A stretch of 64,000 nucleotides of DNA from Chroococcidiopsis thermalis PCC 7203. GTDB lineage: Bacteria > Cyanobacteriota > Cyanobacteriia > Cyanobacteriales > Chroococcidiopsidaceae. Made by a program: the position numbers and the translations under genes. The DNA lies in the NCBI RefSeq assembly GCF_000317125.1, contig NC_019695.1:2778336-2842335 (forward strand). Reading direction: 5' to 3'. Shown here piece by piece: positions 1-64,000 of the stretch. How positions within the stretch are numbered: position 1 is the stretch's first letter; every line of letters starts with the position of its first letter. The notes beneath the pieces are model-generated. The model saw only the letters and a list, made by a program, of their open reading frames with translations, was not told where the DNA came from and searched no databases.

Positions 1-1120
1 CTCGTCCATCCCAAGTAAAATTATGTACTTCTTGAAAAGCACAGTCAGCAATAGTCTTAGCTAATAAAGGATTATTCAATAGAGTCTCTATTGCTAATTT
101 GAATGAGAGTGGTTCGTCAGGTTCTGCCAATAATGCATTTTCTCTATGTCGCAATACTGTTGCTATAGTCGGTAAAGCTGAAGCGACAATTGGTCTCTTA
201 GCAACCATATAATCAAATAACTTCAACGGACAAGTAGCTTCAGCCAGTTCCCAATACTTACTGGTAGGAAGAATTAGAATGTCTGCGGCATATAGATATA
301 ATGCTAGCTCAGATTGTGGTACGTGACCGAAAAATTGTATGTTTTGTAAATTCATCTGTTGACAAGTTGCTTTTACCCGGTTGATATCATCAATCCATCC
401 TCCTACTAAAACAAATTCACATTCTGGCATCAGACTAGCAGTTTTCAAAATTGTTGGTATGCCTTTATAATCGTACAAATGCCCTGAATATAAGATAATT
501 TGACTGTCTTGTTGTAAAGATAACTTTTGGCGGGCTAAAGATTTAGTTTGATAAGGAAGAAAATTTTTAATGTCTACGGCATTAGGAGCTACCAATGTTT
601 TTTCAGGAAGCAAACCATGATTTAAATAGTTCTCTGCAAGTTGAGGTAATGTGGTAACAACACCAAGTAAGTTCTTGTTATTGAATAACTTTTTGCATGT
701 ATAACTAAGTTTTTCTGAAACTGGTTCGTGCCATTCCCAAAGCACAGGTATACACATTCTTAGCAAAATTTCAACCACAGGAAACGAACGAGTATAAATT
801 AAGCAAGGAGCTTTAAAACAAGCATATAAAATAGCTAGTTTATAAAAGATAAAATTTTCATAATTTTGGGGAAAAGGATACTCGATCTTAATATGCAGCG
901 GTAGGCGAACTAGTTTAAATTTATGATGCAAACCATACCAAGCTTGAAATTCTGAGTCTATGCCTTTTAAAACTGAAAAAATATCTCCGCTAGTAACCAA
1001 TTCAAAATTTTCAACTTTTTGAAAAAAAGCCTGCGCCATTTTAGTAGTTTGAATTGAGTGAGCCATTTTTGATGGTAGGTTTCCTTTAGATACATAAATT
1101 AGAGATTTTAGCGTTTCCAT
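1..1120 (-). CDS. GT4-type glycosyltransferase (C-terminus cut by window edge)
   Basis: A reading frame open from the ATG at 1120 to the window edge, about 373 codons. The translation has features of GT-B retaining glycosyltransferases: a linker reading APNAVDIKNF, then ILYSGHLYDYKGIPTIL, then FFGHVPQSELALYLYAADI, and the donor-binding stretch PLKLFDYMVAKRPIVAS followed by ENALLAEPDEP. It probably transfers a sugar from a nucleotide-sugar to a surface polysaccharide or lipid acceptor at the cytoplasmic membrane. It lies just downstream of a second glycosyltransferase on the same strand, 140 bp away, which suggests an exopolysaccharide locus continuing past the left edge. The family is clear but the substrate cannot be told. 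Confidence 0.85.
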   Translation of the reverse strand, partial: METLKSLIYVSKGNLPSKMAHSIQTTKMAQAFFQKVENFELVTSGDIFSVLKGIDSEFQAWYGLHHKFKLVRLPLHIKIEYPFPQNYENFIFYKLAILYACFKAPCLIYTRSFPVVEILLRMCIPVLWEWHEPVSEKLSYTCKKLFNNKNLLGVVTTLPQLAENYLNHGLLPEKTLVAPNAVDIKNFLPYQTKSLARQKLSLQQDSQIILYSGHLYDYKGIPTILKTASLMPECEFVLVGGWIDDINRVKATCQQMNLQNIQFFGHVPQSELALYLYAADILILPTSKYWELAEATCPLKLFDYMVAKRPIVASALPTIATVLRHRENALLAEPDEPLSFKLAIETLLNNPLLAKTIADCAFQEVHNFTWDGR

Positions 1121-1260
1121 TTTACTTTTTTTGATAGGTGGTTTTTTGATGATGCCAATGATTAGTACATGTAAAACCCATATACTATTACTCGTATTTT
1201 CATGCTTAACCTTTCGCTTTGATAGCACTAGTATATATAATATTTGCGATTGCAAAAACA

Positions 1261-2430
1261 CTAGTTAAATCGAGTCACTTCTTTTTTTGGAAGATTGTTA
1301 GTTGCTTTTGCTAAAACTTCAGACACAACCTCTGTGTATCGAGCAAGACTGAATGTCTCCAATACTTTTTCACGAGTTTGCTTCCAGTCTACAGAATAAG
1401 CCGAACCGCTAGCGATCGACAAAATTGATTCAGCAATCGACTCAGGTGTGTTTTCGCAAGTCCATAGCTCTGTTTCTGGATTAAAAAACTCTCTCAAAGC
1501 CGGAGAATTCATGGTTAATGTAGGTAATCCTAATGAGAGGGCTTCAATCAACTTATTAGGAAGAGCATGATACGCCTTATCTGTATTACCAAAAATACCT
1601 AATGCTAGATCGCAATAATTAACTAGATATTGAGGTAAGGAACCATTAATAAAGTTTAAGTCTTTCCTTAGAAAAACTATAGATTCAAGATGATATGACC
1701 GAACTTTTTCTACATAATCGTAAAAAGCTTTATTGTCTATACCAAAGAAGTTACAAGTAAAATGCAAGTTTCTTTCTCGCAAAATTCTTATTGCTTGTAA
1801 TATGTTATCCAATCCATGTAAAGGAATAAATGTTCCCCACCAACAAATATTTAATTTACCATCTTGCATCCAGCTTCTGTTGGGGAGCAAACAAGAAACA
1901 TTACACAGAGGAGCTATATAAACTTTTTTTCTGTCAATATCAGTATTCAGAATCTGTTCCCAGTAAGTTAACTCTTGATTAGAGCTATGGATGAGATAGT
2001 CTGATTTCTTTAACGCTAGTATATCTTTTTCAATATATGATTTAGCGAGTTTGCTTCCATCACCAACTCTTTTTCTGTCCCTCACTTCAGTATCGTAAAG
2101 CGAGATATACATTTCAACTATGACTTTTTTCCTAAAAAGCTTTGCTGCAAAGATGGTACTTTTGATGAAAATAGTATTCATTGGTAATAAGTAAATTACA
2201 TCCGTAAACGCAGCTTTTATTAAAAGTTCAATCCAGTAAAACTTAGTTAATACTTTTTCAATTAACGAGCTTTGCATACTTAAGTTTATATAATAAAAAC
2301 TAGGACATAATTGAGAAACAAAATAATTTTTGGAACTAGATAGAAACTCGATGAGAGCTTGAGAACGACGATCTACGCGAGAAATATTGCCACAGAGCAA
2401 AACCTTGGCTTGATTGATGGGTGCTAGCAT
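1261..2430 (-). CDS. GT4-type glycosyltransferase
   Basis: 389 residues. The C-terminal half has the GT-B pattern: NICWWGTFIPLHGLDNILQAIRIL, then a donor-site loop KLIEALSLGLPTLTMNSPALREFF with the conserved E-A-L-x-x-G-x-P arrangement. The N-terminal half is AT-rich and divergent, as is usual for the acceptor domain. It probably acts at the cytoplasmic membrane in exopolysaccharide or glycolipid assembly together with the glycosyltransferase downstream. Both genes have lower GC and fewer HIP1 sites than the rest of the window, as is common for polysaccharide loci exchanged between strains. The sugar specificity is unknown. Confidence 0.85.
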   Translation of the reverse strand: MLAPINQAKVLLCGNISRVDRRSQALIEFLSSSKNYFVSQLCPSFYYINLSMQSSLIEKVLTKFYWIELLIKAAFTDVIYLLPMNTIFIKSTIFAAKLFRKKVIVEMYISLYDTEVRDRKRVGDGSKLAKSYIEKDILALKKSDYLIHSSNQELTYWEQILNTDIDRKKVYIAPLCNVSCLLPNRSWMQDGKLNICWWGTFIPLHGLDNILQAIRILRERNLHFTCNFFGIDNKAFYDYVEKVRSYHLESIVFLRKDLNFINGSLPQYLVNYCDLALGIFGNTDKAYHALPNKLIEALSLGLPTLTMNSPALREFFNPETELWTCENTPESIAESILSIASGSAYSVDWKQTREKVLETFSLARYTEVVSEVLAKATNNLPKKEVTRFN

Positions 2431-2471
2431 TGAAGTAATATTTTTGAGAATTGAACTATTGGCGAAAATAC

Positions 2472-2756
2472 ATGAAACTATTTTTTAAGTACCGTGTTTT
2501 ATTTTTGCTTGAAACGTTGAAATGTCTCACTTTAAATAGTGAAAAAAATGAGCCAACTTTTGTAATAATTTTGTTAGTGCAAGCTGTATTTCAACAATTG
2601 CATCTATGCAGGGATGAAAGACGTAGCTTAATAGAAATTAAATATCATGAAAAACTCGAATTGCTACTTTGTAAATTGCAACATATTATCCAGGCTTTCA
2701 TACTGTCTAATGAAACTTCCGACTTAACTAACAGTATGTACTTTTTTGCACGATAA
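2472..2756 (+). CDS. Small hypothetical protein (doubtful)
   Basis: An open frame of 94 residues from an ATG at 2472 (a TTG at 2451 would add seven), divergent from the neighbouring glycosyltransferase. The product starts with basic and hydrophobic residues (MKLFFKYRVLFLLETLKCL), then has a hydrophobic stretch VIILLVQAVFQQL and a helical, leucine-rich remainder. I recognise no family and see no good ribosome binding site. The local AT-richness makes a chance frame less likely but not excluded. Confidence 0.3.
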   Translation: MKLFFKYRVLFLLETLKCLTLNSEKNEPTFVIILLVQAVFQQLHLCRDERRSLIEIKYHEKLELLLCKLQHIIQAFILSNETSDLTNSMYFFAR

Positions 2757-3295
2757 ATATTTCAGACTCTGACTGGTGTTGCTTAAGTGCACTCTTAGTG
2801 TCTTCTCTCACAATCCATAACGCCACGATCTATAACGCCCATAGCGCTACTTTACTTGTATTAATAATTTAGTCTTGATAGTTAAATTAGTCAAACGAAA
2901 CCCTACCGAATAATGTTTTTTAATACCATAAATTTAATAATTATATTTCTGCTTTATCATCATGTTCAGTTATAAGTCAGTTTTTGTCAATACATAAAAG
3001 TTACAGAAAAGTTCAGGACAAGGAGCGAAATTGTCTTTACAAATATGCAAAACGCAAACATCAAACACAAGACAAGGAATAGGCTCCATCTTACTATTCC
3101 GCTTTGTGAACTACGGTTTACTGGTGCTAGCACTGCTCGATCTCCTAGAGATACTCGTCCCCATGCGCTTGCTAAATTCAGTGGAATTTTTGTGACTAGC
3201 ACCGTTGTTAGTGCTTGAAACTTTGCGGCTTCAAATCAAAATGGATGCTCGCACCCAATTGTCAATCTTGTTTTATTACAATTCCTTAACCTTTA
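2757..3295. other. Gene-free stretch
   Basis: About 540 bases with no convincing gene. A 71-codon frame on the minus strand has no recognisable family or ribosome binding site. I see no clear repeat or hairpin here. Confidence 0.5.
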
Positions 3296-3640
3296 ATGCA
3301 GCTTGAAGATATTTATCAATATTTTGCCAATCCTCCAGAGATTTATCTTTGCCAAGAGCAAGCAGTTTGTTATATCCTGTCGGTCTTGCTTGAGGGTGAA
3401 TCTTATGGCTCTGGATTGATTCAAAAGCTCGAACGTGAAGAGTCTCGCTATCGCCTCTCCGATACCGTGTTGTATGCAGCGCTGAAATTTCTCGAAGATG
3501 AAGGAGCGATCGCGGGGTACTGGCAAAAACTAGAGGGTCGCGGTCGTCCCCGACGAATGTTTCGGCTCAATCACCAATGGCAAGATGAAGCACGAAAGCT
3601 AGCAAAATTATGGAGCGATAGCATCACCAAATATAAATAA
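3296..3640 (+). CDS. PadR-family transcriptional regulator (Pex-like)
   Basis: 114 residues. The region from about residue 20 to 100 is a PadR winged helix: AVCYILSVLLEGESYGSGLIQKLE, the recognition region SRYRLSDTVLYAALKFLEDEGAIAGYW, and the wing GRGRPRRMFRLN. PadR proteins bind DNA as dimers, usually repressing a nearby or stress-related gene. In Synechococcus the PadR protein Pex modulates the clock gene kaiA, and small cyanobacterial PadR proteins often resemble it; whether this one is a Pex orthologue cannot be decided here. It stands alone, convergent with the HTH protein downstream. The ATG start gives a domain of the usual length. Confidence 0.85.
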   Translation: MQLEDIYQYFANPPEIYLCQEQAVCYILSVLLEGESYGSGLIQKLEREESRYRLSDTVLYAALKFLEDEGAIAGYWQKLEGRGRPRRMFRLNHQWQDEARKLAKLWSDSITKYK

Positions 3641-3694
3641 GTCAGCCTTTTAGGAGCAGAACGCCTCTGCCGCGGGATAGCTGGGCGATCGCTT

Positions 3695-5248
3695 CTACGA
3701 TTTCATCTCCAATTTTTCAAGTAATTTAGGCAGATCCTTTTGAGATACTTGGCGATGCTCGGTTTCGATCGCATCAACCCAAGATATACTTTTCCCCATC
3801 GTTGCGGCAAAGAAAGCCCTCGACCAGCCTTTAGCTTTTCTAGCTTCTCTAATCGCAGCACCAGATGGCGGCTGTTGTTTGGGACGTTCCACGCCTCTAA
3901 GCTGGTTTGGCGATTTGGCAATCTCTGTCAACGCTGCTTCTGGTAAATCGAATCGCCATGTAGTATCTAAAAGCTGGCTCCAGAAGCCAATTGGTCTTTT
4001 CGCACCATCGTTATTTAACAACCACGCAGAACCAGTTTCTACCTCGACTCGCCATCCAGCCGCTTCAATTACTTTCAAGTCAGTCGCCAAATCGTCAGCT
4101 AGTTGCCGTCGTAGTTGCCGATCTTGCTCTGCTAGCGCAATTTTAGCCATACCATACGCAATTTGCATCAGAGATTTGCCGGAAAAGACTTTGCGGCATC
4201 CTGGCTTGACTTGAAAAATCAGCCAAATTAGCATTCGAGCTGCACCAGCATTTTGCTTACCAATGCTAAACAGCGTTTGTACTGTTTTCTTGGTAATAAC
4301 TCCCGTATGGTAATAGTACTCAGACTTATTTAAAAAGTACTTCGCCCACAATCCAGGTTGAACGATGACTTTTAAACCTGTCAGCTTCGGATTGCCTGCC
4401 TTATCTGTCTCAAAATCTCTTGCAACATTGACATTCCAGATTTTTAAATCGGCTACGGTAAAGGCTCCTACCTTGCCTTGTTTTTCCCAAACTACGTGAG
4501 CTAATATCTGTGCCGGCTGTCGTACCAGGTCATACAGAATTGTCAGTTGCTCATGTCTGCATAAATCTCTACGTCTGATTAATCCGCTGTATTCCAGCAG
4601 TTGTTTATCATCTAATAGAAACTCACTTTGCCACGGATTATGCAGATTTGCAGCAGCGGCGCAATAAATTAAATGAATAGCGCCTGCTCTAGGATCGAAT
4701 CGATCTATGACAGCTAAAGCTGCTGACTCAGATATGGTGTCAGGAGACAAGTTTTCTAAATTGTCAGTGACATAGTAAGAGATCGTGCCTTTTTTGCCAT
4801 CAGCTGCTTTTTCATAGCTCAAATTGTTTTGGGTTTCGGTCTTCCAGGGTAGATCGCGCTTTTGAGATAACACTTCTGCCACGCCATGCAACAAGAGTGA
4901 CAAAGCGGCAAGATTCGTCTTGCCATCTGGAAACAGAGAAGCTTTCTTGAATGGTTTGGTTGGAGATTTCAGCTGCCTAGACTTCAGAAGAATCTTTTTG
5001 ACAGTCCCCAATTTACTTGTCTGAGGTGATGTGGTAGTTGATTTTGTAGCGATCGTGTCTTCTCGGTCTACTTCGGTCTTGCTTGTGTCATTTCGCCGAA
5101 GAATAACTGTTTGTACTGCCAGTTGAAGCAGACTTCCAAGCCGATTACGCAGTAATTCTGGTAATTTCATTTCTTGCTTGGTATACCGATCGCATTTATC
5201 GTATTTTTTGCTCTTGCTGAAAACGCGAATTATCGCATCTCCATACAA
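3695..5248 (-). CDS. Unrecognised protein with C-terminal HTH domain
   Basis: 517 residues; a second ATG at 5170 would remove 26 residues. The N-terminal 120 residues are basic and Ser/Thr-rich. A globular middle includes ILAHVVWEKQGKVGAFTVADLKIWNV and QPGLWAKYFLNKSEYYYHTGVI. The last 60 residues look like an XRE-type helix-turn-helix (AIREARKAKGWSRAFFAATM followed by SISWVDAIE). The general plan, a long winged-helix-like body plus HTH, recalls cyanobacterial plasmid replication initiators, but I cannot point to a diagnostic motif. It stands alone, with a repeat-rich 820-bp region upstream. It could equally be a regulator of a lost mobile element. Confidence 0.65.
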   Translation of the reverse strand: MYGDAIIRVFSKSKKYDKCDRYTKQEMKLPELLRNRLGSLLQLAVQTVILRRNDTSKTEVDREDTIATKSTTTSPQTSKLGTVKKILLKSRQLKSPTKPFKKASLFPDGKTNLAALSLLLHGVAEVLSQKRDLPWKTETQNNLSYEKAADGKKGTISYYVTDNLENLSPDTISESAALAVIDRFDPRAGAIHLIYCAAAANLHNPWQSEFLLDDKQLLEYSGLIRRRDLCRHEQLTILYDLVRQPAQILAHVVWEKQGKVGAFTVADLKIWNVNVARDFETDKAGNPKLTGLKVIVQPGLWAKYFLNKSEYYYHTGVITKKTVQTLFSIGKQNAGAARMLIWLIFQVKPGCRKVFSGKSLMQIAYGMAKIALAEQDRQLRRQLADDLATDLKVIEAAGWRVEVETGSAWLLNNDGAKRPIGFWSQLLDTTWRFDLPEAALTEIAKSPNQLRGVERPKQQPPSGAAIREARKAKGWSRAFFAATMGKSISWVDAIETEHRQVSQKDLPKLLEKLEMKS

Positions 5249-5572
5249 ACATATCTCGGATTCAACGATATTTTCCTACCTAATTTGGTAGACCTTGCGG
5301 AGTTTATTGAAGTATTAATGACAGGAATGCTAACTAAGTGAAAGTGTGCGAGTAAATCCGATCTATCAAAAGGTATAGTCTGAAAGTAGTACTACTAAAA
5401 GTGGGCGATCGCATAAGTGCCGTCTTCATCAGCAGATTTGAGCCGATTGGATTTAGTGTAGTTCTAAAGTACTAGTGTCGTCTCACTTTTTCCAAAACAG
5501 GTTGAATCAATTTGCTTTAAACAGCATCAAAATCTTAGTGAGCAAGAATCTTACAACTTTACATTTACTACC

Positions 5573-5646
5573 ATAGCAGTGCTAAATGATTTGTAAAGTA
5601 GGCTTCTAGCCTGCTCCACGTTCATGAATCAAATAGGGTTGCTATA
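5573..5646 (+). repeat. MITE-like dispersed repeat, copy A (internally shortened)
   Basis: Begins TAGCAGTGCTAAATGATTTG, passes through TAGGCTTCTAGCCTG, lacks the second arm of the central hairpin seen in the other copies, then continues CTCCACGTTCATGAATC and ends GGGTTGCTATA. The outer ends are inverted repeats (ATAGCAG and TTGCTAT). Related copies are at 9291-9382 and 13629-13711. Confidence 0.8.
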
Positions 5647-5651
5647 GCACT

Positions 5652-5709
5652 TAGTCACACTTTTGCTAGAAACAAGTCACACTTTTGCTAGAAACAAGTC
5701 ACACTTTTT
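5652..5709 (+). repeat. Short tandem direct repeat, about 2.5 copies
   Basis: The unit AAGTCACACTTTTGCTAGAAAC (22 bp) occurs two and a half times without gaps. A related sequence, TGTCGTCTCACTTTTTCCAA, occurs about 180 bases upstream near 5475. Multiple short direct repeats next to a 5'-TGT terminus are typical of Tn7/Tn5053-like transposon ends, where each repeat is a transposase binding site. No transposase gene is present here, so this reading is inference. Confidence 0.6.
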
Positions 5710-6071
5710 CGTTATAGGGCTTAGATTTAAAATACTTACATTAAAATCTTACATTTTCAGCTCAAGCTAAAAATGTAAGGGCTATTGAATCGAGCGAATA
5801 AGATATTTTTCTAAATCTACGGTTTTAGAGATAGCTTCAAAGTAAAATCAGTGTAAATGAAGTAATAAAAAACCTTGCAGCCTGTAAACTTTAAGGAATG
5901 TTACTCAATTAAAACAGAGATTACTCGCCATAAAAAAGTCAAACATCTATCTGTATGAGTAGTGAAAAGTTCAAACTTTGATTCTGTGGATAGGTGAAAA
6001 GAATGTAATTTTGATGGCTTAATATTGGGTGACTGTTAATCATGAATTATTTCTAAGCGGAGAAGAAAGTT

Positions 6072-6953
6072 ATGCCATTACTAAGCATTAGCGATTTCGA
6101 TACAGATTATCAGCGTACCTTTGAAGGAAACGACATCAAAGGTATGGATGTTTACGGTGAAGGAGATGGGGAAAAGTTTGGTACAGTAAAAGATATTTTA
6201 GTAGACGAACAAGGTAATTTTCGGTATTTTGTTATCGACGTAGGATTCTGGATTTTTGGTAAAAAAGTACTACTGCCAGTTGGTCGCGCTCGGATCGATC
6301 GCAACGCTCATCGCGTCTATGCCAACGGTTTGACTAGAGAGCAAGCGGATCGCTTACCCGAATATACAGAAGGTATGACAGCAGACTACGATTACGAAGA
6401 ACGGGTAAGAGGAGTTTATCGTACAGAAGCTTCTTTAGATGCATCAGCACCTCTAGACTCAGCGTCTACTGCTGCGATGATGGGTACTGCTACGCCAACT
6501 AGCTATAACCGCGACACTTACACTTACGAACATGACAAAGATTTATACGATACAAGCACTCATAGCGATCGCACCATTAAACTCTATGAAGAGCGGTTGA
6601 TTGCCAGCAAACAGCGCCGCAAAACTGGAGAAGTTGCGATCGGCAAGCACGTTGAAACTGAGACAGAACGAGTTTCAGTTCCAATAGAAAAAGAGCGCGT
6701 CGTGATTGAAAGAATTACCCCACCCGATGCAGGTAGAGCTGTTGCACCTGGCGAAGTTGACTTCCATGAGGGTGAAGTTGCCCGTGTAGAAGTGTATGAA
6801 GAAGTTCCAGATATTCATAAAGAAGCCTTTGTTAGAGAAGAAATCAGAGTCAAGAAGGTCGTAGAACAGGAAACTGTGGAAGCACAAGAAACGATTCGCA
6901 GGGAAGAATTAGATATCGATACTGATGGTCGTCCAGTTATCAGTGACCAGTGA
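6072..6953 (+). CDS. PRC-barrel and DUF2382 stress protein
   Basis: 293 residues in two parts. Residues 20-100 form a PRC-barrel: GEKFGTVKDILVDEQGNFRYFVIDVGFWIFGKKVLLPVG. Residues 165-285 form a DUF2382 (YsnF-type) domain: IKLYEERLIASKQRRKTGEV, HVETETERVSVPIEKERVVI, and a glutamate/arginine-rich end. Proteins of this plan, such as AvaK of Anabaena akinetes, accumulate under stress or dormancy; the molecular role is unknown. It heads a same-strand run of six genes. A paralogue of exactly the same length (after start correction) is at 29768-30649. Confidence 0.9.
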   Translation: MPLLSISDFDTDYQRTFEGNDIKGMDVYGEGDGEKFGTVKDILVDEQGNFRYFVIDVGFWIFGKKVLLPVGRARIDRNAHRVYANGLTREQADRLPEYTEGMTADYDYEERVRGVYRTEASLDASAPLDSASTAAMMGTATPTSYNRDTYTYEHDKDLYDTSTHSDRTIKLYEERLIASKQRRKTGEVAIGKHVETETERVSVPIEKERVVIERITPPDAGRAVAPGEVDFHEGEVARVEVYEEVPDIHKEAFVREEIRVKKVVEQETVEAQETIRREELDIDTDGRPVISDQ

Positions 6954-7034
6954 CCAGTTATCAGTGACCAGTGACCAGTGACAGTGACCAGTGACAGTGA
7001 CCAGTGACAGTGACCAGTGACAGTGACCAGCGAT
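6945..7034. repeat. CAGTGAC-type heptanucleotide repeat
   Basis: Tandem and interrupted copies of CAGTGAC / CAGTGACC starting just inside the 3' end of the PRC-barrel gene and running into the spacer. This is a typical cyanobacterial short tandem repeat. The following 60 bases (TTCTGACTCCTGACTTCTGAC) belong to the same type of simple repeat. Confidence 0.85.
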
Positions 7035-7134
7035 CGGTTAATTCTAACTTCTGACTCCTGACTTCTGACTGCTTTTTACTGACAACTGACAACTGATAAC
7101 TGTTCTATTCATTTGTAAATTGTAGGAGGTAGAA

Positions 7135-7572
7135 ATGAGTTTGATTAAAAAGTTTCGGAAAATTGCGACTGTGCTGCTCTTAGTATTATTTGTGACCACA
7201 ACTACAGCCTGTAGCAGTGCAGTTCAAGCCAAACAGCCAACAACAATGCTACCAACAGCTAGCCGGAGTGCAGATTACTCGCAAATAGCAAGAGGAAATA
7301 CTCAAGCCGGACAAGATTTTGGTAGTTGGGTCGTGCAAACGGCTAGGGGAATGGTTAAAGATGCCTATGTGCGCGACAACAATAAATTAGGTGTTGTCAT
7401 CTCACCTGAAGTTCGCCCAAACGAAGTTAAGCCATTAGCAAAATCTCTAGCTCAAGGTTTTCGCCGTAATTTCCCCAACCAAGATTTGACTGTGTTGATG
7501 TACGCACCGGATAAAAAGCTAATTTTGACAGCTAAGTACGACACTCAAACTAATCAGATTGAATACAAGTAG
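7135..7572 (+). CDS. Small lipoprotein of unknown function
   Basis: 145 residues. A basic start and hydrophobic core (KFRKIATVLLLVLFVTTTTA) lead to a lipobox with the lipidated cysteine at about residue 26 (TTAC-SSA), so the mature protein should be membrane-anchored. The rest includes DFGSWVVQTARGMVKDAYVRDNNKLGVVISPEVRPNEV and a C-terminal half resembling a small alpha/beta fold. The start is well supported by AGGAGG just upstream. It lies between the PRC-barrel gene and another unknown gene. I do not recognise a family. Confidence 0.8.
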   Translation: MSLIKKFRKIATVLLLVLFVTTTTACSSAVQAKQPTTMLPTASRSADYSQIARGNTQAGQDFGSWVVQTARGMVKDAYVRDNNKLGVVISPEVRPNEVKPLAKSLAQGFRRNFPNQDLTVLMYAPDKKLILTAKYDTQTNQIEYK

Positions 7573-7632
7573 GTCGTTGGTCATTTGTCATTAACTATGA
7601 ATGCAAATGGCGGTAGTAACAAGGAGAAAAAA

Positions 7633-8151
7633 ATGAGTAGTAGCGACAAATATAGAAAAGAAGTCATGAACGATCTCGCTCAAGGTAATGTAGAAAACCT
7701 TGACGCTCCCACAAATTTAGAGCAAGATTACGAAAATTTTGACGATTTTGCTCAACGCTCATCTCACGAAGAACGTCGCCGCTTATTCGGTCGCTCTTTC
7801 CACCCAGACCGAATTCCCACAAATCAGATGGAACCGGAATTGCAAAAAGCGATCGCCCAGATTAAACCAAATGAAAGAGATGATGTGGCGCGGGCTTTCT
7901 TCAAGCACTTAGGTAAAAGAGGACTGCACGATCGCGATTTAGAAAAGCAATTGGGGCTATCAACTCATCACGCCAGCCGGATGAATGCCGACGATGTAAG
8001 TAAATTAGCTGCATTTGCTTATCACAACCATCCCGATATTTTTCAAGAGGTATTAGCGGAACAACCTGCGTTCGTGAAATTCCTCAGCAATCCAATGGTC
8101 GGTGCTGCATTGGGTGCGATCGCGGCTAAATGGTTGGGTGGTCGTAAATAA
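7633..8151 (+). CDS. Hypothetical acidic/basic stress-cluster protein
   Basis: 172 residues from the ATG at 7633, chosen because AAGGAG lies six bases upstream; in-frame TTG and ATG codons at 7585 and 7597 lack such a site. The N-terminal 60 residues are charged and probably flexible (EVMNDLAQGNVENLDAPTNL). The middle is helical (NERDDVARAFFKHLGKRGLHDRDLEKQLGLS) and the C-terminus has a short hydrophobic, glycine/alanine-rich segment (PMVGAALGAIAAKWLGG) that could touch a membrane. No family recognised. The position suggests a stress role. Confidence 0.8.
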   Translation: MSSSDKYRKEVMNDLAQGNVENLDAPTNLEQDYENFDDFAQRSSHEERRRLFGRSFHPDRIPTNQMEPELQKAIAQIKPNERDDVARAFFKHLGKRGLHDRDLEKQLGLSTHHASRMNADDVSKLAAFAYHNHPDIFQEVLAEQPAFVKFLSNPMVGAALGAIAAKWLGGRK

Positions 8152-8184
8152 GAGAAAAAGTGTTTAGGTGTGAAGGAGTGAAGT

Positions 8185-9180
8185 ATGTCCGGGAGTGCAG
8201 ATTTATCCAAATTCAGCCAGTTGAGTTTGGGTGTAGCGATCGCTTTTTTTGGTGTGGGGGTACTACCCCAACAACTTCTGGCTGAGGAACAGAGGCTTAA
8301 GGCTTCAACCGAGAAAGAGGCGGTAGCTCTAACGAGTAGCACGGCTCAAAACGAAGACATATCTTACGCTGCCGCCGATCTGCAACCGCAGGATGAATCT
8401 ACCCAGAAGCTACGACTGGCGCAGCGAGAAGTTGACATCGATACTTTCTGTCGCTCGTATCCCTACAATTCTCGTTGTGCCGATTACCAACCACCGGAGC
8501 AACGTCAGAAGCCAAAAGAGAAGCTGAGTGAAACTTTAACCGAAAAGCAGCCGCGAAGTGGCTTTGCACTCACAGGTAAAGCTGGCACTTTAGGATTTGG
8601 ATTAGAAGGAGTTGGGGCTATTTCTCCTAATTTTAACGGTCGCTTGGGAGTGAATTACTTTGATTTTGGGATTGACACCGAGCAAAGCGATATTGACTAC
8701 GATGCTGACGTGCAGCTATTCAGTGTTTCGGCACTTTTAGACTGGTATCCGTCGAAAAGAAGTGACTTTAGGATTACAGGCGGTTTATTCTACAACAACA
8801 ACAAAGTTGACGCAACCGCCCGCTCAACTGAAACTTTGGATATTGCAGGTGTAGAGTTTCCTGCTTCAGCCGTGGGTCAGCTAGAAGGAGAACTGACATT
8901 TCCTAACACAATTTCTCCTTACGTTGGCATTGGTTACGGTAATCCAGTCAAACGCGATCGCGCATTCAGTTTTTCGATTGATTTAGGCGTTTTATTCGGG
9001 GGTGCGCCAGAAGTCGATCTGAGTGCATCAGGACCAATAGCAGGACCAGCGTTACAACTGCCAGTAGTAGGTTCGTTATTAGAAGATGCGATCGAACAGG
9101 AAGAAGACGATATCGAAGACGATTTGAGCGACTTCAAGATCTATCCCGTGCTGACTATTGGCGTTTCCTACCACTTCTAA
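8185..9180 (+). CDS. Outer-membrane beta-barrel protein
   Basis: 331 residues. The N-terminus is a likely signal peptide (LSLGVAIAFFGVGVLPQQLLAEE). Residues 75-115 hold CRSYPYNSRCADY, a paired-cysteine segment seen in some cyanobacterial barrel proteins. From about residue 120 alternating polar and hydrophobic strands follow (FALTGKAGTLGFGLEGVGAI, NGRLGVNYFDFGI, FRITGGLFYNNNKV, ISPYVGIGYGNPV), ending in SYHF; a terminal phenylalanine is the usual barrel-assembly signal. It should sit in the outer membrane. Function is unknown. It is part of the stress cluster and is followed by a MITE-like repeat. Confidence 0.85.
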   Translation: MSGSADLSKFSQLSLGVAIAFFGVGVLPQQLLAEEQRLKASTEKEAVALTSSTAQNEDISYAAADLQPQDESTQKLRLAQREVDIDTFCRSYPYNSRCADYQPPEQRQKPKEKLSETLTEKQPRSGFALTGKAGTLGFGLEGVGAISPNFNGRLGVNYFDFGIDTEQSDIDYDADVQLFSVSALLDWYPSKRSDFRITGGLFYNNNKVDATARSTETLDIAGVEFPASAVGQLEGELTFPNTISPYVGIGYGNPVKRDRAFSFSIDLGVLFGGAPEVDLSASGPIAGPALQLPVVGSLLEDAIEQEEDDIEDDLSDFKIYPVLTIGVSYHF

Positions 9181-9290
9181 TCGGTTCTGCTTGCTGATGA
9201 TTGGATAGGAAAGCTCGCATAGCATTCCGATAAATTCTGAAAAATCAACCAGAAATCATCAGAGATTTAACAATTCTTCTGCTGCTCTAA

Positions 9291-9382
9291 TATAGCAATC
9301 CTATTTGATTCATGAACGTGGAGCAGGTTTCTAGCCTGCGGCAGGCTAGAAACCTACTGTACAAATCATTTAGAACTGCTAT
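9291..9382 (-). repeat. MITE-like dispersed repeat, copy B (full length)
   Basis: 92 bp with ends TATAGCAAT and its near inverse AACTGCTATA. The centre is a strong hairpin built from GGTTTCTAGCCTGC and GCAGGCTAGAAACC. It lies in the 380-bp gap after the outer-membrane protein gene and is inverted relative to copies A and C. I see no other element in this gap. Confidence 0.85.
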
Positions 9383-9561
9383 ATCTGATTTCAGTAAAAT
9401 ATTTCAGAAAATATTTCTATCAGTTTAGATACACAACGAGAGAAGTCAAAAATACATAACTTGCGGTATAAACGGCTAAACAAGCTATCAGTTAGCTTGG
9501 GAAATATATTGCCTCAGATGTAGCAGTATGAGCGTGCGCCGAATTCAAACGAGGTAGTCAT

Positions 9562-12500
9562 ATGTGGGAAATAGCAGAAATAGCAGGGCATGGTTTCAAT
9601 AACTATTGGCTAGCACAAATTATTACGGAAGAAATTCTCACTCCCGAAGAAGCTGCCGCAGTCTTTTCGGGTCCACAATTCTTAGTGGCATTGTTTGCGG
9701 GTGTAGTGATGGCATTTGCTTTCCAACTCCTGTTAACTAACTTTACAGTCGCTTTAGGTATTTCCGCGTTAGGTGGGGGGGATGCCGACGATACAGATAA
9801 TTTAGGTAGCACAGTTCGTAAAATCTCGACCGCAGTAGGTCTTTTGGCTTTAACAACTGGCGGCGTGGCTCTATTCGTTGCCAGTTTTTTAGCTGTGAAA
9901 CTTAGTTTAGTCAGCAGTGCGGTATTAGGGGCAATTATTGGGGTAGTTATTTGGTCTACCTATTTTTCTATCCTGTTGTGGTTAGGCTCAACTACAGTTG
10001 GTTCGCTGATCGGTTCTTTAGTCAGCACTGCTACCTCTGGCTTTCAAGGACTGGTAGGGACAGCAACCGCAGCTTTAGGCGCTAATGTAGCCAAGAATCA
10101 AGCTGTATCCACAGCTGAAGCGATCGCCGCCGCAGTTCGGCAAGAATTCACTACAGGACTCGACTCAGACGCGATCGGTAAGACTCTACAAAAGTCTTTG
10201 GGAAATTTACAACTACCGCAACTGAATTTAGACGAAATTCGCGGTCAGTTTGAAAATATCCTCAAAAACTCCGATCTAAAATCTGTGGCTGATAGCGACG
10301 TATTACGTAACATTAACCGCGAGACATTTGCAGATTTAGTCAGCGATCGCACGGATTTATCCAAACAAGATGTGAATCGGATTGTAGACCAGTTGCAAGG
10401 CGTTTGGCAGCAAGCGATCGGTACAGGCGAAGTAGATCCGCAAGCTCAATTAAGTCAATTTATTAAAGAAGCTTCTCCCGAACAACTCAATTCCAGCGAA
10501 CTCAGCGAAAAACTGGAACAACTGGTACAAACAAGTCAATCGAATGGGAAGCAAAGCAACGGTTGGGGAAATCGAGCTGTGCAATTGGGTGTGAGCGCCC
10601 TCACCACCGCAGTACTCGAAAGAACCAATCTGGCTGGAATTGATGTGGAAAATATTTCTGGTCAACTGCAAAAATTCATCGATAAGTTGCCAGAAGTAGA
10701 CCGAGACAAGATTTCCGGTCAATTACAGCAATTTAAACAGCAGGTGCAACAGCAAGCGCAAAAACTACCAGAATTGCCAAACAGCGCCATCCGCAGCGAT
10801 GTAGACGATTATCTGCTGAAATCTTACCCGTGGCATCTCAACCGCGAAACGATTAAGCAAGAATTTAGAGACGTTATCTACGATCCGCAAGCAGATCCAG
10901 GTAAAGTTAAACAAGAGCTAGAGCAGCTAGATAAAGATTATTTCACACAAAAACTGAATCAACGCGGCGATCTACTTGAGAACAAAGTCCAAGAAGTTGC
11001 CCAGCAATTAGAAGAGATCCGCACCGAGATTTTAGCTACGGTTTCTGCTGGTGCGTCACAAGCGCAATCGCAAGACCTGCGTAGCCGTGTAGAAAATTAT
11101 CTGCGTTCGACTGGTAAGGAAGAACTAAATCCTGAAGGAATTGAGCGCGACTTCCAAACTCTTCTAGAAGATCCAGAAGCGGGTGTGGAAACACTCAGCG
11201 ATCGCCTATCGCAATTTGACCGCGATACTTTGACTCAACTGCTCAAACAACGCCAGGATATTAGCGAAGAGGAAGCAAATAATATTGTCGGTCAACTCGA
11301 AAGCACTCGCGATCGCGTTGTCAACAAAGCCAAAGAATTGCAAGAACAGGCGCAAGCTAAAGCAGCAGAAGTAAGGCAGAAAGTAGAAGAGTATCTTCGC
11401 AATACTAATAAAGAAGAACTCAACCCTGAAGGCATCGAGCGCGATTTCCGCACCTTGCTAGAAGATCCGCAAGTGGGAATTTCTGTATTACGCTCAAGAT
11501 TATCGCAGTTCGATCGCGAAACGTTAGTAGCATTACTATCGCAACGTCAAGATTTGAGCGAGGAGCAAATAAATCAAACTCTCGATCGCTTAGAATCAGT
11601 CCGCGATAATATCTTACAAGCACCGCAACAGCTCACAGGCAAGGCCAAAGAGCAATACGACAAAACGACAACGGCGATTTCTAAATATCTGCGTAACACC
11701 AACCTAGAAGAACTCAATCCTGAAGGCATCCAGCAGGATTTACGTAAAGTATTGGAAGATCCTCAAGAGGGAGCCATAGCATTACGCGATCGCTTGTCTC
11801 GCGTCGATCGGGAAACCTTGGTGAAACTACTGTCGCAACGGCAAGACTTGAGTGAAGAACAAGTCAACCGCGCGATCGACTCTGTAGAAGAAGCAATTAA
11901 CAGCATTGTGCAAGCACCACGCCGTTTGGCAAGCCGCGTCCAACAGCAGGCGATCGATTTTGAGACAACTTTAGAAGGTTACTTGCGGAATACGAATAAA
12001 GAAGAACTCAATCCCGATAGCATTAAGCGCGACTTGCAACTATTGCTTAACGATCCTCGTGCTGGATTAGGTAGTTTGGGCGATCGCCTCTCGCACTTCG
12101 ATCGTTCGACGATTGTGGCTTTACTGTCTCAAAGAGAAGATATTTCGGAAGAAGAAGCAAATCAAATTGTCGATCGCATCCTGACTGTACGTAACTCTGT
12201 TGCCGAGCAAATTGAGAAAATTCAGCGTAGCGTACAGTCTGTTATCGACTCAGTTTTCGATCGCATTCGCAGCTACCTCAACTCGCTAGAGCGTCCCGAA
12301 CTCAACTACGAGGGAATTCAGCAAGACTTCACCACCTTGTTTGACGATCCGCAAGCGGGATTTGATGCTCTACGCAATCGCTTGAGCCAATTCGATCGCG
12401 ACACACTAATCGCCGTGTTGAGTTCTCGCGAAGATATTTCCCCAGCCGATGCCGAGCGGATTGTGGGTCAAATTGAAGGTACGCGCGATCGAGTGCTGCA

Positions 12501-12696
12501 TCAAGCCGAACGCATTCAGCAAGAAACGCAAAAACGGCTGGAAGCTTTGAAACAACAAGCACAGGCAACAGCAGTAGAAACCAAAAAAGCCGCATCTGGT
12601 GCAGCTTGGTGGTTGTTTGGTACGGCTTTGACTTCTCTTGTCGCATCTGCGATCGCCGGAGCGTTAGCCGTGAACGGGATCGGTGGATTGTTTTAA
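9562..12696 (+). CDS. Large membrane protein with six 98-residue repeats
   Basis: 1044 residues. Three membrane segments lie near residues 38-68, 88-112 and 115-145 (FLVALFAGVVMAFAFQLLL; VGLLALTTGGVALFVASFLAV; LGAIIGVVIWSTYFSILLWL), and one more at the C-terminus (WWLFGTALTSLVASAIAGAL). Between them lie about six helical repeats of 98 residues (DNA period 292-296 bp, starting near 10798, 11090, 11384, 11680, 11973 and 12269). Each carries YLRNTNKEELNPEGI, then LLEDPQ, then RLSQFDRETLVALLSQRQD and LSEEQ. A degenerate half-repeat is near residue 250. The repeats are rich in Glu, Gln and Arg and should form a long helical domain. I do not recognise a named family. The start has GAGG eight bases upstream. 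Confidence 0.88.
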   Translation: MWEIAEIAGHGFNNYWLAQIITEEILTPEEAAAVFSGPQFLVALFAGVVMAFAFQLLLTNFTVALGISALGGGDADDTDNLGSTVRKISTAVGLLALTTGGVALFVASFLAVKLSLVSSAVLGAIIGVVIWSTYFSILLWLGSTTVGSLIGSLVSTATSGFQGLVGTATAALGANVAKNQAVSTAEAIAAAVRQEFTTGLDSDAIGKTLQKSLGNLQLPQLNLDEIRGQFENILKNSDLKSVADSDVLRNINRETFADLVSDRTDLSKQDVNRIVDQLQGVWQQAIGTGEVDPQAQLSQFIKEASPEQLNSSELSEKLEQLVQTSQSNGKQSNGWGNRAVQLGVSALTTAVLERTNLAGIDVENISGQLQKFIDKLPEVDRDKISGQLQQFKQQVQQQAQKLPELPNSAIRSDVDDYLLKSYPWHLNRETIKQEFRDVIYDPQADPGKVKQELEQLDKDYFTQKLNQRGDLLENKVQEVAQQLEEIRTEILATVSAGASQAQSQDLRSRVENYLRSTGKEELNPEGIERDFQTLLEDPEAGVETLSDRLSQFDRDTLTQLLKQRQDISEEEANNIVGQLESTRDRVVNKAKELQEQAQAKAAEVRQKVEEYLRNTNKEELNPEGIERDFRTLLEDPQVGISVLRSRLSQFDRETLVALLSQRQDLSEEQINQTLDRLESVRDNILQAPQQLTGKAKEQYDKTTTAISKYLRNTNLEELNPEGIQQDLRKVLEDPQEGAIALRDRLSRVDRETLVKLLSQRQDLSEEQVNRAIDSVEEAINSIVQAPRRLASRVQQQAIDFETTLEGYLRNTNKEELNPDSIKRDLQLLLNDPRAGLGSLGDRLSHFDRSTIVALLSQREDISEEEANQIVDRILTVRNSVAEQIEKIQRSVQSVIDSVFDRIRSYLNSLERPELNYEGIQQDFTTLFDDPQAGFDALRNRLSQFDRDTLIAVLSSREDISPADAERIVGQIEGTRDRVLHQAERIQQETQKRLEALKQQAQATAVETKKAASGAAWWLFGTALTSLVASAIAGALAVNGIGGLF
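10790..12560 (+). repeat. Coding tandem repeat, period about 294 bp
   Basis: Six in-frame copies inside the 1044-residue membrane protein gene. The first copy is the most diverged (YLLKSYPWHLNRETI in place of YLRNTNKEELNPEGI). Spacing differs by only a few codons and falls in the linkers between copies. Confidence 0.85.
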
Positions 12697-12731
12697 AGTT
12701 TCCACTGGAATTTTGAAATTGGAGCAAAAAA

Positions 12732-13466
12732 ATGACTTTAGGCTACCACAGACGAGCAGTAGGCACATTTGAGCGGCGTAAAGATGCGGAACGCGCCCTG
12801 AATGAATTAAAGCATTCTGGTTTTGGGATGGGTCGGGTTTCCATCATCGCCCAAGATGCAGACAGCAAACCTGATATTGCTGGTGTAGATGTAGAAGATC
12901 GCGATCGCGTCGGGAACAAAGCCGATGAAGGTGCTGCTACTGGAGCGGTGACAGGCGGAGTTTTAGGCGGACTGACTGGTTTATTGGTCGGACTAGGCAC
13001 TTTAGCAATTCCTGGTGTTGGTCCAGTGATGCTAGCGGGCGAAGTTGCTACAGCCCTGGCTACGACTGCGGCTGGTGGTGCGATTGGTGCGGCTGCGGGC
13101 GGTTTGCTAGGCGCACTAATTGGCTTGGGGATTCCCGAGGAAAGAGCCAAAGTTTACAGCGATCGCGTTTCTAGAGGACATTATTTAGTTATTGTGGATG
13201 GCACTGACGACGAAATCGCCCACGCAGCCAGAATTCTTGGCGGTGGCGGGATTCAAGAATGGGGTGTATATAACAACCCAAATGCGACCACTACCCGTAC
13301 CGATGTTGTGACTGATGTAGCGCGGATAAATTCGACTAGACCGGCTTACCGCACCGAAGGCATTGTCGATAACGTCAATACAGCTAACCCCACATACCGC
13401 ACCGAAGGTAGTGTTGACGATGCTCCTGAAGTCATTATTGTCGATCGTCGGGACGAGACTCACTGA
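12732..13466 (+). CDS. General stress protein 17M-type domain protein
   Basis: 244 residues. Residues 5-45 match the GSP17M/YflT-type domain: AVGTFERRKDAERALNELKHSGFGMGRVSIIAQD. Then comes a glycine/alanine-rich hydrophobic stretch at about 70-135 (GAVTGGVLGGLTGLLVGLGTLAIPGVG and GGAIGAAAGGLLGALIGLGIP), which could form a membrane hairpin. The region SDRVSRGHYLVIVDGTDDEIAHAARILG repeats the alpha/beta character, and the C-terminus has two similar segments (RPAYRTEGIVDNV and NPTYRTEGSVDDA). It follows the repeat protein by 35 bases, with GGAGC as a possible ribosome site, so co-transcription is likely. The biochemical role is unknown; the family is linked to general stress. Confidence 0.85.
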   Translation: MTLGYHRRAVGTFERRKDAERALNELKHSGFGMGRVSIIAQDADSKPDIAGVDVEDRDRVGNKADEGAATGAVTGGVLGGLTGLLVGLGTLAIPGVGPVMLAGEVATALATTAAGGAIGAAAGGLLGALIGLGIPEERAKVYSDRVSRGHYLVIVDGTDDEIAHAARILGGGGIQEWGVYNNPNATTTRTDVVTDVARINSTRPAYRTEGIVDNVNTANPTYRTEGSVDDAPEVIIVDRRDETH

Positions 13467-13551
13467 GAACCAGCATAGTATTGACTAATGGGTGGAAGGA
13501 CATACTGTCAGTGCGATACTATAGCGATTCTCGTTATGATGCGATACATTC

Positions 13552-13579
13552 GTAGGGGCGCACAGCTGTGCGCCCCTAC
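13552..13579. repeat. 28-bp perfect palindrome, core CACAGCTGTG
   Basis: Outer arms GTAGGGGCG / CGCCCCTAC around the core CACAGCTGTG. An identical copy is at 39025-39052 and a slightly mismatched one at 39728-39755. Confidence 0.9.
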
Positions 13580-13628
13580 AGATCTTGTATTTCATCGAAT
13601 TGAAAAAGGCTATATCTCGCTCGGAAAC

Positions 13629-13711
13629 TATAGCAGTTCTAAATGATTTGTAAAGTAGGCTTTTAGCCTGCGGCAGGCTAGAAGCCTGCTCCACGTTCAT
13701 GAATCAAAACT
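13629..13711 (+). repeat. MITE-like dispersed repeat, copy C (right end lost)
   Basis: Starts ATAGCAGTTCTAAATG and contains the full central hairpin TTTTAGCCTGCGGCAGGCTA, then CTCCACGTTCATGAATCAAA, after which the similarity ends. It sits just downstream of rpsU in the 264-bp gap that also holds a 28-bp palindrome. Confidence 0.85.
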
Positions 13712-13730
13712 GAAATTTCAGACAGCTAGC

Positions 13731-13919
13731 TTAGTAGCGGGAACGTCTTTTCCGCTGCTTATGCTTAGCGAGTTCCTTACGTTTATGTTTTTCAATTGGC
13801 GTTTCAAAGTGACGATGTTTCTTGATGTCTAAAAAAATCCCTGCTTTAGAAACTTCGCGCTTAAATCGACGCAAGGCTGACTCAATTCCTTCATTTTCAC
13901 CCAAAATAATTTGTGCCAT
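13731..13919 (-). CDS. rpsU: 30S ribosomal protein bS21
   Basis: 62 residues, highly basic. It begins [22 protein letters not shown] and ends in a lysine/arginine-rich tail, the standard bS21 pattern. bS21 is a late-binding small-subunit protein involved in initiation. It lies directly downstream of an RRM protein gene on the same strand, the classic cyanobacterial rbp-rpsU arrangement, with a terminator-like hairpin between them. GAGGAG upstream of the ATG supports the start. Confidence 0.95.
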
Positions 13920-13986
13920 CTATTCTCCTCTCAATTGAGTAAGTTAGGATAGAATTTGGGCAATTTATCCTGAAATTAAGTTGTTA

Positions 13987-14017
13987 GCAAAAAAGGGTAG
14001 ACTCCCGATCTACCCTT
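13987..14017 (-). terminator. Rho-independent terminator between RRM gene and rpsU
   Basis: On the minus strand the stem AAGGGTAGA pairs with TCTACCCTT across a seven-base loop and runs directly into a T-run. It lies 33 bases after the RRM gene and 68 bases before rpsU. It could act as a partial terminator that lowers rpsU read-through. Confidence 0.8.
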
Positions 14018-14049
14018 AAACCTTAGAGTTAAATTATCTGTCTTAAAGC

Positions 14050-14346
14050 TTAGTAGCGACTAGAGAAATTACCTCTGCGATTACCACCGAATGAGCTTCT
14101 GTCTTCTCTAGGCTTTGCCTTATTAACCTTCAGGTTGCGCCCCATCCATTCAGCACCATCAAGAGCATCAATGGCAGCTGTTTCTTCAGTATCTGTATCC
14201 ATTTCCACAAAAGCAAAACCGCGCATCCGACCAGTTTCGCGATCGGTTGGGAGTTGCACCCGCTTTACAGAACCGTACTCTGCAAAAGCAGCACTGAGGT
14301 CTTCTTGCGTTACCTCGTATGATAAATTGCCGACATATATAGACAT
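14050..14346 (-). CDS. RRM-type RNA-binding protein
   Basis: 98 residues with a single RNA-recognition motif: RNP2 is IYVGNL at residues 3-8 and RNP1 is RGFAFVEM at about 43-50. A short glycine/arginine tail (FGGNRRGNFSSRY) follows, as in the cold-induced cyanobacterial Rbp proteins. These bind single-stranded RNA, and many are cold-regulated through a long leader. The leader here (14347-14450) is long enough for that, but no element can be proved by eye. A second, tail-less RRM gene is at 19174-19443. Confidence 0.93.
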   Translation of the reverse strand: MSIYVGNLSYEVTQEDLSAAFAEYGSVKRVQLPTDRETGRMRGFAFVEMDTDTEETAAIDALDGAEWMGRNLKVNKAKPREDRSSFGGNRRGNFSSRY

Positions 14347-14771
14347 ATGATTGTCTCCAAAATCAAAAGGTGTAGAGATTTAGATTTCGGAGAGAAGCCT
14401 GTTAATGTTAAAAACAAACGATATAACCGAATTTTAGTCTCACCCACTATACTAGCGCACTATTGAACTCTCGCACGAGAGCGATCGCGTTGGAATGGGT
14501 GTATTGAATACATTTTAGTTAGTGATAAAAGACCTTCGCCATATTTTAACAAGCTGTGTAGACGCTCCCTCCGGCATCGCTAGATGTATGCGCTCAAAAG
14601 CCTTTGATGCTTTGTTTTGTGGAACTTTGCTCTTGATTTATCTAGTTGGGATCTAGTCAAAAGATAGATAACTCCGATTGAGTGCGGTCAAGACTAGTCG
14701 TTGAAATATTCAAGCAGATCGACAGAAATATTTTGTTATAATAATTTACATACGCTTACACGAGGGCATCC
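14347..14771. other. Leader of RRM gene and spacer
   Basis: About 425 bases without an annotated gene. The part next to the RRM gene probably forms its 5' leader. No clear hairpin, repeat or tRNA is visible in the rest. Confidence 0.5.
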
Positions 14772-14951
14772 ATGCGCTACACCGATAAAGAAGGGAATAC
14801 CCTCAACCTGAATGAATGTATGACTGCCGATAGCTTCTTGATGGAGCCTGACGTTTATACCTGCGAACCACTGGAAATGCATTTCAACCAAAACGGAGAT
14901 CTCAAAGCCGGAAAGAGACCGAAGAAAGCAGTAGTTAGCAAATCTTTGTAG
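14772..14951 (+). CDS. Small hypothetical protein
   Basis: 59 codons starting MRYTDKEGNTLNLNECMTAD and ending KPKKAVVSKSL-like basic residues (GKRPKKAVVSKSL). Codon use looks ordinary and the protein has an acidic front and a basic tail. GAGGG lies a few bases before the ATG. I do not recognise a family. It precedes nblA on the same strand by 113 bases. Confidence 0.55.
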   Translation: MRYTDKEGNTLNLNECMTADSFLMEPDVYTCEPLEMHFNQNGDLKAGKRPKKAVVSKSL

Positions 14952-15064
14952 TGGCGATTAGCTCAGTATGACAATAGCGAGCGAACTAGGTATCTAACCT
15001 CAGACAAAGATATCTAGCTAGACTCTATCTTCTAGTTTTCGCCCCAGTGGGGCAGGAGTCAGCG

Positions 15065-15244
15065 ATGAATCAGCCCATTAAATTATCTATAGAGCAAGAA
15101 TTTAGCCTCAGAAGCTTTGCCGACCAAGTGCAGCAGATGTCCCGCGAACAAGCCCAGGAATTTTTGATTGTGCTGCATAAGCAGATGATAATTCAGAAAA
15201 CAATGTACCAGGAATTTCTGAAGCATGAGTGGCATCTGGACTAG
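15065..15244 (+). CDS. nblA: Phycobilisome degradation protein NblA
   Basis: 59 residues, the usual NblA length. The typical pattern is present: [40 protein letters not shown], and the C-terminal FLKHEWHLD. NblA is a small helical adaptor that recruits Clp protease to phycobiliproteins when nitrogen or sulfur is short. The ATG at 15065 is preferred over an upstream in-frame GTG because GGAG lies just before it. A second nblA is at 21447-21656. A promoter responding to nutrient state is expected but I cannot place it. Confidence 0.93.
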   Translation: MNQPIKLSIEQEFSLRSFADQVQQMSREQAQEFLIVLHKQMIIQKTMYQEFLKHEWHLD

Positions 15245-15268
15245 GATCGCGCTTTTGGGGCAGAGCTG

Positions 15269-15694
15269 GTGAGAAAGCGCCTCCAAAACCTCTATCTACC
15301 TGCTTTATCCAATATATCTGGTGGTAATTCAATCTCTTTTGAAGCTGTGCGGCTACAGCTATTAGCCAACAATCGGGTACAGATTTGGGCTAATGCCAAT
15401 CTAAGCAACGGCGAACTCGTGCCGATTAGTCTGAGTGTAACCATAACCATCGAGCGACGATGCCGCCTTGCTTTTTGCCAGCCGAAGTTTGAAGCAGATA
15501 GCGTACCAGAATCTCGACGAGAAATCTCTCAAACCCTAAGCATCATATTGGTAGAAATTTTAGATCGCATGGTCGATTTGGATCGCTTCGATCTCGATGG
15601 CATCACGCTCCGACTCAACCAATTGGAAACCCAAGAAAAACTATTGATTTTCAGCGGCTACGCCCAAATTGAGCGCATCCCCGCCAACTCCTAG
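15269..15694 (+). CDS. DUF2993 (LmeA-like) protein, C-terminal part only
   Basis: 141 residues from a GTG. The translation resembles the C-terminal half of cyanobacterial DUF2993 proteins: LQLLANNRVQIWANANLSNG, then DRFDLDGITLRLNQLE and LLIFSGYAQIERIP. Whole members are usually 230 residues or more, so the N-terminal half seems to be missing. It lies 24 bases after nblA and in the same reading frame, separated by nblA's single TAG. It may be a truncated gene. The family assignment is from memory and moderate. Confidence 0.6.
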   Translation: MRKRLQNLYLPALSNISGGNSISFEAVRLQLLANNRVQIWANANLSNGELVPISLSVTITIERRCRLAFCQPKFEADSVPESRREISQTLSIILVEILDRMVDLDRFDLDGITLRLNQLETQEKLLIFSGYAQIERIPANS

Positions 15695-15769
15695 TTTGCT
15701 AGTAAATCACGTGCTGACATGCATCAGTGCTTTAACTGGTAGCGTCGATTCTGTCAGAGGATCGTAGCC

Positions 15770-17293
15770 TCACTGCTGGGTAATTCGCTCTCTTGCTAAA
15801 GTGCGGTATTCCCAGAAATGCTCTCCAGCCGCACACAGCCCCAGATACATATTCAGAACTTGAGGTTTGGTACGCACGATTACCCACAACTGTCGCCAAA
15901 ATTGCGCCCGAATTTCAGCTCGTCGCCAGCCCTGATGCCAGATTAATTGCGCTAATAGCCGCAGCCCTTTGCCTGGAGCAAAGTACATACTCTGTCTTCT
16001 TCCAGTAGGGGGAACAATGTTAAGGCATTGCTCAAAACAGCGCTTGAGATAGTTTGCGGGTTCGTACAACGTCCAGAAGCCTTCTACATACTCTCTAGCA
16101 ATTTCAGCAACTGGTCGAGTGGGGATGAAATTCATCAACGTGTTTTGATCCCCGACTGGGGTGATACCGATGCCCTCTAATAAACGCTGTTCTGCTTTCA
16201 GCCGATTCCAAAGGGCAGTATTAGGCAAGGCTTGCAAAATTCCCAGCATCGGTTGAGGAATACTAGTTTGTTCCACAAATGCTTGAATTCGTTCTCCAGC
16301 GCCCGAGCGTTCTCCGTCAAAGCCCAGGATAAAACCTGCGTAAATCAATAATCCTGCCTCATTAATCTTGCGACAGGCTTCTATTAGCGGGTTACGGGTA
16401 TTTTGCAACTTGCGAGTGGTTTGCAGGCTATCAGTATCTGGAGTTTCGATACCAAGAAAGACGGCGTAGAACCCTGCTTCTTGCATGAGTTGTAGCAGTT
16501 CATCATCCTCTGCTAGGTTAACCGAGGCTTCAGTGATGAATGTGAAGGGATAGCTGCGTTCCTTCATCCAAGGAATCAATTCTCGTAGGAACCGTTTGAC
16601 ATTGCGCTGATTCCCAATAAAATTGTCGTCAACGATGAAAAGCGACCCCCGCCAGCCTAAGTCGTAGAGATTTTGCAACTCTGCTAAGGTCTGACTTGGT
16701 TCCTTAGTGCGCGGTTTACGACCATAAAGCGTGATAATGTCACAGAATTCGCAGTTGAAGGGGCAGCCGCGAGAAAACTGAATTGCCATCATGAAGTAGG
16801 CATCCCGCTGGAGCAGATCGAAGCGGGGAATCGGGCTAGTGGTAACGTCAGGCTTCTCGGTAGCGCGAAATATTCCTTGTTGTTGACCTTGGGAAAGTGC
16901 TTCTAGAAATTGCGGGATAGTTAGCTCGCCTTCATCCAGTACCAAATAATGCGCTCCAGAGGCGAGGGCATCTTGAGGAACTGAAGTTGGATATGGTCCC
17001 CCCACTGCCACCTTCTTGCCCAACCGTACAGCTTTTTGAATCAGGGCGTGGAAGTCCGGTTTCTGAACCAGCATGGCAGAAAGAATAACCATGTCGCACC
17101 ACTGCCAATCGCCATCTGTTTCCTGGTTGACATTACGGTCATAAAACCTAATTTCCCAATCCTTTGGCAGCATTGCTGCAACTGTAATAATTCCCAATGG
17201 CGGAATGACTGCTTTGAGTCCAGCCATTTCCATACAGCGATCGTAAGACCAGAAAGACTGGGGAAAACAAGGGTAGAGCAAGAGTGCCTTCAT
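15770..17293 (-). CDS. B12-binding domain radical SAM protein (DUF4070 type)
   Basis: 507 residues. Residues 1-140 form a cobalamin-binding Rossmann-like domain (KALLLYPCF, IPPLGIITVAAMLP, VAVGGPYPT). Residues 165-380 form a radical SAM domain with cysteines 177, 181 and 184 in CPFNCEFC, followed by GSLFIVDDNFIGN and GFYAVFLGIETPD. The C-terminal 110 residues, including EYVEGFWTLYEPANYLKRC, are DUF4070-like. Such enzymes usually methylate carbon or otherwise modify lipids or pigments; the substrate here is unknown. It is convergent with the DUF2993 fragment. A short remnant of a paralogue is at 22077-22214. Confidence 0.9.
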   Translation of the reverse strand: MKALLLYPCFPQSFWSYDRCMEMAGLKAVIPPLGIITVAAMLPKDWEIRFYDRNVNQETDGDWQWCDMVILSAMLVQKPDFHALIQKAVRLGKKVAVGGPYPTSVPQDALASGAHYLVLDEGELTIPQFLEALSQGQQQGIFRATEKPDVTTSPIPRFDLLQRDAYFMMAIQFSRGCPFNCEFCDIITLYGRKPRTKEPSQTLAELQNLYDLGWRGSLFIVDDNFIGNQRNVKRFLRELIPWMKERSYPFTFITEASVNLAEDDELLQLMQEAGFYAVFLGIETPDTDSLQTTRKLQNTRNPLIEACRKINEAGLLIYAGFILGFDGERSGAGERIQAFVEQTSIPQPMLGILQALPNTALWNRLKAEQRLLEGIGITPVGDQNTLMNFIPTRPVAEIAREYVEGFWTLYEPANYLKRCFEQCLNIVPPTGRRQSMYFAPGKGLRLLAQLIWHQGWRRAEIRAQFWRQLWVIVRTKPQVLNMYLGLCAAGEHFWEYRTLARERITQQ

Positions 17294-17545
17294 ATACGAA
17301 GTTTCCTTGTATGGACTGGATTTTAAGTTTGAAGAAGCGCGATCGCATCAGTGATTTCTACTTCTGATTCTGATGGGAATAGGAAAGCCTTTGACACTAC
17401 AATCAATAATGGTTTCAGATACTTGCTTTAGATTAACGTAAGTGCAACTTCTACCTGCTACACTTAGCATTTTACTGAAATCAAGCCCGAGTTCGGCAGG
17501 CAACATAGCATTAGCCTCTGCAACAAGCTAAGATTCGAGTGCGCG

Positions 17546-18391
17546 TTATGAGGCTGTTGGTGGTAAAACAATTTTTCGAGCTAACCCCATTTGCTTCAAA
17601 AGCAGAATTGTCCACCAGGTCAGATCGATTTCCCACCACTTCCAACCCGCTTTTGCCACGTTGGGATAGGCATGATGGTTGTTGTGCCAGCCTTCCCCGT
17701 AGGTGAGAATTGCTGCCCACCACAGGTTACGAGAATTATCATCGGAGTCATGGCTGCGGTAGCCAGTGATATGACTTGCAGAGTTGATCAGCCAAGTACT
17801 GTGCCAGAGCAAGACTGCTCTTACGAATAGTCCATAGATAACGAATGACCAACCCCCAAGCAGGTATAGTCCAACTCCGAGTGGGATTTGCAGCAACAGA
17901 TAGTAGCGATCGAGCCAACGGTAGAACGCATCTTTTGCTAAATCCGGTGCAAATTTCCGGTTGGATTCGTACTCAAAAAACTCTGGACGTTTGTACAGCA
18001 GCCAACCCATGTGGCTCCACCAGAAACCCCGTTTTGCAGAGTAGGGATCTTTGTCAATGTCTTCGGTGTATGCGTGATGTCTGCGATGTCCTGCGACCCA
18101 AAAGAGCGGACCACCTTGTAACGCTAGCGAACCGATCAGGGCGATCGCGTATTCCAATCCCTTCGGCACTTGCAAACTACGATGAGTCAGCAATCGATGA
18201 TACCCCAAGCAAATGCCAATACTGCCAAATAACCAATGGAGGAAGATTGCTACTCCCAGAGCCGACCAGGAGAAAAACCAGGGTGCTAATAAAGCTATAG
18301 CATGAACTGCCGCAAAAAACGTTATGCTCGTCCAATTCGGTACGAGCGGCTGACCGTTCTCGCGGTCAGTTTCAACCATATTCGTCGTCAT
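17546..18391 (-). CDS. desC: Acyl-lipid Delta-9 desaturase
   Basis: 281 residues. The three histidine boxes of membrane desaturases are present: HRLLTH (65-70), HRRHH (102-106) and HNNHH (236-240), between hydrophobic segments at about 22-60, 82-100 and 166-200. It should introduce the first double bond into stearoyl chains of membrane lipids, using ferredoxin, in the thylakoid and cytoplasmic membranes. Length and spacing are normal for DesC. It stands alone. DesC genes are often cold-induced, but no control element is visible. Confidence 0.93.
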   Translation of the reverse strand: MTTNMVETDRENGQPLVPNWTSITFFAAVHAIALLAPWFFSWSALGVAIFLHWLFGSIGICLGYHRLLTHRSLQVPKGLEYAIALIGSLALQGGPLFWVAGHRRHHAYTEDIDKDPYSAKRGFWWSHMGWLLYKRPEFFEYESNRKFAPDLAKDAFYRWLDRYYLLLQIPLGVGLYLLGGWSFVIYGLFVRAVLLWHSTWLINSASHITGYRSHDSDDNSRNLWWAAILTYGEGWHNNHHAYPNVAKAGWKWWEIDLTWWTILLLKQMGLARKIVLPPTAS

Positions 18392-18530
18392 GAAAACCTT
18401 ACTTATAACTTATGTTTCTCATCCTAGCCAAGTGTTTTATCGCTCGTGTCCGCCTAGAGTTTGAAGTAGCTGTACTGCTAAAGTAGAGAACTACAAATTA
18501 TTGGAGGGTTAAGTCGAATACAAACTATCT

Positions 18531-18824
18531 TCACAACTTCAAGCTGTTGAGCGTGGCAATAACTACAGCAGGTCTCAGAGCTTGAGCTGGTTGGTCATTG
18601 CGATCGCTATACAGTGGTTGATAAACTGGCATTTTTTGGTAACAGTGACTACAACGCCAGTAAATTCCTGCCAAATCTATATGACGGAGCAAAATGTATG
18701 AACAACAAGGGCATGTAGACTTCCTCAATCTAGATTGCCCAGCATACACGGCTAGATTCTTTCGACTGTTTTCAGTTGTATAAGGAGTCAGTGATTGAAG
18801 AGACTTATTTAATAAAACTTGCAT
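18531..18824 (-). CDS. Small protein with putative zinc ribbon
   Basis: 97 residues. Two cysteine pairs, CPCC near residue 38 and CSHC near 58, are spaced like a zinc ribbon. The N-terminal and C-terminal parts have no clear features. I do not recognise a family and the upstream sequence has no strong ribosome site. The pairing of cysteines is the main reason to take it as real. Confidence 0.6.
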   Translation of the reverse strand: MQVLLNKSLQSLTPYTTENSRKNLAVYAGQSRLRKSTCPCCSYILLRHIDLAGIYWRCSHCYQKMPVYQPLYSDRNDQPAQALRPAVVIATLNSLKL

Positions 18825-19173
18825 TTTTCTAACCTATGTTTGTTAATATTCGATTTAATTTTTATCTGGGATCGCAGCAATCTATAGCTGAATCCATAGC
18901 TCTTATCTGCACTTCTAGTTTAAAATCTCTCAATTAAGCCCTTAACTATCTCTTTTTTCAGAAGTGACTGCGATCGCAATTCTGAAGCAACAAAGCGGGC
19001 AAAGTCAGATGAGACAATTAGGAGGAATTAAAATAAAGATCGTTTGAATCTCGCGGTAGTAGAAACCTACTCGCAACAGTACGCATGTCCCATTTTCTTC
19101 TGCACTGCTGCGTTCTTGTATATTAAGCAGCTAGAGAAACCAAAAAGCAATTGCTTCCCGCTGGAAATTTTTT
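18825..19173. other. Gene-free stretch
   Basis: About 350 bases with no gene or clear repeat. It probably contains the promoter of the minus-strand gene at 18531-18824. Confidence 0.5.
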
Positions 19174-19443
19174 CTACAAGCGGCTCAACGAAACGTCCTT
19201 TAACTCAATCCTAGCTCTATTCACTGTGAGGATACGACCCATCCATTCAATGCCTCTCAGCATCTGAACTGCCGATATTTCTTCGGCACATGTTTCCATT
19301 TCTACTACAGCAAATCCTCTGTTCTTGCCAGTTTTATGATTTGTAGGTATATGAACCTGTTTCACAGTTCCATACTCTAAAAATATCCGCTTGAGGTCGT
19401 CTTCTTCAACCTCAGAAGATAGATTTTCTATATAAATTGACAT
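19174..19443 (-). CDS. RRM-type RNA-binding protein, no Gly-rich tail
   Basis: 89 residues with one RRM: IYIENL at residues 3-8 (RNP2) and RGFAVVEM at about 43-50 (RNP1). It lacks the glycine-rich tail of the paralogue at 14050-14346, which in cyanobacteria distinguishes the type that is usually not cold-induced. It probably binds RNA in the cytoplasm, and some members localise photosynthesis mRNAs near thylakoids. Its position in a cluster with pigment-related genes may be relevant but is not proof. Confidence 0.9.
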   Translation of the reverse strand: MSIYIENLSSEVEEDDLKRIFLEYGTVKQVHIPTNHKTGKNRGFAVVEMETCAEEISAVQMLRGIEWMGRILTVNRARIELKDVSLSRL

Positions 19444-19645
19444 GCAATAACCCCCAAACCTATTAGGTGTAGAGCTTTAGATTCGGGAAGATGTCTATGG
19501 CAGAGTGTCTAATGCTTAGTCACGTAGCCGAAAATAATTCTCGTTAATTTAATCTTAGCATAAAATGCTCGATCGCGCTTAAAGAACTAATTCTTGAGCA
19601 GCTTTTTCAGTAGCTTTTTAACTTCCTCAACCTCGCGTTTAACAA

Positions 19646-19951
19646 TCAATACAAAGCTTCTACCTTTTGTCGAAAGGCAATTAAAGCGTGCTTGCCATGA
19701 TGCTCTTTAAGTGCCAAGAAAATAGTATCTGAGACTTCTGGCGACACAATTGTCTTGATTTCAATATTAGTGTTGTAGCCTGCCATGTCTCCCAAGCGTC
19801 TGCCGTGACCACCCTCACCCTGCACTTGAATAATAGTGTAGCCACTAACATTGTGGCTTTTCAGTAATTGGACAATGCTATCTTTGAGTACTGTTTCACC
19901 GATAATAGTAACTAGGACGGCAGATTGGGTTGGGGTGGCTTCGGGTGACAT
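19646..19951 (-). CDS. PII-like signalling protein
   Basis: 101 residues from the ATG at 19951, chosen because GGAG lies six bases upstream; a GTG at 19963 would add four residues. The pattern VLVTIIGETVLKDSIVQLLKSHNVSGYTIIQVQGEGGHGRR matches the first half of the PII fold, with a shortened T-loop region (LGDMAGYNTNIEIKTIV) and the final ALIAFRQKVEALY. PII-like proteins sense nucleotides and regulate a membrane or enzyme partner. It lacks the canonical GlnB T-loop tyrosine motif, so it is not GlnB. It precedes apcA-like and nblA genes, which suggests a nutrient or carbon signal. Confidence 0.75.
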   Translation of the reverse strand: MSPEATPTQSAVLVTIIGETVLKDSIVQLLKSHNVSGYTIIQVQGEGGHGRRLGDMAGYNTNIEIKTIVSPEVSDTIFLALKEHHGKHALIAFRQKVEALY

Positions 19952-20098
19952 ATAAAACTCCACTTTAGTATTAGGTTCTACTCTGGGTCATTTAACCAAT
20001 TTTATCCGACCAGACCGACCAAAGCTTAAATTGCTCGGCAGAATTCGATCGGAGTTATGTTACATAGACCTAAAATACTTAAATCGATAGCCCTTGCT

Positions 20099-20584
20099 CT
20101 ACTGCATAGCACCGATTAAGTAGTCGAAATAAGCACCAACTTCGCCAGCGTCTTCTCCAGACATCATCGTGCTAGTGACATTCTTCATGGCTCGGACGCT
20201 CTCGACGACAGCTTCGATAGGAGTCCCCAGAGATCTGTACATTTGGCGGACACCAATCACCCCAATTTCTTCAATTGGCGTAGCATCACCAGCCACAATA
20301 GCGTATGTAATCAAACGTAGATAGTAATCCATGTCCCGCAAGCAGGTTGCAGTCATTTCCCGACCGTAAGCATTTCCCCCAGGAGAAACGATGTCCGGTC
20401 GCCTTTGGAACAGTTGACTTCCAGCTTGTTTGATAATGCCTTCTCGATTAGCTGTCAGCGCTTGAGCAAGGCGCAGCCGGCGATCGCCACTCTGGGCTAA
20501 GATCTTAATCTGCTCCAATTCGCCAGGGGTAGGATAGCGAGTTTCTGCGTCTGCGTTAACAATCAACTTCTTGACAATACTCAT
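20099..20584 (-). CDS. Allophycocyanin alpha subunit paralogue
   Basis: 161 residues, the exact length of ApcA. The start [20 protein letters not shown], the region [21 protein letters not shown] and the end [12 protein letters not shown] match ApcA, with the phycocyanobilin-binding cysteine at residue 81 (TCLRDMDYY). It would be part of a phycobilisome core-like trimer at the thylakoid. It stands without apcB, apcC or apcE, so it is not the main core operon copy. Several substitutions ([29 protein letters not shown]) mark it as an alternative form. A role under special light or nutrient conditions is inference. Confidence 0.92.
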
Positions 20585-21269
20585 GAATGGATTCCTTTAA
20601 AGAAATGAGAGCGAATTTATTCAAACCATCACGATTCAATGTAAATATTAGGTCTATACTTTTTGTTGACTTAAACCTAATAGGGCGATCGCTTCTTTCT
20701 ATTCAGTGCATTTTATTTCCTATTTTGAAATCTGAATATCTGACTAAATTCGGTTTACACCAAGGAGCGAAAAATCTCTAGTAAGGAGTTGCGGGCTTCA
20801 GAACGCGGTATGGCTGCCCTGAAGTACTAACCACATTAGGATGACAGCTTGAACCTGACTCAGTAAGTCGTGTAGTTTCTCACCCTCGCGAAAAACGAAG
20901 TATGAATCCCTTCGGCTTGATATCCCGATCTGGGTAGTCCTTTAAGTCAGTCCAAGAGTGTATATGAGGATATCAGCTCTATCTGTTGATGTTCATATAG
21001 AATATCGCTACCGAGCCACCAATGCAGATTGTCTCGAATTTTATTTTGTAGTGATGTCTTGAGATTAGAAATAGCTCCAAGAATTAGTTAAATTTAACTG
21101 TGTATTAATTTGTTAAGCTCGAAAGGTTCATGACAGCTTATTTGTCAGTGAAGCTGACCTAGCCAACGGCAAAGGCGCGATCGCGGTCAGCATCATTACA
21201 GGGTAACTGCTAACTTATAGAAGATTCCAGAAGTGAAGAAAGCCTTGACTAGAAAATACTTCAATTAAG
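20585..21269. other. Gene-free stretch
   Basis: About 685 bases between the divergent apcA-like gene and the next weak frame. It probably holds the apcA-like promoter. I see no tRNA, palindrome family member or convincing frame; a short frame at 20587-20781 is AT-rich and without a ribosome site. Confidence 0.5.
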
Positions 21270-21446
21270 ATGACAGACAAAAAACCAATCATTGCTAAAC
21301 GACCGTTCCAAATTTCAGATTGGGGAGTAAATCCCCAAAGCCAAGCATTGCGATCTTTAAGCGAAGAAGAAGTAAGATTTGTGTTAGCAGACATAGTTAA
21401 TACTCCAATTTTTGTTAGCGATTTGCTCGGTGATGTAAAGTCATTA
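21270..21446 (+). pseudogene. Possible coding fragment
   Basis: The frame from the ATG at 21270 begins [20 protein letters not shown] and [17 protein letters not shown], which looks like normal coding sequence. It then runs into the antisense of nblA with a clear change in character. No ribosome site or family is recognised. I treat it as a likely 5' fragment of a lost gene; it may also be a chance frame. Confidence 0.25.
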
Positions 21447-21656
21447 CTATTTCTTGGTTTTCAGCAAACCAAAATCTTGCTCTATTTGCCAATCCTTTTT
21501 CAGAATTCCTTTGTATATCATGTTCTGAATTATCATGTGCTTGTACTGCAAAATCGATAACTCTTGAGCTTGTTCGCGAGACATTTGCCTTACTCGGTCG
21601 GCGAAACTTCTGAAGCTAAATTCCTGCTCTAAAGTTAATTCGCTAGTTCGATCCAT
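21447..21656 (-). CDS. nblA: Phycobilisome degradation protein NblA, second copy
   Basis: 69 residues from the ATG at 21656, chosen because GGGAGG lies seven bases upstream. The pattern matches Nbl[39 protein letters not shown], then ILKKDW. It differs from the copy at 15065-15244 by a longer C-terminus ([13 protein letters not shown]) in place of HLD. It probably works as an alternative adaptor for Clp protease on phycobilisomes. The two copies lie on opposite strands, 6.2 kb apart. Confidence 0.9.
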
Positions 21657-22076
21657 CGCTGCCTCCCGTACCCAATTTAGGGTGAAAACTGTCAGCCAAT
21701 GTTGCATTAGGAGCTAGAAATCTAAATCTGAAATCAATCGACTCCTAATGTTAACGACTTGCCAAAAGCAAAGGCAGTTAACGGAATTGACGTAGCGATC
21801 GCAACAGTAAAGACATCTTGGAAAGCATTACAACATTACTCTCCAGATATGGGATACTCAGATAGAAAATCGACTCTTTAATCGGATAGATATCGCACGT
21901 ACCTTGGCGATTAGAGGCACACAGAGCTATTTCTCCTACTTTTCACCTCGCACAATCAATGTAACATACTATTTACATATTTAGATACTTAGAGCTGATT
22001 GTGATGTTGCTTCTACCTTTACCAACAACTCTGCATCGATCGCGTAGAAGTACGTTACACCCTGCCATTATAAGGA
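21657..22076. other. Gene-free stretch
   Basis: About 420 bases with no convincing gene. It probably contains the promoter of the second nblA. No repeat family member is visible. Confidence 0.5.
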
Positions 22077-22214
22077 TTACTCCCGATTGAGAACATTTCG
22101 CAGCTCAATCGGTTCCAGCATTCGGAATGGGATTTTATAATGTCGATCGACCCTTGCCAAGTAGCGGCTCGGCTCGTACAATTCCCAGAAACAATATGTT
22201 ATCTTCCGGTAGAG
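22077..22214 (-). pseudogene. Remnant of a B12-type radical SAM/DUF4070 gene
   Basis: About 45 codons reading LYRKITYCFWELYEPSRYLA. The part CFWELYEPSRYL matches GFWTLYEPANYL in the intact enzyme at 15770-17293. The rest of the gene is missing, and a 24-bp palindrome abuts the break at 22211. This is a decayed C-terminal fragment, not a functional gene. Confidence 0.6.
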
Positions 22215-22234
22215 ACGCAAAATTTTGCGTCTCT
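22211..22234. repeat. 24-bp perfect palindrome
   Basis: AGAGACGCAAAA followed by its exact inverse complement, preceded by GT. It has the same outer arms (GTAGAGACG) as palindromes at 33833-33860 and elsewhere but a different core (CAAAATTTTG). It lies between the radical SAM remnant and the fasciclin gene. Confidence 0.85.
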
Positions 22235-22242
22235 CAGCCGAA

Positions 22243-22890
22243 CTAGATATTAAAGTTGGGCGGTAAGATAATGCGATCGACAATGTGAACCACACCATTG
22301 CTAGCCGGAATATCTGCTTGGGTTACGGTAGCATCATTGACTTTCACAGAGTTAGCAGTTTGGTCAACTTGAACGTTGACATTTGCACCTTCTACCGTTT
22401 TCACGTCTCCCGATTGCAGTTGATTGGCACTCACTTGACCAGGGACGACATGGTAAAAAAGAATCTGGGCAAGCTGTTGGCGATTTTCTGGTTGTAGCAG
22501 GCGTTGTCGAGTTTCTGCGGGAAGGGCATTGAAGGCAGCATCCGAGGGTGCGAACACCGTATATGGACCCTGAAGTTCTAAGACTTCGTTAGCATCTGTT
22601 TCATCAATGACAGAAGCAAGGGTTTTTAGTGAAGGATTTGCTTGCACTACATCAACGACATGATTATCATCTGCCTCTGCTTGCCCAGCAGGAGGGGTTG
22701 TAGTTCTTGGTGTCGTGCCTGGTGTTGGCTCAATTGGGGATGTTGTAGCACCTGGGGATGGCTCAGTCGCGGTCGGAGGGTTCTGTGCTGTTTGTTGTGG
22801 TTCGCAAGCAGCGATGACTGGGAGAATCATCAAACCTGCCGCGAGTCCTGCTAATTTTTTCATCGTGTGAGTACGATTTTGAACCTTCAT
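22243..22890 (-). CDS. Fasciclin-domain lipoprotein
   Basis: 215 residues. A signal peptide (KLAGLAAGLMILPVIAA) leads to a lipobox with cysteine at about residue 29. A proline/threonine-rich linker (about 30-75) is followed by a FAS1 domain: DVVQANPSLKTLASVIDET, GPYTVFAPSDAAFNALP, LAQILFYHVVPGQVSA, and NGVVHIVDRIILPP. FAS1 domains mediate adhesion or bind small ligands. The protein should be anchored to a membrane facing the periplasm or surface. A second ATG at 22863 is an alternative start. Confidence 0.92.
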   Translation of the reverse strand: MKVQNRTHTMKKLAGLAAGLMILPVIAACEPQQTAQNPPTATEPSPGATTSPIEPTPGTTPRTTTPPAGQAEADDNHVVDVVQANPSLKTLASVIDETDANEVLELQGPYTVFAPSDAAFNALPAETRQRLLQPENRQQLAQILFYHVVPGQVSANQLQSGDVKTVEGANVNVQVDQTANSVKVNDATVTQADIPASNGVVHIVDRIILPPNFNI

Positions 22891-22936
22891 CCGCTCTATC
22901 CTCTGTTTTTGAAATTAAATTTTTCCGAATGTTAAA

Positions 22937-23557
22937 TTAAGAGCGCAAATTCTCTGGAATTTTTTCTGGTACAGTCCACAAGTAAATCGTTCTGCCGTCT
23001 ATCTGCTCGACTCTTTCGGGTTTCCAGTCACCCATGCCATAGTTATGAGAAACAATGCGAGTTCCTGGCTTTAGTTCTTGCAACAACTTGGGACGCAGTT
23101 TGAGATTGTTCTCTGTCAATAAATAAAGCGTCACGACTGTGGCTTCGCTCATGTCCGTTTGAAACAAGTCTTGCTGGCTAAACTGGACGCGATCGCTGAC
23201 TCCTACTGTTTTTGCATTCCGCTCTGCCTCTTGAACCAGTTGAGGGTCGATCTCTATACCAATTCCCCTGGCTCCGTATCTTTGAGCAGCAGTTATGGGA
23301 ATTCCTCCATCTCCGCTACCAAGGTCGTAAATCACGTCATTCTTACCGACATTTGCCAGTTTCAGCATTGCATCTACAACAGGCTGAGGTGTTGGTACGT
23401 AAGGGACATCCAGTTGCCGTTGTAGAACTCAAACGCCAGGATTGAACTCTGTTTGGGGTTCTGTACCAAATCGACGCTGTTGCTTGCATCCGACAAATAA
23501 TCAGCTACCAATACTGATACTGATGGCGAGTAGCCGTAGCATCTGTCGTTGCTGCAT
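22937..23557 (-). pseudogene. Lipoprotein-type SAM methyltransferase with two in-frame TGA codons
   Basis: The ATG at 23557 follows an excellent AGGAGG site and reads MQQRQMLRLLAISISIGS, then TGA (23501-23503), LFVGCKQQRRF, then TGA (23429-23431), VLQRQLDVPYVPTPQPVV, and on without a break into a methyltransferase domain (VIYDLGSGDGGIPITAAQRYG, GIGIEIDPQLV). So the frame is intact except for the two stops. The first part is a signal peptide and lipobox (LFVGC), as in related cyanobacterial exported methyltransferases. An internal ATG at 23368 could still give a 143-residue domain without the signal. I take the gene as inactivated; recoding is unlikely. Confidence 0.8.
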
Positions 23558-23588
23558 AGTTGATTTTCCTCCTAGCGCAATCGATTTA

Positions 23589-23711
23589 CTACAACAGAAG
23601 AACTTTACGGTTTGGCAGGGGGTACAGGTGAACGTACCTGTGCAGGAGACGTAGCGCGATCGCGCCCAGAATTGCAGTTAAGGCTAAACTGAAGAATGCT
23701 CCTTGCTTCAT
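23589..23711 (-). CDS. Possible single-span membrane microprotein
   Basis: 40 codons starting MKQGAFFSLALTAILGAIAL, with one hydrophobic segment and a basic C-terminal part (RLLHRYVHLYPLPNRK). It ends 32 bases before the methyltransferase pseudogene on the same strand. The ribosome site is weak. No family is recognised. Confidence 0.35.
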   Translation of the reverse strand: MKQGAFFSLALTAILGAIALRLLHRYVHLYPLPNRKVLLL

Positions 23712-23784
23712 AGTTGCTTGCTTTCAATATCCTGCTTCTAGTTTTCAAACCAAAAATGATGCCAACATGACAACTCGACAGTTC

Positions 23785-24546
23785 TTACAATCCTTCAAAG
23801 TTGTAACCAACACCGATCGTCAGTCCTACACTAGTACTGTCAAAGAAGCCGACATTCACACCAGCATTTGCTGTCAGTCGATCGCCAATTGGTACGTCAG
23901 CACCAGCAGTGAGCATTGGTCCTACATCGCTGTTGTCTCCTGTGGCGATCGCTAAACCACCTCCTACGTAAGGTGCGAAACTAGAGATTGCTTCTGTCGC
24001 TGCTCCTGTAGGTTGCACGGTAAAGTCATAAGTAATTGGAATCAGAAAGGTAGTGTCATCCCCAATGACAACAGCAGGACGAGCAGAGACAGCTTCGGTG
24101 AATCCGATTTTGCTGATAACTGTGAAGTTACCGATACCCAAAGCCGTGTCGCCACCGCCCAGACCGATGTTACCGCCAACTCCAACATAGCTGGAACCAC
24201 CACGAGTAGCTCTACCTGGTTCAATTGCACCTGGAGTGGGCTGAGTTGGTGTAGTCTGAGTTGGTGTAGTTGCAGGTGGTTGTGTAGTTGGGGTAGTCGG
24301 TTGAGTGCTGGGATATGTCGGCTCAGTAGTAGGAGTTGTGGGTTGAGTCGTAGGATAAGTAGGGTCAACTTGAGCTACTACAGAATTTGTAGGTTCATGT
24401 CTCAGTGCAGCCGCTGAAGTTGAAACTTTCGTATTTTCTGCGTTGTTACTAGCAGTCTGAGCTTGAGCTGACAGTCCGCCTGCCAATACAGCTACGGTGG
24501 CGATCGCGATGATAGTAGAAATCTGCTGAATAGGTTTGGTGTTCAC
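23785..24546 (-). CDS. Outer-membrane beta-barrel-like protein with Pro/Thr-rich linker
   Basis: 253 residues. A signal peptide (IIAIATVAVLAGGLSAQAQ) is followed by a low-complexity linker rich in PTTQPT (about 60-110). The C-terminal domain begins SSYVGVGGNIGLGGG and continues through FTVISKIGF, FLIPITYDF, FAPYVGGGLAIATGDNSD, and ends VGLTIGVGYNFEGL. Its strand pattern and paralogy with 33881-34573 suggest a small barrel or barrel-like surface protein. Function is unknown. The linker is encoded by a short tandem repeat. Confidence 0.82.
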   Translation of the reverse strand: MNTKPIQQISTIIAIATVAVLAGGLSAQAQTASNNAENTKVSTSAAALRHEPTNSVVAQVDPTYPTTQPTTPTTEPTYPSTQPTTPTTQPPATTPTQTTPTQPTPGAIEPGRATRGGSSYVGVGGNIGLGGGDTALGIGNFTVISKIGFTEAVSARPAVVIGDDTTFLIPITYDFTVQPTGAATEAISSFAPYVGGGLAIATGDNSDVGPMLTAGADVPIGDRLTANAGVNVGFFDSTSVGLTIGVGYNFEGL

Positions 24547-24976
24547 GAGCGGTCCCTCAAATGTTTCCAGAAGTAGCTAACAGTGCCATTAACTATGGCA
24601 ACTGATTTGAAAATTACCTGACTTTTTGTTTAGCTATCTTTAGCATCACGAACAAAAATGATGAGAAAATGACAACAAATGATAAAGATTTCAGTTTTTA
24701 GAATATTTGATGAGCCATGAAATGAGGAGTGTGAAGCTCTAATCTTATTTTTAAGTTTTGACTTGTCTTCGCCAGAAAAAATCTCTAACACCAGATATAT
24801 GTCTTTAGAGACGCGAGGGTAATTTATGTTTACTTCTCGCTCAGATTCGACCACAGTAATATTCAAGATAATTCTTTAGAACGGGTTTTAAAACTCCCTT
24901 TCTCAAGATAAAGATATAGAAAAATTTAAGTTTCGATTTCTGTCTAAAGATTGTGGTAAGCGGCTCGGAATTGAGT
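24547..24976. other. Gene-free stretch
   Basis: About 430 bases with only a weak AT-rich frame on the minus strand (24630-24866), no ribosome site and no family. No repeat recognised. Confidence 0.5.
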
Positions 24977-25229
24977 CTAGTAGTATACAAGTAAAAGACT
25001 TGAAGAGAACGAATATGAAACTAAAACCTTTGTTCGGTATTGCCATGACAGCGTAGCAAAGAATCTCAGCAGGAAACACCCACTGACGTTGCTGAAGAGC
25101 GTACCGTAGGGAATTGCAGTGCCAAACAATTGTACGAACCACGCACCGAGGTAATAGCGGCTAAGCGCAAAGCGCGATTGCTCTTGGTGCGATCGCAAGA
25201 GAAGTGCGAAGTACGGGATCTTTGAGCAT
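24977..25229 (-). pseudogene. Decayed fluoride channel gene crcB (fluc)
   Basis: From an ATG at 25229 the frame reads MLKDPVLRTSLAIAPRAIA, the usual CrcB start, and then breaks. After a frameshift another frame continues LSRYYLGAWFVQLFGTAIPYG and TLFSNVSGCFLLRFFATL, which are the conserved G-x-x-x-R-Y-Y and GT-x-x-PYGT-x-x-x-N segments of Fluc channels. The second half of the protein (the F-box phenylalanines) is not recognisable. It lies 20 bases downstream of the antiporter gene, as a former second gene of a fluoride operon would. Confidence 0.75.
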
Positions 25230-25248
25230 ATTTCAGGATTCCGACGAA

Positions 25249-26880
25249 TTAACCAACGAATTGGTTATCTTCAACGACAATTACCGGAATCGGACTCGAT
25301 TCTAGTACTGCTTGGGAAACCGAACCGACTAAAACTTCATCCCAAGCTCGATGTCCCCGTTTACCGATGACAATCTCAGCCACTCCATATTCTCGCGCCA
25401 CTCGAACAATAGTCTCTGGAACCGAGCCTTCTAGGGTGATGAATTGATGGCGGATATCTGCTAAAAGACGTTGGGCTTTTTCTTTGAGCAATGCCACTTT
25501 TTGAGAATCTTGCCTGCGGATGACGTGCAACACGATCGCTTCACTATCGCTCCGACGGGCAAGTTCTGCGGCTTTTGTTAGCACTTGAGCGGCTAAGGGG
25601 GAGGTATCCACGACTGCTAAGATAATAATGCGGCGAGTCACTGCTACCTTTGTCGGGTCAACCTCACCACGCTCCAGTAGTTTCGGCGCAAATGTCGGAA
25701 TTGCCCAAGCTCCTAGAGGCGCAGTGACCAAAATTGACAGCGCCGCGATCGCCAGAATTGTTTCTCCTCCTTCGATCCCAGATGCTAACGGTAGTGCGCC
25801 GATTGCTGCCTGAACGGTTGCCTTAGCAGAATTACCAGGTAAGAGAAATAATCGCTCCCGCCAGTTCCAGTTGCTACCCAAGGTAGACAAGTACCATCCA
25901 ATCGCCCGTCCGATTAGGGTTCCAATTATTAGAATCAGTAGCCCTGGAAGTAAAATTTTTCCTAACACTTGCAATTGAATGCTTGCCCCTAGCAAGACAA
26001 ACAAGACAATTTCCGCTACCACCCATAAACTGTCAAACCCACTCCGCAATCGTCGCGCTAAAGGCGGATCGAATGCGATCGCAAAAAATCCGATTGCCAT
26101 CACAGCCAAGTAGCCAGAGAAAATTGGCAATTTCTCTGCCGCTACCACGAGCAACAGAGCCAAACTTGCCGCTACCAACGTATCTTGTACCGCATTCTGC
26201 GTCCAGTTTTGCTTTGTTAGCAGAGATACCAAAAGCCGCGCCGTCAGCAGCCCTAGTACAACTCCCAGCACAATTTGGAAAATAATTTGTAACGGCAGCA
26301 GATGCAGCGCGCTTAAAGTTAAACCTCCCGGTAACTTTACACCTGCTGCACTCCCTTGGGAAAGGAATGTCAATAACAGGCTAAATACTAATAGCAGCAA
26401 AACATCTGACAAAGCGCTACCCGTCAAAATCGCATCGGGAATTCCTTTGTTTACGCCCCAACCAAGGCTTTTCAATCGCAACATTCCTGGCACGATGACA
26501 GCCGGAGACTCTGCCCCAATGATGCAACCCAGCATTAATCCAGTGAGAAAGTCAAACTGAAAAATTGTCATTGCAGCCAAAGCAACAGCTATTGCCTCAC
26601 ACGCCGCTGGTAAAAATCCCAATCGCAGTGCTACAGATCCCTGTCGGGCTAGCTTTTCCCGATCCAGCCCTAGCCCTGCCTTCATCAAAATCGCCATCAC
26701 AGCGATCGTTCGCAGAGTGCCAGCTGCCTCCAGAACGCTAGGGCTAATTGCATTTGCCACCTGTGGACCTAAGAAAATCCCCACCAGCACCATGCCTACC
26801 AGCGCCGGAATTTTCAAGCGACGAGCAATTTGACCGCCAAAAAAGCCAAATAGCAAAATCCAGATAAAGCTCTCTAACAT
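25249..26880 (-). CDS. Cation/proton antiporter fused to UspA domain
   Basis: 543 residues. Residues 1-395 are a polytopic antiporter of the NhaP/Kef-like CPA type, about 11-13 segments, with GCIIGAESPAVIVPGMLRL and SALSDVLLLLVFSLL in the expected core. Residues 410-540 are a universal stress protein domain: IIILAVVDTSPLAAQVLTKAAE, and the nucleotide loop GKRGHRAWDEVLVGSVSQ near the end. It should move sodium, potassium or protons across the cytoplasmic membrane with the Usp domain as sensor. A sequence fitting the fluoride riboswitch lies upstream at 26976-27049 and a crcB remnant downstream, so fluoride-linked expression is likely. Confidence 0.9.
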   Translation of the reverse strand: MLESFIWILLFGFFGGQIARRLKIPALVGMVLVGIFLGPQVANAISPSVLEAAGTLRTIAVMAILMKAGLGLDREKLARQGSVALRLGFLPAACEAIAVALAAMTIFQFDFLTGLMLGCIIGAESPAVIVPGMLRLKSLGWGVNKGIPDAILTGSALSDVLLLLVFSLLLTFLSQGSAAGVKLPGGLTLSALHLLPLQIIFQIVLGVVLGLLTARLLVSLLTKQNWTQNAVQDTLVAASLALLLVVAAEKLPIFSGYLAVMAIGFFAIAFDPPLARRLRSGFDSLWVVAEIVLFVLLGASIQLQVLGKILLPGLLILIIGTLIGRAIGWYLSTLGSNWNWRERLFLLPGNSAKATVQAAIGALPLASGIEGGETILAIAALSILVTAPLGAWAIPTFAPKLLERGEVDPTKVAVTRRIIILAVVDTSPLAAQVLTKAAELARRSDSEAIVLHVIRRQDSQKVALLKEKAQRLLADIRHQFITLEGSVPETIVRVAREYGVAEIVIGKRGHRAWDEVLVGSVSQAVLESSPIPVIVVEDNQFVG

Positions 26881-26975
26881 CGCGCAACTACGGGTTAGTT
26901 AACAGTTGAACCGTAACTCGCGTTGGAAAGTTAGATTGGCTAGCGATAGCCCTACCCTTCCGCCGCAAGCCGGAA

Positions 26976-27049
26976 CAGTAGGAGCCATCAGCCTTCTGGT
27001 TGTCATGTCAATTTCCAGATGGCAGTTAAGGCGAGCCCCATCACCTCAG
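26976..27049 (-). ncRNA. Fluoride riboswitch (crcB motif)
   Basis: On the minus strand the sequence reads GAGGTGATGGGGCTCGCCTT, then AACTGCC, a variable arm of about 30 bases (ATCTGGAAATTG ... CAACCAG), and AAGGCTGATGGCTCCTACTG. The GGTGATGG...CGCC...AACTGCC start and the GGCTGATGGCTCCTACTG end are the invariant parts of the crcB-motif RNA, and the pseudoknot halves GGNGATGG and CTCCTAC are present. It sits about 95 bases upstream of the antiporter-Usp gene. A small hairpin (TTCCG...CGGAA) follows and may be the expression platform. Confidence 0.85.
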
Positions 27050-27149
27050 ATTATTTTTACAATTGTAAAACCATCCGTGCCGTCCATAAGTATATCGAGA
27101 CGATTGTGCCTCAAGCAAGTGTGGGATAAACAGCAATATCTTCCCAAGT

Positions 27150-27332
27150 TCAAGGTTCTGAGGTTAGGTCTGCCCTTTGAGCAGTAGTACCATTACGGGA
27201 ATGTACCCAAATCCAATTGAAATAGCTCAGGACAAGCCTTAAAGTAACTTTCGTCTGCTCCCAGATTTGCCCAAACTTATTTTGTCGTCGATGCCATCGC
27301 CCTGTTTGCTGCCGGATGATACCATTATGCAT
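27150..27332 (-). pseudogene. Transposase C-terminal remnant (family unsure)
   Basis: About 60 codons containing RQTGRWHRRQNKFGQIWEQT and LRLVLSYFNWIWVHSRNGTT. The RHRRQNKFG and YFNWIWVHSR features resemble the end of a cyanobacterial DDE transposase I remember but cannot name with certainty. No complete frame, inverted repeats or target duplication are visible. The surrounding 850-bp gap also holds the fluoride riboswitch; the rest (27333-27732) shows nothing. Confidence 0.5.
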
Positions 27333-27732
27333 AACTTTACAGCTTACTACCGCTTTTTTACAAGATAAAAAAATAAGTTTCTGTCTTTTTTAGAAACTTT
27401 AATAAACATGAAAATCACAATAAAAATAACTGTCTTGGGTAAGAAGTCGCTCTGTATGAAGAGTGACTTATTTATTGAAATTAAGTAAGCGTTAAAATAT
27501 TTGCTACTAAAGTATGTTGATTAGCCTGACCGCCAATTGTGACTGAAAAATGACAAACATCTAACGGCTAGTAATAGATAATATGTAATTGACAATTGCT
27601 AGTATCGTTACCAGAGTAGAGAGCGATCGCCGCTCGATTACTCAACGCCTACGTAAAAAGCTAGAAAGAACGCACCCTGAAAGACCTGAGCAAAAGTTAG
27701 GTTAATGACACGATCGCATAAGGAGAACTATC

Positions 27733-27939
27733 ATGGTTTGGGACAAAATAGATCGCTCTACACCAGACGAGCAAAGCAACAGTTCTAAAGCCCCCCAAGG
27801 TACACCTGGAGAAAGTTCTTACCATCCACCCATCGGCAAGCCACTGACGGATTGGGAGCAACCAGATTATGACGAACTCGATCTATGCATGGAAGTCACA
27901 ACATATATTTACCAATGGCAACGATCGGGGCTGGGGTAA
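27733..27939 (+). CDS. pqqA: PQQ precursor peptide PqqA (extended form)
   Basis: 68 residues ending LCMEVTTYIYQWQRSGLG. The E54-V-T-T-Y58 spacing is the Glu-xxx-Tyr motif that PqqE cross-links in PqqA. The first 50 residues are hydrophilic with many Ser, Pro, Asp and Glu and would act as a leader. Usual PqqA is 22-40 residues, so this one is long. AAGGAG lies seven bases before the ATG. pqqD and pqqE follow on the same strand. The peptide would be bound by PqqD, cross-linked by PqqE in the cytoplasm, then cut out. PqqB and PqqC are not in the window. Confidence 0.8.
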   Translation: MVWDKIDRSTPDEQSNSSKAPQGTPGESSYHPPIGKPLTDWEQPDYDELDLCMEVTTYIYQWQRSGLG

Positions 27940-27997
27940 GAAGTCAGAAGTCGATTGACACTCCTCTAATCCCTTGTCTCTTTGTCTTCGCTCCTCC

Positions 27998-28276
27998 ATG
28001 TCTAACATGAAAAACCACTCGCGACCGCATTTAGCCCAAGGTGTACGCTTGCAGTGGGACGAGTTAAGACAACAACATTTACTTCTGATGCCAGAAGGCG
28101 CGCTGATGTTAAATTCTACGGCGGCGGCTGTATTAGAGCTGTGCGATGGTAGGCGTACCATTGGGGCGATCGCGCAGCGGTTAAAAACACAATATCGAGG
28201 CGAGACACTAGAAGATGACGTGCGCCGCTTGCTGATTCGGCTCAGCGCGCGGGGACTATTAGTCGAGCGCGATTAA
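27998..28276 (+). CDS. pqqD: PQQ biosynthesis chaperone PqqD
   Basis: 92 residues. The conserved PqqD pattern is present: RPHLAQGVRLQWDELRQQHLLLMPEGALMLNSTAAAVLELCDGRRTI, and the C-terminal winged-helix part DDVRRLLIRLSARGLL. PqqD is the RRE-type peptide-binding protein that presents PqqA to PqqE. The start is uncertain; ATGs at 27998 and 28007 and an upstream codon are possible and none has a strong ribosome site. It is 27 bases upstream of pqqE, which fits an operon. Confidence 0.88.
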   Translation: MSNMKNHSRPHLAQGVRLQWDELRQQHLLLMPEGALMLNSTAAAVLELCDGRRTIGAIAQRLKTQYRGETLEDDVRRLLIRLSARGLLVERD

Positions 28277-28303
28277 TCGTGTCGATGCCAAGGAGAAGAA
28301 TTA

Positions 28304-29440
28304 ATGTCAGAATTCTTACCAGTCAAGACGACGGATAGACCTTTGACTCTGATTGCAGAGTTAACCTATCGCTGTCCCCTGAGTTGTCCCTACTGCTCTA
28401 ATCCACTCAACTATCACGATAAACATTATCGTCAGGAACTTGCTACTGATGATTGGCTGCGGACGATCCGGCAAGCCCGAAACTTGGGTGTATGGCAATT
28501 GGGTTTTTCTGGTGGCGAACCACTGTTGAGACAGGATTTAGAGGTTTTAGTCAAAGCAGCCGCCCAAGTTGAACTTTATACGACTTTGGTTACTGCTGGT
28601 ACGTTGTTGACATTAGAACGAGCTACGCAGCTTTGTCATGCCGGACTTAACCACATCCAAATTAGCATTCAAGATAGTCGCGCTGCCCAGTCTGACTATC
28701 TTGCTGGCATTCGTTGTTTCGAGCAAAAACTCGCTGCAGCACGAATTGTCAAAGATTTGGGTTTACCACTGACGCTGAACTTTGTCTTGCATCGGCAAAA
28801 CATCGAGCGCCTGGAGGAGATGTTAGAGTTATGCGAGCAATTACAAGCAGATCGGGTAGAACTGGCACAGACTCAATACTACGGTTGGGCATTGCATAAT
28901 CGTGCTGCTTTACTGCCAACACCCCAACAATTAGAACGAGCAGCGCAGATTGTAGCCGTGGCTAAAAAAAGCCGCATTTGCCCGATGGGAATTTTATATG
29001 TCATTCCCGACTATTACGAAGATTATCCCAAACCCTGTATGGGTGGTTGGGGTCGTCGGGCTTTGGTTGTGGCTCCCCACGGGGATGTCATGCCTTGTCA
29101 AGCCGCCAGTTCTATTCCTGAGATAGAATTTGCTAACGTCCGCGATCGCGATTTAGATTGGATTTGGTTTGAATCGCCTGCTTTCAATCGCTTTCGAGGA
29201 ACCGACTGGATGAGCGAACCTTGTCGCAGTTGCGATCGCGCCCAAATTGACTTTGGTGGTTGCCGTTGCCAAGCACTACTGTTAACAAATAACGCTGCTG
29301 CAACCGATCCAGTCTGCCATTTATCACCCCATCATGACTTAGTAGTCACAGCCAGAGAAGAGGCATTAGAACAATCTCTGCCTTTGGTACATCGCTCGTC
29401 GGTTGCATCGCTCGGCGTAAAGGAGGCGTACCATAAGTAG
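28304..29440 (+). CDS. pqqE: PQQ biosynthesis radical SAM enzyme PqqE
   Basis: 378 residues. The radical SAM cysteines are C24, C28 and C31 (TYRCPLSCPYCSNPLNY). The glycine-rich FSGGEPLLR follows at about 69. The C-terminal SPASM region carries auxiliary cluster ligands: CMGGWGRRALVVAPHGDVMPC, and RGTDWMSEPCRSCD with GGCRCQALL, then DPVCHLSPHHD. These are PqqE-specific sequences. The enzyme joins Glu and Tyr of PqqA by a C-C bond, the first step of PQQ synthesis. AAGGAG precedes the ATG by about nine bases. It is the last gene of the cluster and is followed by an IS remnant. Confidence 0.93.
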   Translation: MSEFLPVKTTDRPLTLIAELTYRCPLSCPYCSNPLNYHDKHYRQELATDDWLRTIRQARNLGVWQLGFSGGEPLLRQDLEVLVKAAAQVELYTTLVTAGTLLTLERATQLCHAGLNHIQISIQDSRAAQSDYLAGIRCFEQKLAAARIVKDLGLPLTLNFVLHRQNIERLEEMLELCEQLQADRVELAQTQYYGWALHNRAALLPTPQQLERAAQIVAVAKKSRICPMGILYVIPDYYEDYPKPCMGGWGRRALVVAPHGDVMPCQAASSIPEIEFANVRDRDLDWIWFESPAFNRFRGTDWMSEPCRSCDRAQIDFGGCRCQALLLTNNAAATDPVCHLSPHHDLVVTAREEALEQSLPLVHRSSVASLGVKEAYHK

Positions 29441-29449
29441 TACCAGCCT

Positions 29450-29657
29450 CCCACATCAAAGCGCATAGCAAATTGTAAGCGAGTCAATAAACAGAAAGCT
29501 CTGTACGTACCATAGAGGGAGTTTTACAACGCAAAATATCCATTCCCAAAGTTGTGTTTAAATGTCGTAAATTTAGTTCAACACTCCAAGGTTCACCAGA
29601 AAGCCTGAGAACTTCAAGAGGAGAATATTTGGTTGTCTCCAATAAAGTAGTGATTAA
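29450..29657 (-). mobile_element. IS4-family transposase remnant
   Basis: On the minus strand one frame reads LITTLLETTKYSPLEVLRLS, then GEPWSVELNLRHLNTTLGMD and ILRCKTPSMVRTELSVY, then TGA and LAYNLL. This is the C-terminal part of IS4-type transposases around the catalytic glutamate region (WSVELNLRHLKTTLGMD). The N-terminal part is missing and a stop interrupts the tail. It lies just after pqqE. I cannot see inverted repeats. Confidence 0.75.
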
Positions 29658-29767
29658 ACTCTCTCAGTGAGTGCGCAAGCCAGGCATGATAATCTAATAG
29701 TAAATTTCTCGCACACTCAAGGTGAAGGGCAAAGTCACAAAATTGACACTAATCAAACCTAAATGCT

Positions 29768-30649
29768 CTATCGGTGGTAGTTAGGATCGTTCTTATCTAC
29801 AACCGGACGATCTGAAGCATCCAAATCTAGTTCTTCTCGCCGCACCGTTTCTTCGGCGTTGACCATTTCGCGATCGGTTTCCTTTCTAACTCTTACTTCT
29901 TCGCGTAAAACAGCTTCCTTACGAATGTCGGGAGTTTCTTCATAGATCTCCATACGTGCAGCTTCACCTTCGCGGAAGTTGGCTTCTCCTGGAGCTGCTG
30001 GTCTACCAGCATCATTTGGCGTGACGCGCTCGACCACGACTCGTTCTTTTTCTACTGGAACTGAAACTCTTTCTGTTTCAGTTTCAACGCGCTTGCCTAC
30101 GGAAACTTCTCCGGCTTTACGACGGGTTTTATTCGCAATCAGCCTTTCTTCATACAGCTTGAGCGATTGACGATCTGGCTGGTTCATATCGTACAGATCT
30201 GGCTCTTGCTGATAGTTGTAAGTGCTGCGATCGGAATCAACTGTTTTTGCTGCTGGAGCTGTCGAACCTAATGCTGCTGATGATTCTAGGGGGCGATCGC
30301 GATAAACTCCCCGCACCCGTTCTTCGTATGCGTCATCAATTTTCAGATCGTCGCTAAACTCTGGTAAGCTTTCCGCTTGCTCTTTGGTAAAGCCGACCGC
30401 ATAAACGTGTCGCTGGTTTTGGTCAATGCGAGAACGTCCCACTGGTAGCAATACCTGTTTACCAAAAATCCAAAAACCAGTGTCAACAACTAAATAACGA
30501 AAACGACCATCTTCATCGACCAAGATATTCTTGACAGTGCCGACTTTTTCATTATCTCTGTCTGAATAAACCTCGTAATCTTTGATATCGTCGCCGTCAA
30601 AAGAATCTCGATAATTAGTATCAAAGTCCTCAAGTTTGTGAAGAGCCAT
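29768..30649 (-). CDS. PRC-barrel and DUF2382 stress protein, paralogue
   Basis: 293 residues from the ATG at 30649, chosen because AAGGA lies six bases upstream; an ATG at 30664 adds five residues. It has the same plan as 6072-6953: PRC-barrel (EKVGTVKNILVDEDGRFRYLVVDTGFWIFGKQVLLPVG) then DUF2382 (LKLYEERLIANKTRRKAGEV, KRVETETERVSVPVEKERVVV). The two proteins match through most of their length, so this is a duplication. It stands alone here. A dormancy or stress role is inferred from the family; its molecular function is not known. Confidence 0.9.
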   Translation of the reverse strand: MALHKLEDFDTNYRDSFDGDDIKDYEVYSDRDNEKVGTVKNILVDEDGRFRYLVVDTGFWIFGKQVLLPVGRSRIDQNQRHVYAVGFTKEQAESLPEFSDDLKIDDAYEERVRGVYRDRPLESSAALGSTAPAAKTVDSDRSTYNYQQEPDLYDMNQPDRQSLKLYEERLIANKTRRKAGEVSVGKRVETETERVSVPVEKERVVVERVTPNDAGRPAAPGEANFREGEAARMEIYEETPDIRKEAVLREEVRVRKETDREMVNAEETVRREELDLDASDRPVVDKNDPNYHR

Positions 30650-31057
30650 ATTAATTCCTTCCATTTCATTTAAACTTATTAACCAGACTAAAACTTTATC
30701 TGGATAATGTATCTTGCTAGCGATAGAGATAAAATGTTTTCACTGATACAATTACTCTGCCTTTTGATGTAGCTACGTCCAATAAATGACAAGCTAACTA
30801 ATAAACCAAATAGCTATCAATTTGCGATTGGATATAATTTATTGTTTCAAACTGAAGATAGAAAAAAATAAAAGCTAGGCTCTAGTAATACAGAAAATTA
30901 ATCGAGTGGTTTGACGTTGCTAAGCAATAGCTGAACGCGATCGCGCCACTCAAAGCAGAGGAATTACACGCACAGGCGCGGGAGATCGTTCAGCCTGATT
31001 TCGAGCGATCGGTTTCCCTTGACACACTCTACGGACTTATCGCCATGTAAAATTCAA
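30650..31057. other. Gene-free stretch
   Basis: About 400 bases containing the promoter region of the DUF2382 gene. No gene, repeat family member or hairpin recognised. Confidence 0.5.
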
Positions 31058-31453
31058 TTAAGCAGCGATCGCCGCAATACACTCAATCTCTACCAACACA
31101 TCTTTCGGCAACCGCGATACTTGCACGCAAGCACGCGCTGGGGCATTTGCTTCATCAAAATGTTGAGCATAAACCGCATTCATCGCCGCAAAATCATTCA
31201 TATCTTTTAAGAATACGGTTGTCTTCACCACATCCTGAAACTTTGCTCCTGCTGCGGCGAGAATTGCCTCTAAATTTGCCATCACTTGCTTTGTCTGGGC
31301 GGTGACATTCCCCGTACCGATAATTTCCCCACTCTGAGGATCGAGGGGAATTTGCCCAGCGACAAATACCATTTGTCCGCTAGCCGCGATCGCTTGATTA
31401 TATGGTCCCACGGGTGCGGGTGCGGCATCGGTACGGATGATTTTGCGAGTCAT
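31058..31453 (-). CDS. ridA: RidA-family reactive imine/enamine deaminase
   Basis: 131 residues from the ATG at 31453; an upstream frame extension begins in repeat DNA. The RidA pattern is complete: [56 protein letters not shown], and the active-site [20 protein letters not shown]. RidA hydrolyses the 2-aminoacrylate made by PLP enzymes, protecting the cell. It is a soluble trimer. The gene stands alone. Confidence 0.95.
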
Positions 31454-31608
31454 AAGTAAGTCAAAAGTCAAAAGTTAAATGTCAAAATGTCTGGGGCTGA
31501 TGATGCCAGCTAAATGCATGACAGTCTAGATTGGCGTAAGGTTGGCTGTACTTGTAGAAGTTTGTTCGCCAAATATCACAGTAGAACAACAACTATGTTA
31601 AGTAAACC

Positions 31609-32046
31609 CTACTCACTCGTTAACAAGGGACGAATATTGTAATGACGGTAACGCCAATAATCGCGCAAGATGCGATCGTGATCGAAGCATAAGTTCGTAG
31701 GGACTTGCCAAGATTCAAAAATGCCAACACCCTTAGCATCATCTCCAGCTTTGGGTTCGCCTGTTGCCGTAGCAATGAATACTACGCTTAACGTATGCTG
31801 GCGCGGATCGCGGTTGGGATCGGAATAAACGTGAAACTGTTCGATTAATTCTACCTGCAAGCCAATTTCTTCTTCAGCTTCTCGACGTGCGGCTAGTTCT
31901 GCTAACTCCCCATAATCGATAAAACCGCCAGGGATCGCCCAACCGTAAGGAGGATTATGGCGCTCGATTAAGACGATCGGTCGCTGCGGTCGGTCAATTA
32001 ATTCAATAATGATGTCAACTGTCGGGACGGGATTGCGGTAAGCCAT
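31609..32046 (-). CDS. NUDIX hydrolase
   Basis: 145 residues from the ATG at 32046 (a further ATG upstream at 32103 would run into the tRNA-Ser start). The NUDIX box is [25 protein letters not shown], with the REAEEEIG core that binds magnesium. The opening [32 protein letters not shown] and the region [20 protein letters not shown] are typical of ADP-ribose or nucleotide-sugar NUDIX enzymes in cyanobacteria. The substrate cannot be told. It diverges from the tRNA-Ser gene. Confidence 0.92.
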
Positions 32047-32105
32047 AAATAATTGGTTTTGCTTCTTAGTGCAAAGCTTGTTATAATCATGAAGCCATGT
32101 CACCA

Positions 32106-32197
32106 GGAGAGGTGGCTGAGTGGTCGAAAGCGGCAGATTGCTAATCTGTTGATGGACTCGTAAGACCCATCCGAGGGTTCGAATCCCTCCCTCTCCG
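32106..32197 (+). tRNA. tRNA-Ser (GCU)
   Basis: 92 bases beginning GGAGAGGTGGCTGAGTGG and ending in CCCTCTCC plus discriminator G. The acceptor stem GGAGAGG pairs with CCTCTCC. The anticodon arm is CAGAT-TGCTAAT-CTG-type with anticodon GCT. The long variable arm and the TTCGAATCC T-loop fit tRNA-Ser. No CCA is encoded. Confidence 0.93.
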
Positions 32198-32446
32198 TTT
32201 TAAGAATTTACCAGATTTCTGCTGTGGGTGAATTGCACCTCATCAACCCATAGCTGAAAGAGAATTGTGGCGATCGCCAATCGCCTCGTTCCTCTATCAT
32301 TTGGCAAAAATTATTGCGATCGCGGAACTTTATTGCTGAAGAAAATATCTCCGCCATTGGGTAGGTGTAATTAGATCCAGTTTTCTACCCAGTTATGCAA
32401 GAATAATCTGCATTAATTTTCAATCGCACAGACGATAAACAACTCT

Positions 32447-33805
32447 ATGAAAACGACCGATCCTGTTTTGGTGAAACGCTTATCAGGTACTCTTGCCCTA
32501 GCTACTGCTACTCTCTCGCTCGGTTTTTTGGCTGCGGCTTGTCAACAAACCACAACAACAAGCAGCACGCCCCAAACCACAACTGCCGATTCTGCTCCGG
32601 CAACAACTCCGGTTGCAACAGATGTACAAGCTAGCACGCAAGCACTAAAGCTTGGCTCTCTTCTCCCCGCCACGGGCGATTTAGGTCCCATCGGACAACA
32701 AATGTCGGGTGCTGTTCCCTTAGTCATCGAGACAGTCAATGCTTGCGGTGGTGTTAATGGCGCTCCTGTCTCCTTAGTGGCAGAAGATGACGAAACCGAT
32801 CCGCGTAAGGGTGCGGCAGCGATGACGAAACTAGCAAACGTCGATCGCGTAGCAGGTGTAGTTGGTTCTTTTGCCAGTAGCGTTTCTAGCGCGGCTGTAC
32901 CGATCGCCGTGCGCAACAAGGTGATGCTGATCTCGCCTGGTAGTACGAGCCCTGTCTTTACAGATAGAGCCAAAAAAGGTGAATTTAAAGGCTTTTGGGC
33001 GCGGACAGCTCCCCCCGATACCTACCAAGCCGAAGCCCTAGCTCAATTAGCGAAAAAACGAGGTTTTAATCAAGTCTCGACTGTAGTAATCAATAACGAC
33101 TACGGTGTAGGTTTTGAAAAAGCTTTTGTCCAAACTTTTAAAAAACTTGGTGGAACTGTCGTTAACGAAGGTAGACCGACTCGTTACGATCCCAAAGCAA
33201 CAACCTTTGAAACTGAAGCCGCTGCTGCTTTCGCTGGCAAACCCCAGGCAGTGATTGCCGTGATGTACGAAGAAACAGGTAGCATCTTACTGAAATCTGC
33301 CTACGAGCAAGGATTAATGCAGGGAGTACAGGTGATGCTCACTGACGGAGTGAAATCCGCCACCTTCCCTGGAAAAGTTGGCAAGAAAGATGACGGTAAA
33401 TATATTGTCACTGGGGCGATTGGGACTGTGCCAGGTGCAGATGGCAAAGCACTGACAGCGTTAACCCAATTGTGGAAACAAAAGAAAAATCAGGCAGTTG
33501 GGGAATACGTCCCTCAAGCTTGGGATGCGACAGCACTACTCGTCCTCGCCGCCCAAGCAGCCAAGGCAAATACTGGCGAAGCAATTGCCAGTAAACTACG
33601 AGAAGTTTCTAACGCTCCAGGGACGGCAGTTACTGACGTATGCAAAGGTTTAGAGTTATTACGCAAAGGTCAAGATATCAATTATCAAGGCGCTAGCGGT
33701 AACGTCGATGTCGATGCTAACGGTGATGTTGTCGGAGTCTATGACGTTTGGACGGTCAAAGACGACGGTACTCTCGGTACGATTGGTAAAATTAGCCCGA
33801 AATAA
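32447..33805 (+). CDS. Branched-chain amino-acid-type ABC substrate-binding lipoprotein
   Basis: 452 residues. A signal peptide and lipobox (LGFLAAAC) lead to a Thr/Ser-rich linker and a type I periplasmic binding fold (Peripla_BP_6): LGSLLPATGDLGPIGQQMSGAV, LVAEDDETDPRKG, VAGVVGSFASSVSSAAVPIA, VMLISPGSTSPVFT. The ligand is probably an amino acid or small amide; which one cannot be told. The mature protein should be anchored on the periplasmic face of the inner membrane. No permease or ATPase gene is adjacent, so it may work with a distant transporter. Confidence 0.9.
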   Translation: MKTTDPVLVKRLSGTLALATATLSLGFLAAACQQTTTTSSTPQTTTADSAPATTPVATDVQASTQALKLGSLLPATGDLGPIGQQMSGAVPLVIETVNACGGVNGAPVSLVAEDDETDPRKGAAAMTKLANVDRVAGVVGSFASSVSSAAVPIAVRNKVMLISPGSTSPVFTDRAKKGEFKGFWARTAPPDTYQAEALAQLAKKRGFNQVSTVVINNDYGVGFEKAFVQTFKKLGGTVVNEGRPTRYDPKATTFETEAAAAFAGKPQAVIAVMYEETGSILLKSAYEQGLMQGVQVMLTDGVKSATFPGKVGKKDDGKYIVTGAIGTVPGADGKALTALTQLWKQKKNQAVGEYVPQAWDATALLVLAAQAAKANTGEAIASKLREVSNAPGTAVTDVCKGLELLRKGQDINYQGASGNVDVDANGDVVGVYDVWTVKDDGTLGTIGKISPK

Positions 33806-33832
33806 TTCAGAGCTCGGTTAACGATGACCGAT

Positions 33833-33860
33833 GTAGAGACGTTACATGTAACGTCTCTAC
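33833..33860. repeat. 28-bp perfect palindrome, core TTACATGTAA
   Basis: Arms GTAGAGACG / CGTCTCTAC around TTACATGTAA, followed immediately by a half copy ending TCTCTAC at 33875. It lies between two convergent genes and could act as a terminator on both strands. Related copies are at 37723-37750 and 51890-51917. Confidence 0.9.
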
Positions 33861-33880
33861 ATGTAATGTCTCTACTATTT

Positions 33881-34573
33881 TTAGAAGCCAGGGAAGTTAT
33901 AGCCGACTCCTAGTAATAGACCGATAGAAGTTTCCTCAAAAAAGGCAACGTTTACCCCAGCCGTAGCAGTAAATTGATTAGTCAGGGGAAAATCTACCCC
34001 ACCAGTAAGCAAGAAGTCGGTTTGACTGTCATCGCCAGAGGCGATCGCAACTCCCCCACCTATGTAAGGTGATATTGGTAGCGCAGCATCTATGACATCA
34101 ACTCCTGGTAAAGAAATATCGTAAGTTAGGGGAATCAGAAAAACCGTATCTCCCCCAAAGACGGCAGATGGACGCACTGAGAAGTTACTAGGCAGCCCAA
34201 TTTTGCTAATCACGGCAAAGTTAGAGTCGCCTAAATCCGTGTCCCCATCCAAACCTATATTAGCGGCAATACCAACATAGCTAGAACCACCAAGAACTGC
34301 GCGTCCCACATCGGCGCTATCGACTTGGGCGATCTGGGAATTATCGATTTTTGTCGTTTCTAACTCTGGAATTGTAGCAGGCTCAGTAGTTAGAGTCGTA
34401 GCTGAAGTCACAGACGTTCCTGGCATCGGGACGACACGATCTGGAGGTTGTGCAGGTTGATTTAACTGCGGGCGATCGCGATCGTACGTCTGAGCTTGAG
34501 CAGATAAACTCCAACCAAGTACGGTCAAGCTCGCAACACCGAACACCAACGGCAAATGACGAGAAAAAAGCAT
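33881..34573 (-). CDS. Outer-membrane beta-barrel-like protein, paralogue
   Basis: About 231 residues from the ATG at 34573, which follows AGGAG by 12 bases; a GTG at 34594 is an alternative. A signal peptide (HLPLVFGVASLTVLGWSLSAQAQ) leads to a Pro/Gln-rich linker and a domain SSYVGIAANIGL, FAVISKIGLPSNF, FLIPLTYDI, SPYIGGGVAIASGDDSQ, ending IGLLLGVGYNFPGF. It matches the 253-residue protein at 23785-24546 through the whole C-terminal domain. Likely a small outer-membrane barrel. Function unknown. Confidence 0.82.
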   Translation of the reverse strand: MLFSRHLPLVFGVASLTVLGWSLSAQAQTYDRDRPQLNQPAQPPDRVVPMPGTSVTSATTLTTEPATIPELETTKIDNSQIAQVDSADVGRAVLGGSSYVGIAANIGLDGDTDLGDSNFAVISKIGLPSNFSVRPSAVFGGDTVFLIPLTYDISLPGVDVIDAALPISPYIGGGVAIASGDDSQTDFLLTGGVDFPLTNQFTATAGVNVAFFEETSIGLLLGVGYNFPGF

Positions 34574-34721
34574 ATTTGCGTTCACTCCTAGCACATTTTA
34601 TGCTGAAAACTTGCATAATTCACTCTATCTATTAGTTATTAGCTCTAGCTTTTTATGTTTTGTCAATGTTTGTTTGTCATTTGTCATTTGTTACTGGTCA
34701 CTGGTCACTGGTCACTGATAA

Positions 34722-35825
34722 CTACTCCCGATTCCCCAAAGTAGCGACTGCGGCAGCGAACTGCTGCGAAATGAAAGGTAAGATCTGACGATTTTTACTG
34801 TGGGGGCGACCTTCGGTAAATACAACTAATAAGTATGGTCGCAAATTAGGAATTTCTATATAAGCAGCATCGTGCCGGACTTGACTCGTCCAGCCAGCTT
34901 TTGCCCACAGTTGCGCTTCTGGGGGTAATCCGCCACCTAGAAAACCCGTAATTTGGTCTTCGTCATTATCTGTCGGTAAATCGGCAGGATTAAGGCTGCG
35001 CTTGAGTAAACTCATCATCGCCTGCGATCGCCCGCTAGACACCGCTACCCCGCCTACAATACTGTGTAACAATCTTGCTGTGGCATTAGTCGTCAGCATA
35101 TTGCGATTGTCCATTAACTCCCCCACAAACGCTCGTTCGCGACCATAGGGACCATCACACCAAGTTTTTTGATTGACGTTGATTGTCGCCATCTCCTCCC
35201 AACCGAGAGATTGATAGTAGCGATTGACGATGTTGCGTTGAGTTTTCCAAGTCTCAAAAGGCGCGGCTGGGAGTTCGGGACCGCTAGTCGTACCGCTGAG
35301 AACGTCAACGATTAAACTAGTTGCATCATTGCTAGAATCAGCGATCGCATCGCGCATGGCGCGTTCGATCTCCGGCGAAGACCCAACCATGCCTTTTTCT
35401 AACCATTCTTGTATCGCCACCAAATAAAATAGTTTGACGATACTAGCAGGATAGATTCGTTCCACACCGCGATAGCTATACCCCCGCACTGGAAAATTCC
35501 AGAAGGCTTGGGGACTCAAAGCACCACCTGTATTGACGGAGACTGGAGGATCGTAGACAATCCACGTCAGAGCAATTTGGTTACGTGCCAAAGTGGGAAA
35601 TTCTGCCCAAGTTGCTTCTAAAACGCGATCGCCCAGATTTTCTAGTTGTTCGTCTTTGCGGAAAAAAAATGTCATAGCGAGGACAAGGGAGACAAGGAGG
35701 ACAAGGGAGACAAGGAGGACAAGGGAGACAAGGAGGACAAGGGAGACAAGGAGGACAAGGGAGACAAGGAGGACAAGGGAGACAAGGAGGACAAGGGAGA
35801 CAAGGAGGACAAGACTAATTCGCAA
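34722..35825 (-). CDS. Class A beta-lactamase-like serine hydrolase with repeat-encoded N-terminus
   Basis: 367 residues from a TTG at 35825, or 317 from the ATG at 35675. The core domain has the S-x-x-K motif in [25 protein letters not shown], and [12 protein letters not shown], placing it in the beta-lactamase/transpeptidase fold. The long form begins with about seven copies of SLVLLV, encoded by an 18-bp minisatellite, which would make a hydrophobic anchor. Which start is used is undecided: the repeat lacks stops in this frame whether or not it is translated. It could cleave beta-lactams or be a peptidoglycan enzyme. Confidence 0.82.
35678..35815. repeat. 18-bp minisatellite (about 7.5 copies)
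   Basis: Unit GACAAGGGAGACAAGGAG repeated almost without change. On the minus strand it encodes SLVLLV; on the plus strand it encodes a charged GDKED series that I reject as a gene. Related shorter runs occur at 52790-52818 and 58530-58570. Confidence 0.9.
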
Positions 35826-35889
35826 TTCGCAATAAAGTAAATTTCTCGCCTCTTAGATCTTGCAACAAATGACTAATGACTAATGACCA

Positions 35890-36600
35890 ATGACAAATTT
35901 AGAACAATTACAAATTGGCATTGAATATCAGTGCCTCAGTCCTCTAAATATATATGATTCTCCTCAGTGCGATCGCTTGGCAACTCAAGCAGCAGATGGA
36001 AGACATTTACAAGTTACGACTATGCCTGACAACCCGTCAGCAATTGAGGTGTGTTTGTGTGAAGATGATTATCCAGGTTGGCTGCTCGGATCTGACATCC
36101 AAAAATTAGCTATAGCCAAGTCTCCTTATCAAGCGATCGCTCTTTCTATTACAGAAATTAAGCACCGCTTGCCAAAAGTTATTGACTATGCGTGTCAAGC
36201 GATGCAGCAACCCAATTACTATTTATGGGGTGGAACGTTAGGACCAAACTATGACTGTTCGGGCTTGATCCAAGCAGCTTTTGTTTCAGTGGGTGTTTGG
36301 TTACCTAGAGATGCATATCAACAGGAAGCCTTTGTAGAGAAAATTTCTGAAGTGGAACTCTCACCAGGAGATTTAGTCTTCTTTGGGACGGATAAGAAAG
36401 CTACCCATGTGGGACTTTATTTAGGCACTGGATCTTATATACATAGTTCTGGGCAAAAAATGGGGCGTAACGGCATTGCGATCGATCGCTTAACGGCAGA
36501 GGGAGACGAAATTAGTCGGTCGTACTTTCAACAACTGCGTTCCTACGGCAGAGTCGTTAAGTGTTTTGAGGGAATTCGGAATTCAAAAGTCAAAAGTTAG
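35890..36600 (+). CDS. NlpC/P60 peptidoglycan endopeptidase
   Basis: 236 residues. An N-terminal SH3-like part (about 10-75) is followed by the NlpC/P60 domain with catalytic C123 (YDCSGLIQ), H173 (ATHVGLYLG) and H185 (YIHSSG). This matches the cyanobacterial gamma-D-Glu-diaminopimelate endopeptidases whose structures are known from Anabaena and Nostoc. It should trim or recycle cell-wall peptides; no signal peptide is visible, so it may act inside the cell. The stop is followed by the AAAAGTC-type short repeat. It diverges from the beta-lactamase-like gene. Confidence 0.92.
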   Translation: MTNLEQLQIGIEYQCLSPLNIYDSPQCDRLATQAADGRHLQVTTMPDNPSAIEVCLCEDDYPGWLLGSDIQKLAIAKSPYQAIALSITEIKHRLPKVIDYACQAMQQPNYYLWGGTLGPNYDCSGLIQAAFVSVGVWLPRDAYQQEAFVEKISEVELSPGDLVFFGTDKKATHVGLYLGTGSYIHSSGQKMGRNGIAIDRLTAEGDEISRSYFQQLRSYGRVVKCFEGIRNSKVKS

Positions 36601-36701
36601 AAGTCAAAAGTCAAAAATGAGGAGACAGGAGACAAGTCACAAGTCAAAATTAACTAACCACTAACCACTAACCGCTAGCCACTAGCCACTACTAACTACT
36701 C

Positions 36702-37706
36702 ATGATCGTTTCCGATAGCTTAACTCAATCCAATGGGGCGATCGCCTCATATAAACTAGACGTTTCGGTGGTCGTACCAGTTTACAACGAGGTGGAGAGC
36801 ATACCTCATTTGCTGGAGGCGATCGCTTCTACCATGAAAGCCAGTGGTTTAACATACGATATTATTTGCGTCGATGATGGTTCCAAAGACGGTTCGGCGG
36901 ATTTCCTCAAGCAACAAGCAACAGAACGCACCGATTTAAAAGCTGTCTTATTACGACGCAACTACGGACAAACAGCAGCAATGGCGGCTGGATTTAAATA
37001 TGCTACAGGGAAAGCGATCGTCACTCTGGATGCAGATTTACAAAACGATCCGGCGGATATTCCTGCTTTACTTGCCAAACTCGATGCGGGCTATGATTTG
37101 GTAAGCGGTTGGCGCAAACAACGACAAGATGCGGCTTTAACTCGCTTACTCCCTTCTAAAATTGCTAATAAACTCATTGGCATGACAACAGGTGTCAAGT
37201 TACACGACTACGGCTGTTCTCTCAAGGCTTATCGGTCGGAACTCGTAGCCGATATGAATCTCTACGGAGAATTGCACCGCTTTTTACCCGCTTTAGCCTT
37301 TATTGAAGGGGCGAGAATTGGCGAAATGCCTGTGAGACACCACGCACGACGTTTTGGTCGCAGTAAGTACGGGTTGTGGCGGACGTTTCGCGTCTTGATG
37401 GATCTGCTGACAATCTCCTTCATGAAGAAGTTTCTCACCCGTCCCATGCACGTATTCGGTCTGTTTGGGCTGCTGTCTCTAGTCTTGGGTACGGCGATCG
37501 GGCTATATTTGACTTTCTTAAAATTAGGTTTGGGTCAAAGTATTGGCAATCGTCCCTTATTGATTTTGTCTGTCTTGCTATTCATCACTGGGGTACAGTT
37601 GTTTTGCTTCGGACTACTGGCAGAACTTTTGATGCGGACGTACCATGAATCTCAAGGTCGTCCAATCTATCGCGTGCGAGAGGTCGTAGGTCATAATGTT
37701 AAGTAA
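36702..37706 (+). CDS. GT2 glycosyltransferase with C-terminal membrane segments
   Basis: 334 residues. The GT-A fold is seen in VVPVYNEVESIP (24-35), ICVDDGSKDG and VTLDADLQNDP (107-117), with D110-A-D112 as the metal-binding motif. Two hydrophobic segments at about 250-275 and 285-310 (HVFGLFGLLSLVLGTAIGLYL; LLILSVLLFITGVQLFCFGLL) anchor it. This is the dolichol/bactoprenol-phosphate sugar transferase type (DPM1/GtrB-like). It probably loads a sugar onto undecaprenyl phosphate. The spacer before it holds a repeated ACTAACCACTA element. Confidence 0.92.
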   Translation: MIVSDSLTQSNGAIASYKLDVSVVVPVYNEVESIPHLLEAIASTMKASGLTYDIICVDDGSKDGSADFLKQQATERTDLKAVLLRRNYGQTAAMAAGFKYATGKAIVTLDADLQNDPADIPALLAKLDAGYDLVSGWRKQRQDAALTRLLPSKIANKLIGMTTGVKLHDYGCSLKAYRSELVADMNLYGELHRFLPALAFIEGARIGEMPVRHHARRFGRSKYGLWRTFRVLMDLLTISFMKKFLTRPMHVFGLFGLLSLVLGTAIGLYLTFLKLGLGQSIGNRPLLILSVLLFITGVQLFCFGLLAELLMRTYHESQGRPIYRVREVVGHNVK

Positions 37707-37722
37707 AGTAAAAATATTTGAT

Positions 37723-37750
37723 GTAGAGGCGTTACATGTAATGTCTCTAC
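37723..37750. repeat. 28-bp imperfect palindrome, core TTACATGTAA
   Basis: GTAGAGGCG, TTACATGTAA and TGTCTCTAC: same family as 33833-33860 with one arm slightly mismatched. It lies between the GT2 and MFS genes. Confidence 0.85.
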
Positions 37751-37782
37751 ACTGAATAATCCCTACTCCCTAAAATTGAACC

Positions 37783-39009
37783 TTGAACGTTTTTCTGAAA
37801 TTCGATCGCAGTTTGCGGCGAAATTTGCTGATTTTATTCTGTGCTGGGCTGAGTTTCTGGTCTAGTCTGACAGCATTGTTGCCCGTTCTGCCCCTTTATA
37901 TCGAGGATGTGGGGGCGAACAAGCAACAAATTGGCATGGTAATGGGTTGTTTTGCCATTGGACTGTTATTATTTCGTCCTTGGTTAGGACAGCTTGCCGA
38001 TCGCCGCAGTCGTAAACTGGTGTTATACATTGGCACGGCTGTAGTCGCGATCGCCCCTTTAGGTTATTTAGTCATTACATCTTTGCCTTTATTGATGGCG
38101 CTGCGGGCATTCCACGGGATTAGTATTGCCGCTTTTACCACGGGCTACAGCGCCCTAGTTGCCGATATTGCACCCCCCCAACATCGCGGTGAAGTTATCG
38201 GCTATATGAGTTTAGTGACCGCGATTGGTATGGCAGTGGGACCCGCCATCGGCGGTTTTTTACAAGCTGGGGCTGGCTATGCACCCCTCTTTCTCCTCTC
38301 GGCAGGGTTGGGATTTTTGGGCATCTTGTTTACTTCCCAAGTCTACAATCCACCGATCGCGAAAGTGACAACCGAAAGTCCTTCAGCAGATCGGTTTTGG
38401 AGTTTATTATTCAGTCCGCGACTGCGTATCCCCGCGATTGTTTTATTACTAGTTGGTTTGGCTTTCGGTACTTTAAGTACCTTCGCACCTCTATTTATTA
38501 AATCGACTCAAGTAGATTTAAACGCAGGATTATTTTACACCGCAGCCGCGATCGCGAGTTTTGTCGTGCGCTTGACTACGGGACGAGCTTCCGACCGTTA
38601 CGGCAGGGGTTTATTTATCTCTATCAGCTTGATTCTCTACTCGGTATCGATGCTGCTGCTATGGCAAGCTACCAATGCCAGTATGTTTTTATGGGCAGCA
38701 ATTATCGAAGGGGCTGGGGCAGGAATGCTATTGCCTACCATTGCCGCACTACTGGTAGACCGCGCCCAGCCAGACGAACGGGGGAGAATCTTTGGTGTGT
38801 GTATGGTGGGGTTTGATGTCGGAATTGCGATCGCGGGTCCCTTCTTAGGTTTAATTGCCGAACAAGTCGGTTATCGGGCGATGTTTGGTGCGGCTGGCGG
38901 GCTAACTTTCCTCGCTTTACTCATCTTTTTGACCCATTCGAGCAAAAGTTTTCCAGCCTCTTTACGTTTCGCCTTGGGCAGGGGTCAGGATGCATACGCA
39001 TTAAAATAG
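37783..39009 (+). CDS. MFS transporter
   Basis: 408 residues from a TTG at 37783; the first ATG is well inside the first segment, so a non-ATG start is likely. About 12 membrane segments are seen, with the MFS motif A region LGQLADRRSRKLVLYIG after segment 2 and a second copy TTGRASDRYGRGLFI in the second half. The opening SFWSSLTALLPVLPLYIEDVG is the common drug/sugar efflux pattern. The substrate is unknown. It is followed by two short palindromes. Confidence 0.9.
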   Translation: MNVFLKFDRSLRRNLLILFCAGLSFWSSLTALLPVLPLYIEDVGANKQQIGMVMGCFAIGLLLFRPWLGQLADRRSRKLVLYIGTAVVAIAPLGYLVITSLPLLMALRAFHGISIAAFTTGYSALVADIAPPQHRGEVIGYMSLVTAIGMAVGPAIGGFLQAGAGYAPLFLLSAGLGFLGILFTSQVYNPPIAKVTTESPSADRFWSLLFSPRLRIPAIVLLLVGLAFGTLSTFAPLFIKSTQVDLNAGLFYTAAAIASFVVRLTTGRASDRYGRGLFISISLILYSVSMLLLWQATNASMFLWAAIIEGAGAGMLLPTIAALLVDRAQPDERGRIFGVCMVGFDVGIAIAGPFLGLIAEQVGYRAMFGAAGGLTFLALLIFLTHSSKSFPASLRFALGRGQDAYALK

Positions 39010-39024
39010 GGGCGCATAACCAAA

Positions 39025-39052
39025 GTAGGGGCGCACAGCTGTGCGCCCCTAC
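39025..39052. repeat. 28-bp perfect palindrome, core CACAGCTGTG
   Basis: Base-for-base identical to the copy at 13552-13579 (arms GTAGGGGCG / CGCCCCTAC). It lies between the MFS gene and the tRNA-Arg gene. Confidence 0.9.
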
Positions 39053-39071
39053 AAACCGATAAATCAAAAAC

Positions 39072-39144
39072 GGGCGAGGAGGGATTCGAACCCCCGACAC
39101 CGTGGTCCGTAGCCACGTGCTCTAGTCCACTGAGCTACACACCC
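39072..39144 (-). tRNA. tRNA-Arg (ACG)
   Basis: 73 bases on the minus strand, GGGTGTGTAGCTCAGTGG ... TTCGAATCCCTCCTCGCCC. The anticodon arm CGTGG-CTACGGA-CCACG gives ACG, and the T-arm GGGGGTTCGAATCCC is standard. The acceptor stem pairs except for one weak position. It lies 36 bases upstream of moaC on the opposite strand. Confidence 0.93.
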
Positions 39145-39180
39145 TTGCCAGAAACTTATAGTAACACACACTTTGACTAA

Positions 39181-39687
39181 ATGACACAAGAAAATTTTTC
39201 TGCTGCTAATTTGACTCATCTGGATCGGCAAGGGCAAGCTCAGATGGTAGATGTTTCTGCCAAACAGCCAACAGTTCGAGAAGCGATCGCCTCTGGTAGA
39301 GTGAGGATGCAAGCAGATACTTTGGCAGCGATTCAAGCTGGCAACGCCCCCAAAGGTGATGTCTTGGGAACGGCAAGACTAGCCGGAATTATGGCAGCCA
39401 AGCAAACATCAAATCTCATTCCCCTGTGCCATCCCTTACCCCTACAAAAAGTCGAAGTTCAAATTACCCCCGATCCCGAACTTCCTGGCTATCAAATTAC
39501 AGCTACAGTCAGAACCAAAGCCGAAACGGGTGTAGAAATGGAAGCACTCACCGCCGTTTCCGTCGCTGCTTTGACACTTTACGACATGGCAAAAGCCCTA
39601 GAAAAATCGATGCAAATTGAAGCAATACATTTGGTTAGTAAGACGGGCGGGAAATCGGGAGATTATGCGGTAATAGGTAATGGATAG
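39181..39687 (+). CDS. moaC: Cyclic pyranopterin monophosphate synthase MoaC
   Basis: 168 residues. The MoaC core is clear: [52 protein letters not shown], and [30 protein letters not shown]. The enzyme makes cyclic pyranopterin from the MoaA product in molybdenum cofactor synthesis, in the cytoplasm. No other moa gene lies near. The ATG is 37 bases after the tRNA-Arg on the other strand. Confidence 0.96.
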
Positions 39688-39727
39688 TTGATAGCTGTGT
39701 GGTGCGTGAAATACTTACGACTCCCTA

Positions 39728-39751
39728 GTACGGGCGCACAGCCGTGCGCCC

Positions 39752-39755
<4 letters not shown>
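39728..39755. repeat. 28-bp near-palindrome, core CACAGCCGTG
   Basis: GTACGGGCG, CACAGCCGTG, CGCCCCTAC: third member of the 13552/39025 family, with two mismatches. It overlaps the 3' end of the OmpA-type gene by a few bases. Confidence 0.8.
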
Positions 39756-40440
<685 letters not shown>

Positions 40441-40444
<4 letters not shown>

Positions 40445-41190
40445 TTTCCTTCACCCTGAAGCGGGATATTAAAGGTCATCTTCGGGTTATTGCTAAAATT
40501 TTCATTGCCACCAAATCTATTATTTGTAGTTAAGGTCAAAGTAGTTGCACCAGGGGCAATTCGACCGTTGAAAACAAATTTTCCTTTAAGGGTCGTGTTG
40601 GGGTCAATTCTAATATCTTCGTTGTTCGGTGGTTCTACCAGATTGTACTGATTCCCTAAATTATCTGCAATGACCATATCGTGACTGTTATTAAGTCGAA
40701 TCCCATTACGATGACCGTTTGTCACGGTAAGATCGGCGGTGATGTGGTCGTCAGAAAAGGTAATTCCCGCAAGTCGCGCTGTCGTACCGTTAGCATGATT
40801 GACTTGGAGGCTTAGAGTTTGAGGCGCGGGTAACGAAGGATCGATCGCAGTTGTAGCAGCAGGAGGATTTGCGGCTGTCGTACTCGTCTCAGCTTGAGTT
40901 GGAGGTGGCGCAGCGTTTGGTTGAGGTTCGTTATTTGATGGTATTAGATTTGTCGCCGATTGAGTCGATCTCTGTTGCGTAAATATATACAATCCGCCAC
41001 CGACTAAAACGACTAGTAGTAGGGTGGAAACTACGCCCAACAAAAACACGAGTATTCCATTGTTGCTGCGTCCAACAGTCGGTTCCGCGTGCGGGCGATC
41101 GCTAACTTCTCCTGTCCTATTCCCACGGGTGACATTCGCGTGATTTGCTGTTTCTGACTCGGCGCGATCGTTACTTTTGAAGTTAGCCAT
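40441..41190 (-). CDS. Single-span membrane protein of unknown function
   Basis: 249 residues. A polar N-terminus of about 46 residues is followed by one membrane helix (ILVFLLGVVSTLLLVVLVGGGLYIF), a Pro/Thr/Ala-rich linker and a C-terminal beta-rich domain (LSLQVNHANGTTARLAGITFSDDHI, DMVIADNLGNQYNL, NPNTTLKGKFVFNG-like). The tail resembles DUF4352-type immunoglobulin-like domains, but I am not sure. It overlaps the OmpA gene by four bases, so the two probably form one envelope unit. Confidence 0.75.
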
Positions 41191-41403
41191 AACTCAAATA
41201 TGTTTTTTCAATGCTTAATTTTTAATTAAATCTCAATCCTACCAAGACTCTTTTTATACCCTAACTTTATTAAAAATAGATACCAAAAAGGCTCTTGCAA
41301 GTCAATACTTGCTGACAAGGGGTAATTGGTAATTGGTAATTGGTAATCTGTCATTGACAGTTAACTAGTAACTAGTAACTGGTCACTGGTCAGGAGTCAC
41401 TGG

Positions 41404-44400
41404 TCACTGTTCCTCCACCGGGCGAATAATTGGTGTTGCAGGTGTTTCCTTTTGTTGAAAAATAGCTTTTAATGCCTGTTCTAAAGTCTCTGCCATCACA
41501 ATTCTATTTTCGTAAGCCACTATGACCCGTACTAAAGTTGGCAAGCTATTTTGCGCTGCTTCTAAGTAAAGTGGTTCAACATACAACAGCGATTGTTCTA
41601 TGGGAATTATCAGTAAATTTCCTTGAATTGTTCTAGAACCCTGTCGATTCCATAATGAAATTTGCTGAGAGATCACCGGATCTTGATTAATTCTCGCTTC
41701 GATTTGTTCTGGACCATAAACCAGTCGTTGTTTAGGAAACTCGTACAGTAATAATCTACCGTAGTTCTCGCCGTCCGATCGCGCTGCCAACCAAGCAATT
41801 AAATTTGTCCTTTGACTGGGAATGTAAGGCAATAAAAGGATAAATTCTTCAAACGGTACAGTAGGTAAACTAGTGATTAAATAATAAGGCTCGACTAATT
41901 TTGCTTCACTGCCATAAACTTCAGTAGGAATTTGCCACTGGTCTTCTCGGTTATAAAATACTTGCGGATCGGTCATGTGATAAGTTGTCAACCGTTCTGC
42001 TTGGATGCTAAACAAATCTAGGGGATAGCGGATGTGCGATCGCAAAGTTTTTGGTAAATTGTTTAACGGTTGAAACAAACCAGGAAAAACTTTTTGCCAA
42101 GTGTTAATTATCGGATCGTTAGGATCGGCAACATAGAAATTGACCGTACCGTGATAGGCATCGATAACAACTTTAACTGAGTTACGAATATAGTTAATTC
42201 CCTCATTACCAGGCTCGGCATAGGGATAGCGATCGCTCGTCGTGTATCCATCGACAATCCAGTAAAGATAACTTTGTCGATCTCCTGCATCTGCAACTAC
42301 CAAATAGGGGTCGCGATCGTACCGGATAAAAGGAGCGATCGCCCGAATTCTGCGATTAATATTACGCCGAAATAGTAACTTCGTCTGGGGTGTAAAATCC
42401 TGTGTCAACAACATTTGCCAGTCATTTAAGTACTTAGCAAATAGCAACCGCCGCCAAAACGAGCCGATATTAATTCCACCTCGACCGTCATAAACGTTAT
42501 AAACATTATCATTGCCACTTGGGTAGTCTAATTCTTTTGTCTGCGTACCCGTCATGACGTAGGTATCTGTAATTTCCCCAAAATAAATTCGCGGTTGTCC
42601 GATGGGAATACTATCGCGGATTGCTTCGCTAGAGACAGCCAGAGTACTGCCATCAGTTGTTGTGTCGCTGATATCTTTGACAAAATACTCCGGTAGTCCC
42701 CCAGCAGCCGCCGTATTCACAGGACTGAGGGTAAAACCATAGCCATGCGTGTAAATTAAGTGTTGGTTGACCCACGTTTGTGCTTCTTGGGGTACGGCGC
42801 TATAGTCTAACTCTCTTGCTGCAATCAGAGTTTGCCTTGTCTCCGTGTTAACTGCATTTACACCAGTTTGCTGTTGTTCGGTTGTAGATGGTGGTGCGGC
42901 ACTGGGTCGGCGCGCAACTGTATCTTGTAGTAAGGTATAGCGATCGATATCGGCATCGGGAAACCGATAATACAGTCGGATCTGTTGCAATTGGCGATTT
43001 GTTTCTAATAGGGGACGTTGATCCCACAGGCGAATATTGCGAATGGTAAGGTCGTTGACTTGAATGTCTTGATAGGTAAGATTATTTTGTGGATCGAAGG
43101 TACGGTTGTCGATTCCCAAGTTAAAAGCTTGACGAGTTAATCCAATACTTCGCTGAATGTAGGGTCGTTCTCGTTCTAATTCATTCGGGAGTACGACAAA
43201 ACGCTGCACGGCTGAGGGTAATAGCGTACCAGTTCCTATAGCAATCAGTAAATACGTGCTAACGCTTCCAATTAAAAACTTGCGTCTAAATTGTTTGGGA
43301 TAACCAAAAACTGCACCCCAGAACAAAAAAATCGCGATCGCCACTGCCAATAAACTTAAGAAGGTATTAGCTGGTAGCTGTACCGTTACATCCGTATAAC
43401 CTGCGCCAAAGGACACGCCACGGCGAGAATAAAGTAATTCATAGCGGTTCAACCAATAACTGAGAGCAACCGCTAGCATGAAACAGCCGCCTAATCCCTC
43501 TAGATGTCGCTGCTGCGATCGCGTAAACCTGGGAAATCGCCCTTGACTTAAATTATCTCCAGCTAAAAGATAAGTCAGGGCAACAGCAGTTAAACCATAT
43601 AAAAACATTCCCACCAACCAAAATTCTATTAATTCTCCTAATGGGAGGGTGAAGATATAAAAGCTAATATCGCGATTGAAAACGGGTTCGGCACTATTAA
43701 AAGTGGTGGGATTGAGATATTTCAGTATTCTTGCCCAATTCCCAGACAGAACTAGACCAAAAATTCCACTGAACACAATCGCGATCGCCCACAGAAAAAA
43801 GCGCGTGTAGAATAATAGGGCGATCGCTAATCCTGCCAACACACCCAGCGCCCAAACTTGGGAGAACAATCGTTCGCCCAGAGAGAAAACTGATGCTGGT
43901 CTAAATAACTTGGGAATCAGCGGCGATATATTCGGTAAATTCAAGTCAGTTTGCCAGTACTGCCTAGCAATTTGACCGTAATGCCACAACAACAGCCCCA
44001 CCAACAGACTTAATAGCAAGACTAGGGGGAGAAATAGGTGTGGGGGTAGTTGGTAGTTGGTAGTTGGTAGTTGGTAATGGGTAATTGGTAGTGGGTAATT
44101 GGTAGTGGGTAATTGGTAGTTGCTCCCTTGTCCCCCTGGTCCCCCTTGTCCCCCTGGTCCCTCCCTGCTCCCGACTCCCTGCTCCCTGCTCTCTATCAAG
44201 CGTTCAGCCACCACTAAATTACCCAGCAAATACAAAGCCGTGATGCCAAAGCCAATCGCCCATAATAAACCTTGGGTCAATAGTCGCAGTCTCAATACTG
44301 GCAAGTGACCGACTTCTTGAAACCAAAAAATCTCTGCCCCCAGACGGGCGACAAGATCGAAAAATAACCACAAGCCAAAGACAATTGCGATAAGTTGAAA

Positions 44401-44433
44401 ACAGCGTTGCAAAAATATAGGTTTTTTTAACAC
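41404..44433 (-). CDS. UPF0182 family membrane protein with repeat-encoded insertion
   Basis: 1009 residues. The N-terminal third has about seven membrane segments ([51 protein letters not shown] and others). The large C-terminal part is a soluble domain with [20 protein letters not shown] and [19 protein letters not shown], characteristic of UPF0182 (COG1615). Its function is unknown. Residues 81-131 are a low-complexity insertion ([32 protein letters not shown]) encoded by short tandem repeats that also occur between genes. Confidence 0.9.
44041..44193. repeat. Short tandem repeats inside the UPF0182 gene
   Basis: GTAGTTG/GTAATTG heptamer runs and a CCCCTGGT/CCCTTGT run. In the minus-strand frame they encode NYQLPTT-type and GGQGG-type linkers between membrane segments 2 and 3. 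Confidence 0.88.
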
Positions 44434-44661
44434 TTTCTTACTGTCAATATCTAAAAAGATTTTATGTTCGTTAAATGCAGAAAACCCGCTTACTTAGCGA
44501 CTCTTAAGAAAAAGTATAGATAGCTTTTGCCCTTTGTTGCCGCGATCGCCTGCACTTAAATTCTTGACGAAGATGTTAGCAATCTGAAAATTTAGGGAAC
44601 TATAAAAGCGAGAAAACTAGGGTTGCCAGAGTATAGGGACTTTCGCGGATAAATAATTGGT

Positions 44662-45852
44662 ATGCAATCAAATTTAAGCTTTTCGTTTGGGGCATCAGAA
44701 CTAACCGACCGACTGAAGCAAGTTTTTGACGATACCCTAACAGGGTACTGGCAAATTCAATTAAGCAAAGGAGAGCGCTCTCGTATTCCTCAGCCTCGCT
44801 ATCTAGGAGTCGTGCAAGGGCGGGTCATTTCCTCTGGAATTGAGAAACTAGCAGCGTGGAAGCCTTTTTTAGCAACTTTAAATCAATCTATACCTCAACT
44901 GCGCCAACCACAAGCACAACAAGCATTCGGACAGCTACAACAGGAATTATCTAGTAAGGAAGCCACCCCTTTAAGCAAAATTGTCGTCGAGATGGTCAAT
45001 ATGAAATTGGTCACTCATGATGACGTAACGCAAGCACTGCGGCAAAAAATTCTCATCGATTTAGATACATATTTATTTGACTACGGCGGACAAGCTCAGT
45101 TTTTTTCCGAACCCGAACTCGTTGTCAATACTCCAATTCGCGGCTTTGAATTGAGTGGTTTGTTTGTAGAAGCCTCGAACCGCCAAAGTCAATGGAAGCA
45201 ACTGCAAAAATACATTCCTTCCCTCGACAGCACTTTGATATTGAAACAGGAGGCAATAGCAGCTGCTTCTATGCCAACAGCACAACAGCAGCAGTTACAA
45301 AACTTAGTCCAACCAGGTAAAAATTTAGCGGCGATCGCCCGCACGATGGGAAAAGATCCTTTAGAAGTCGCAAAATTCTTTAGCCGTTTGATTGAAAGAG
45401 GCTTAGTAGAAATAGAAAAATCCGTTAACACTTCTGGCAATTCTCAATCTTCAGCAGAAATATTTATTGTTGATGACTCGCCTCTACTAATCCAGCAATT
45501 TCGTCAGCTCGTAGAAGGTTGGGGATACCAAGTGAAGTATTCCAACAATGCTCTGACTGCGGTGCAAACAATGATGGAATCTCAACCCTTAGCAATTTTT
45601 CTCGATATCAATATGCCAGGAGCTTCTGGATTCGACCTGATTAAGCAAATCCGACGACAACCCCAACTAGCATCCCTGCCTCTGGTGTTACTGACAGCTG
45701 AAAAATCTGTTTCCAACCAATGGCGAGCGCAGTGGGCAAATTGCAAGTTTTTAGCTAAGCCCCGTACCCCTGCCGAAGTCCCAACATTTCGCACAGATTT
45801 GCGGCAAATGTTATTTGAAATAGCCCCCACCACTAAAGATATGGTTGTGTAA
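44662..45852 (+). CDS. PatA/PixG-type response regulator
   Basis: 396 residues. An N-terminal PATAN-like domain (LSFSFGASELTDRLKQVFDDTLTGYWQI) is followed by an alpha-helical middle and a receiver domain (about 266-385): IFIVDDSPLLIQQFRQLVEGWGY, the phospho-acceptor aspartate in AIFLDINMPG, and LVLLTAEKS and KFLAKP. It is the first gene of the chemotaxis-like operon and should be phosphorylated by the CheA at 51966-54740. Such proteins control pilus motility or phototaxis. The function is inferred from order and domains. Confidence 0.9.
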   Translation: MQSNLSFSFGASELTDRLKQVFDDTLTGYWQIQLSKGERSRIPQPRYLGVVQGRVISSGIEKLAAWKPFLATLNQSIPQLRQPQAQQAFGQLQQELSSKEATPLSKIVVEMVNMKLVTHDDVTQALRQKILIDLDTYLFDYGGQAQFFSEPELVVNTPIRGFELSGLFVEASNRQSQWKQLQKYIPSLDSTLILKQEAIAAASMPTAQQQQLQNLVQPGKNLAAIARTMGKDPLEVAKFFSRLIERGLVEIEKSVNTSGNSQSSAEIFIVDDSPLLIQQFRQLVEGWGYQVKYSNNALTAVQTMMESQPLAIFLDINMPGASGFDLIKQIRRQPQLASLPLVLLTAEKSVSNQWRAQWANCKFLAKPRTPAEVPTFRTDLRQMLFEIAPTTKDMVV

Positions 45853-45908
45853 TTTTATGCGCAATTCACGATTAAATTCTATACCCTATACCCTTTCTTT
45901 ATGCACCA

Positions 45909-45974
45909 GTACGGGCGGGTTTAGCAAAAAAATTATGACTTCAGCAGTCATCTGCGCTTCATACCCGCCCCTAC
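45909..45974. repeat. Long-loop palindrome, arms GTACGGGCGGGT
   Basis: Arms GTACGGGCGGGT and ACCCGCCCCTAC are separated by 42 bases. A related copy is at 49468-49531. The outer bases resemble the 28-bp palindrome arms. Confidence 0.75.
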
Positions 45975-46046
45975 GATAACTGACAACTGTTAATGGGAAT
46001 TCTAAATATTAAGGTCAACTAAACCACACGAAAGGACGACAAACTC

Positions 46047-46406
46047 ATGAAATTTTTAGTTGTTGATGATAGCTCGGTCGATCGCCACTTACTCACTTCT
46101 TTATTAGAAGGTTTAGGGCATCAAGTCGATGCTTGTTCCGACTCGAAGGAAGCTATGCAAATGCTTACAGATCGAGACTATGCATCTGTATTTCTAGATA
46201 TTGTGATGCCAGAACAAGACGGCTATAAGTTTTTGCGCGAGGTGCGTTCTAACCAAAAAACTGCAAAGCAGCACGTCATTTTCTGTTCGACTAAAAAGAC
46301 TCCTCTGGAGATTGACTATGGCATGAAACGGGCTGGAGCCGATGATTATTTGATCAAACCCGTGACGCGGGAAACCGTCGAGCAAGCTTTACAAAAGGTA
46401 CGCTAA
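46047..46406 (+). CDS. CheY-like response regulator (PixH/PilH type)
   Basis: 119 residues, a single receiver domain. The acidic pair is D7-D8 (LVVDDSS), the phospho-acceptor is D51 (FLDIVMP), the threonine is T82, and the lysine is K104 (LIKPV). It would take phosphate from the CheA and alter the direction or force of pili. The stop overlaps the start of the CheW gene by one base. Confidence 0.93.
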   Translation: MKFLVVDDSSVDRHLLTSLLEGLGHQVDACSDSKEAMQMLTDRDYASVFLDIVMPEQDGYKFLREVRSNQKTAKQHVIFCSTKKTPLEIDYGMKRAGADDYLIKPVTRETVEQALQKVR

Positions 46407-46891
46407 TGAATCCCTCTCCTGACGCGATCGCCCAAAGTGATGCATCGATCCAGCTTGAGGAAAAGCAACAGCGATATATCCTCACCCAAGTCGAACAATT
46501 TACTTTTGTCTTGCCGCTGACTCTAGTGGCAGAAATTCCAATTGTCGAGCGATCGCAGATCCTGGTGATGCCGTTCTACTCGCCAGTGATGATGGGAGTA
46601 CTCCATCATGCAGGTCACGTTATCCCCTTGGTTTCTCTGCGTCAACTCTTGGGTGTTGCTAAGGGTTTTGCCGCAGAAAAACTGACAGTGGTGCAATTAA
46701 GCGCTGCGGCGGCGGAACAAGGAGGACTAGGGTTAGTTGTCGATCGCACCCTGGGAATGCGATCGCATTCCCAATTGCCACCAGATTTATTTGATGCCGC
46801 GCAGTCAAATACTGAACCAAACATGCGACTGTTCAAACCGGAACTCTTAGCAGATGCATTGTGGCAACCCCTGAGATGGCGATCGACTTGA
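46406..46891 (+). CDS. CheW-like adaptor (PixI/PilI type)
   Basis: 161 residues. CheW features are seen in RYILTQVEQFTFVLPLTLVAEIP, MMGVLHHAGHVIPLVSLRQLLG and LGLVVDRTLGMRSHSQLP. It couples receptors to CheA. The start overlaps the stop of the CheY gene (TAATG), so translation is coupled. The end is followed by a short GTGGGGT repeat before the first receptor gene. Confidence 0.93.
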   Translation: MNPSPDAIAQSDASIQLEEKQQRYILTQVEQFTFVLPLTLVAEIPIVERSQILVMPFYSPVMMGVLHHAGHVIPLVSLRQLLGVAKGFAAEKLTVVQLSAAAAEQGGLGLVVDRTLGMRSHSQLPPDLFDAAQSNTEPNMRLFKPELLADALWQPLRWRST

Positions 46892-46945
46892 TAAAGGGAG
46901 CAGTTATCAGTGACCAGTGACTCCTGACCAGTGACCAGTAAATAG

Positions 46946-46975
46946 GGTGTGGGGTGTGGGGTGTGGGGTGTAGTG
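46946..46975. repeat. GTGTGGG heptamer repeat
   Basis: Four copies of GGTGTGG in the spacer upstream of the first receptor gene. It extends the open frame upstream of the real ATG at 47042. Confidence 0.85.
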
Positions 46976-47041
46976 AATTTTGAATTCTTTCCCGACTCCC
47001 GACTCCCGACTCCCTTTTTTGTAAACAATATTCTCAATCAT

Positions 47042-49435
47042 ATGACTACTAATCAACCTACCGTTTCCTCGTCTGCCCCGCAAAACAGTCCTGGGCGAAA
47101 AATTCGGTTTAATTCCATCGGTACAGTACTGTTTATCTCCGTCATGGGCGGTGCGTTAGTTAGTCTCGGTGGTATTAGTTTTTTCTTCTATCAGTCTTTA
47201 AAACAACAAATCCTCGCTCAGATCGGCGATAACTTAAACACTGAGATAACCTCAATTGAAGGTAAGTTAGAACCTGTTAAGCAATCGATGCGCGATTTAA
47301 CTGGTGCATCTGAGTTATTGAGCAGCAAGAAAGCGGTCAATGCAGACCTACTTGATGCTTTACTGCTAAGATCCTTTCTCCATCGCCCTACTTTGGCTAT
47401 GGGTATGGCATTGGAACAAACGGCTTATGCAATTCTTCCAGACCGTCAATGGCATGGAACATATTTCTACATAGACCAAAAAGACCCCAAGCAGCCAGGT
47501 AAGCGTCTAACTGCACCTTACGACCAACTATTCCAAATGGATTTGTTCAGGGAGGACAATTACCCGACTCAATCGTACTTTAAAGATCCCATAGCACAGG
47601 GAAGTGAAAGCTGGACTGAGCCTTACTCCTGGTATAACATCCCCATGACCAGTTTTAGTAAGGTAATACGCGATCGCAACAATAAAATTCTTGGTATTAC
47701 CGCGATCGACGTAAACTTAGGGGCTTTGAGCGACCAGATCTCCAAATCCGTGATTCGTAACCAGGGCTATTTTGTCCTCGCCAGCGAACAGGGTAAACTC
47801 ATGTCTTACCCACCCGCACCCGATCGCGCTAAAAATCAGAGCGGTTACGAGACAGTTCCAGAACTCAAAGCCATCTGGTCGAAAATATCATCGCCGGACA
47901 AAAAAGAGCGATCGGGACTATTGTGGACGGGAGGTAAATTCTGGGCTTATCAAAGAGTTCCCAGCACCAATTGGTTAATGATGGCAGCAGTACCGGAAGG
48001 AGTTGTTCTCGGTCCAGTTTTGACAATTACGATCGCTGGTGCGTTAGGTGCAGGTTTATTGCTAGCAGCCGTAGTTTTACTCTTCGTGCGTAGTCTCAAT
48101 CGTCGCCTGCGTCCGATTCTAGATGAATGTAACAAGCTAGCGCAAGCGGATGCCCAAACCGAAATGCAGATGCAGCAGCAAGACGAGATCGGTCGGTTGT
48201 CAACTTCATTTTTCAACTTGTTGAAACAGGTTGCGGCTAACGAAGATCGGATTCGGGATGAAGTATCGCGGTCGGTATCTACCCAGGAACAGCTAAAACA
48301 AGCAGAACTCAACCAACAAGAAGGGGAAGCGCTGTCGATGGAGGTGATCCACATCCTCGACGTAGTGTCGGCAGTAGAAGAAGGAGATTTAACGGTACAA
48401 GCTGATGTAAGCGATCGCGCTACCGGGCTAGTGGCAGACACCCTCAACCGCCTGTTAGAAAAACTCGGACAAGTGCTGGCTCAGGTATATGCCGCAGCAG
48501 AACAAGTCTCCGTGGGTTCTAGTGCCTTGGGACAGCTAGCTGAAACTGTAGCAAATAACGCGGCAACCCAAGCTCAAGAAGTAGAACAGGTATTACAGTT
48601 AACCCAACAGGTAGGTGAATCAGCACAAGACTCTGCGGGAACGGTCGATCGCTCGAATCAATCTCTCACCGAAGTACAATCGGCAGTAGAACAAGGTCAA
48701 GTGGCGCTGGAAGCAATGACTAAAGGTATTGACGTTCTCAGTCAAGGTACTGACCGAATTATTCAGAAAATGAAAACTCTGGGTGAATTTGTCGGTCTAG
48801 CAGATCAATTCGTGCAAGACCAAAGCCAGATTGCTTCTTTGACTCAAGTACTGGCTTTAAACGCCACCCTGGTAGCAGCCCGCGCCTCCGAACAGCGCGA
48901 CCCCAGACAGTTTTTAGTTGTAGCGCGAGAATTTGAGGCGATCGCGGCTCAAGTCAGTACTCTAGCGCAGCAGACAAACGAAGGACTCTTCACTCTACAA
49001 CAGCGTACCGACCAAATTCATAGTGTAGTATCGGCAATTGATAGCGACGTACAAGGTTTAGGTGGGCTGGTGAGCGACTTTACGACGGGTGTGGAACAGT
49101 CGAACCAAGTGTTTAGTAACGTCCGCAGCAGTACCGTAGAGGTCGTACAGGCTGGACTAGGGGTATCTCGTTCTAGCGATGAGATTCTTCACGCTACCCA
49201 ATCTACAGCTCAAGCGATGAATGACATTGCCGACCTCGCCAAACGTACCGCGCTCCTGACTCAGAGTACGCGCCTGCAATCGGAACAAATGCAACAGCTA
49301 TCGCGCAAGTTACTCAGCAGCATTCAATTCTTCCGCTTACCAGAAACTGCCTTGAAGCAAAATACAGTTTTATCAGACTTGGATTTATTATCTGAGGCTG
49401 AAGATACTGTTGCTATGGAACTGACAACAACTTAA
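47042..49435 (+). CDS. Methyl-accepting chemotaxis-type receptor 1 (PilJ type)
   Basis: 797 residues from the ATG at 47042; the frame is open upstream only because of a repeat. Membrane helices lie at about 28-50 and 320-348, with a dCache-like sensory domain between them (TLAMGMALEQTAYAIL, TAIDVNLGALSDQI, YFVLASEQGKL). HAMP follows, then a second HAMP-like segment (GDLTVQADVSDRATGLVADTLNRLL). The signalling region has LALNATLVAARASEQRDPRQFLVVAREFEAIA in place of the usual IEAARAGEQGRGF. It should signal to CheA through CheW. The ligand is unknown. Confidence 0.9.
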   Translation: MTTNQPTVSSSAPQNSPGRKIRFNSIGTVLFISVMGGALVSLGGISFFFYQSLKQQILAQIGDNLNTEITSIEGKLEPVKQSMRDLTGASELLSSKKAVNADLLDALLLRSFLHRPTLAMGMALEQTAYAILPDRQWHGTYFYIDQKDPKQPGKRLTAPYDQLFQMDLFREDNYPTQSYFKDPIAQGSESWTEPYSWYNIPMTSFSKVIRDRNNKILGITAIDVNLGALSDQISKSVIRNQGYFVLASEQGKLMSYPPAPDRAKNQSGYETVPELKAIWSKISSPDKKERSGLLWTGGKFWAYQRVPSTNWLMMAAVPEGVVLGPVLTITIAGALGAGLLLAAVVLLFVRSLNRRLRPILDECNKLAQADAQTEMQMQQQDEIGRLSTSFFNLLKQVAANEDRIRDEVSRSVSTQEQLKQAELNQQEGEALSMEVIHILDVVSAVEEGDLTVQADVSDRATGLVADTLNRLLEKLGQVLAQVYAAAEQVSVGSSALGQLAETVANNAATQAQEVEQVLQLTQQVGESAQDSAGTVDRSNQSLTEVQSAVEQGQVALEAMTKGIDVLSQGTDRIIQKMKTLGEFVGLADQFVQDQSQIASLTQVLALNATLVAARASEQRDPRQFLVVAREFEAIAAQVSTLAQQTNEGLFTLQQRTDQIHSVVSAIDSDVQGLGGLVSDFTTGVEQSNQVFSNVRSSTVEVVQAGLGVSRSSDEILHATQSTAQAMNDIADLAKRTALLTQSTRLQSEQMQQLSRKLLSSIQFFRLPETALKQNTVLSDLDLLSEAEDTVAMELTTT

Positions 49436-49467
49436 CGCTCTGCGGCATATCGTTCCTATAGATGGCT

Positions 49468-49531
49468 GTACGGGCGGGTTTTGGAAAAAAACTCTGTAAT
49501 CGCTCGCTCGTCTGGCTAAACCCGCCCCTAC
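49468..49531. repeat. Long-loop palindrome, arms GTACGGGCGGGTTT
   Basis: Arms GTACGGGCGGGTTT and AAACCCGCCCCTAC around about 36 bases. Same family as 45909-45974. It lies between the two receptor genes. Confidence 0.75.
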
Positions 49532-49592
49532 GAATATTTGACTTTTGACTTTTAACTTTTGACTTGCTTATCCAGTCATTTTTCCTGCTCTT

Positions 49593-51893
49593 ATGACAAT
49601 GAATTCATCAGACCTCGGCTTGCCATCTGCTCCTAACAATGCAGCTCCACCACCTTCAAGTAATGCCAACCGCTCTACCAAAAAAGGGTTGAGTTTGCGT
49701 TTAAAAACCACTTTGGCAGCAGTAGCAATTGGTACGCTGCCTGTAGTCGTTACTGGGATCGCAGCTAATCTCATCGCAGCTAACATGTTAGACGCGCAAA
49801 TTGAGCTTGCCAAGCAGGAAGAAACTGTAGCAATGATGGACAAAGTTGAACGTTTTCTGTTTGAGCGTTACGGCGATATTCAAGCTCTCAGTAATCTGCC
49901 AATTTTGCGCAATGAGAAAGTGAAGCAAGTTGTTTCTTTAAAAGACCGTTCGCAGGTACTCACCAATTACGCTGTAACGTATGAAGTCTATGACAACGTC
50001 GCCTTCATCGATTTAAACGGCAATAATATCTTAGTCTCCCAAGGGGCTAAACTTGGCAATCACAAAAGTGCAGATTACTTTCAATCCGTCCTTGCCACGG
50101 GCAAGCGATTTATTTCCCAACCCAGAGTTGCTCCATCTACGGGTAAAACTGTTATTTACCTTGCCGCACCCGTACGAGATTCAGTCACTAATAAAATAAT
50201 TGGTGTCGTGCGTACCCAAATGCCAGTTCGATTTCTGGACGCTCTGGTTAAGAGCTATGGTGAAAATGACAGAACTTATCATTTAGTCGATAAAGCAGGC
50301 AAGGTTTTCGTCACCAATGATGGCACTGAGACTTTAGGCATGGATGCCGCCGAACACCTCACTCCTTTTCCGCAACTGCGCCAGGTTAGAAAAGCTGCAC
50401 CGACAGAGTCTTACGAACCATTAGAAAAACGATATGTAGTTGGGGGATATGCTCCGTTCGAGGCAACACAAGGATTACCAGATCTAGGTTGGGATGGCTT
50501 TATTCTGTCAGACCGAAACGTTGCTTTTGCAGTTAACAATCGCTTGGCGCAAATTTTTGCCTTTGGTACTCTAGCCGCAGCAATTGCAGTAAGCGCGATC
50601 GCAGTCTTATTAGTCAACCGATCGCTCCAACCAATTGAGGCAGCAACTAAAACCGTCCAAAAGTTGGGAGCGGGCGATCTGGATGTACGTCTTGCAGTCA
50701 AAGGTAGTGACGAATTGGCAATGCTAGGAGCCAATATTAATCAGATGGCTGACCAAATCCAAGACCTATTGGAGAACTTAAAAGGGACTGCTGAAATTAA
50801 GCAATTGAAAGAGGCGATCGAACAGGAGAGCCACGTCTTACAATCAGATGTGAGTCATCTACTCGATGCAGTCGCAGCATTGGAGAGCGGAGACTTGACG
50901 GTACAAGCACCGGTGAGCGATCGCGCCACTGGACTCGTAGCAGATACCCTCAACCGCCTGATTGAAGAACTGGCTCGAATTATGGCAACGGTATTATCTA
51001 CTGCCCAACAAGTGACTCAGGGATCGACAGAGCTAGAACAACTAGCAGCAGTAACAGCCCAACAAGCACAGCAACAGGCACACTCAGTTAACGCCGTGCA
51101 AGCCTCAGTTGTCACTTTCTCGGATTTGTCCCAACAAACAGCACAACAAGCATTGGCATCAGACCAAGCCGTGCAACAGGCACAAATCGCTGTTACCCAA
51201 GGACAGGAGGAAATGGTGAAACTAACCGAAGAAATTAAAGTTCTCCACTCAGGTACGGAACAAATCGTCAAACGCGCCCAAATTTTGACTAACTTCGTCA
51301 CCTCAGCTGCTCAGTTTGCCAAAGACCAAAAACGAGTTGCTGCCCTAACACGGGTACTTGCGTTAAATGCTTCTATGATTGCCGCTCGTGCCTCTGGACA
51401 GCAAGACCCCGACCAATTTGCTAGTGTTGCCCGCGAGTTTGAAACCATCGCGACTCAAGTGAACGATCTTGCCGTACAAACAAACCAAGGTTTGCTAATG
51501 TTGCAGCAGCAAGCAGCTCAAATTCAAACTGTAGTGTCTGGGATTAACCAAGACGTGCAAGGCATCAGCCATTCAGTGAATCAATTCGTTGGTAGCGTAG
51601 AACAATCGCAGTACGTATTCGAGCTGATTAAAGACGTAACAGATCGCGTGGCTCAGGTAGGACAACAAGTAACAGCATCTAGCCAAGCGATCGCCGCAGA
51701 AGCACAAACGACGCTGCGATCGATTGAAGAAATTGCGACGGTAGCTGCTAAGACAGAACAGCAATCTAGTTTCACCCAGGAACAAGCCGGATTAATTGAC
51801 AACATGGCACGGACGTTATTAGAAAAAGTCAGTTTCTTCCGCATTTCTGAAGAGGTGCAGGGAGCAGGGAGCAGAGAGCAGGGAGCAGTGTAG
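49593..51893 (+). CDS. Methyl-accepting chemotaxis-type receptor 2 (PilJ type)
   Basis: 766 residues. Helices lie at about 36-58 and 318-343, with a dCache-like domain between (VAFIDLNGNNILVSQGAKLG, GVVRTQMPVRFLDALVKSYG). HAMP and a second HAMP-like segment (SGDLTVQAPVSDRATGLVADTLNRLI) are nearly the same as in receptor 1. The signalling tip is LALNASMIAARASGQQDPDQFASVAREFETIA. The last residues ([10 protein letters not shown]) come from the GGGAGCA repeat at 51860-51888. Two receptors in tandem suggest an early duplication with different sensory domains. Confidence 0.9.
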   Translation: MTMNSSDLGLPSAPNNAAPPPSSNANRSTKKGLSLRLKTTLAAVAIGTLPVVVTGIAANLIAANMLDAQIELAKQEETVAMMDKVERFLFERYGDIQALSNLPILRNEKVKQVVSLKDRSQVLTNYAVTYEVYDNVAFIDLNGNNILVSQGAKLGNHKSADYFQSVLATGKRFISQPRVAPSTGKTVIYLAAPVRDSVTNKIIGVVRTQMPVRFLDALVKSYGENDRTYHLVDKAGKVFVTNDGTETLGMDAAEHLTPFPQLRQVRKAAPTESYEPLEKRYVVGGYAPFEATQGLPDLGWDGFILSDRNVAFAVNNRLAQIFAFGTLAAAIAVSAIAVLLVNRSLQPIEAATKTVQKLGAGDLDVRLAVKGSDELAMLGANINQMADQIQDLLENLKGTAEIKQLKEAIEQESHVLQSDVSHLLDAVAALESGDLTVQAPVSDRATGLVADTLNRLIEELARIMATVLSTAQQVTQGSTELEQLAAVTAQQAQQQAHSVNAVQASVVTFSDLSQQTAQQALASDQAVQQAQIAVTQGQEEMVKLTEEIKVLHSGTEQIVKRAQILTNFVTSAAQFAKDQKRVAALTRVLALNASMIAARASGQQDPDQFASVAREFETIATQVNDLAVQTNQGLLMLQQQAAQIQTVVSGINQDVQGISHSVNQFVGSVEQSQYVFELIKDVTDRVAQVGQQVTASSQAIAAEAQTTLRSIEEIATVAAKTEQQSSFTQEQAGLIDNMARTLLEKVSFFRISEEVQGAGSREQGAV

Positions 51894-51917
51894 AGGCATT
51901 ACATGTAACACCTCTAC
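51890..51917. repeat. 28-bp imperfect palindrome, core TTACATGTAA
   Basis: GTAGAGGCA, TTACATGTAA, CACCTCTAC. It overlaps the stop region of receptor 2 and lies 48 bases upstream of the cheA gene. Confidence 0.85.
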
Positions 51918-51965
51918 ACAGTAACTAGTTATCAGTAAATATATACTACACCCATATACCCGATT

Positions 51966-54740
51966 ATGTTGGAACAACATAGCTCCACTGCTGCTGAGTT
52001 AGATTTTGTTGACGTAGCCGAGCTGCAATTACAGCAAGAGCTGCGCAGTATGTTTGCTGTTGATACTCAAACTTATCTGCAAACATACATAAATCTCGTC
52101 CAAAAGCTTCAGCCTCAAACTTGGACGGCAGATATTCAAGAAACTTATCGCTGCGTCCACACGATCAAGGGTGGAGCCGTGACGGTGGGTGCTGATGGGA
52201 TTCTTTATGTCTCAACTATTCTAGAGGACTTACTTTCAGACTTGCGCTATCTGCAAATTGCACCTCCGCTAGAAGACGGTCAGCTATCACAAATGCTAGC
52301 AGAGGCGGGAGAACTTCTGACTGCAAGTTTGCAAGTTGAGGCAACAGGAGAAGCGGCGATCGCTGCCGTCCAACCTAGCATCGATCGCATCGCATTTCTG
52401 CGCCAAGAAATTCAGCAACTCTACTTACCGGAAGCCAACGAACAGACAAAATTATTTCAAGAGTTTGCCGAACAAGGCTTCGATCTCGTCGTGCTGGACT
52501 TGGAAATGGCAATAGAAGACCTGCCCGATCGCGGTCAAGTTCCTCCAGAAGTTATCAAAATAGCAAAACAAACGCTTCAGCAACTCATACAAATTGGCAA
52601 CGATTTAGAATTTGAGGCTGGTTGGTTAGACTTGCTACGTTACAGTAAAGCTTTACTCAACCGCCCCGAATCCGATTTCTGGCGATCGCAATGGTCTAAA
52701 TATCTCCCCCTGTTAAAAGACAGCGCCAGACAAGGTGGGAAGTTGCCTGCGGGGAAGGGAGCAGGGAGCAGGGACGAGCTGGGAGCAGAAGGGGACAAGG
52801 GGGACAAGGGGGACAAGGGAGCAACTACCAATTACCAATTACCAATTACCAATTACCAACAACCAACTACCGAAACAAATATCCAAGTCCCCGTCCCTCT
52901 AGAACGCTTGGAGCGATCGTCTCAGCGTTTGGTGGAGACGCTATTATCTGCAAGGGCAGTGCAAGGATTTTATCAATCGTTGCAGACGCAAATCGGACAA
53001 CTGCTGTCGCTGGCGCAAGATAGCGTGCAATACCTGACGCAGTTACGACAAGTTCAAGACGATTATGCCCTTTTAGACAACTTACAGCAACAGCGCTCTA
53101 GTGTGTCAACGGCTCCAGTTTTAGAGCGATATCGTCAAGGTTATACGATTGTCAATCGCCTGCTAGAAGTGAGTTTGCGCTTGTCAGAATTGGGCGCAGA
53201 AGCAGCGACAAGTTCGCGGCTAACAGCAGATAGTTTGCAATTGTTAGATCGCAATGTCCTCAACCTCCAACAAACAGTAGAAGAAAGTCGGCTGATCCCG
53301 TTTAAGGTTTTGGGTTTTCGGGCGAAAGGTATTCTCCGCGATCTGATCAATCGCTTTGGTAAGCCAGCTCAGTTAATCGTACAGGGGGAACACTTGGAAC
53401 TCGATGCTGGTACGGTACAACACCTAGAGCCAGCTCTATTACACTTAATGCGTAACGCCTACGACCATGCTTTAGAGTCTGCTGCCGATCGCCTAGCATT
53501 AGGGAAACCGGAACAAGGCACGATTATCTTATCGCTACGCCGCCAAGGTAAATTTTACCTGCTATCCTTGCAAGATGACGGAGGTGGCATTGATGCCAGC
53601 AAGATTTCCCAACTTGCCCAAGCGCGAGGACTACCCCTGACTCGTACCGATACCCCCGCCGATTTGCTTGCCGTTCTCTGTCAATCTGGCTTTAGCTCTC
53701 GCAGCGAAGTGAGTGATATTTCTGGACGCGGGGTAGGGATGGACGTAGTTGCCACCCAAATTGCTAGCATCGGCGGACATCTCAACTTGAAAACGGTACT
53801 GGGAGCAGGGACGACTTTTCAGATGCAGGTTCCCGTCCCGCACTTATTAGTACGCTGCGTCTTGGTACAGGCAGGCGATCGCAACTTTGCCATTCCTGCC
53901 GAGGAGATCGTCACCACGACTCTTTGGAGTAATTTATCAGCAACGCCCAGCGATCGCGACCCGATGTCTAGCGCTCCTAACTGGTTTGTAACTCAAGATG
54001 AAGCTTCAATACCATGTCTTGACTTATTAGAATACTGGCAACCAGGAGCGAGAGCCAACCGTCCGTTGTCAGATACAGCCATTTGCTTGCGGGTGCGTTC
54101 TACTTTCTCCTCCACGGCAGCTGAACGAGACGCTTGGTTGCTAGCAGATGACTTGCTAGAACAGTCAGAATTGTTGATCGAGTCTTTACCCAGTCCGTTA
54201 ATTTCACCTATAGGGATGATGGGGGTAACTTTACAAACTGATGGAACGTCGATCGCGGTTTTAGAACCTGCATCTCTAGCAGCACATCTGTGGATGAATC
54301 CCACTGGAGATGGCGATCGAACTGTCATTCCTAGCTTCGATCTAGCAGAAATATTTACCGAGCCTCCTGCTGCTAGTCGTACTATTCTCGTTGTTGATGA
54401 CGCAGCGCTGGTGAGGCGGCGAATTGAAGCAAGTTTGACTGCAAACGGTTACACAGTTGAGACTTGTCGCGACGGTTTAGAAGCATGGACTTGGCTCTCT
54501 AGCCATTCCGTACCAGCTTTGTTAATTACCGATATTGAGATGCCAGGGATGGACGGTTTCACCCTGATCGATCGCTGTCGGCAAGCAGGCATGAAATTAC
54601 CTGCTCTTGTCATTTCTTCCCGTTTATCAGAAGAGTGGAGCAACGAAGCGCAGCGCGTCGGTGCAACAGATTACCTCACCAAAGGATTTACGACCCCTGA
54701 ATTGTTGAGTAAAGTAGGCTCTTTTGTAAGTCGTATGTAA
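51966..54740 (+). CDS. CheA-type hybrid histidine kinase (PixL/PilL type)
   Basis: 924 residues. An Hpt domain carries H65 (CVHTIKGGAV). The HATPase domain (about 485-620) has LMRNAYDHALE, DDGGGID and GRGVGMDVV. A CheW-like domain follows (LVQAGDRNFAIPAEEIVTTTLW), then a receiver domain (about 805-920) with TILVVDDAALVRRRIEASL and the aspartate in LITDIEMPG. It should phosphorylate the CheY-type proteins of this operon. Residues 262-301 ([23 protein letters not shown]) are a repeat-encoded linker between Hpt and the kinase core. Confidence 0.93.
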   Translation: MLEQHSSTAAELDFVDVAELQLQQELRSMFAVDTQTYLQTYINLVQKLQPQTWTADIQETYRCVHTIKGGAVTVGADGILYVSTILEDLLSDLRYLQIAPPLEDGQLSQMLAEAGELLTASLQVEATGEAAIAAVQPSIDRIAFLRQEIQQLYLPEANEQTKLFQEFAEQGFDLVVLDLEMAIEDLPDRGQVPPEVIKIAKQTLQQLIQIGNDLEFEAGWLDLLRYSKALLNRPESDFWRSQWSKYLPLLKDSARQGGKLPAGKGAGSRDELGAEGDKGDKGDKGATTNYQLPITNYQQPTTETNIQVPVPLERLERSSQRLVETLLSARAVQGFYQSLQTQIGQLLSLAQDSVQYLTQLRQVQDDYALLDNLQQQRSSVSTAPVLERYRQGYTIVNRLLEVSLRLSELGAEAATSSRLTADSLQLLDRNVLNLQQTVEESRLIPFKVLGFRAKGILRDLINRFGKPAQLIVQGEHLELDAGTVQHLEPALLHLMRNAYDHALESAADRLALGKPEQGTIILSLRRQGKFYLLSLQDDGGGIDASKISQLAQARGLPLTRTDTPADLLAVLCQSGFSSRSEVSDISGRGVGMDVVATQIASIGGHLNLKTVLGAGTTFQMQVPVPHLLVRCVLVQAGDRNFAIPAEEIVTTTLWSNLSATPSDRDPMSSAPNWFVTQDEASIPCLDLLEYWQPGARANRPLSDTAICLRVRSTFSSTAAERDAWLLADDLLEQSELLIESLPSPLISPIGMMGVTLQTDGTSIAVLEPASLAAHLWMNPTGDGDRTVIPSFDLAEIFTEPPAASRTILVVDDAALVRRRIEASLTANGYTVETCRDGLEAWTWLSSHSVPALLITDIEMPGMDGFTLIDRCRQAGMKLPALVISSRLSEEWSNEAQRVGATDYLTKGFTTPELLSKVGSFVSRM
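52751..52870. repeat. Short tandem repeats inside the cheA gene
   Basis: GGGAGCA, GGGGGACAA and AATTACC runs within the open frame. They encode GDKGDKG and the NYQLPIT series. The same repeat types occur in several spacers of the window. Confidence 0.9.
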
Positions 54741-54815
54741 GTCAAAAGTCAAAAGTCAAAAGTTAAAAATCAAAACTGACTACTCCCTGCTCCCTGCTCC
54801 CTGCTCCCTTGTAGT
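54738..54815. repeat. AAAAGTC and CTCCCTG heptamer runs
   Basis: AAAAGTC (three copies) and CCCTGCT (three or four copies) directly after cheA. Similar AAAAGTC runs occur at 55483-55512. Confidence 0.85.
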
Positions 54816-54849
54816 ATTTTAGTAACGAAGGATCGAGTTAGGTAGGGCA

Positions 54850-55476
54850 ATGGTAGGGGAAGATTTTCAGATTTGCGATCGCGACTTGAGCCATGAGGCT
54901 TTGGCTCAATTCATGGATGCTACGGCAATTGCAGTAGATACGGAAACAATGGGTTTGCTCGTCCACCGCGATCGCCTTTGTTTGGTACAGTTGTGCGATA
55001 ATCGGGGCAGAGTTGCGGTTGTCCGCATTGCCAAAGGACAAACGGACGCACCTAATTTAAAACAATTATTAGAAGCAGATATCGAGAAAATTTTTCATTT
55101 TGCACGGTTCGATCTTGCCACCCTAAAACATCATCTCGGTATTCAAGTCGCACCGATTTTTTGTACAAAAATTGCTAGTAAATTAGTGCGGACATACACA
55201 AATCGCCACAGTTTGAAAGAATTAGTCCAAGAATTAGAACTGGTAGAACTTGATAAAAGCGCTCAAAGTTCCGACTGGGGAAATGCAGCCAATTTATCTG
55301 AAGAACAACTCCGCTATGCCGCTAATGATGTCCGCTATTTAATCTCATTGCGGCAAAAACTCACAGAAATGCTCAAACGAGAAGAACGCTGGGAACTCGC
55401 GCAAACCTGTTTTCAAACTTTGCCAACCATTGTTGCGCTTGATTTGTTGCAATTCAAAGATTTATTCGAGCATTAA
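54850..55476 (+). CDS. rnd: Ribonuclease D-type 3'-5' exonuclease
   Basis: 208 residues, the short cyanobacterial form without the HRDC domain. The DEDDy residues are D30 and E32 (AVDTETMGL), an aspartate in FHFARFDLATL, and Y and D in LRYAANDVRYLISL. It trims tRNA or other RNA 3' ends in the cytoplasm. Upstream is a repeat-rich gap; the start has GTAGGG only, so translation may be weak. Confidence 0.92.
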   Translation: MVGEDFQICDRDLSHEALAQFMDATAIAVDTETMGLLVHRDRLCLVQLCDNRGRVAVVRIAKGQTDAPNLKQLLEADIEKIFHFARFDLATLKHHLGIQVAPIFCTKIASKLVRTYTNRHSLKELVQELELVELDKSAQSSDWGNAANLSEEQLRYAANDVRYLISLRQKLTEMLKREERWELAQTCFQTLPTIVALDLLQFKDLFEH

Positions 55477-55532
55477 TTTAAAAGTCAAAAGTCAAAAGTC
55501 AAAAGTCAAAAGAACTGATAACTGATAACTGC

Positions 55533-55823
55533 TCACTGAATTAAGCCAGATGCTAGTTCGCGGACGATCAAAATTTGGAATTTACCCGCAGGAACGCTTG
55601 TACTGAGGCGGCGGACGAATAGATGATAAGTTCCCGTTTCAGTGCGGACATCTCGCTCGATCGCGACTATGGGTGCATTGCTATTCGAGCTATTTTCTAA
55701 AAGATAGCAGGCATCAAGTAGGGCTTCAAGTACGACTGAATTAGCCGTTCCTACTGCCTTTTCAACTAAGGTTGTTGCTTGAGGCAAAAGGCGATGTTTG
55801 AATTCATCGGAGTTTAAAGCCAT
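55533..55823 (-). CDS. Hypothetical protein
   Basis: 96 residues: helical first half (HRLLPQATTLVEKAVGTANSVV, EALLDACYLLEN) and a beta-rich second half (YHLFVRRLSTSVPAGKFQILIVREL). No family recognised. It is convergent with the RNase D gene. Normal codon use and full-length integrity support it as a gene. Confidence 0.7.
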   Translation of the reverse strand: MALNSDEFKHRLLPQATTLVEKAVGTANSVVLEALLDACYLLENSSNSNAPIVAIERDVRTETGTYHLFVRRLSTSVPAGKFQILIVRELASGLIQ

Positions 55824-55930
55824 TTTTTTCAGTTATCAATTATTAGTAGCAAGTAAGTAGTGAGTAGCGATCGGTTTTGACTTTTAACTTTTAACTTTTG
55901 ACTCTTAACTTTTGATTTTTAACTTTTGGC

Positions 55931-56767
55931 TTACGACTTACGACTTATTCCTCTATAAGCGTGCAACAAACTGAGAAACTTCCGGCGATCGAAAGAGCGC
56001 GGATCGCTTCTACTACCAGAGCGATCGACTGCTTTATGAGTAGTAATTCTTGCATCAGGAACTTTACTTTGAGCAATTAACCAAGCGAGAGATTTATATT
56101 GAGCTTGAGTATAACCACTGTGACGGCGATCGCGATCGCGTCCGTCTACTGGAGTTTCTAGCGAGACATGGTAGGCAAAGTTATTGACTGAAGATGCAAG
56201 GTTGGGATGAGTTTTGACGGTTTCAGCTCCATTACTACCTATAAAAACAGAATTTGCTGCTCCAAAAGCTCGTTTTTCTGGCGGGACTATGTATATTACC
56301 GTACCATCTAACCCAATTAGGGTATGGTAGCTAACTTGTTTATCGTCTTGCTGGTGTGGAGTTCGGAAGGTATTGATTGCAGAAGCGGCGGAGTAAACAG
56401 TCTCGTGCAAAACGATAATTGGTTGGTTGTAGACTGGTTTGCCGTAAATATCTGTGGCGAAGCGATCGCCATAATTGAGCGGATGCGCCCAGGCAATCTG
56501 ATATCTTGGTTTATATCTAGTAGCAGTAGTAGCATTAGCTACCCGTGACTCTTGGGAAGAATTGTCAACCTTTTGTGGCTTTTGTTGCTGTGGAGCTTCA
56601 GGCGCAGGCACAACTGTCTCTTCGTAGGATACAGGGACAGCAGGTAAAACAGATGCATCTATTTGTTGTAACTCTGGTGTTTGAGGAAATAGAGCAAATG
56701 CTACAGCAACGCATAAAGATAGAACAAATATTAGTAAAGCTCTCGTTTTCCAAACCCTGATTTCCAT
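55931..56767 (-). CDS. N-acetylmuramoyl-L-alanine amidase (amidase_2)
   Basis: 278 residues. One N-terminal membrane helix (ALLIFVLSLCVAVAFALFP) is followed by a polar linker and an amidase_2 (PGRP-fold) domain: IVLHETVYSAASAINTF, VSYHTLIGLDGTVIYIVPP, and ARITTHKAVDRSGSRSDP. The zinc ligands should be the histidines in VLHET and in TTHK and an acidic residue near the end. It would cut the amide bond between the glycan and the stem peptide in the periplasm. It may serve in daughter-cell separation or wall turnover. Confidence 0.9.
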   Translation of the reverse strand: MEIRVWKTRALLIFVLSLCVAVAFALFPQTPELQQIDASVLPAVPVSYEETVVPAPEAPQQQKPQKVDNSSQESRVANATTATRYKPRYQIAWAHPLNYGDRFATDIYGKPVYNQPIIVLHETVYSAASAINTFRTPHQQDDKQVSYHTLIGLDGTVIYIVPPEKRAFGAANSVFIGSNGAETVKTHPNLASSVNNFAYHVSLETPVDGRDRDRRHSGYTQAQYKSLAWLIAQSKVPDARITTHKAVDRSGSRSDPRSFDRRKFLSLLHAYRGISRKS

Positions 56768-56779
56768 TGAAGTGTAAAT

Positions 56780-56835
56780 ATTGGTAATTGGTAGTTGGTA
56801 ATTGGTAGTTGGTAGTTGGTAATGGATAATTGGTT
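56780..56835. repeat. GGTAATTG/GGTAGTTG heptamer repeat
   Basis: About seven units upstream of the amidase gene, of the same type as the repeats coding the NYQLPIT linkers in UPF0182 and CheA. Confidence 0.85.
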
Positions 56836-57006
56836 GTGATTCTCCTCTGCTCCTCCGCTCCCCTGCTCTCTTCTCCCTGCTCGATCGCTCCCTGCTCGCT
56901 TATGTCACTCTTTTGGATGATGATATTTATTTCTGCATCAAGACTGTTTTACAGTGGAATAGTTACAGACACTACAAAAATCTTTACCCATAGAGCGATC
57001 GCATTT

Positions 57007-57366
57007 ATGTCAACCGAAAAGCGTAAATCGTCTAATTCTAACAAACAAGAAAAAGTCGTCTACCGTGAATTTGGTGGCGACAACTCGGCGGCTACAGAAA
57101 GAGCTGTTCCAGACTTACCACCCTCTCAGCAAAACCTGCGCGTCCAATCTTCTCGCGCTGGACGTAAGGGAAAGACTGTCACGGTCATCACTGGTTTTCA
57201 AGCCAAGCCAGAAACTCTAACAGCATTGCTCAAACAGCTCAAATCTCAGTGTGGTGCTGGCGGTACGGTGAAAGAAAATGAAATTGAAATTCAAGGCGAC
57301 CACAAGCAAAAATTATTGCAAGTTTTGACTCAAATCGGTTACAAAGTCAAGATTAGTGGCGGCTGA
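57007..57366 (+). CDS. SUI1/YciH-type translation initiation factor
   Basis: 119 residues from the ATG at 57007; the open frame continues upstream but into repeat-derived sequence. After a basic, flexible N-terminus the SUI1 domain begins near residue 42: GRKGKTVTVITGFQAKPETLTALLKQLKSQCGAGGTVKENEIEIQGDHKQKLLQVL. Prokaryotic SUI1 proteins resemble eIF1 and may check start-codon choice. It stands alone. Confidence 0.92.
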   Translation: MSTEKRKSSNSNKQEKVVYREFGGDNSAATERAVPDLPPSQQNLRVQSSRAGRKGKTVTVITGFQAKPETLTALLKQLKSQCGAGGTVKENEIEIQGDHKQKLLQVLTQIGYKVKISGG

Positions 57367-57536
57367 GAAGATGTTATATTTTGGATTTTAGACGATCGCT
57401 AGAATCAAATCTATCTCAATGGTGATGTCACAGTTTTAACCATTATGTCAACCTATAGTGGTGGAATACGGTAGCTTGTCTGTGCTTATTGCAGCCAGTA
57501 AGGTACTTTTACACAATTACTATATGGGAGGATGAA

Positions 57537-57698
57537 ATGGACATTATTCGTTTGCTGTGTGCCATTTTTTTACCACCACTAGGCGTTTTTTTACAAGTGG
57601 GTTTGGGAATTGATTTTTGGATTAATGTTCTGTTAACGCTACTGGGATACGTTCCTGGTATTGTTCATGCTGTTTGGATCATTCTTTCTAAGAAGTAG
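57537..57698 (+). CDS. Pmp3/YqaE-family membrane protein
   Basis: 53 residues from the ATG at 57537, preceded by GGGAGGATGAA. Two hydrophobic segments (LLCAIFLPPLGVFLQVGLG and INVLLTLLGYVPGIVHAVWII) give the two-span Pmp3 hairpin with the usual PPLGVF motif. Pmp3 proteins are induced by salt, cold or dehydration and affect membrane potential. A TTG at 57489 is not preferred. Confidence 0.9.
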   Translation: MDIIRLLCAIFLPPLGVFLQVGLGIDFWINVLLTLLGYVPGIVHAVWIILSKK

Positions 57699-57770
57699 TA
57701 ATTGGTAATAGTGAGTGGCTAGTGGCTCGATTCCACTCACCAGTCACTAGTTACTAGCCACTAATCACTG

Positions 57771-58442
57771 CTAATATTCAATTCCTGGTTGAGCTTTGAC
57801 ACCTTGTTCGCGAAATGGGTGTTTAACTAAAGTCATTTCTGTGACAAGATCTGCTTTTTCGATTAACGCGACGGGTGCGCCTCTTCCCGTTAAAATAACA
57901 TGACTATTGACTGGCTTTTGCTCCAATCCAGTTAAGATTTCTCCTATTTCTAAATATCCAAGTTTAAGTGCTACGTTAATTTCATCTAATAACACTAGAT
58001 TAAAATCTGAGTTGAGGATGTATGCTAATCCTTGTTGCCACGCTGCCTTAGCATTTTGGATATCGCGATCGCGATCTTGGGTTTCCCAAGTAAAACCCTC
58101 TCCCATAGCATGAAATTCTAAGCGATCGCCAAACTGACTGAAAATAGCTTTTTCCGCAGGTTCCCAAGCACCTTTAATAAATTGCACGATCGCCACTCGA
58201 TAGCCATGACCGAGCGATCGCAGTACCATACCTAGAGCTGCTGTGGTTTTCCCTTTACCGTTACCCGTATTGACAATAATTAAGCCTTTTTCTTTTGAGG
58301 CTTTCGCAACGCGATCGTGTTGTACCTGTTGGCGGCGCTGCATTTTTTGGCGATACTGTTCTGCTGTCAGCGAGGATGATTCTGTGACGGCGACATCGCT
58401 GGTGGTTTCTAAGCTGCGATCGGATTGAGAGTTAGTTGGCAT
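57771..58442 (-). CDS. cobO: Cob(I)yrinic acid a,c-diamide adenosyltransferase
   Basis: 223 residues. The P-loop GNGKGKTTAALG (60-71) and the following LGHGYRVAIVQFIKGAWEP, LVLLDEINVALKLGYL and SHVILTGRGAPVALIEKADLVTEM are standard CobA/CobO. It adds the adenosyl group to corrinoids in B12 synthesis or salvage. The B12-binding radical SAM protein elsewhere in the window would depend on cobalamin. No riboswitch is visible. Confidence 0.95.
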   Translation of the reverse strand: MPTNSQSDRSLETTSDVAVTESSSLTAEQYRQKMQRRQQVQHDRVAKASKEKGLIIVNTGNGKGKTTAALGMVLRSLGHGYRVAIVQFIKGAWEPAEKAIFSQFGDRLEFHAMGEGFTWETQDRDRDIQNAKAAWQQGLAYILNSDFNLVLLDEINVALKLGYLEIGEILTGLEQKPVNSHVILTGRGAPVALIEKADLVTEMTLVKHPFREQGVKAQPGIEY

Positions 58443-58578
58443 CAGGTTGACAATAAACAGACTGGGATAATTTTAGGATAGTTTGATTTGAATTTAATTG
58501 TTGGTTGACAGTGGCTGGTGACTAGAATTGCTCCCTTGTCCTCCTTGTCCTCCTTGTCCTCCTTCTCCCTACTCCCTT

Positions 58579-59496
58579 TCACAACCGATATTGATGAAAA
58601 ACCTCGCTAGCGGCGCGATGGACGAGGGAATGACGGTAAACGAGAGATGTCATATCTTCTGCATACCCGCCACCAATGACGCAGGCAACAGGATAGCCAG
58701 CCGCAACGCAGGTACTCAAAACTTGCATGTCGCGGCGAAATAAACCGGTATTCGTTAAAGCTAATTTCCCCAAGCGATCGCCTATATGCGGATCGACTCC
58801 GGCATCGTATAATACTAAATCTGGCTGAATCCTTGATAGTAAATCTGGTAGATATTGAGCTAGCGTTTGCAAATATTCATCGTCTTCCATGCCTTCGGGT
58901 AAAGGCACGTCTAAATCGCTTTTCTGTTTTGTCCCAGGAAAATTAATTTCGCAATGCATCGAGAACGTAAACACGCTGGGGTCATTTTGAAAAATAAAAG
59001 CAGTGCCATCTCCTTGATGTACGTCTAAATCTACAATCAAAACTTTGCGGACGAGATTTAATTCTTGTAATACGCGAGTGGCGATCGCTAAATCGTTAAA
59101 AATACAGAAACCAGAACCATAACTGGGAAAAGCATGATGGGTTCCTCCTGCTGTATTGCAAGCTAATCCGCACTCTAACGCTAACTTGGCGGTTAAAACA
59201 GTTCCTCCGACTGCAACACAAGTACGGTTGGCTAAAGCTGGACTCCAAGGTAATCCAATGCGCCTCTGTGCTTTAGCATCTAGCGTCCCGGTACAATAAG
59301 CCTGGACGTATTCTGGTAGGTGTACCAACTCAATCCAAGCCTGCGGCGGACGTTCGGGAATCTGAAATTGTTCTGGATACGCTACGCCATCAGCTATCAG
59401 TAACTCGTAAAGCAACTGAAACTTCGGCATGGGAAAGCGATGAGTATCGGGTAAGGGAACGACGTAATCGGGATGGTAGACCAGGGGTAAATCCAT
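58579..59496 (-). CDS. Histone deacetylase-family hydrolase
   Basis: 305 residues. The HDAC/acetoin-utilisation pattern is present: CNTAGGTHHAFPSYGSGFCIFNDLAIA, VDLDVHQGDGTAFIF, LYDAGVDPHIGDRLGKL. The zinc ligands are the aspartate and histidine of DLDVHQG and the aspartate of DAGVDPH. It removes acetyl groups from small molecules or proteins; the substrate is unknown. It lies two bases after the hydroquinone reductase gene in the direction of transcription, so they form an operon. Confidence 0.93.
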   Translation of the reverse strand: MDLPLVYHPDYVVPLPDTHRFPMPKFQLLYELLIADGVAYPEQFQIPERPPQAWIELVHLPEYVQAYCTGTLDAKAQRRIGLPWSPALANRTCVAVGGTVLTAKLALECGLACNTAGGTHHAFPSYGSGFCIFNDLAIATRVLQELNLVRKVLIVDLDVHQGDGTAFIFQNDPSVFTFSMHCEINFPGTKQKSDLDVPLPEGMEDDEYLQTLAQYLPDLLSRIQPDLVLYDAGVDPHIGDRLGKLALTNTGLFRRDMQVLSTCVAAGYPVACVIGGGYAEDMTSLVYRHSLVHRAASEVFHQYRL

Positions 59497-59498
59497 GC

Positions 59499-60548
59499 TT
59501 AGCTATTAGCAGTTGACTTCCCTATATTTTCTCTCCCATGCGGTACAAGTAAGCTTGACATATCTGGACCTGCGGGAATAATCCCACCAGGATTTAAGGG
59601 AAATAGATTGCCGTAGTAATCTTGCTTGACACTTTCTAAATCGCAAGTATCAGCCACCCCAGGTAATTGATACAAATCGCGCAGATACGATCCTAAGTGT
59701 TGATAGTCTTGAATGCGGCGGCGGTTGCATTTAAATATGCCGTAGTAGGCGATATCAAACCGAAATAGAGTGGTGAATAGCCGGATGTCTGCTAGAGTTA
59801 CGCAATCGCCACATAGATACCGACTGTTTGCCAAGACCGCATCAATTTCGTCCAGAGTCGCAAATAATTCGTTGCAAGCTTCTAAGTATGCCGCTTGTGT
59901 CTGAGCTAAACCGCAGCGGTATACCCCATTATTGACAGCATGGTAAATTTTTTCATTCCACCAATCAATCTTTTCTCGCAAATCTTCAGGATAAAGCTCT
60001 AATTCTGGATACTGGGCAAACTCGTTAAAGGCATTATTTAAGATGACAATAATTTCTGCACTCTCATTATTGACGATCGCCTTTGTTTGTTTATCCCATA
60101 AGACGGGAACCGTACAGCGTCCTTGATATCCTGATTTCGCCAACTGATACAACTCTGCTAGGCTGCGACAGCCTTCTTCTTGGTGAGGTAGTACCCAACC
60201 GCCTTGAATTGGATCGGGTGTGGCGATCGCAACTGAGATGGCATCTTCTAAACCCTTGAGCGATCGTACCACGAGCGTTCTGTGCGCCCAAGGGCAACTA
60301 AGTCCGACGAAAAGTTGGTAGCGTCCTGTTGCTGGTGGGTAAGGACTGTCTATACCAATAGAGTCGCGAAACTGACTGCTAGGACGAAGATATTCCCCCG
60401 ATTTACCACGGGGTGCAAGCTGCGACATCATCAACTGCCAAAGTGTCGTCCAAACAAATTTGCCCAACCAGATAATTAACTTGGGTGGTAGAGATTTCCC
60501 CTTCTGCTTGGGTTTGGTAGCAGTTACATTTTGGTTATCAGCACTCAT
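59499..60548 (-). CDS. Glutathionyl-hydroquinone reductase
   Basis: 349 residues. The xi-class GST pattern is present: LFVGLSCPWAHRTLVVRSLKG with active-site C85, GRCTVPVLWDKQTKAIVNNESAEII, and the C-terminal GVYRCGLAQTQAAYLEA and RLFTTLFRFDIAYYG. It reduces glutathionyl-hydroquinones with glutathione, protecting against quinones. It is co-directional and almost contiguous with the deacetylase gene. Its N-terminus is longer than usual and includes a hydrophobic stretch (KLIIWLGKFVWTTLWQL). Confidence 0.92.
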   Translation of the reverse strand: MSADNQNVTATKPKQKGKSLPPKLIIWLGKFVWTTLWQLMMSQLAPRGKSGEYLRPSSQFRDSIGIDSPYPPATGRYQLFVGLSCPWAHRTLVVRSLKGLEDAISVAIATPDPIQGGWVLPHQEEGCRSLAELYQLAKSGYQGRCTVPVLWDKQTKAIVNNESAEIIVILNNAFNEFAQYPELELYPEDLREKIDWWNEKIYHAVNNGVYRCGLAQTQAAYLEACNELFATLDEIDAVLANSRYLCGDCVTLADIRLFTTLFRFDIAYYGIFKCNRRRIQDYQHLGSYLRDLYQLPGVADTCDLESVKQDYYGNLFPLNPGGIIPAGPDMSSLLVPHGRENIGKSTANS

Positions 60549-60770
60549 TTTCAGACAAAAATCAACGATTTATTGTCAGCTTGGCTTTCTCGATCGACAG
60601 TCTATAAAAGCTTAGAAAGTTGGCAAAGTAAGGAAATGCGAATAAAAGGACATGAACCTTCACATCTTTCGGTACTAGAACCTAAATCTAGCTGCACTCT
60701 ATCTTAATTATAACTGCAAATCATTGACAATCATTGACAATAATTGTACAGATAAACGACCTAGCGATCG

Positions 60771-62558
60771 TCAGTTGCTCCCAGATTGCACCCACCAAAG
60801 ACTGGCATAAATGCGATCGAGTGCTAGTAACTCCTCATGTTTGCCCTGTTCGACAATCTCACCTTTGTCCATGACGTAAATGCGATCGCTGTGGCGAATT
60901 GTGGAAAGTCGGTGAGCAATGGCTATTGTCGTGCGATTTTGGGTAATCTTGGTTAAGGATTTTTGAATTGCGGCTTCGGTTTCGTTGTCCACCGCAGATG
61001 TTGCTTCATCTAAAATCAGTATTGGCGGGTTTTTGAGAATGGCACGGGCGATAACTTCGTTAAGCTTCGCTAACGCAATTCGCTGTCTTTGTCCGCCAGA
61101 AAGCTTCTGTCCCCGTTCTCCAACGATTGTATCGTACCCTTGTGGTAATTCCAGAATAAATTCATGGGCTTCGGCTAACTTGGCAGCATCAGCGATCGCT
61201 TCATGACTAGCGCTAAAGCTACCATAGGCGATATTATCTGCTACCGTACCGTGAAATAAAAACACATCTTGACTTACCCAACCTACGCAACTTCGCAGAT
61301 CGCGCAACTGAAGCGATCGAATGTCAATTCCATCGATTTGAATGCTGCCCTGTTGCACCTCATAAAAGCGTAGCAGCTTGGCTAGCGTGCTTTTGCCCGA
61401 TCCGGTCGCGCCAACAATACCGATGCTTGCGCCAGCCCGAATGTGCAGTGAAATGTTTTTGAGTACTGGAGTAAAGCCGTCATAGGTGAAACTCACGCGA
61501 TCGATTTGCACTTCGCCGCGCACCTGCTGCATCGGCAAAGATCGCGTTCCAGCCGCCATTGTAATTGGTGTCTGCATCAATCCCATGACTCGCCGAATCG
61601 ATGCCATTGCCCGTTGATATTCGTCCAGAATTTCGCTCAATTCGGTAAAGGGCCATAGCAGATCTTGAACGATGAACACTATAAAGCCGTAAGTGCCAAC
61701 GCTGAGGCGATCGCCCAATACTTCCATACCACCTAGATACAGCGTGGTGACAAAACCCAGCAAAATCAGAAATCGAATTAGCGGCACAAAGGCAGCAGAA
61801 AGGGCGATCGCCCTCGTGTTACTTTTGCGGTAGGCATCGCTTTCTTGGTAAACTCGACTGCGTTCGTAATCTTCAGCAGTGAAGCTTTTGATTGTTGCGA
61901 TGCCCGATAGATTGTTAGCTAGGCGATCGCTGATGATGGCAGCGCGATCGCGTACTGCGTCGTAACGGTCAGCCAAACGCGACTGAAAAGCAAACGTCCC
62001 CCACAAAATTAATGGAATGGGCAGCATGGCAAGCCAGGAGATCCCAGGAGCCAGAATGACAAAACTGCTGCCTACAGCGAATACCCGCGTGAAAAAGCTC
62101 AGCAGATCTTGAGCGCCAAAGTTAAGAAAGCGTTCTAGCTGGTTGATGTCGTCGTTTAAGACCGATAGCAGCATTCCGGTACTGCGATCTTCAAAGTAAC
62201 CTAGTACTAGCTGTTGCAAATGGCTGTAGGCATCGGTTCGCAGTTCGTGTTGCACGGTTTGAGCTAAGTTGCGCCACAACTTGTCGGCTCCGTATTGAGT
62301 CAGCGATTCTAAGCCCCAAGTAGCAATTGTCAGCAGCGACAGCAGCAGCAATTGAGTCGCGACATCTGGAATGCCAAAGCGAGCAATGAACGAAGTTTGG
62401 CGCTCGACAACCACATCAACGGCAACGCCAATTAAATAGGCAGGGGCAAGATCGAACAAAGTGCGAAGAATCGAGCAGGCGATCGCACTCCCTATTTGAG
62501 TTCGATAGGGTTTGGCATAACTTAGTAGACGCAGTAAAGGGTGAGTAGAGCTTGCCAT
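60771..62558 (-). CDS. ABC exporter (permease plus ATPase) with insertion after signature
   Basis: 595 residues. A six-helix permease domain (1-310) is followed by an ATPase with Walker A GATGSGKST (383-391), signature LSGGQRQRIA, and Walker B ILILDEATSAVD. Between the signature helix and the usual IARAIL there is a seven-residue insertion, LAKLNEV, encoded by a small palindromic element (61053-61074). The transported substrate is unknown; half-size exporters of this type usually move lipids or drugs. The insertion lies in a structurally conserved helix and may change activity. Confidence 0.9.
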   Translation of the reverse strand: MASSTHPLLRLLSYAKPYRTQIGSAIACSILRTLFDLAPAYLIGVAVDVVVERQTSFIARFGIPDVATQLLLLSLLTIATWGLESLTQYGADKLWRNLAQTVQHELRTDAYSHLQQLVLGYFEDRSTGMLLSVLNDDINQLERFLNFGAQDLLSFFTRVFAVGSSFVILAPGISWLAMLPIPLILWGTFAFQSRLADRYDAVRDRAAIISDRLANNLSGIATIKSFTAEDYERSRVYQESDAYRKSNTRAIALSAAFVPLIRFLILLGFVTTLYLGGMEVLGDRLSVGTYGFIVFIVQDLLWPFTELSEILDEYQRAMASIRRVMGLMQTPITMAAGTRSLPMQQVRGEVQIDRVSFTYDGFTPVLKNISLHIRAGASIGIVGATGSGKSTLAKLLRFYEVQQGSIQIDGIDIRSLQLRDLRSCVGWVSQDVFLFHGTVADNIAYGSFSASHEAIADAAKLAEAHEFILELPQGYDTIVGERGQKLSGGQRQRIALAKLNEVIARAILKNPPILILDEATSAVDNETEAAIQKSLTKITQNRTTIAIAHRLSTIRHSDRIYVMDKGEIVEQGKHEELLALDRIYASLWWVQSGSN

Positions 62559-62588
62559 TATTTAGGATGAAAAAATCAAGTTTGATTG

Positions 62589-62885
62589 ATGAATGAGAGC
62601 TATGCCAAAAATAAGCCTGCTTACGGTGATATTGAGGTTGAAACTATTTTTGATACGCAGCGAAATCATTATCAGATTGTGCATTTGGGTTGGCATCATA
62701 ATCGGTGGGTACATCATTGTGTCATGCATCTCGATATTCGGAATGGGAAGATCTGGATTTTTTACAACTCAACAGAGCATGATATTGCTGCCGATTTAGT
62801 GATTTTGGGCGTGCCGAAGCAAGATATCGTGCTGGGGTTTTATCCTCCTTTTATGCGAGAAATGAGTGATTATGCAGTGGGTTAG
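62589..62885 (+). CDS. xisI: XisI-like protein, N-terminally shortened
   Basis: About 98 residues. PAYGDIEVETIFDTQRNHYQIVHLGW, GKIWIFYNSTEHDIAADLVILGVPKQDIVLGFYPPFMRE match XisI, named from the fdxN excision element of Anabaena. Normal XisI proteins begin with about 18 further residues, which are absent here. The partner xisH, usually just upstream, is missing. The gene may still make a protein but is likely a remnant. Confidence 0.82.
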   Translation: MNESYAKNKPAYGDIEVETIFDTQRNHYQIVHLGWHHNRWVHHCVMHLDIRNGKIWIFYNSTEHDIAADLVILGVPKQDIVLGFYPPFMREMSDYAVG

Positions 62886-62917
62886 AAGTGAAAGAGTAAA
62901 GTGTATTTAGGCAAGAT

Positions 62918-62974
62918 TTAGTGAATATTGACGAGGTAGTTGTAGAGGCGATCGCCTACTGATTTATCTGCATC
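62918..62974 (-). pseudogene. C-terminal coding tail (duplicated remnant)
   Basis: On the minus strand it reads DADKSVGDRLYNYLVNIH then stop, nearly the same as the C-terminus of the partial gene at 63868-64000 (DADKLAGDRLYNYLVNTP). No upstream part of a gene is attached. It marks one side of the DUF433/DUF5615 module. Confidence 0.7.
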
Positions 62975-63032
62975 AAAGTAGCGATCGCAGACCTTTTAGA
63001 GTATTTAGTGCCTGTGTTATCACTGAAAGTTT

Positions 63033-63392
63033 TTAGCTTCTCAAGTATTTGCTGAGAAACTCCAGTTGGCTTTCCATCTCTTCAGCTGTCTTGTTTGAGA
63101 TGAATTCCAGAATCGCTCGAACTTGCTCCCCGACTGAGTAATTTTGGGCAAGGAGGGCGATTCTTGAGTGTTTTTCTCCACTTGCAATGAATTCAGTATG
63201 GAGCTGGTAAAAATCTCCAATGTTATGACTGTAGAGAACTCGCCGTTGCTTAGTTGCTAAACGTAACTGTTCAACATCAATTAAGCCTTCGGTTTGAGGT
63301 TCTTGGACTGCGATCGCATCAATGTTACGGGCACGCAACGCTCTTAGGAGCGAGCGATCTTGAGAATCTTCGTCGAGATAGAGGCGAATCAT
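63033..63392 (-). CDS. DUF5615 PIN-like toxin
   Basis: 119 residues. The DUF5615 pattern IRLYLDEDSQDRSLLRALRARNIDAIAV at the start, VLYSHNIGDFYQLHTEF, and the acidic residues D7, E8 and D9 place it in the PIN-like nuclease fold. It is the toxin of a DUF433/DUF5615 pair. The target RNA is unknown. It begins two bases after the stop of the DUF433 gene, so the two are co-transcribed. Confidence 0.88.
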   Translation of the reverse strand: MIRLYLDEDSQDRSLLRALRARNIDAIAVQEPQTEGLIDVEQLRLATKQRRVLYSHNIGDFYQLHTEFIASGEKHSRIALLAQNYSVGEQVRAILEFISNKTAEEMESQLEFLSKYLRS

Positions 63393-63394
63393 GC

Positions 63395-63697
63395 CTATGC
63401 CATCGATCTTGTAGAAGATCGATCTAACTTTTCAAGGCGTTGGTCTTCTGCTGCTTGATGAGCAATATCAGCTTCGATTTCGGCAACATTAGCGTGGTAA
63501 TAGGCAAGAGCGGCGTAAACTTCGGCAAGCGTAATATTTCCGATGCGATCGCCAATTTCCTCAGCCGCTAGCCCCCGCTTGTACCAGGAAACTATGCGTC
63601 GAACCGTTACGCCTTTACCTGAAATGTGCGGGACACCGCCGTGGAGTCCTGGGGTGCGGTCGATCAAAGTGCCAATATCTACTGTGGTTGTTGTCAT
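63395..63697 (-). CDS. DUF433 antitoxin
   Basis: 100 residues. Typical DUF433 features are GTLIDRTPGLHGGVPHISGKGVTVRRIVSWYKRGLAAEEIGDRIG and TLAEVYAALAYYHANVAEIEADI. It is a winged-helix-type antitoxin that binds DNA and neutralises the downstream DUF5615 toxin. It is transcribed ahead of the toxin gene. Confidence 0.9.
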   Translation of the reverse strand: MTTTTVDIGTLIDRTPGLHGGVPHISGKGVTVRRIVSWYKRGLAAEEIGDRIGNITLAEVYAALAYYHANVAEIEADIAHQAAEDQRLEKLDRSSTRSMA

Positions 63698-63867
63698 TTG
63701 CCGTTATTTTTATGGGTAAAGATTATGACTATTCTAAAGGTAAGAGCTGCAATGGTAGCGATTGCCCTCGGCTCTCACTCCCCCACCGCTTCAACAACTC
63801 GATCGCCCATAAAAAATGAAGTGCGATCGCAAGTTTTATAACTGAATATGGGTGTTTGGACATAGAT

Positions 63868-64000
63868 TTAGGGTGTGTTGACGAGGTAGTTGTAGAGGCG
63901 ATCGCCCGCTAATTTATCTGCATCGCTGCTAGTATCTTCCAAAACTATAAAATGAGAATAGCAAGTCTGCGAGTCGTGAGTAGATAGCATGAGAATGACT
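63868..64000 (-). CDS. Partial C-terminal end of an unknown protein
   Basis: The minus-strand frame enters from the right edge and ends at 63868. It reads MLSTHDSQTCYSHFIVLEDT, then SSDADKLAGDRLYNYLVNTP. No family can be named from 43 residues. Its last 18 codons are repeated at 62918-62974, on the far side of the toxin-antitoxin pair. Confidence 0.55.
   Translation of the reverse strand, partial: VILMLSTHDSQTCYSHFIVLEDTSSDADKLAGDRLYNYLVNTP

Follow-up and report, generated by a model that had tools for sequence, protein, structure and literature searches.

Probable synthesis of pyrroloquinoline quinone by a conventional pathway with split genes in the cyanobacterium Chroococcidiopsis thermalis PCC 7203

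We analysed a 64,000-nucleotide stretch of the Chroococcidiopsis thermalis PCC 7203 genome (hereafter the window), which lies on contig C1 (NC_019695.1). Three genes of the pyrroloquinoline quinone (PQQ) pathway follow one another on one strand at positions 27733-29440 of the window (C1:2806068-2807775), where a preliminary description made from the sequence had correctly placed and ordered them, and two further genes were found elsewhere on the contig. The features are as follows.

27733-27939, + strand: pqqA, precursor peptide of 68 aa with Glu54-Val-Thr-Thr-Tyr58 (TIGR02107 and PF08042 above cut-off; alignment).
28007-28276, + strand: pqqD, peptide chaperone, 89 aa counted from the ATG at 28007 (TIGR03859).
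28304-29440, + strand: pqqE, radical SAM/SPASM enzyme, 378 aa (TIGR02109; structure 6c8v; residue table).
C1:3712875-3713774, same strand as pqqC: pqqB, 375 bits (cut-off 245), sole copy in the genome.
C1:3713841-3714494, same strand as pqqB: pqqC, 310 bits (cut-off 240), sole copy in the genome.

The identities of the three window genes were called with curated NCBIfam equivalog cut-offs; each gene passed one, pqqE by a wide margin. PqqA, which does contain the Glu-to-Tyr motif first read in it, scored 24.7 bits against TIGR02107 (cut-off 20) and 33.5 bits against PF08042 (cut-off 21.1), whilst PqqD scored 89.4 bits against TIGR03859 (cut-off 46) and 68.5 bits against a second PqqD model, NF002535, which is under its cut-off of 101. 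An alternative start for pqqD, a TTG at 27974 upstream of the ATG, would extend the protein to 100 aa. The score of PqqE against TIGR02109 was 513.9 bits (cut-off 381.35), with the next radical-SAM family at 121.2, and its closest solved structure is 6c8v, 'Coenzyme PQQ synthesis protein E' (E 6.6e-106). Its CxxxCxxC motif consists of C24, C28 and C31, a QxYxW motif occupies residues 191-195, and C245, C265, C307, C310, D316, C320, C322 and C338 are the presumed auxiliary-cluster residues; all of these are invariant in 20 of the 21 cyanobacterial rows (the readable ones, with L194 left out). The QxYxW triad is described as unique to PqqE in PMC10906245. PqqE thus scores as PqqE, and it also groups with other PqqE in a tree containing PqqE-scan sequences only.

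The preliminary description had termed the cluster one without pqqB or pqqC. This is accurate for positions 27733-29440, but not for the genome (6.69 Mb in three contigs), where the two genes adjoin at C1:3712875-3714494 (locus L003), ~0.9 Mb from the window genes and both above cut-off; the first of the two explanations it had offered, that the later enzymes are encoded elsewhere, is therefore borne out. The closest solved relatives are 1otw for PqqC and 4z5y for PqqB. Contamination of the window was considered and rejected, as the contig that contains the window is 6.3 Mb long, in a genome of three contigs, and the same genes are present in two congeners and in G386, another genome of the family. 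Upstream of pqqBC and of a two-component system, L003 holds a run of genes (328-6755, - strand) for an AMP-binding enzyme, a UbiA prenyltransferase, a 303-aa protein without a Pfam match, a homogentisate-dioxygenase-like protein and an HPPD-like protein, which may constitute an aromatic or quinone-related cluster. An array of an 18-bp unit is found in the window at ~35675-35825, within the opening part of an ORF predicted at 34722-35825 (- strand), with related copies at L003 4338-4399.

PqqC scored above cut-off in four of the 19 genomes of the family, namely three of the window's genus (its own, G392 and G393) and G386; when the proteins of 10 selected genomes of the family were searched for PqqE, the same four came up. 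The genes are contiguous in the order A-B-C-D-E in G393, whilst G386 has A-B-C followed by D and E fused in a single frame of 459 codons (L066 9288-10667, - strand) that is above cut-off for both PqqD and PqqE. G392 carries A-B-C-D at one site and E at another; within the genus, the set is thus split in two of the three genomes, each time differently. Across the cyanobacteria we collected 21 pqq loci or genomes, 19 of which show both ends (G787 and G838, at contig ends, were left out); loci on the same contig were counted once (L068/L195, L071/L186 and L072/L191), four other pairs having been tested and found to differ. The E-x-x-x-Y motif proved to be conserved, being present in all 19 cyanobacterial PqqA sequences examined (EVT in 16, EIT in three). 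From the first ATG these peptides measure 52-68 aa, those other than our own mostly 52-64, with one reading of 93. The C-terminus of our own PqqA has five extra residues, RSGLG, where two congeners stop after WQ, the stop codon having been lost. Outside the cyanobacteria, PqqA candidates were found in 36 of 73 loci; counted from the nearest start they have 23-47 aa, and counted from the first ATG up to 82 aa. The remaining 37 loci gave no PqqA candidate with the pattern used. In the proteobacterial loci with a candidate the peptide has only 23-24 aa, compared with 68 here; that of Methylorubrum extorquens is given as 29 aa in PMC10906245.

Comparison with the intact G393 operon locates the break in the window as follows.

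27502-27949, + strand: pqqA with ~230 bp of upstream sequence, 95 % identical to G393 (L063 7512-7959).
27950-27990, + strand: junction at which pqqB and pqqC, present in G393 (L063 7960-9717), are absent; homology is found again from 27991.

The window matches G393 over 7512-7959 and 9718-11134, and the distant locus L003 matches it over 7964-9701. As the right flank of the pqqBC locus is common to our genome, G393 and G392, this locus was taken as the older site. It is here that G392 has its A-B-C-D. In our genome the site also retains a 47-bp remnant of the 3' end of pqqE (L003 11561-11607), and upstream of the lone pqqE of G392, in frame with it, are the first 22 codons of a second pqqA. 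Between our genome and G393, synonymous divergence (dS) was 0.15 for pqqA and 0.21 for each of pqqC, pqqD and pqqE, but 0.99 for pqqB; the pqqB of our genome differed from that of G392 by 0.92, whilst G393 and G392 differed by 0.33. The pqqE of G392 showed a dS of 0.60 from ours and 0.54 from that of G393. Six nearby genes, used for comparison, gave 0.08-0.39. Furthermore, when the distant locus was compared with G393 in 120-column windows, the ten that reach to the beginning of pqqC were 67-87 % identical, the four that follow 94-99 % and the final one 89 %; L003 is thus a mosaic, with pqqB from a diverged copy and pqqC from the other.

Taken together, the remnants and the uneven dS values indicate that the genus once had two diverged copies of the pqq genes, which would have recombined and each been partly lost, leaving one intact copy of each gene. 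This would account for the split, the reduction having taken different courses in different species. We hold this history with less assurance than the pathway itself. Either an in-place duplication or an import from a relative could have supplied the second copy, and the sequence of events is a reconstruction. If this history is correct, sister species of the genus would each have trimmed a doubled cofactor operon in a different way. An alternative, which concerns the history only, is that pqqB-pqqC (or pqqA and pqqD-pqqE) moved as single pieces with no earlier second copy. The pieces matching G393 are indeed nearly complementary, and short dispersed repeats occur near the joins; the pqqE remnant at the pqqBC site, the 5' end of another pqqA next to the pqqE of G392, and the dS values of 0.92-0.99 for our pqqB and 0.54-0.60 for the pqqE of G392 nevertheless point to two diverged copies, such that we consider a simple move unlikely. 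A stretch of the window (23656-24878) also occurs in the neighbourhood of the lone pqqE of G392. One two-component block is found beside pqqBC in our genome (L003 7103-9763) and near the lone pqqE in G392 (L064 1690-4385); the two pqq sites thus seem to have swapped flanks, which the two-copy history does not fully account for.

With all five core genes present, PQQ is very probably made by a complete, conventional pathway whose genes happen to be split, its chemistry being that of the known families. PqqD would present PqqA to PqqE, which would join Glu54 to Tyr58; the cross-linked Glu-Tyr pair would then be freed by a putative peptidase, and PqqB and PqqC, encoded ~0.9 Mb away, would finish the cofactor. 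That the pathway is instead decaying, with scattered genes and PQQ no longer made, is suggested by the scattering itself, the remnants and the lost pqqA stop codon, as well as by the lack of any match in the genome, at E 0.001, to the eight-bladed quinoprotein families PF01011 and PF13360 (controls matched in 4 and 11 of 14 genomes). Arguing against this, all five reading frames are open, and omega for the five genes is 0.04-0.32 in pairs of our genome with relatives. Moreover, each gene has been kept once in both of the differently split genomes, an outcome that random loss of five of ten copies gives in 32 of 252 ways per genome (independence assumed), and as such we regard decay as very unlikely. 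Least probable of all, and rejected, is a different cross-linked peptide made by a PqqE-like RiPP cluster: the length of PqqA (68 aa here and mostly 52-64 in other cyanobacteria, against 23-47 aa in the 36 non-cyanobacterial loci) and the separation of A, D and E from B and C would suit it, but pqqB and pqqC are present in the same genome with open frames, A to E stand together in relatives, PqqE exceeds the next family by 513.9 to 121.2 bits and E-x-x-x-Y is found in every one of the 19 PqqA. Thus, whilst the first explanation of the preliminary description has held, its second, a different cross-linked product, is left without support by the open frames, the purifying selection and the single operon of relatives. 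What we describe is a known pathway in a rare host, with an unusual split history, and not a new peptide product.

A candidate enzyme that uses PQQ belongs to the glucose/sorbosone dehydrogenases (GSDHs; PF07995), for which the genome has two matches, L005 (438.6 bits, cut-off 25) and L006 (78 bits). As PF07995 occurs in all 19 family genomes, its presence alone says nothing and was dropped as evidence. A GSDH gene does, however, separate pqqA from pqqB, or immediately precede pqqA, in 12 of the 19 whole cyanobacterial pqq loci, the seven without one being those of our genome, G392, G393, G386, Nostoc ATCC 43529, G869 and G903. L005, whose gene is located far from the pqq genes, shares 61.5-72 % identity with five copies from within operons and 93 % with its homologues in G392 and G393. 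Nearly its whole propeller aligns with 2g8s (E 6.2e-77), it also matches 7cdy, and part of the propeller aligns with the soluble glucose dehydrogenase (sGDH) 1c9u (E 5.6e-36); of these PQQ sugar dehydrogenases we take 2g8s to be of the E. coli type and 1c9u of the Acinetobacter type. L005 keeps the HFG and GHRN-QG stretches of the solved relatives, which presumably bind PQQ. It differs from these enzymes in its lipobox, which marks it as a lipoprotein, in the homologues in or beside cyanobacterial pqq operons, and in a score of 149.2 bits against TIGR03606, under the cut-off of 434.55, which places it outside that subfamily of PQQ-dependent dehydrogenases in the strict sense.

Among the family genomes, an L005-type GSDH is present in three of the four with pqqC and in one of the 15 without; G386 has pqq, yet the three proteins that match PF07995 there have low scores of 38-72 bits. 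For the family comparison 15 matches were aligned and weaker PF07995 matches left out; in the resulting tree the position of L005 among the in-operon copies is not separated, and it shares its group with the protein from G391 and with those of three pqq-negative genomes, which sit on a long branch. The association within operons is the stronger argument for a user enzyme than this pattern among family genomes. L005 is therefore likely to be a periplasmic lipoprotein that would oxidize sugars with the cell's own PQQ, although we are less sure of this than of the pathway. The GSDH of G391 (L150; C2:207884-208894) is of the L005 type and 73 % identical to it; G391 has no PqqC match, and the enzyme is possibly a user of PQQ from outside. 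L006, a distant GSDH relative 80 % identical to the gene divergent from the pqq operon of G386, on the pqqA side, was rejected as a candidate: it does not track pqq, being present in our genome but not in G392 or G393, with similar scores in pqq-negative genomes.

Compared with the PqqA-E pathway of M. extorquens, Klebsiella and Pseudomonas, the present one has the same five families above cut-off, the E-x3-Y precursor and the PqqE-specific residues; it differs in its cyanobacterial host, in its two loci 0.9 Mb apart and in having a PqqE of the cyanobacterial clade. A community study (PMC7367855) reports Microcoleus to be without a pqq operon and possibly reliant on cohabiting Proteobacteria for PQQ; this is likewise a cyanobacterium with candidate PQQ-dependent sugar dehydrogenases, whereas the present genome has its own pqqA-E. 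Against the supposition, in that study, that a cyanobacterium needs proteobacterial PQQ stands the presence of pqqA-E in 19 cyanobacterial loci or genomes, our own and 18 others. With a candidate user in or beside the operon in 12 of them, PQQ-dependent sugar oxidation becomes testable in cultured cyanobacteria. Other papers count, by keyword, one 'pyrroloquinoline quinone' annotation in a Leptothoe strain (PMC8225149), place a PqqD-family protein in a lasso cluster (PMC9332814) and name a cyanobacterial peptidase PqqE (PMC12341915); among the matches listed from open-licence PMC papers, no title or opening of an abstract had a cyanobacterial pqq operon. Tentatively, and as a possibility somewhat short of an even chance, we propose that scattered cyanobacteria are self-sufficient for PQQ, with a module of pqqA-E and a periplasmic lipoprotein sugar dehydrogenase that might feed electrons from external sugars to the respiratory or photosynthetic chain, or with PQQ shared with neighbours, and that the genus of PCC 7203 once had two diverged versions of this module side by side, which different species resolved in different ways.

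Such a cluster had been considered unusual for a cyanobacterium, and this holds for the samples searched: PqqE was above cut-off in one of 386 genomes of the phylum, and PqqC in two of 388 of the class and 16 of 388 of the order (8 of 149 genera), these being overlapping samples. The order sample includes the 19 genomes of the window's family, which supplied four of the 16; outside the family the count was 12 of 369. At E 0.001, PqqE matches were obtained in 357 of the 386 phylum genomes and PqqC matches in 50 of the 388 class genomes, nearly all below cut-off and presumably other radical-SAM and PqqC-like proteins. Named carriers among the matches listed are two Nostoc, Richelia, Mastigocoleus, Calothrix and a Pleurocapsales strain; in G597, which shares its genus with G544, PqqC is partial and lies at the edge of a contig. 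A tree of 85 PqqE proteins was built by a quick search, without a radical-SAM outgroup; as it draws on the best 80 contig-scan matches, it is not exhaustive. In it, the 12 rows of cyanobacterial type fall into a single starred clade (98). Their nearest neighbours are from Actinomycetota, with one Ktedonobacteraceae row, the deeper join having an SH-aLRT of 84 and no star; PqqE identity, among those best 80 matches, is 60 % to the best Actinomycetota row and 57 % to the Ktedonobacteraceae row, and three loci of these two groups have PqqA candidates of 40-47 aa. Finally, a pqq operon of the cyanobacterial type lies on a contig named Candidatus Gracilibacteria SU_1_2 (L072). In G868, which is from the same order as the window, there is a contig of equal length (L191) that shares the 200 bases tested, and the Gracilibacteria name therefore looks wrong.
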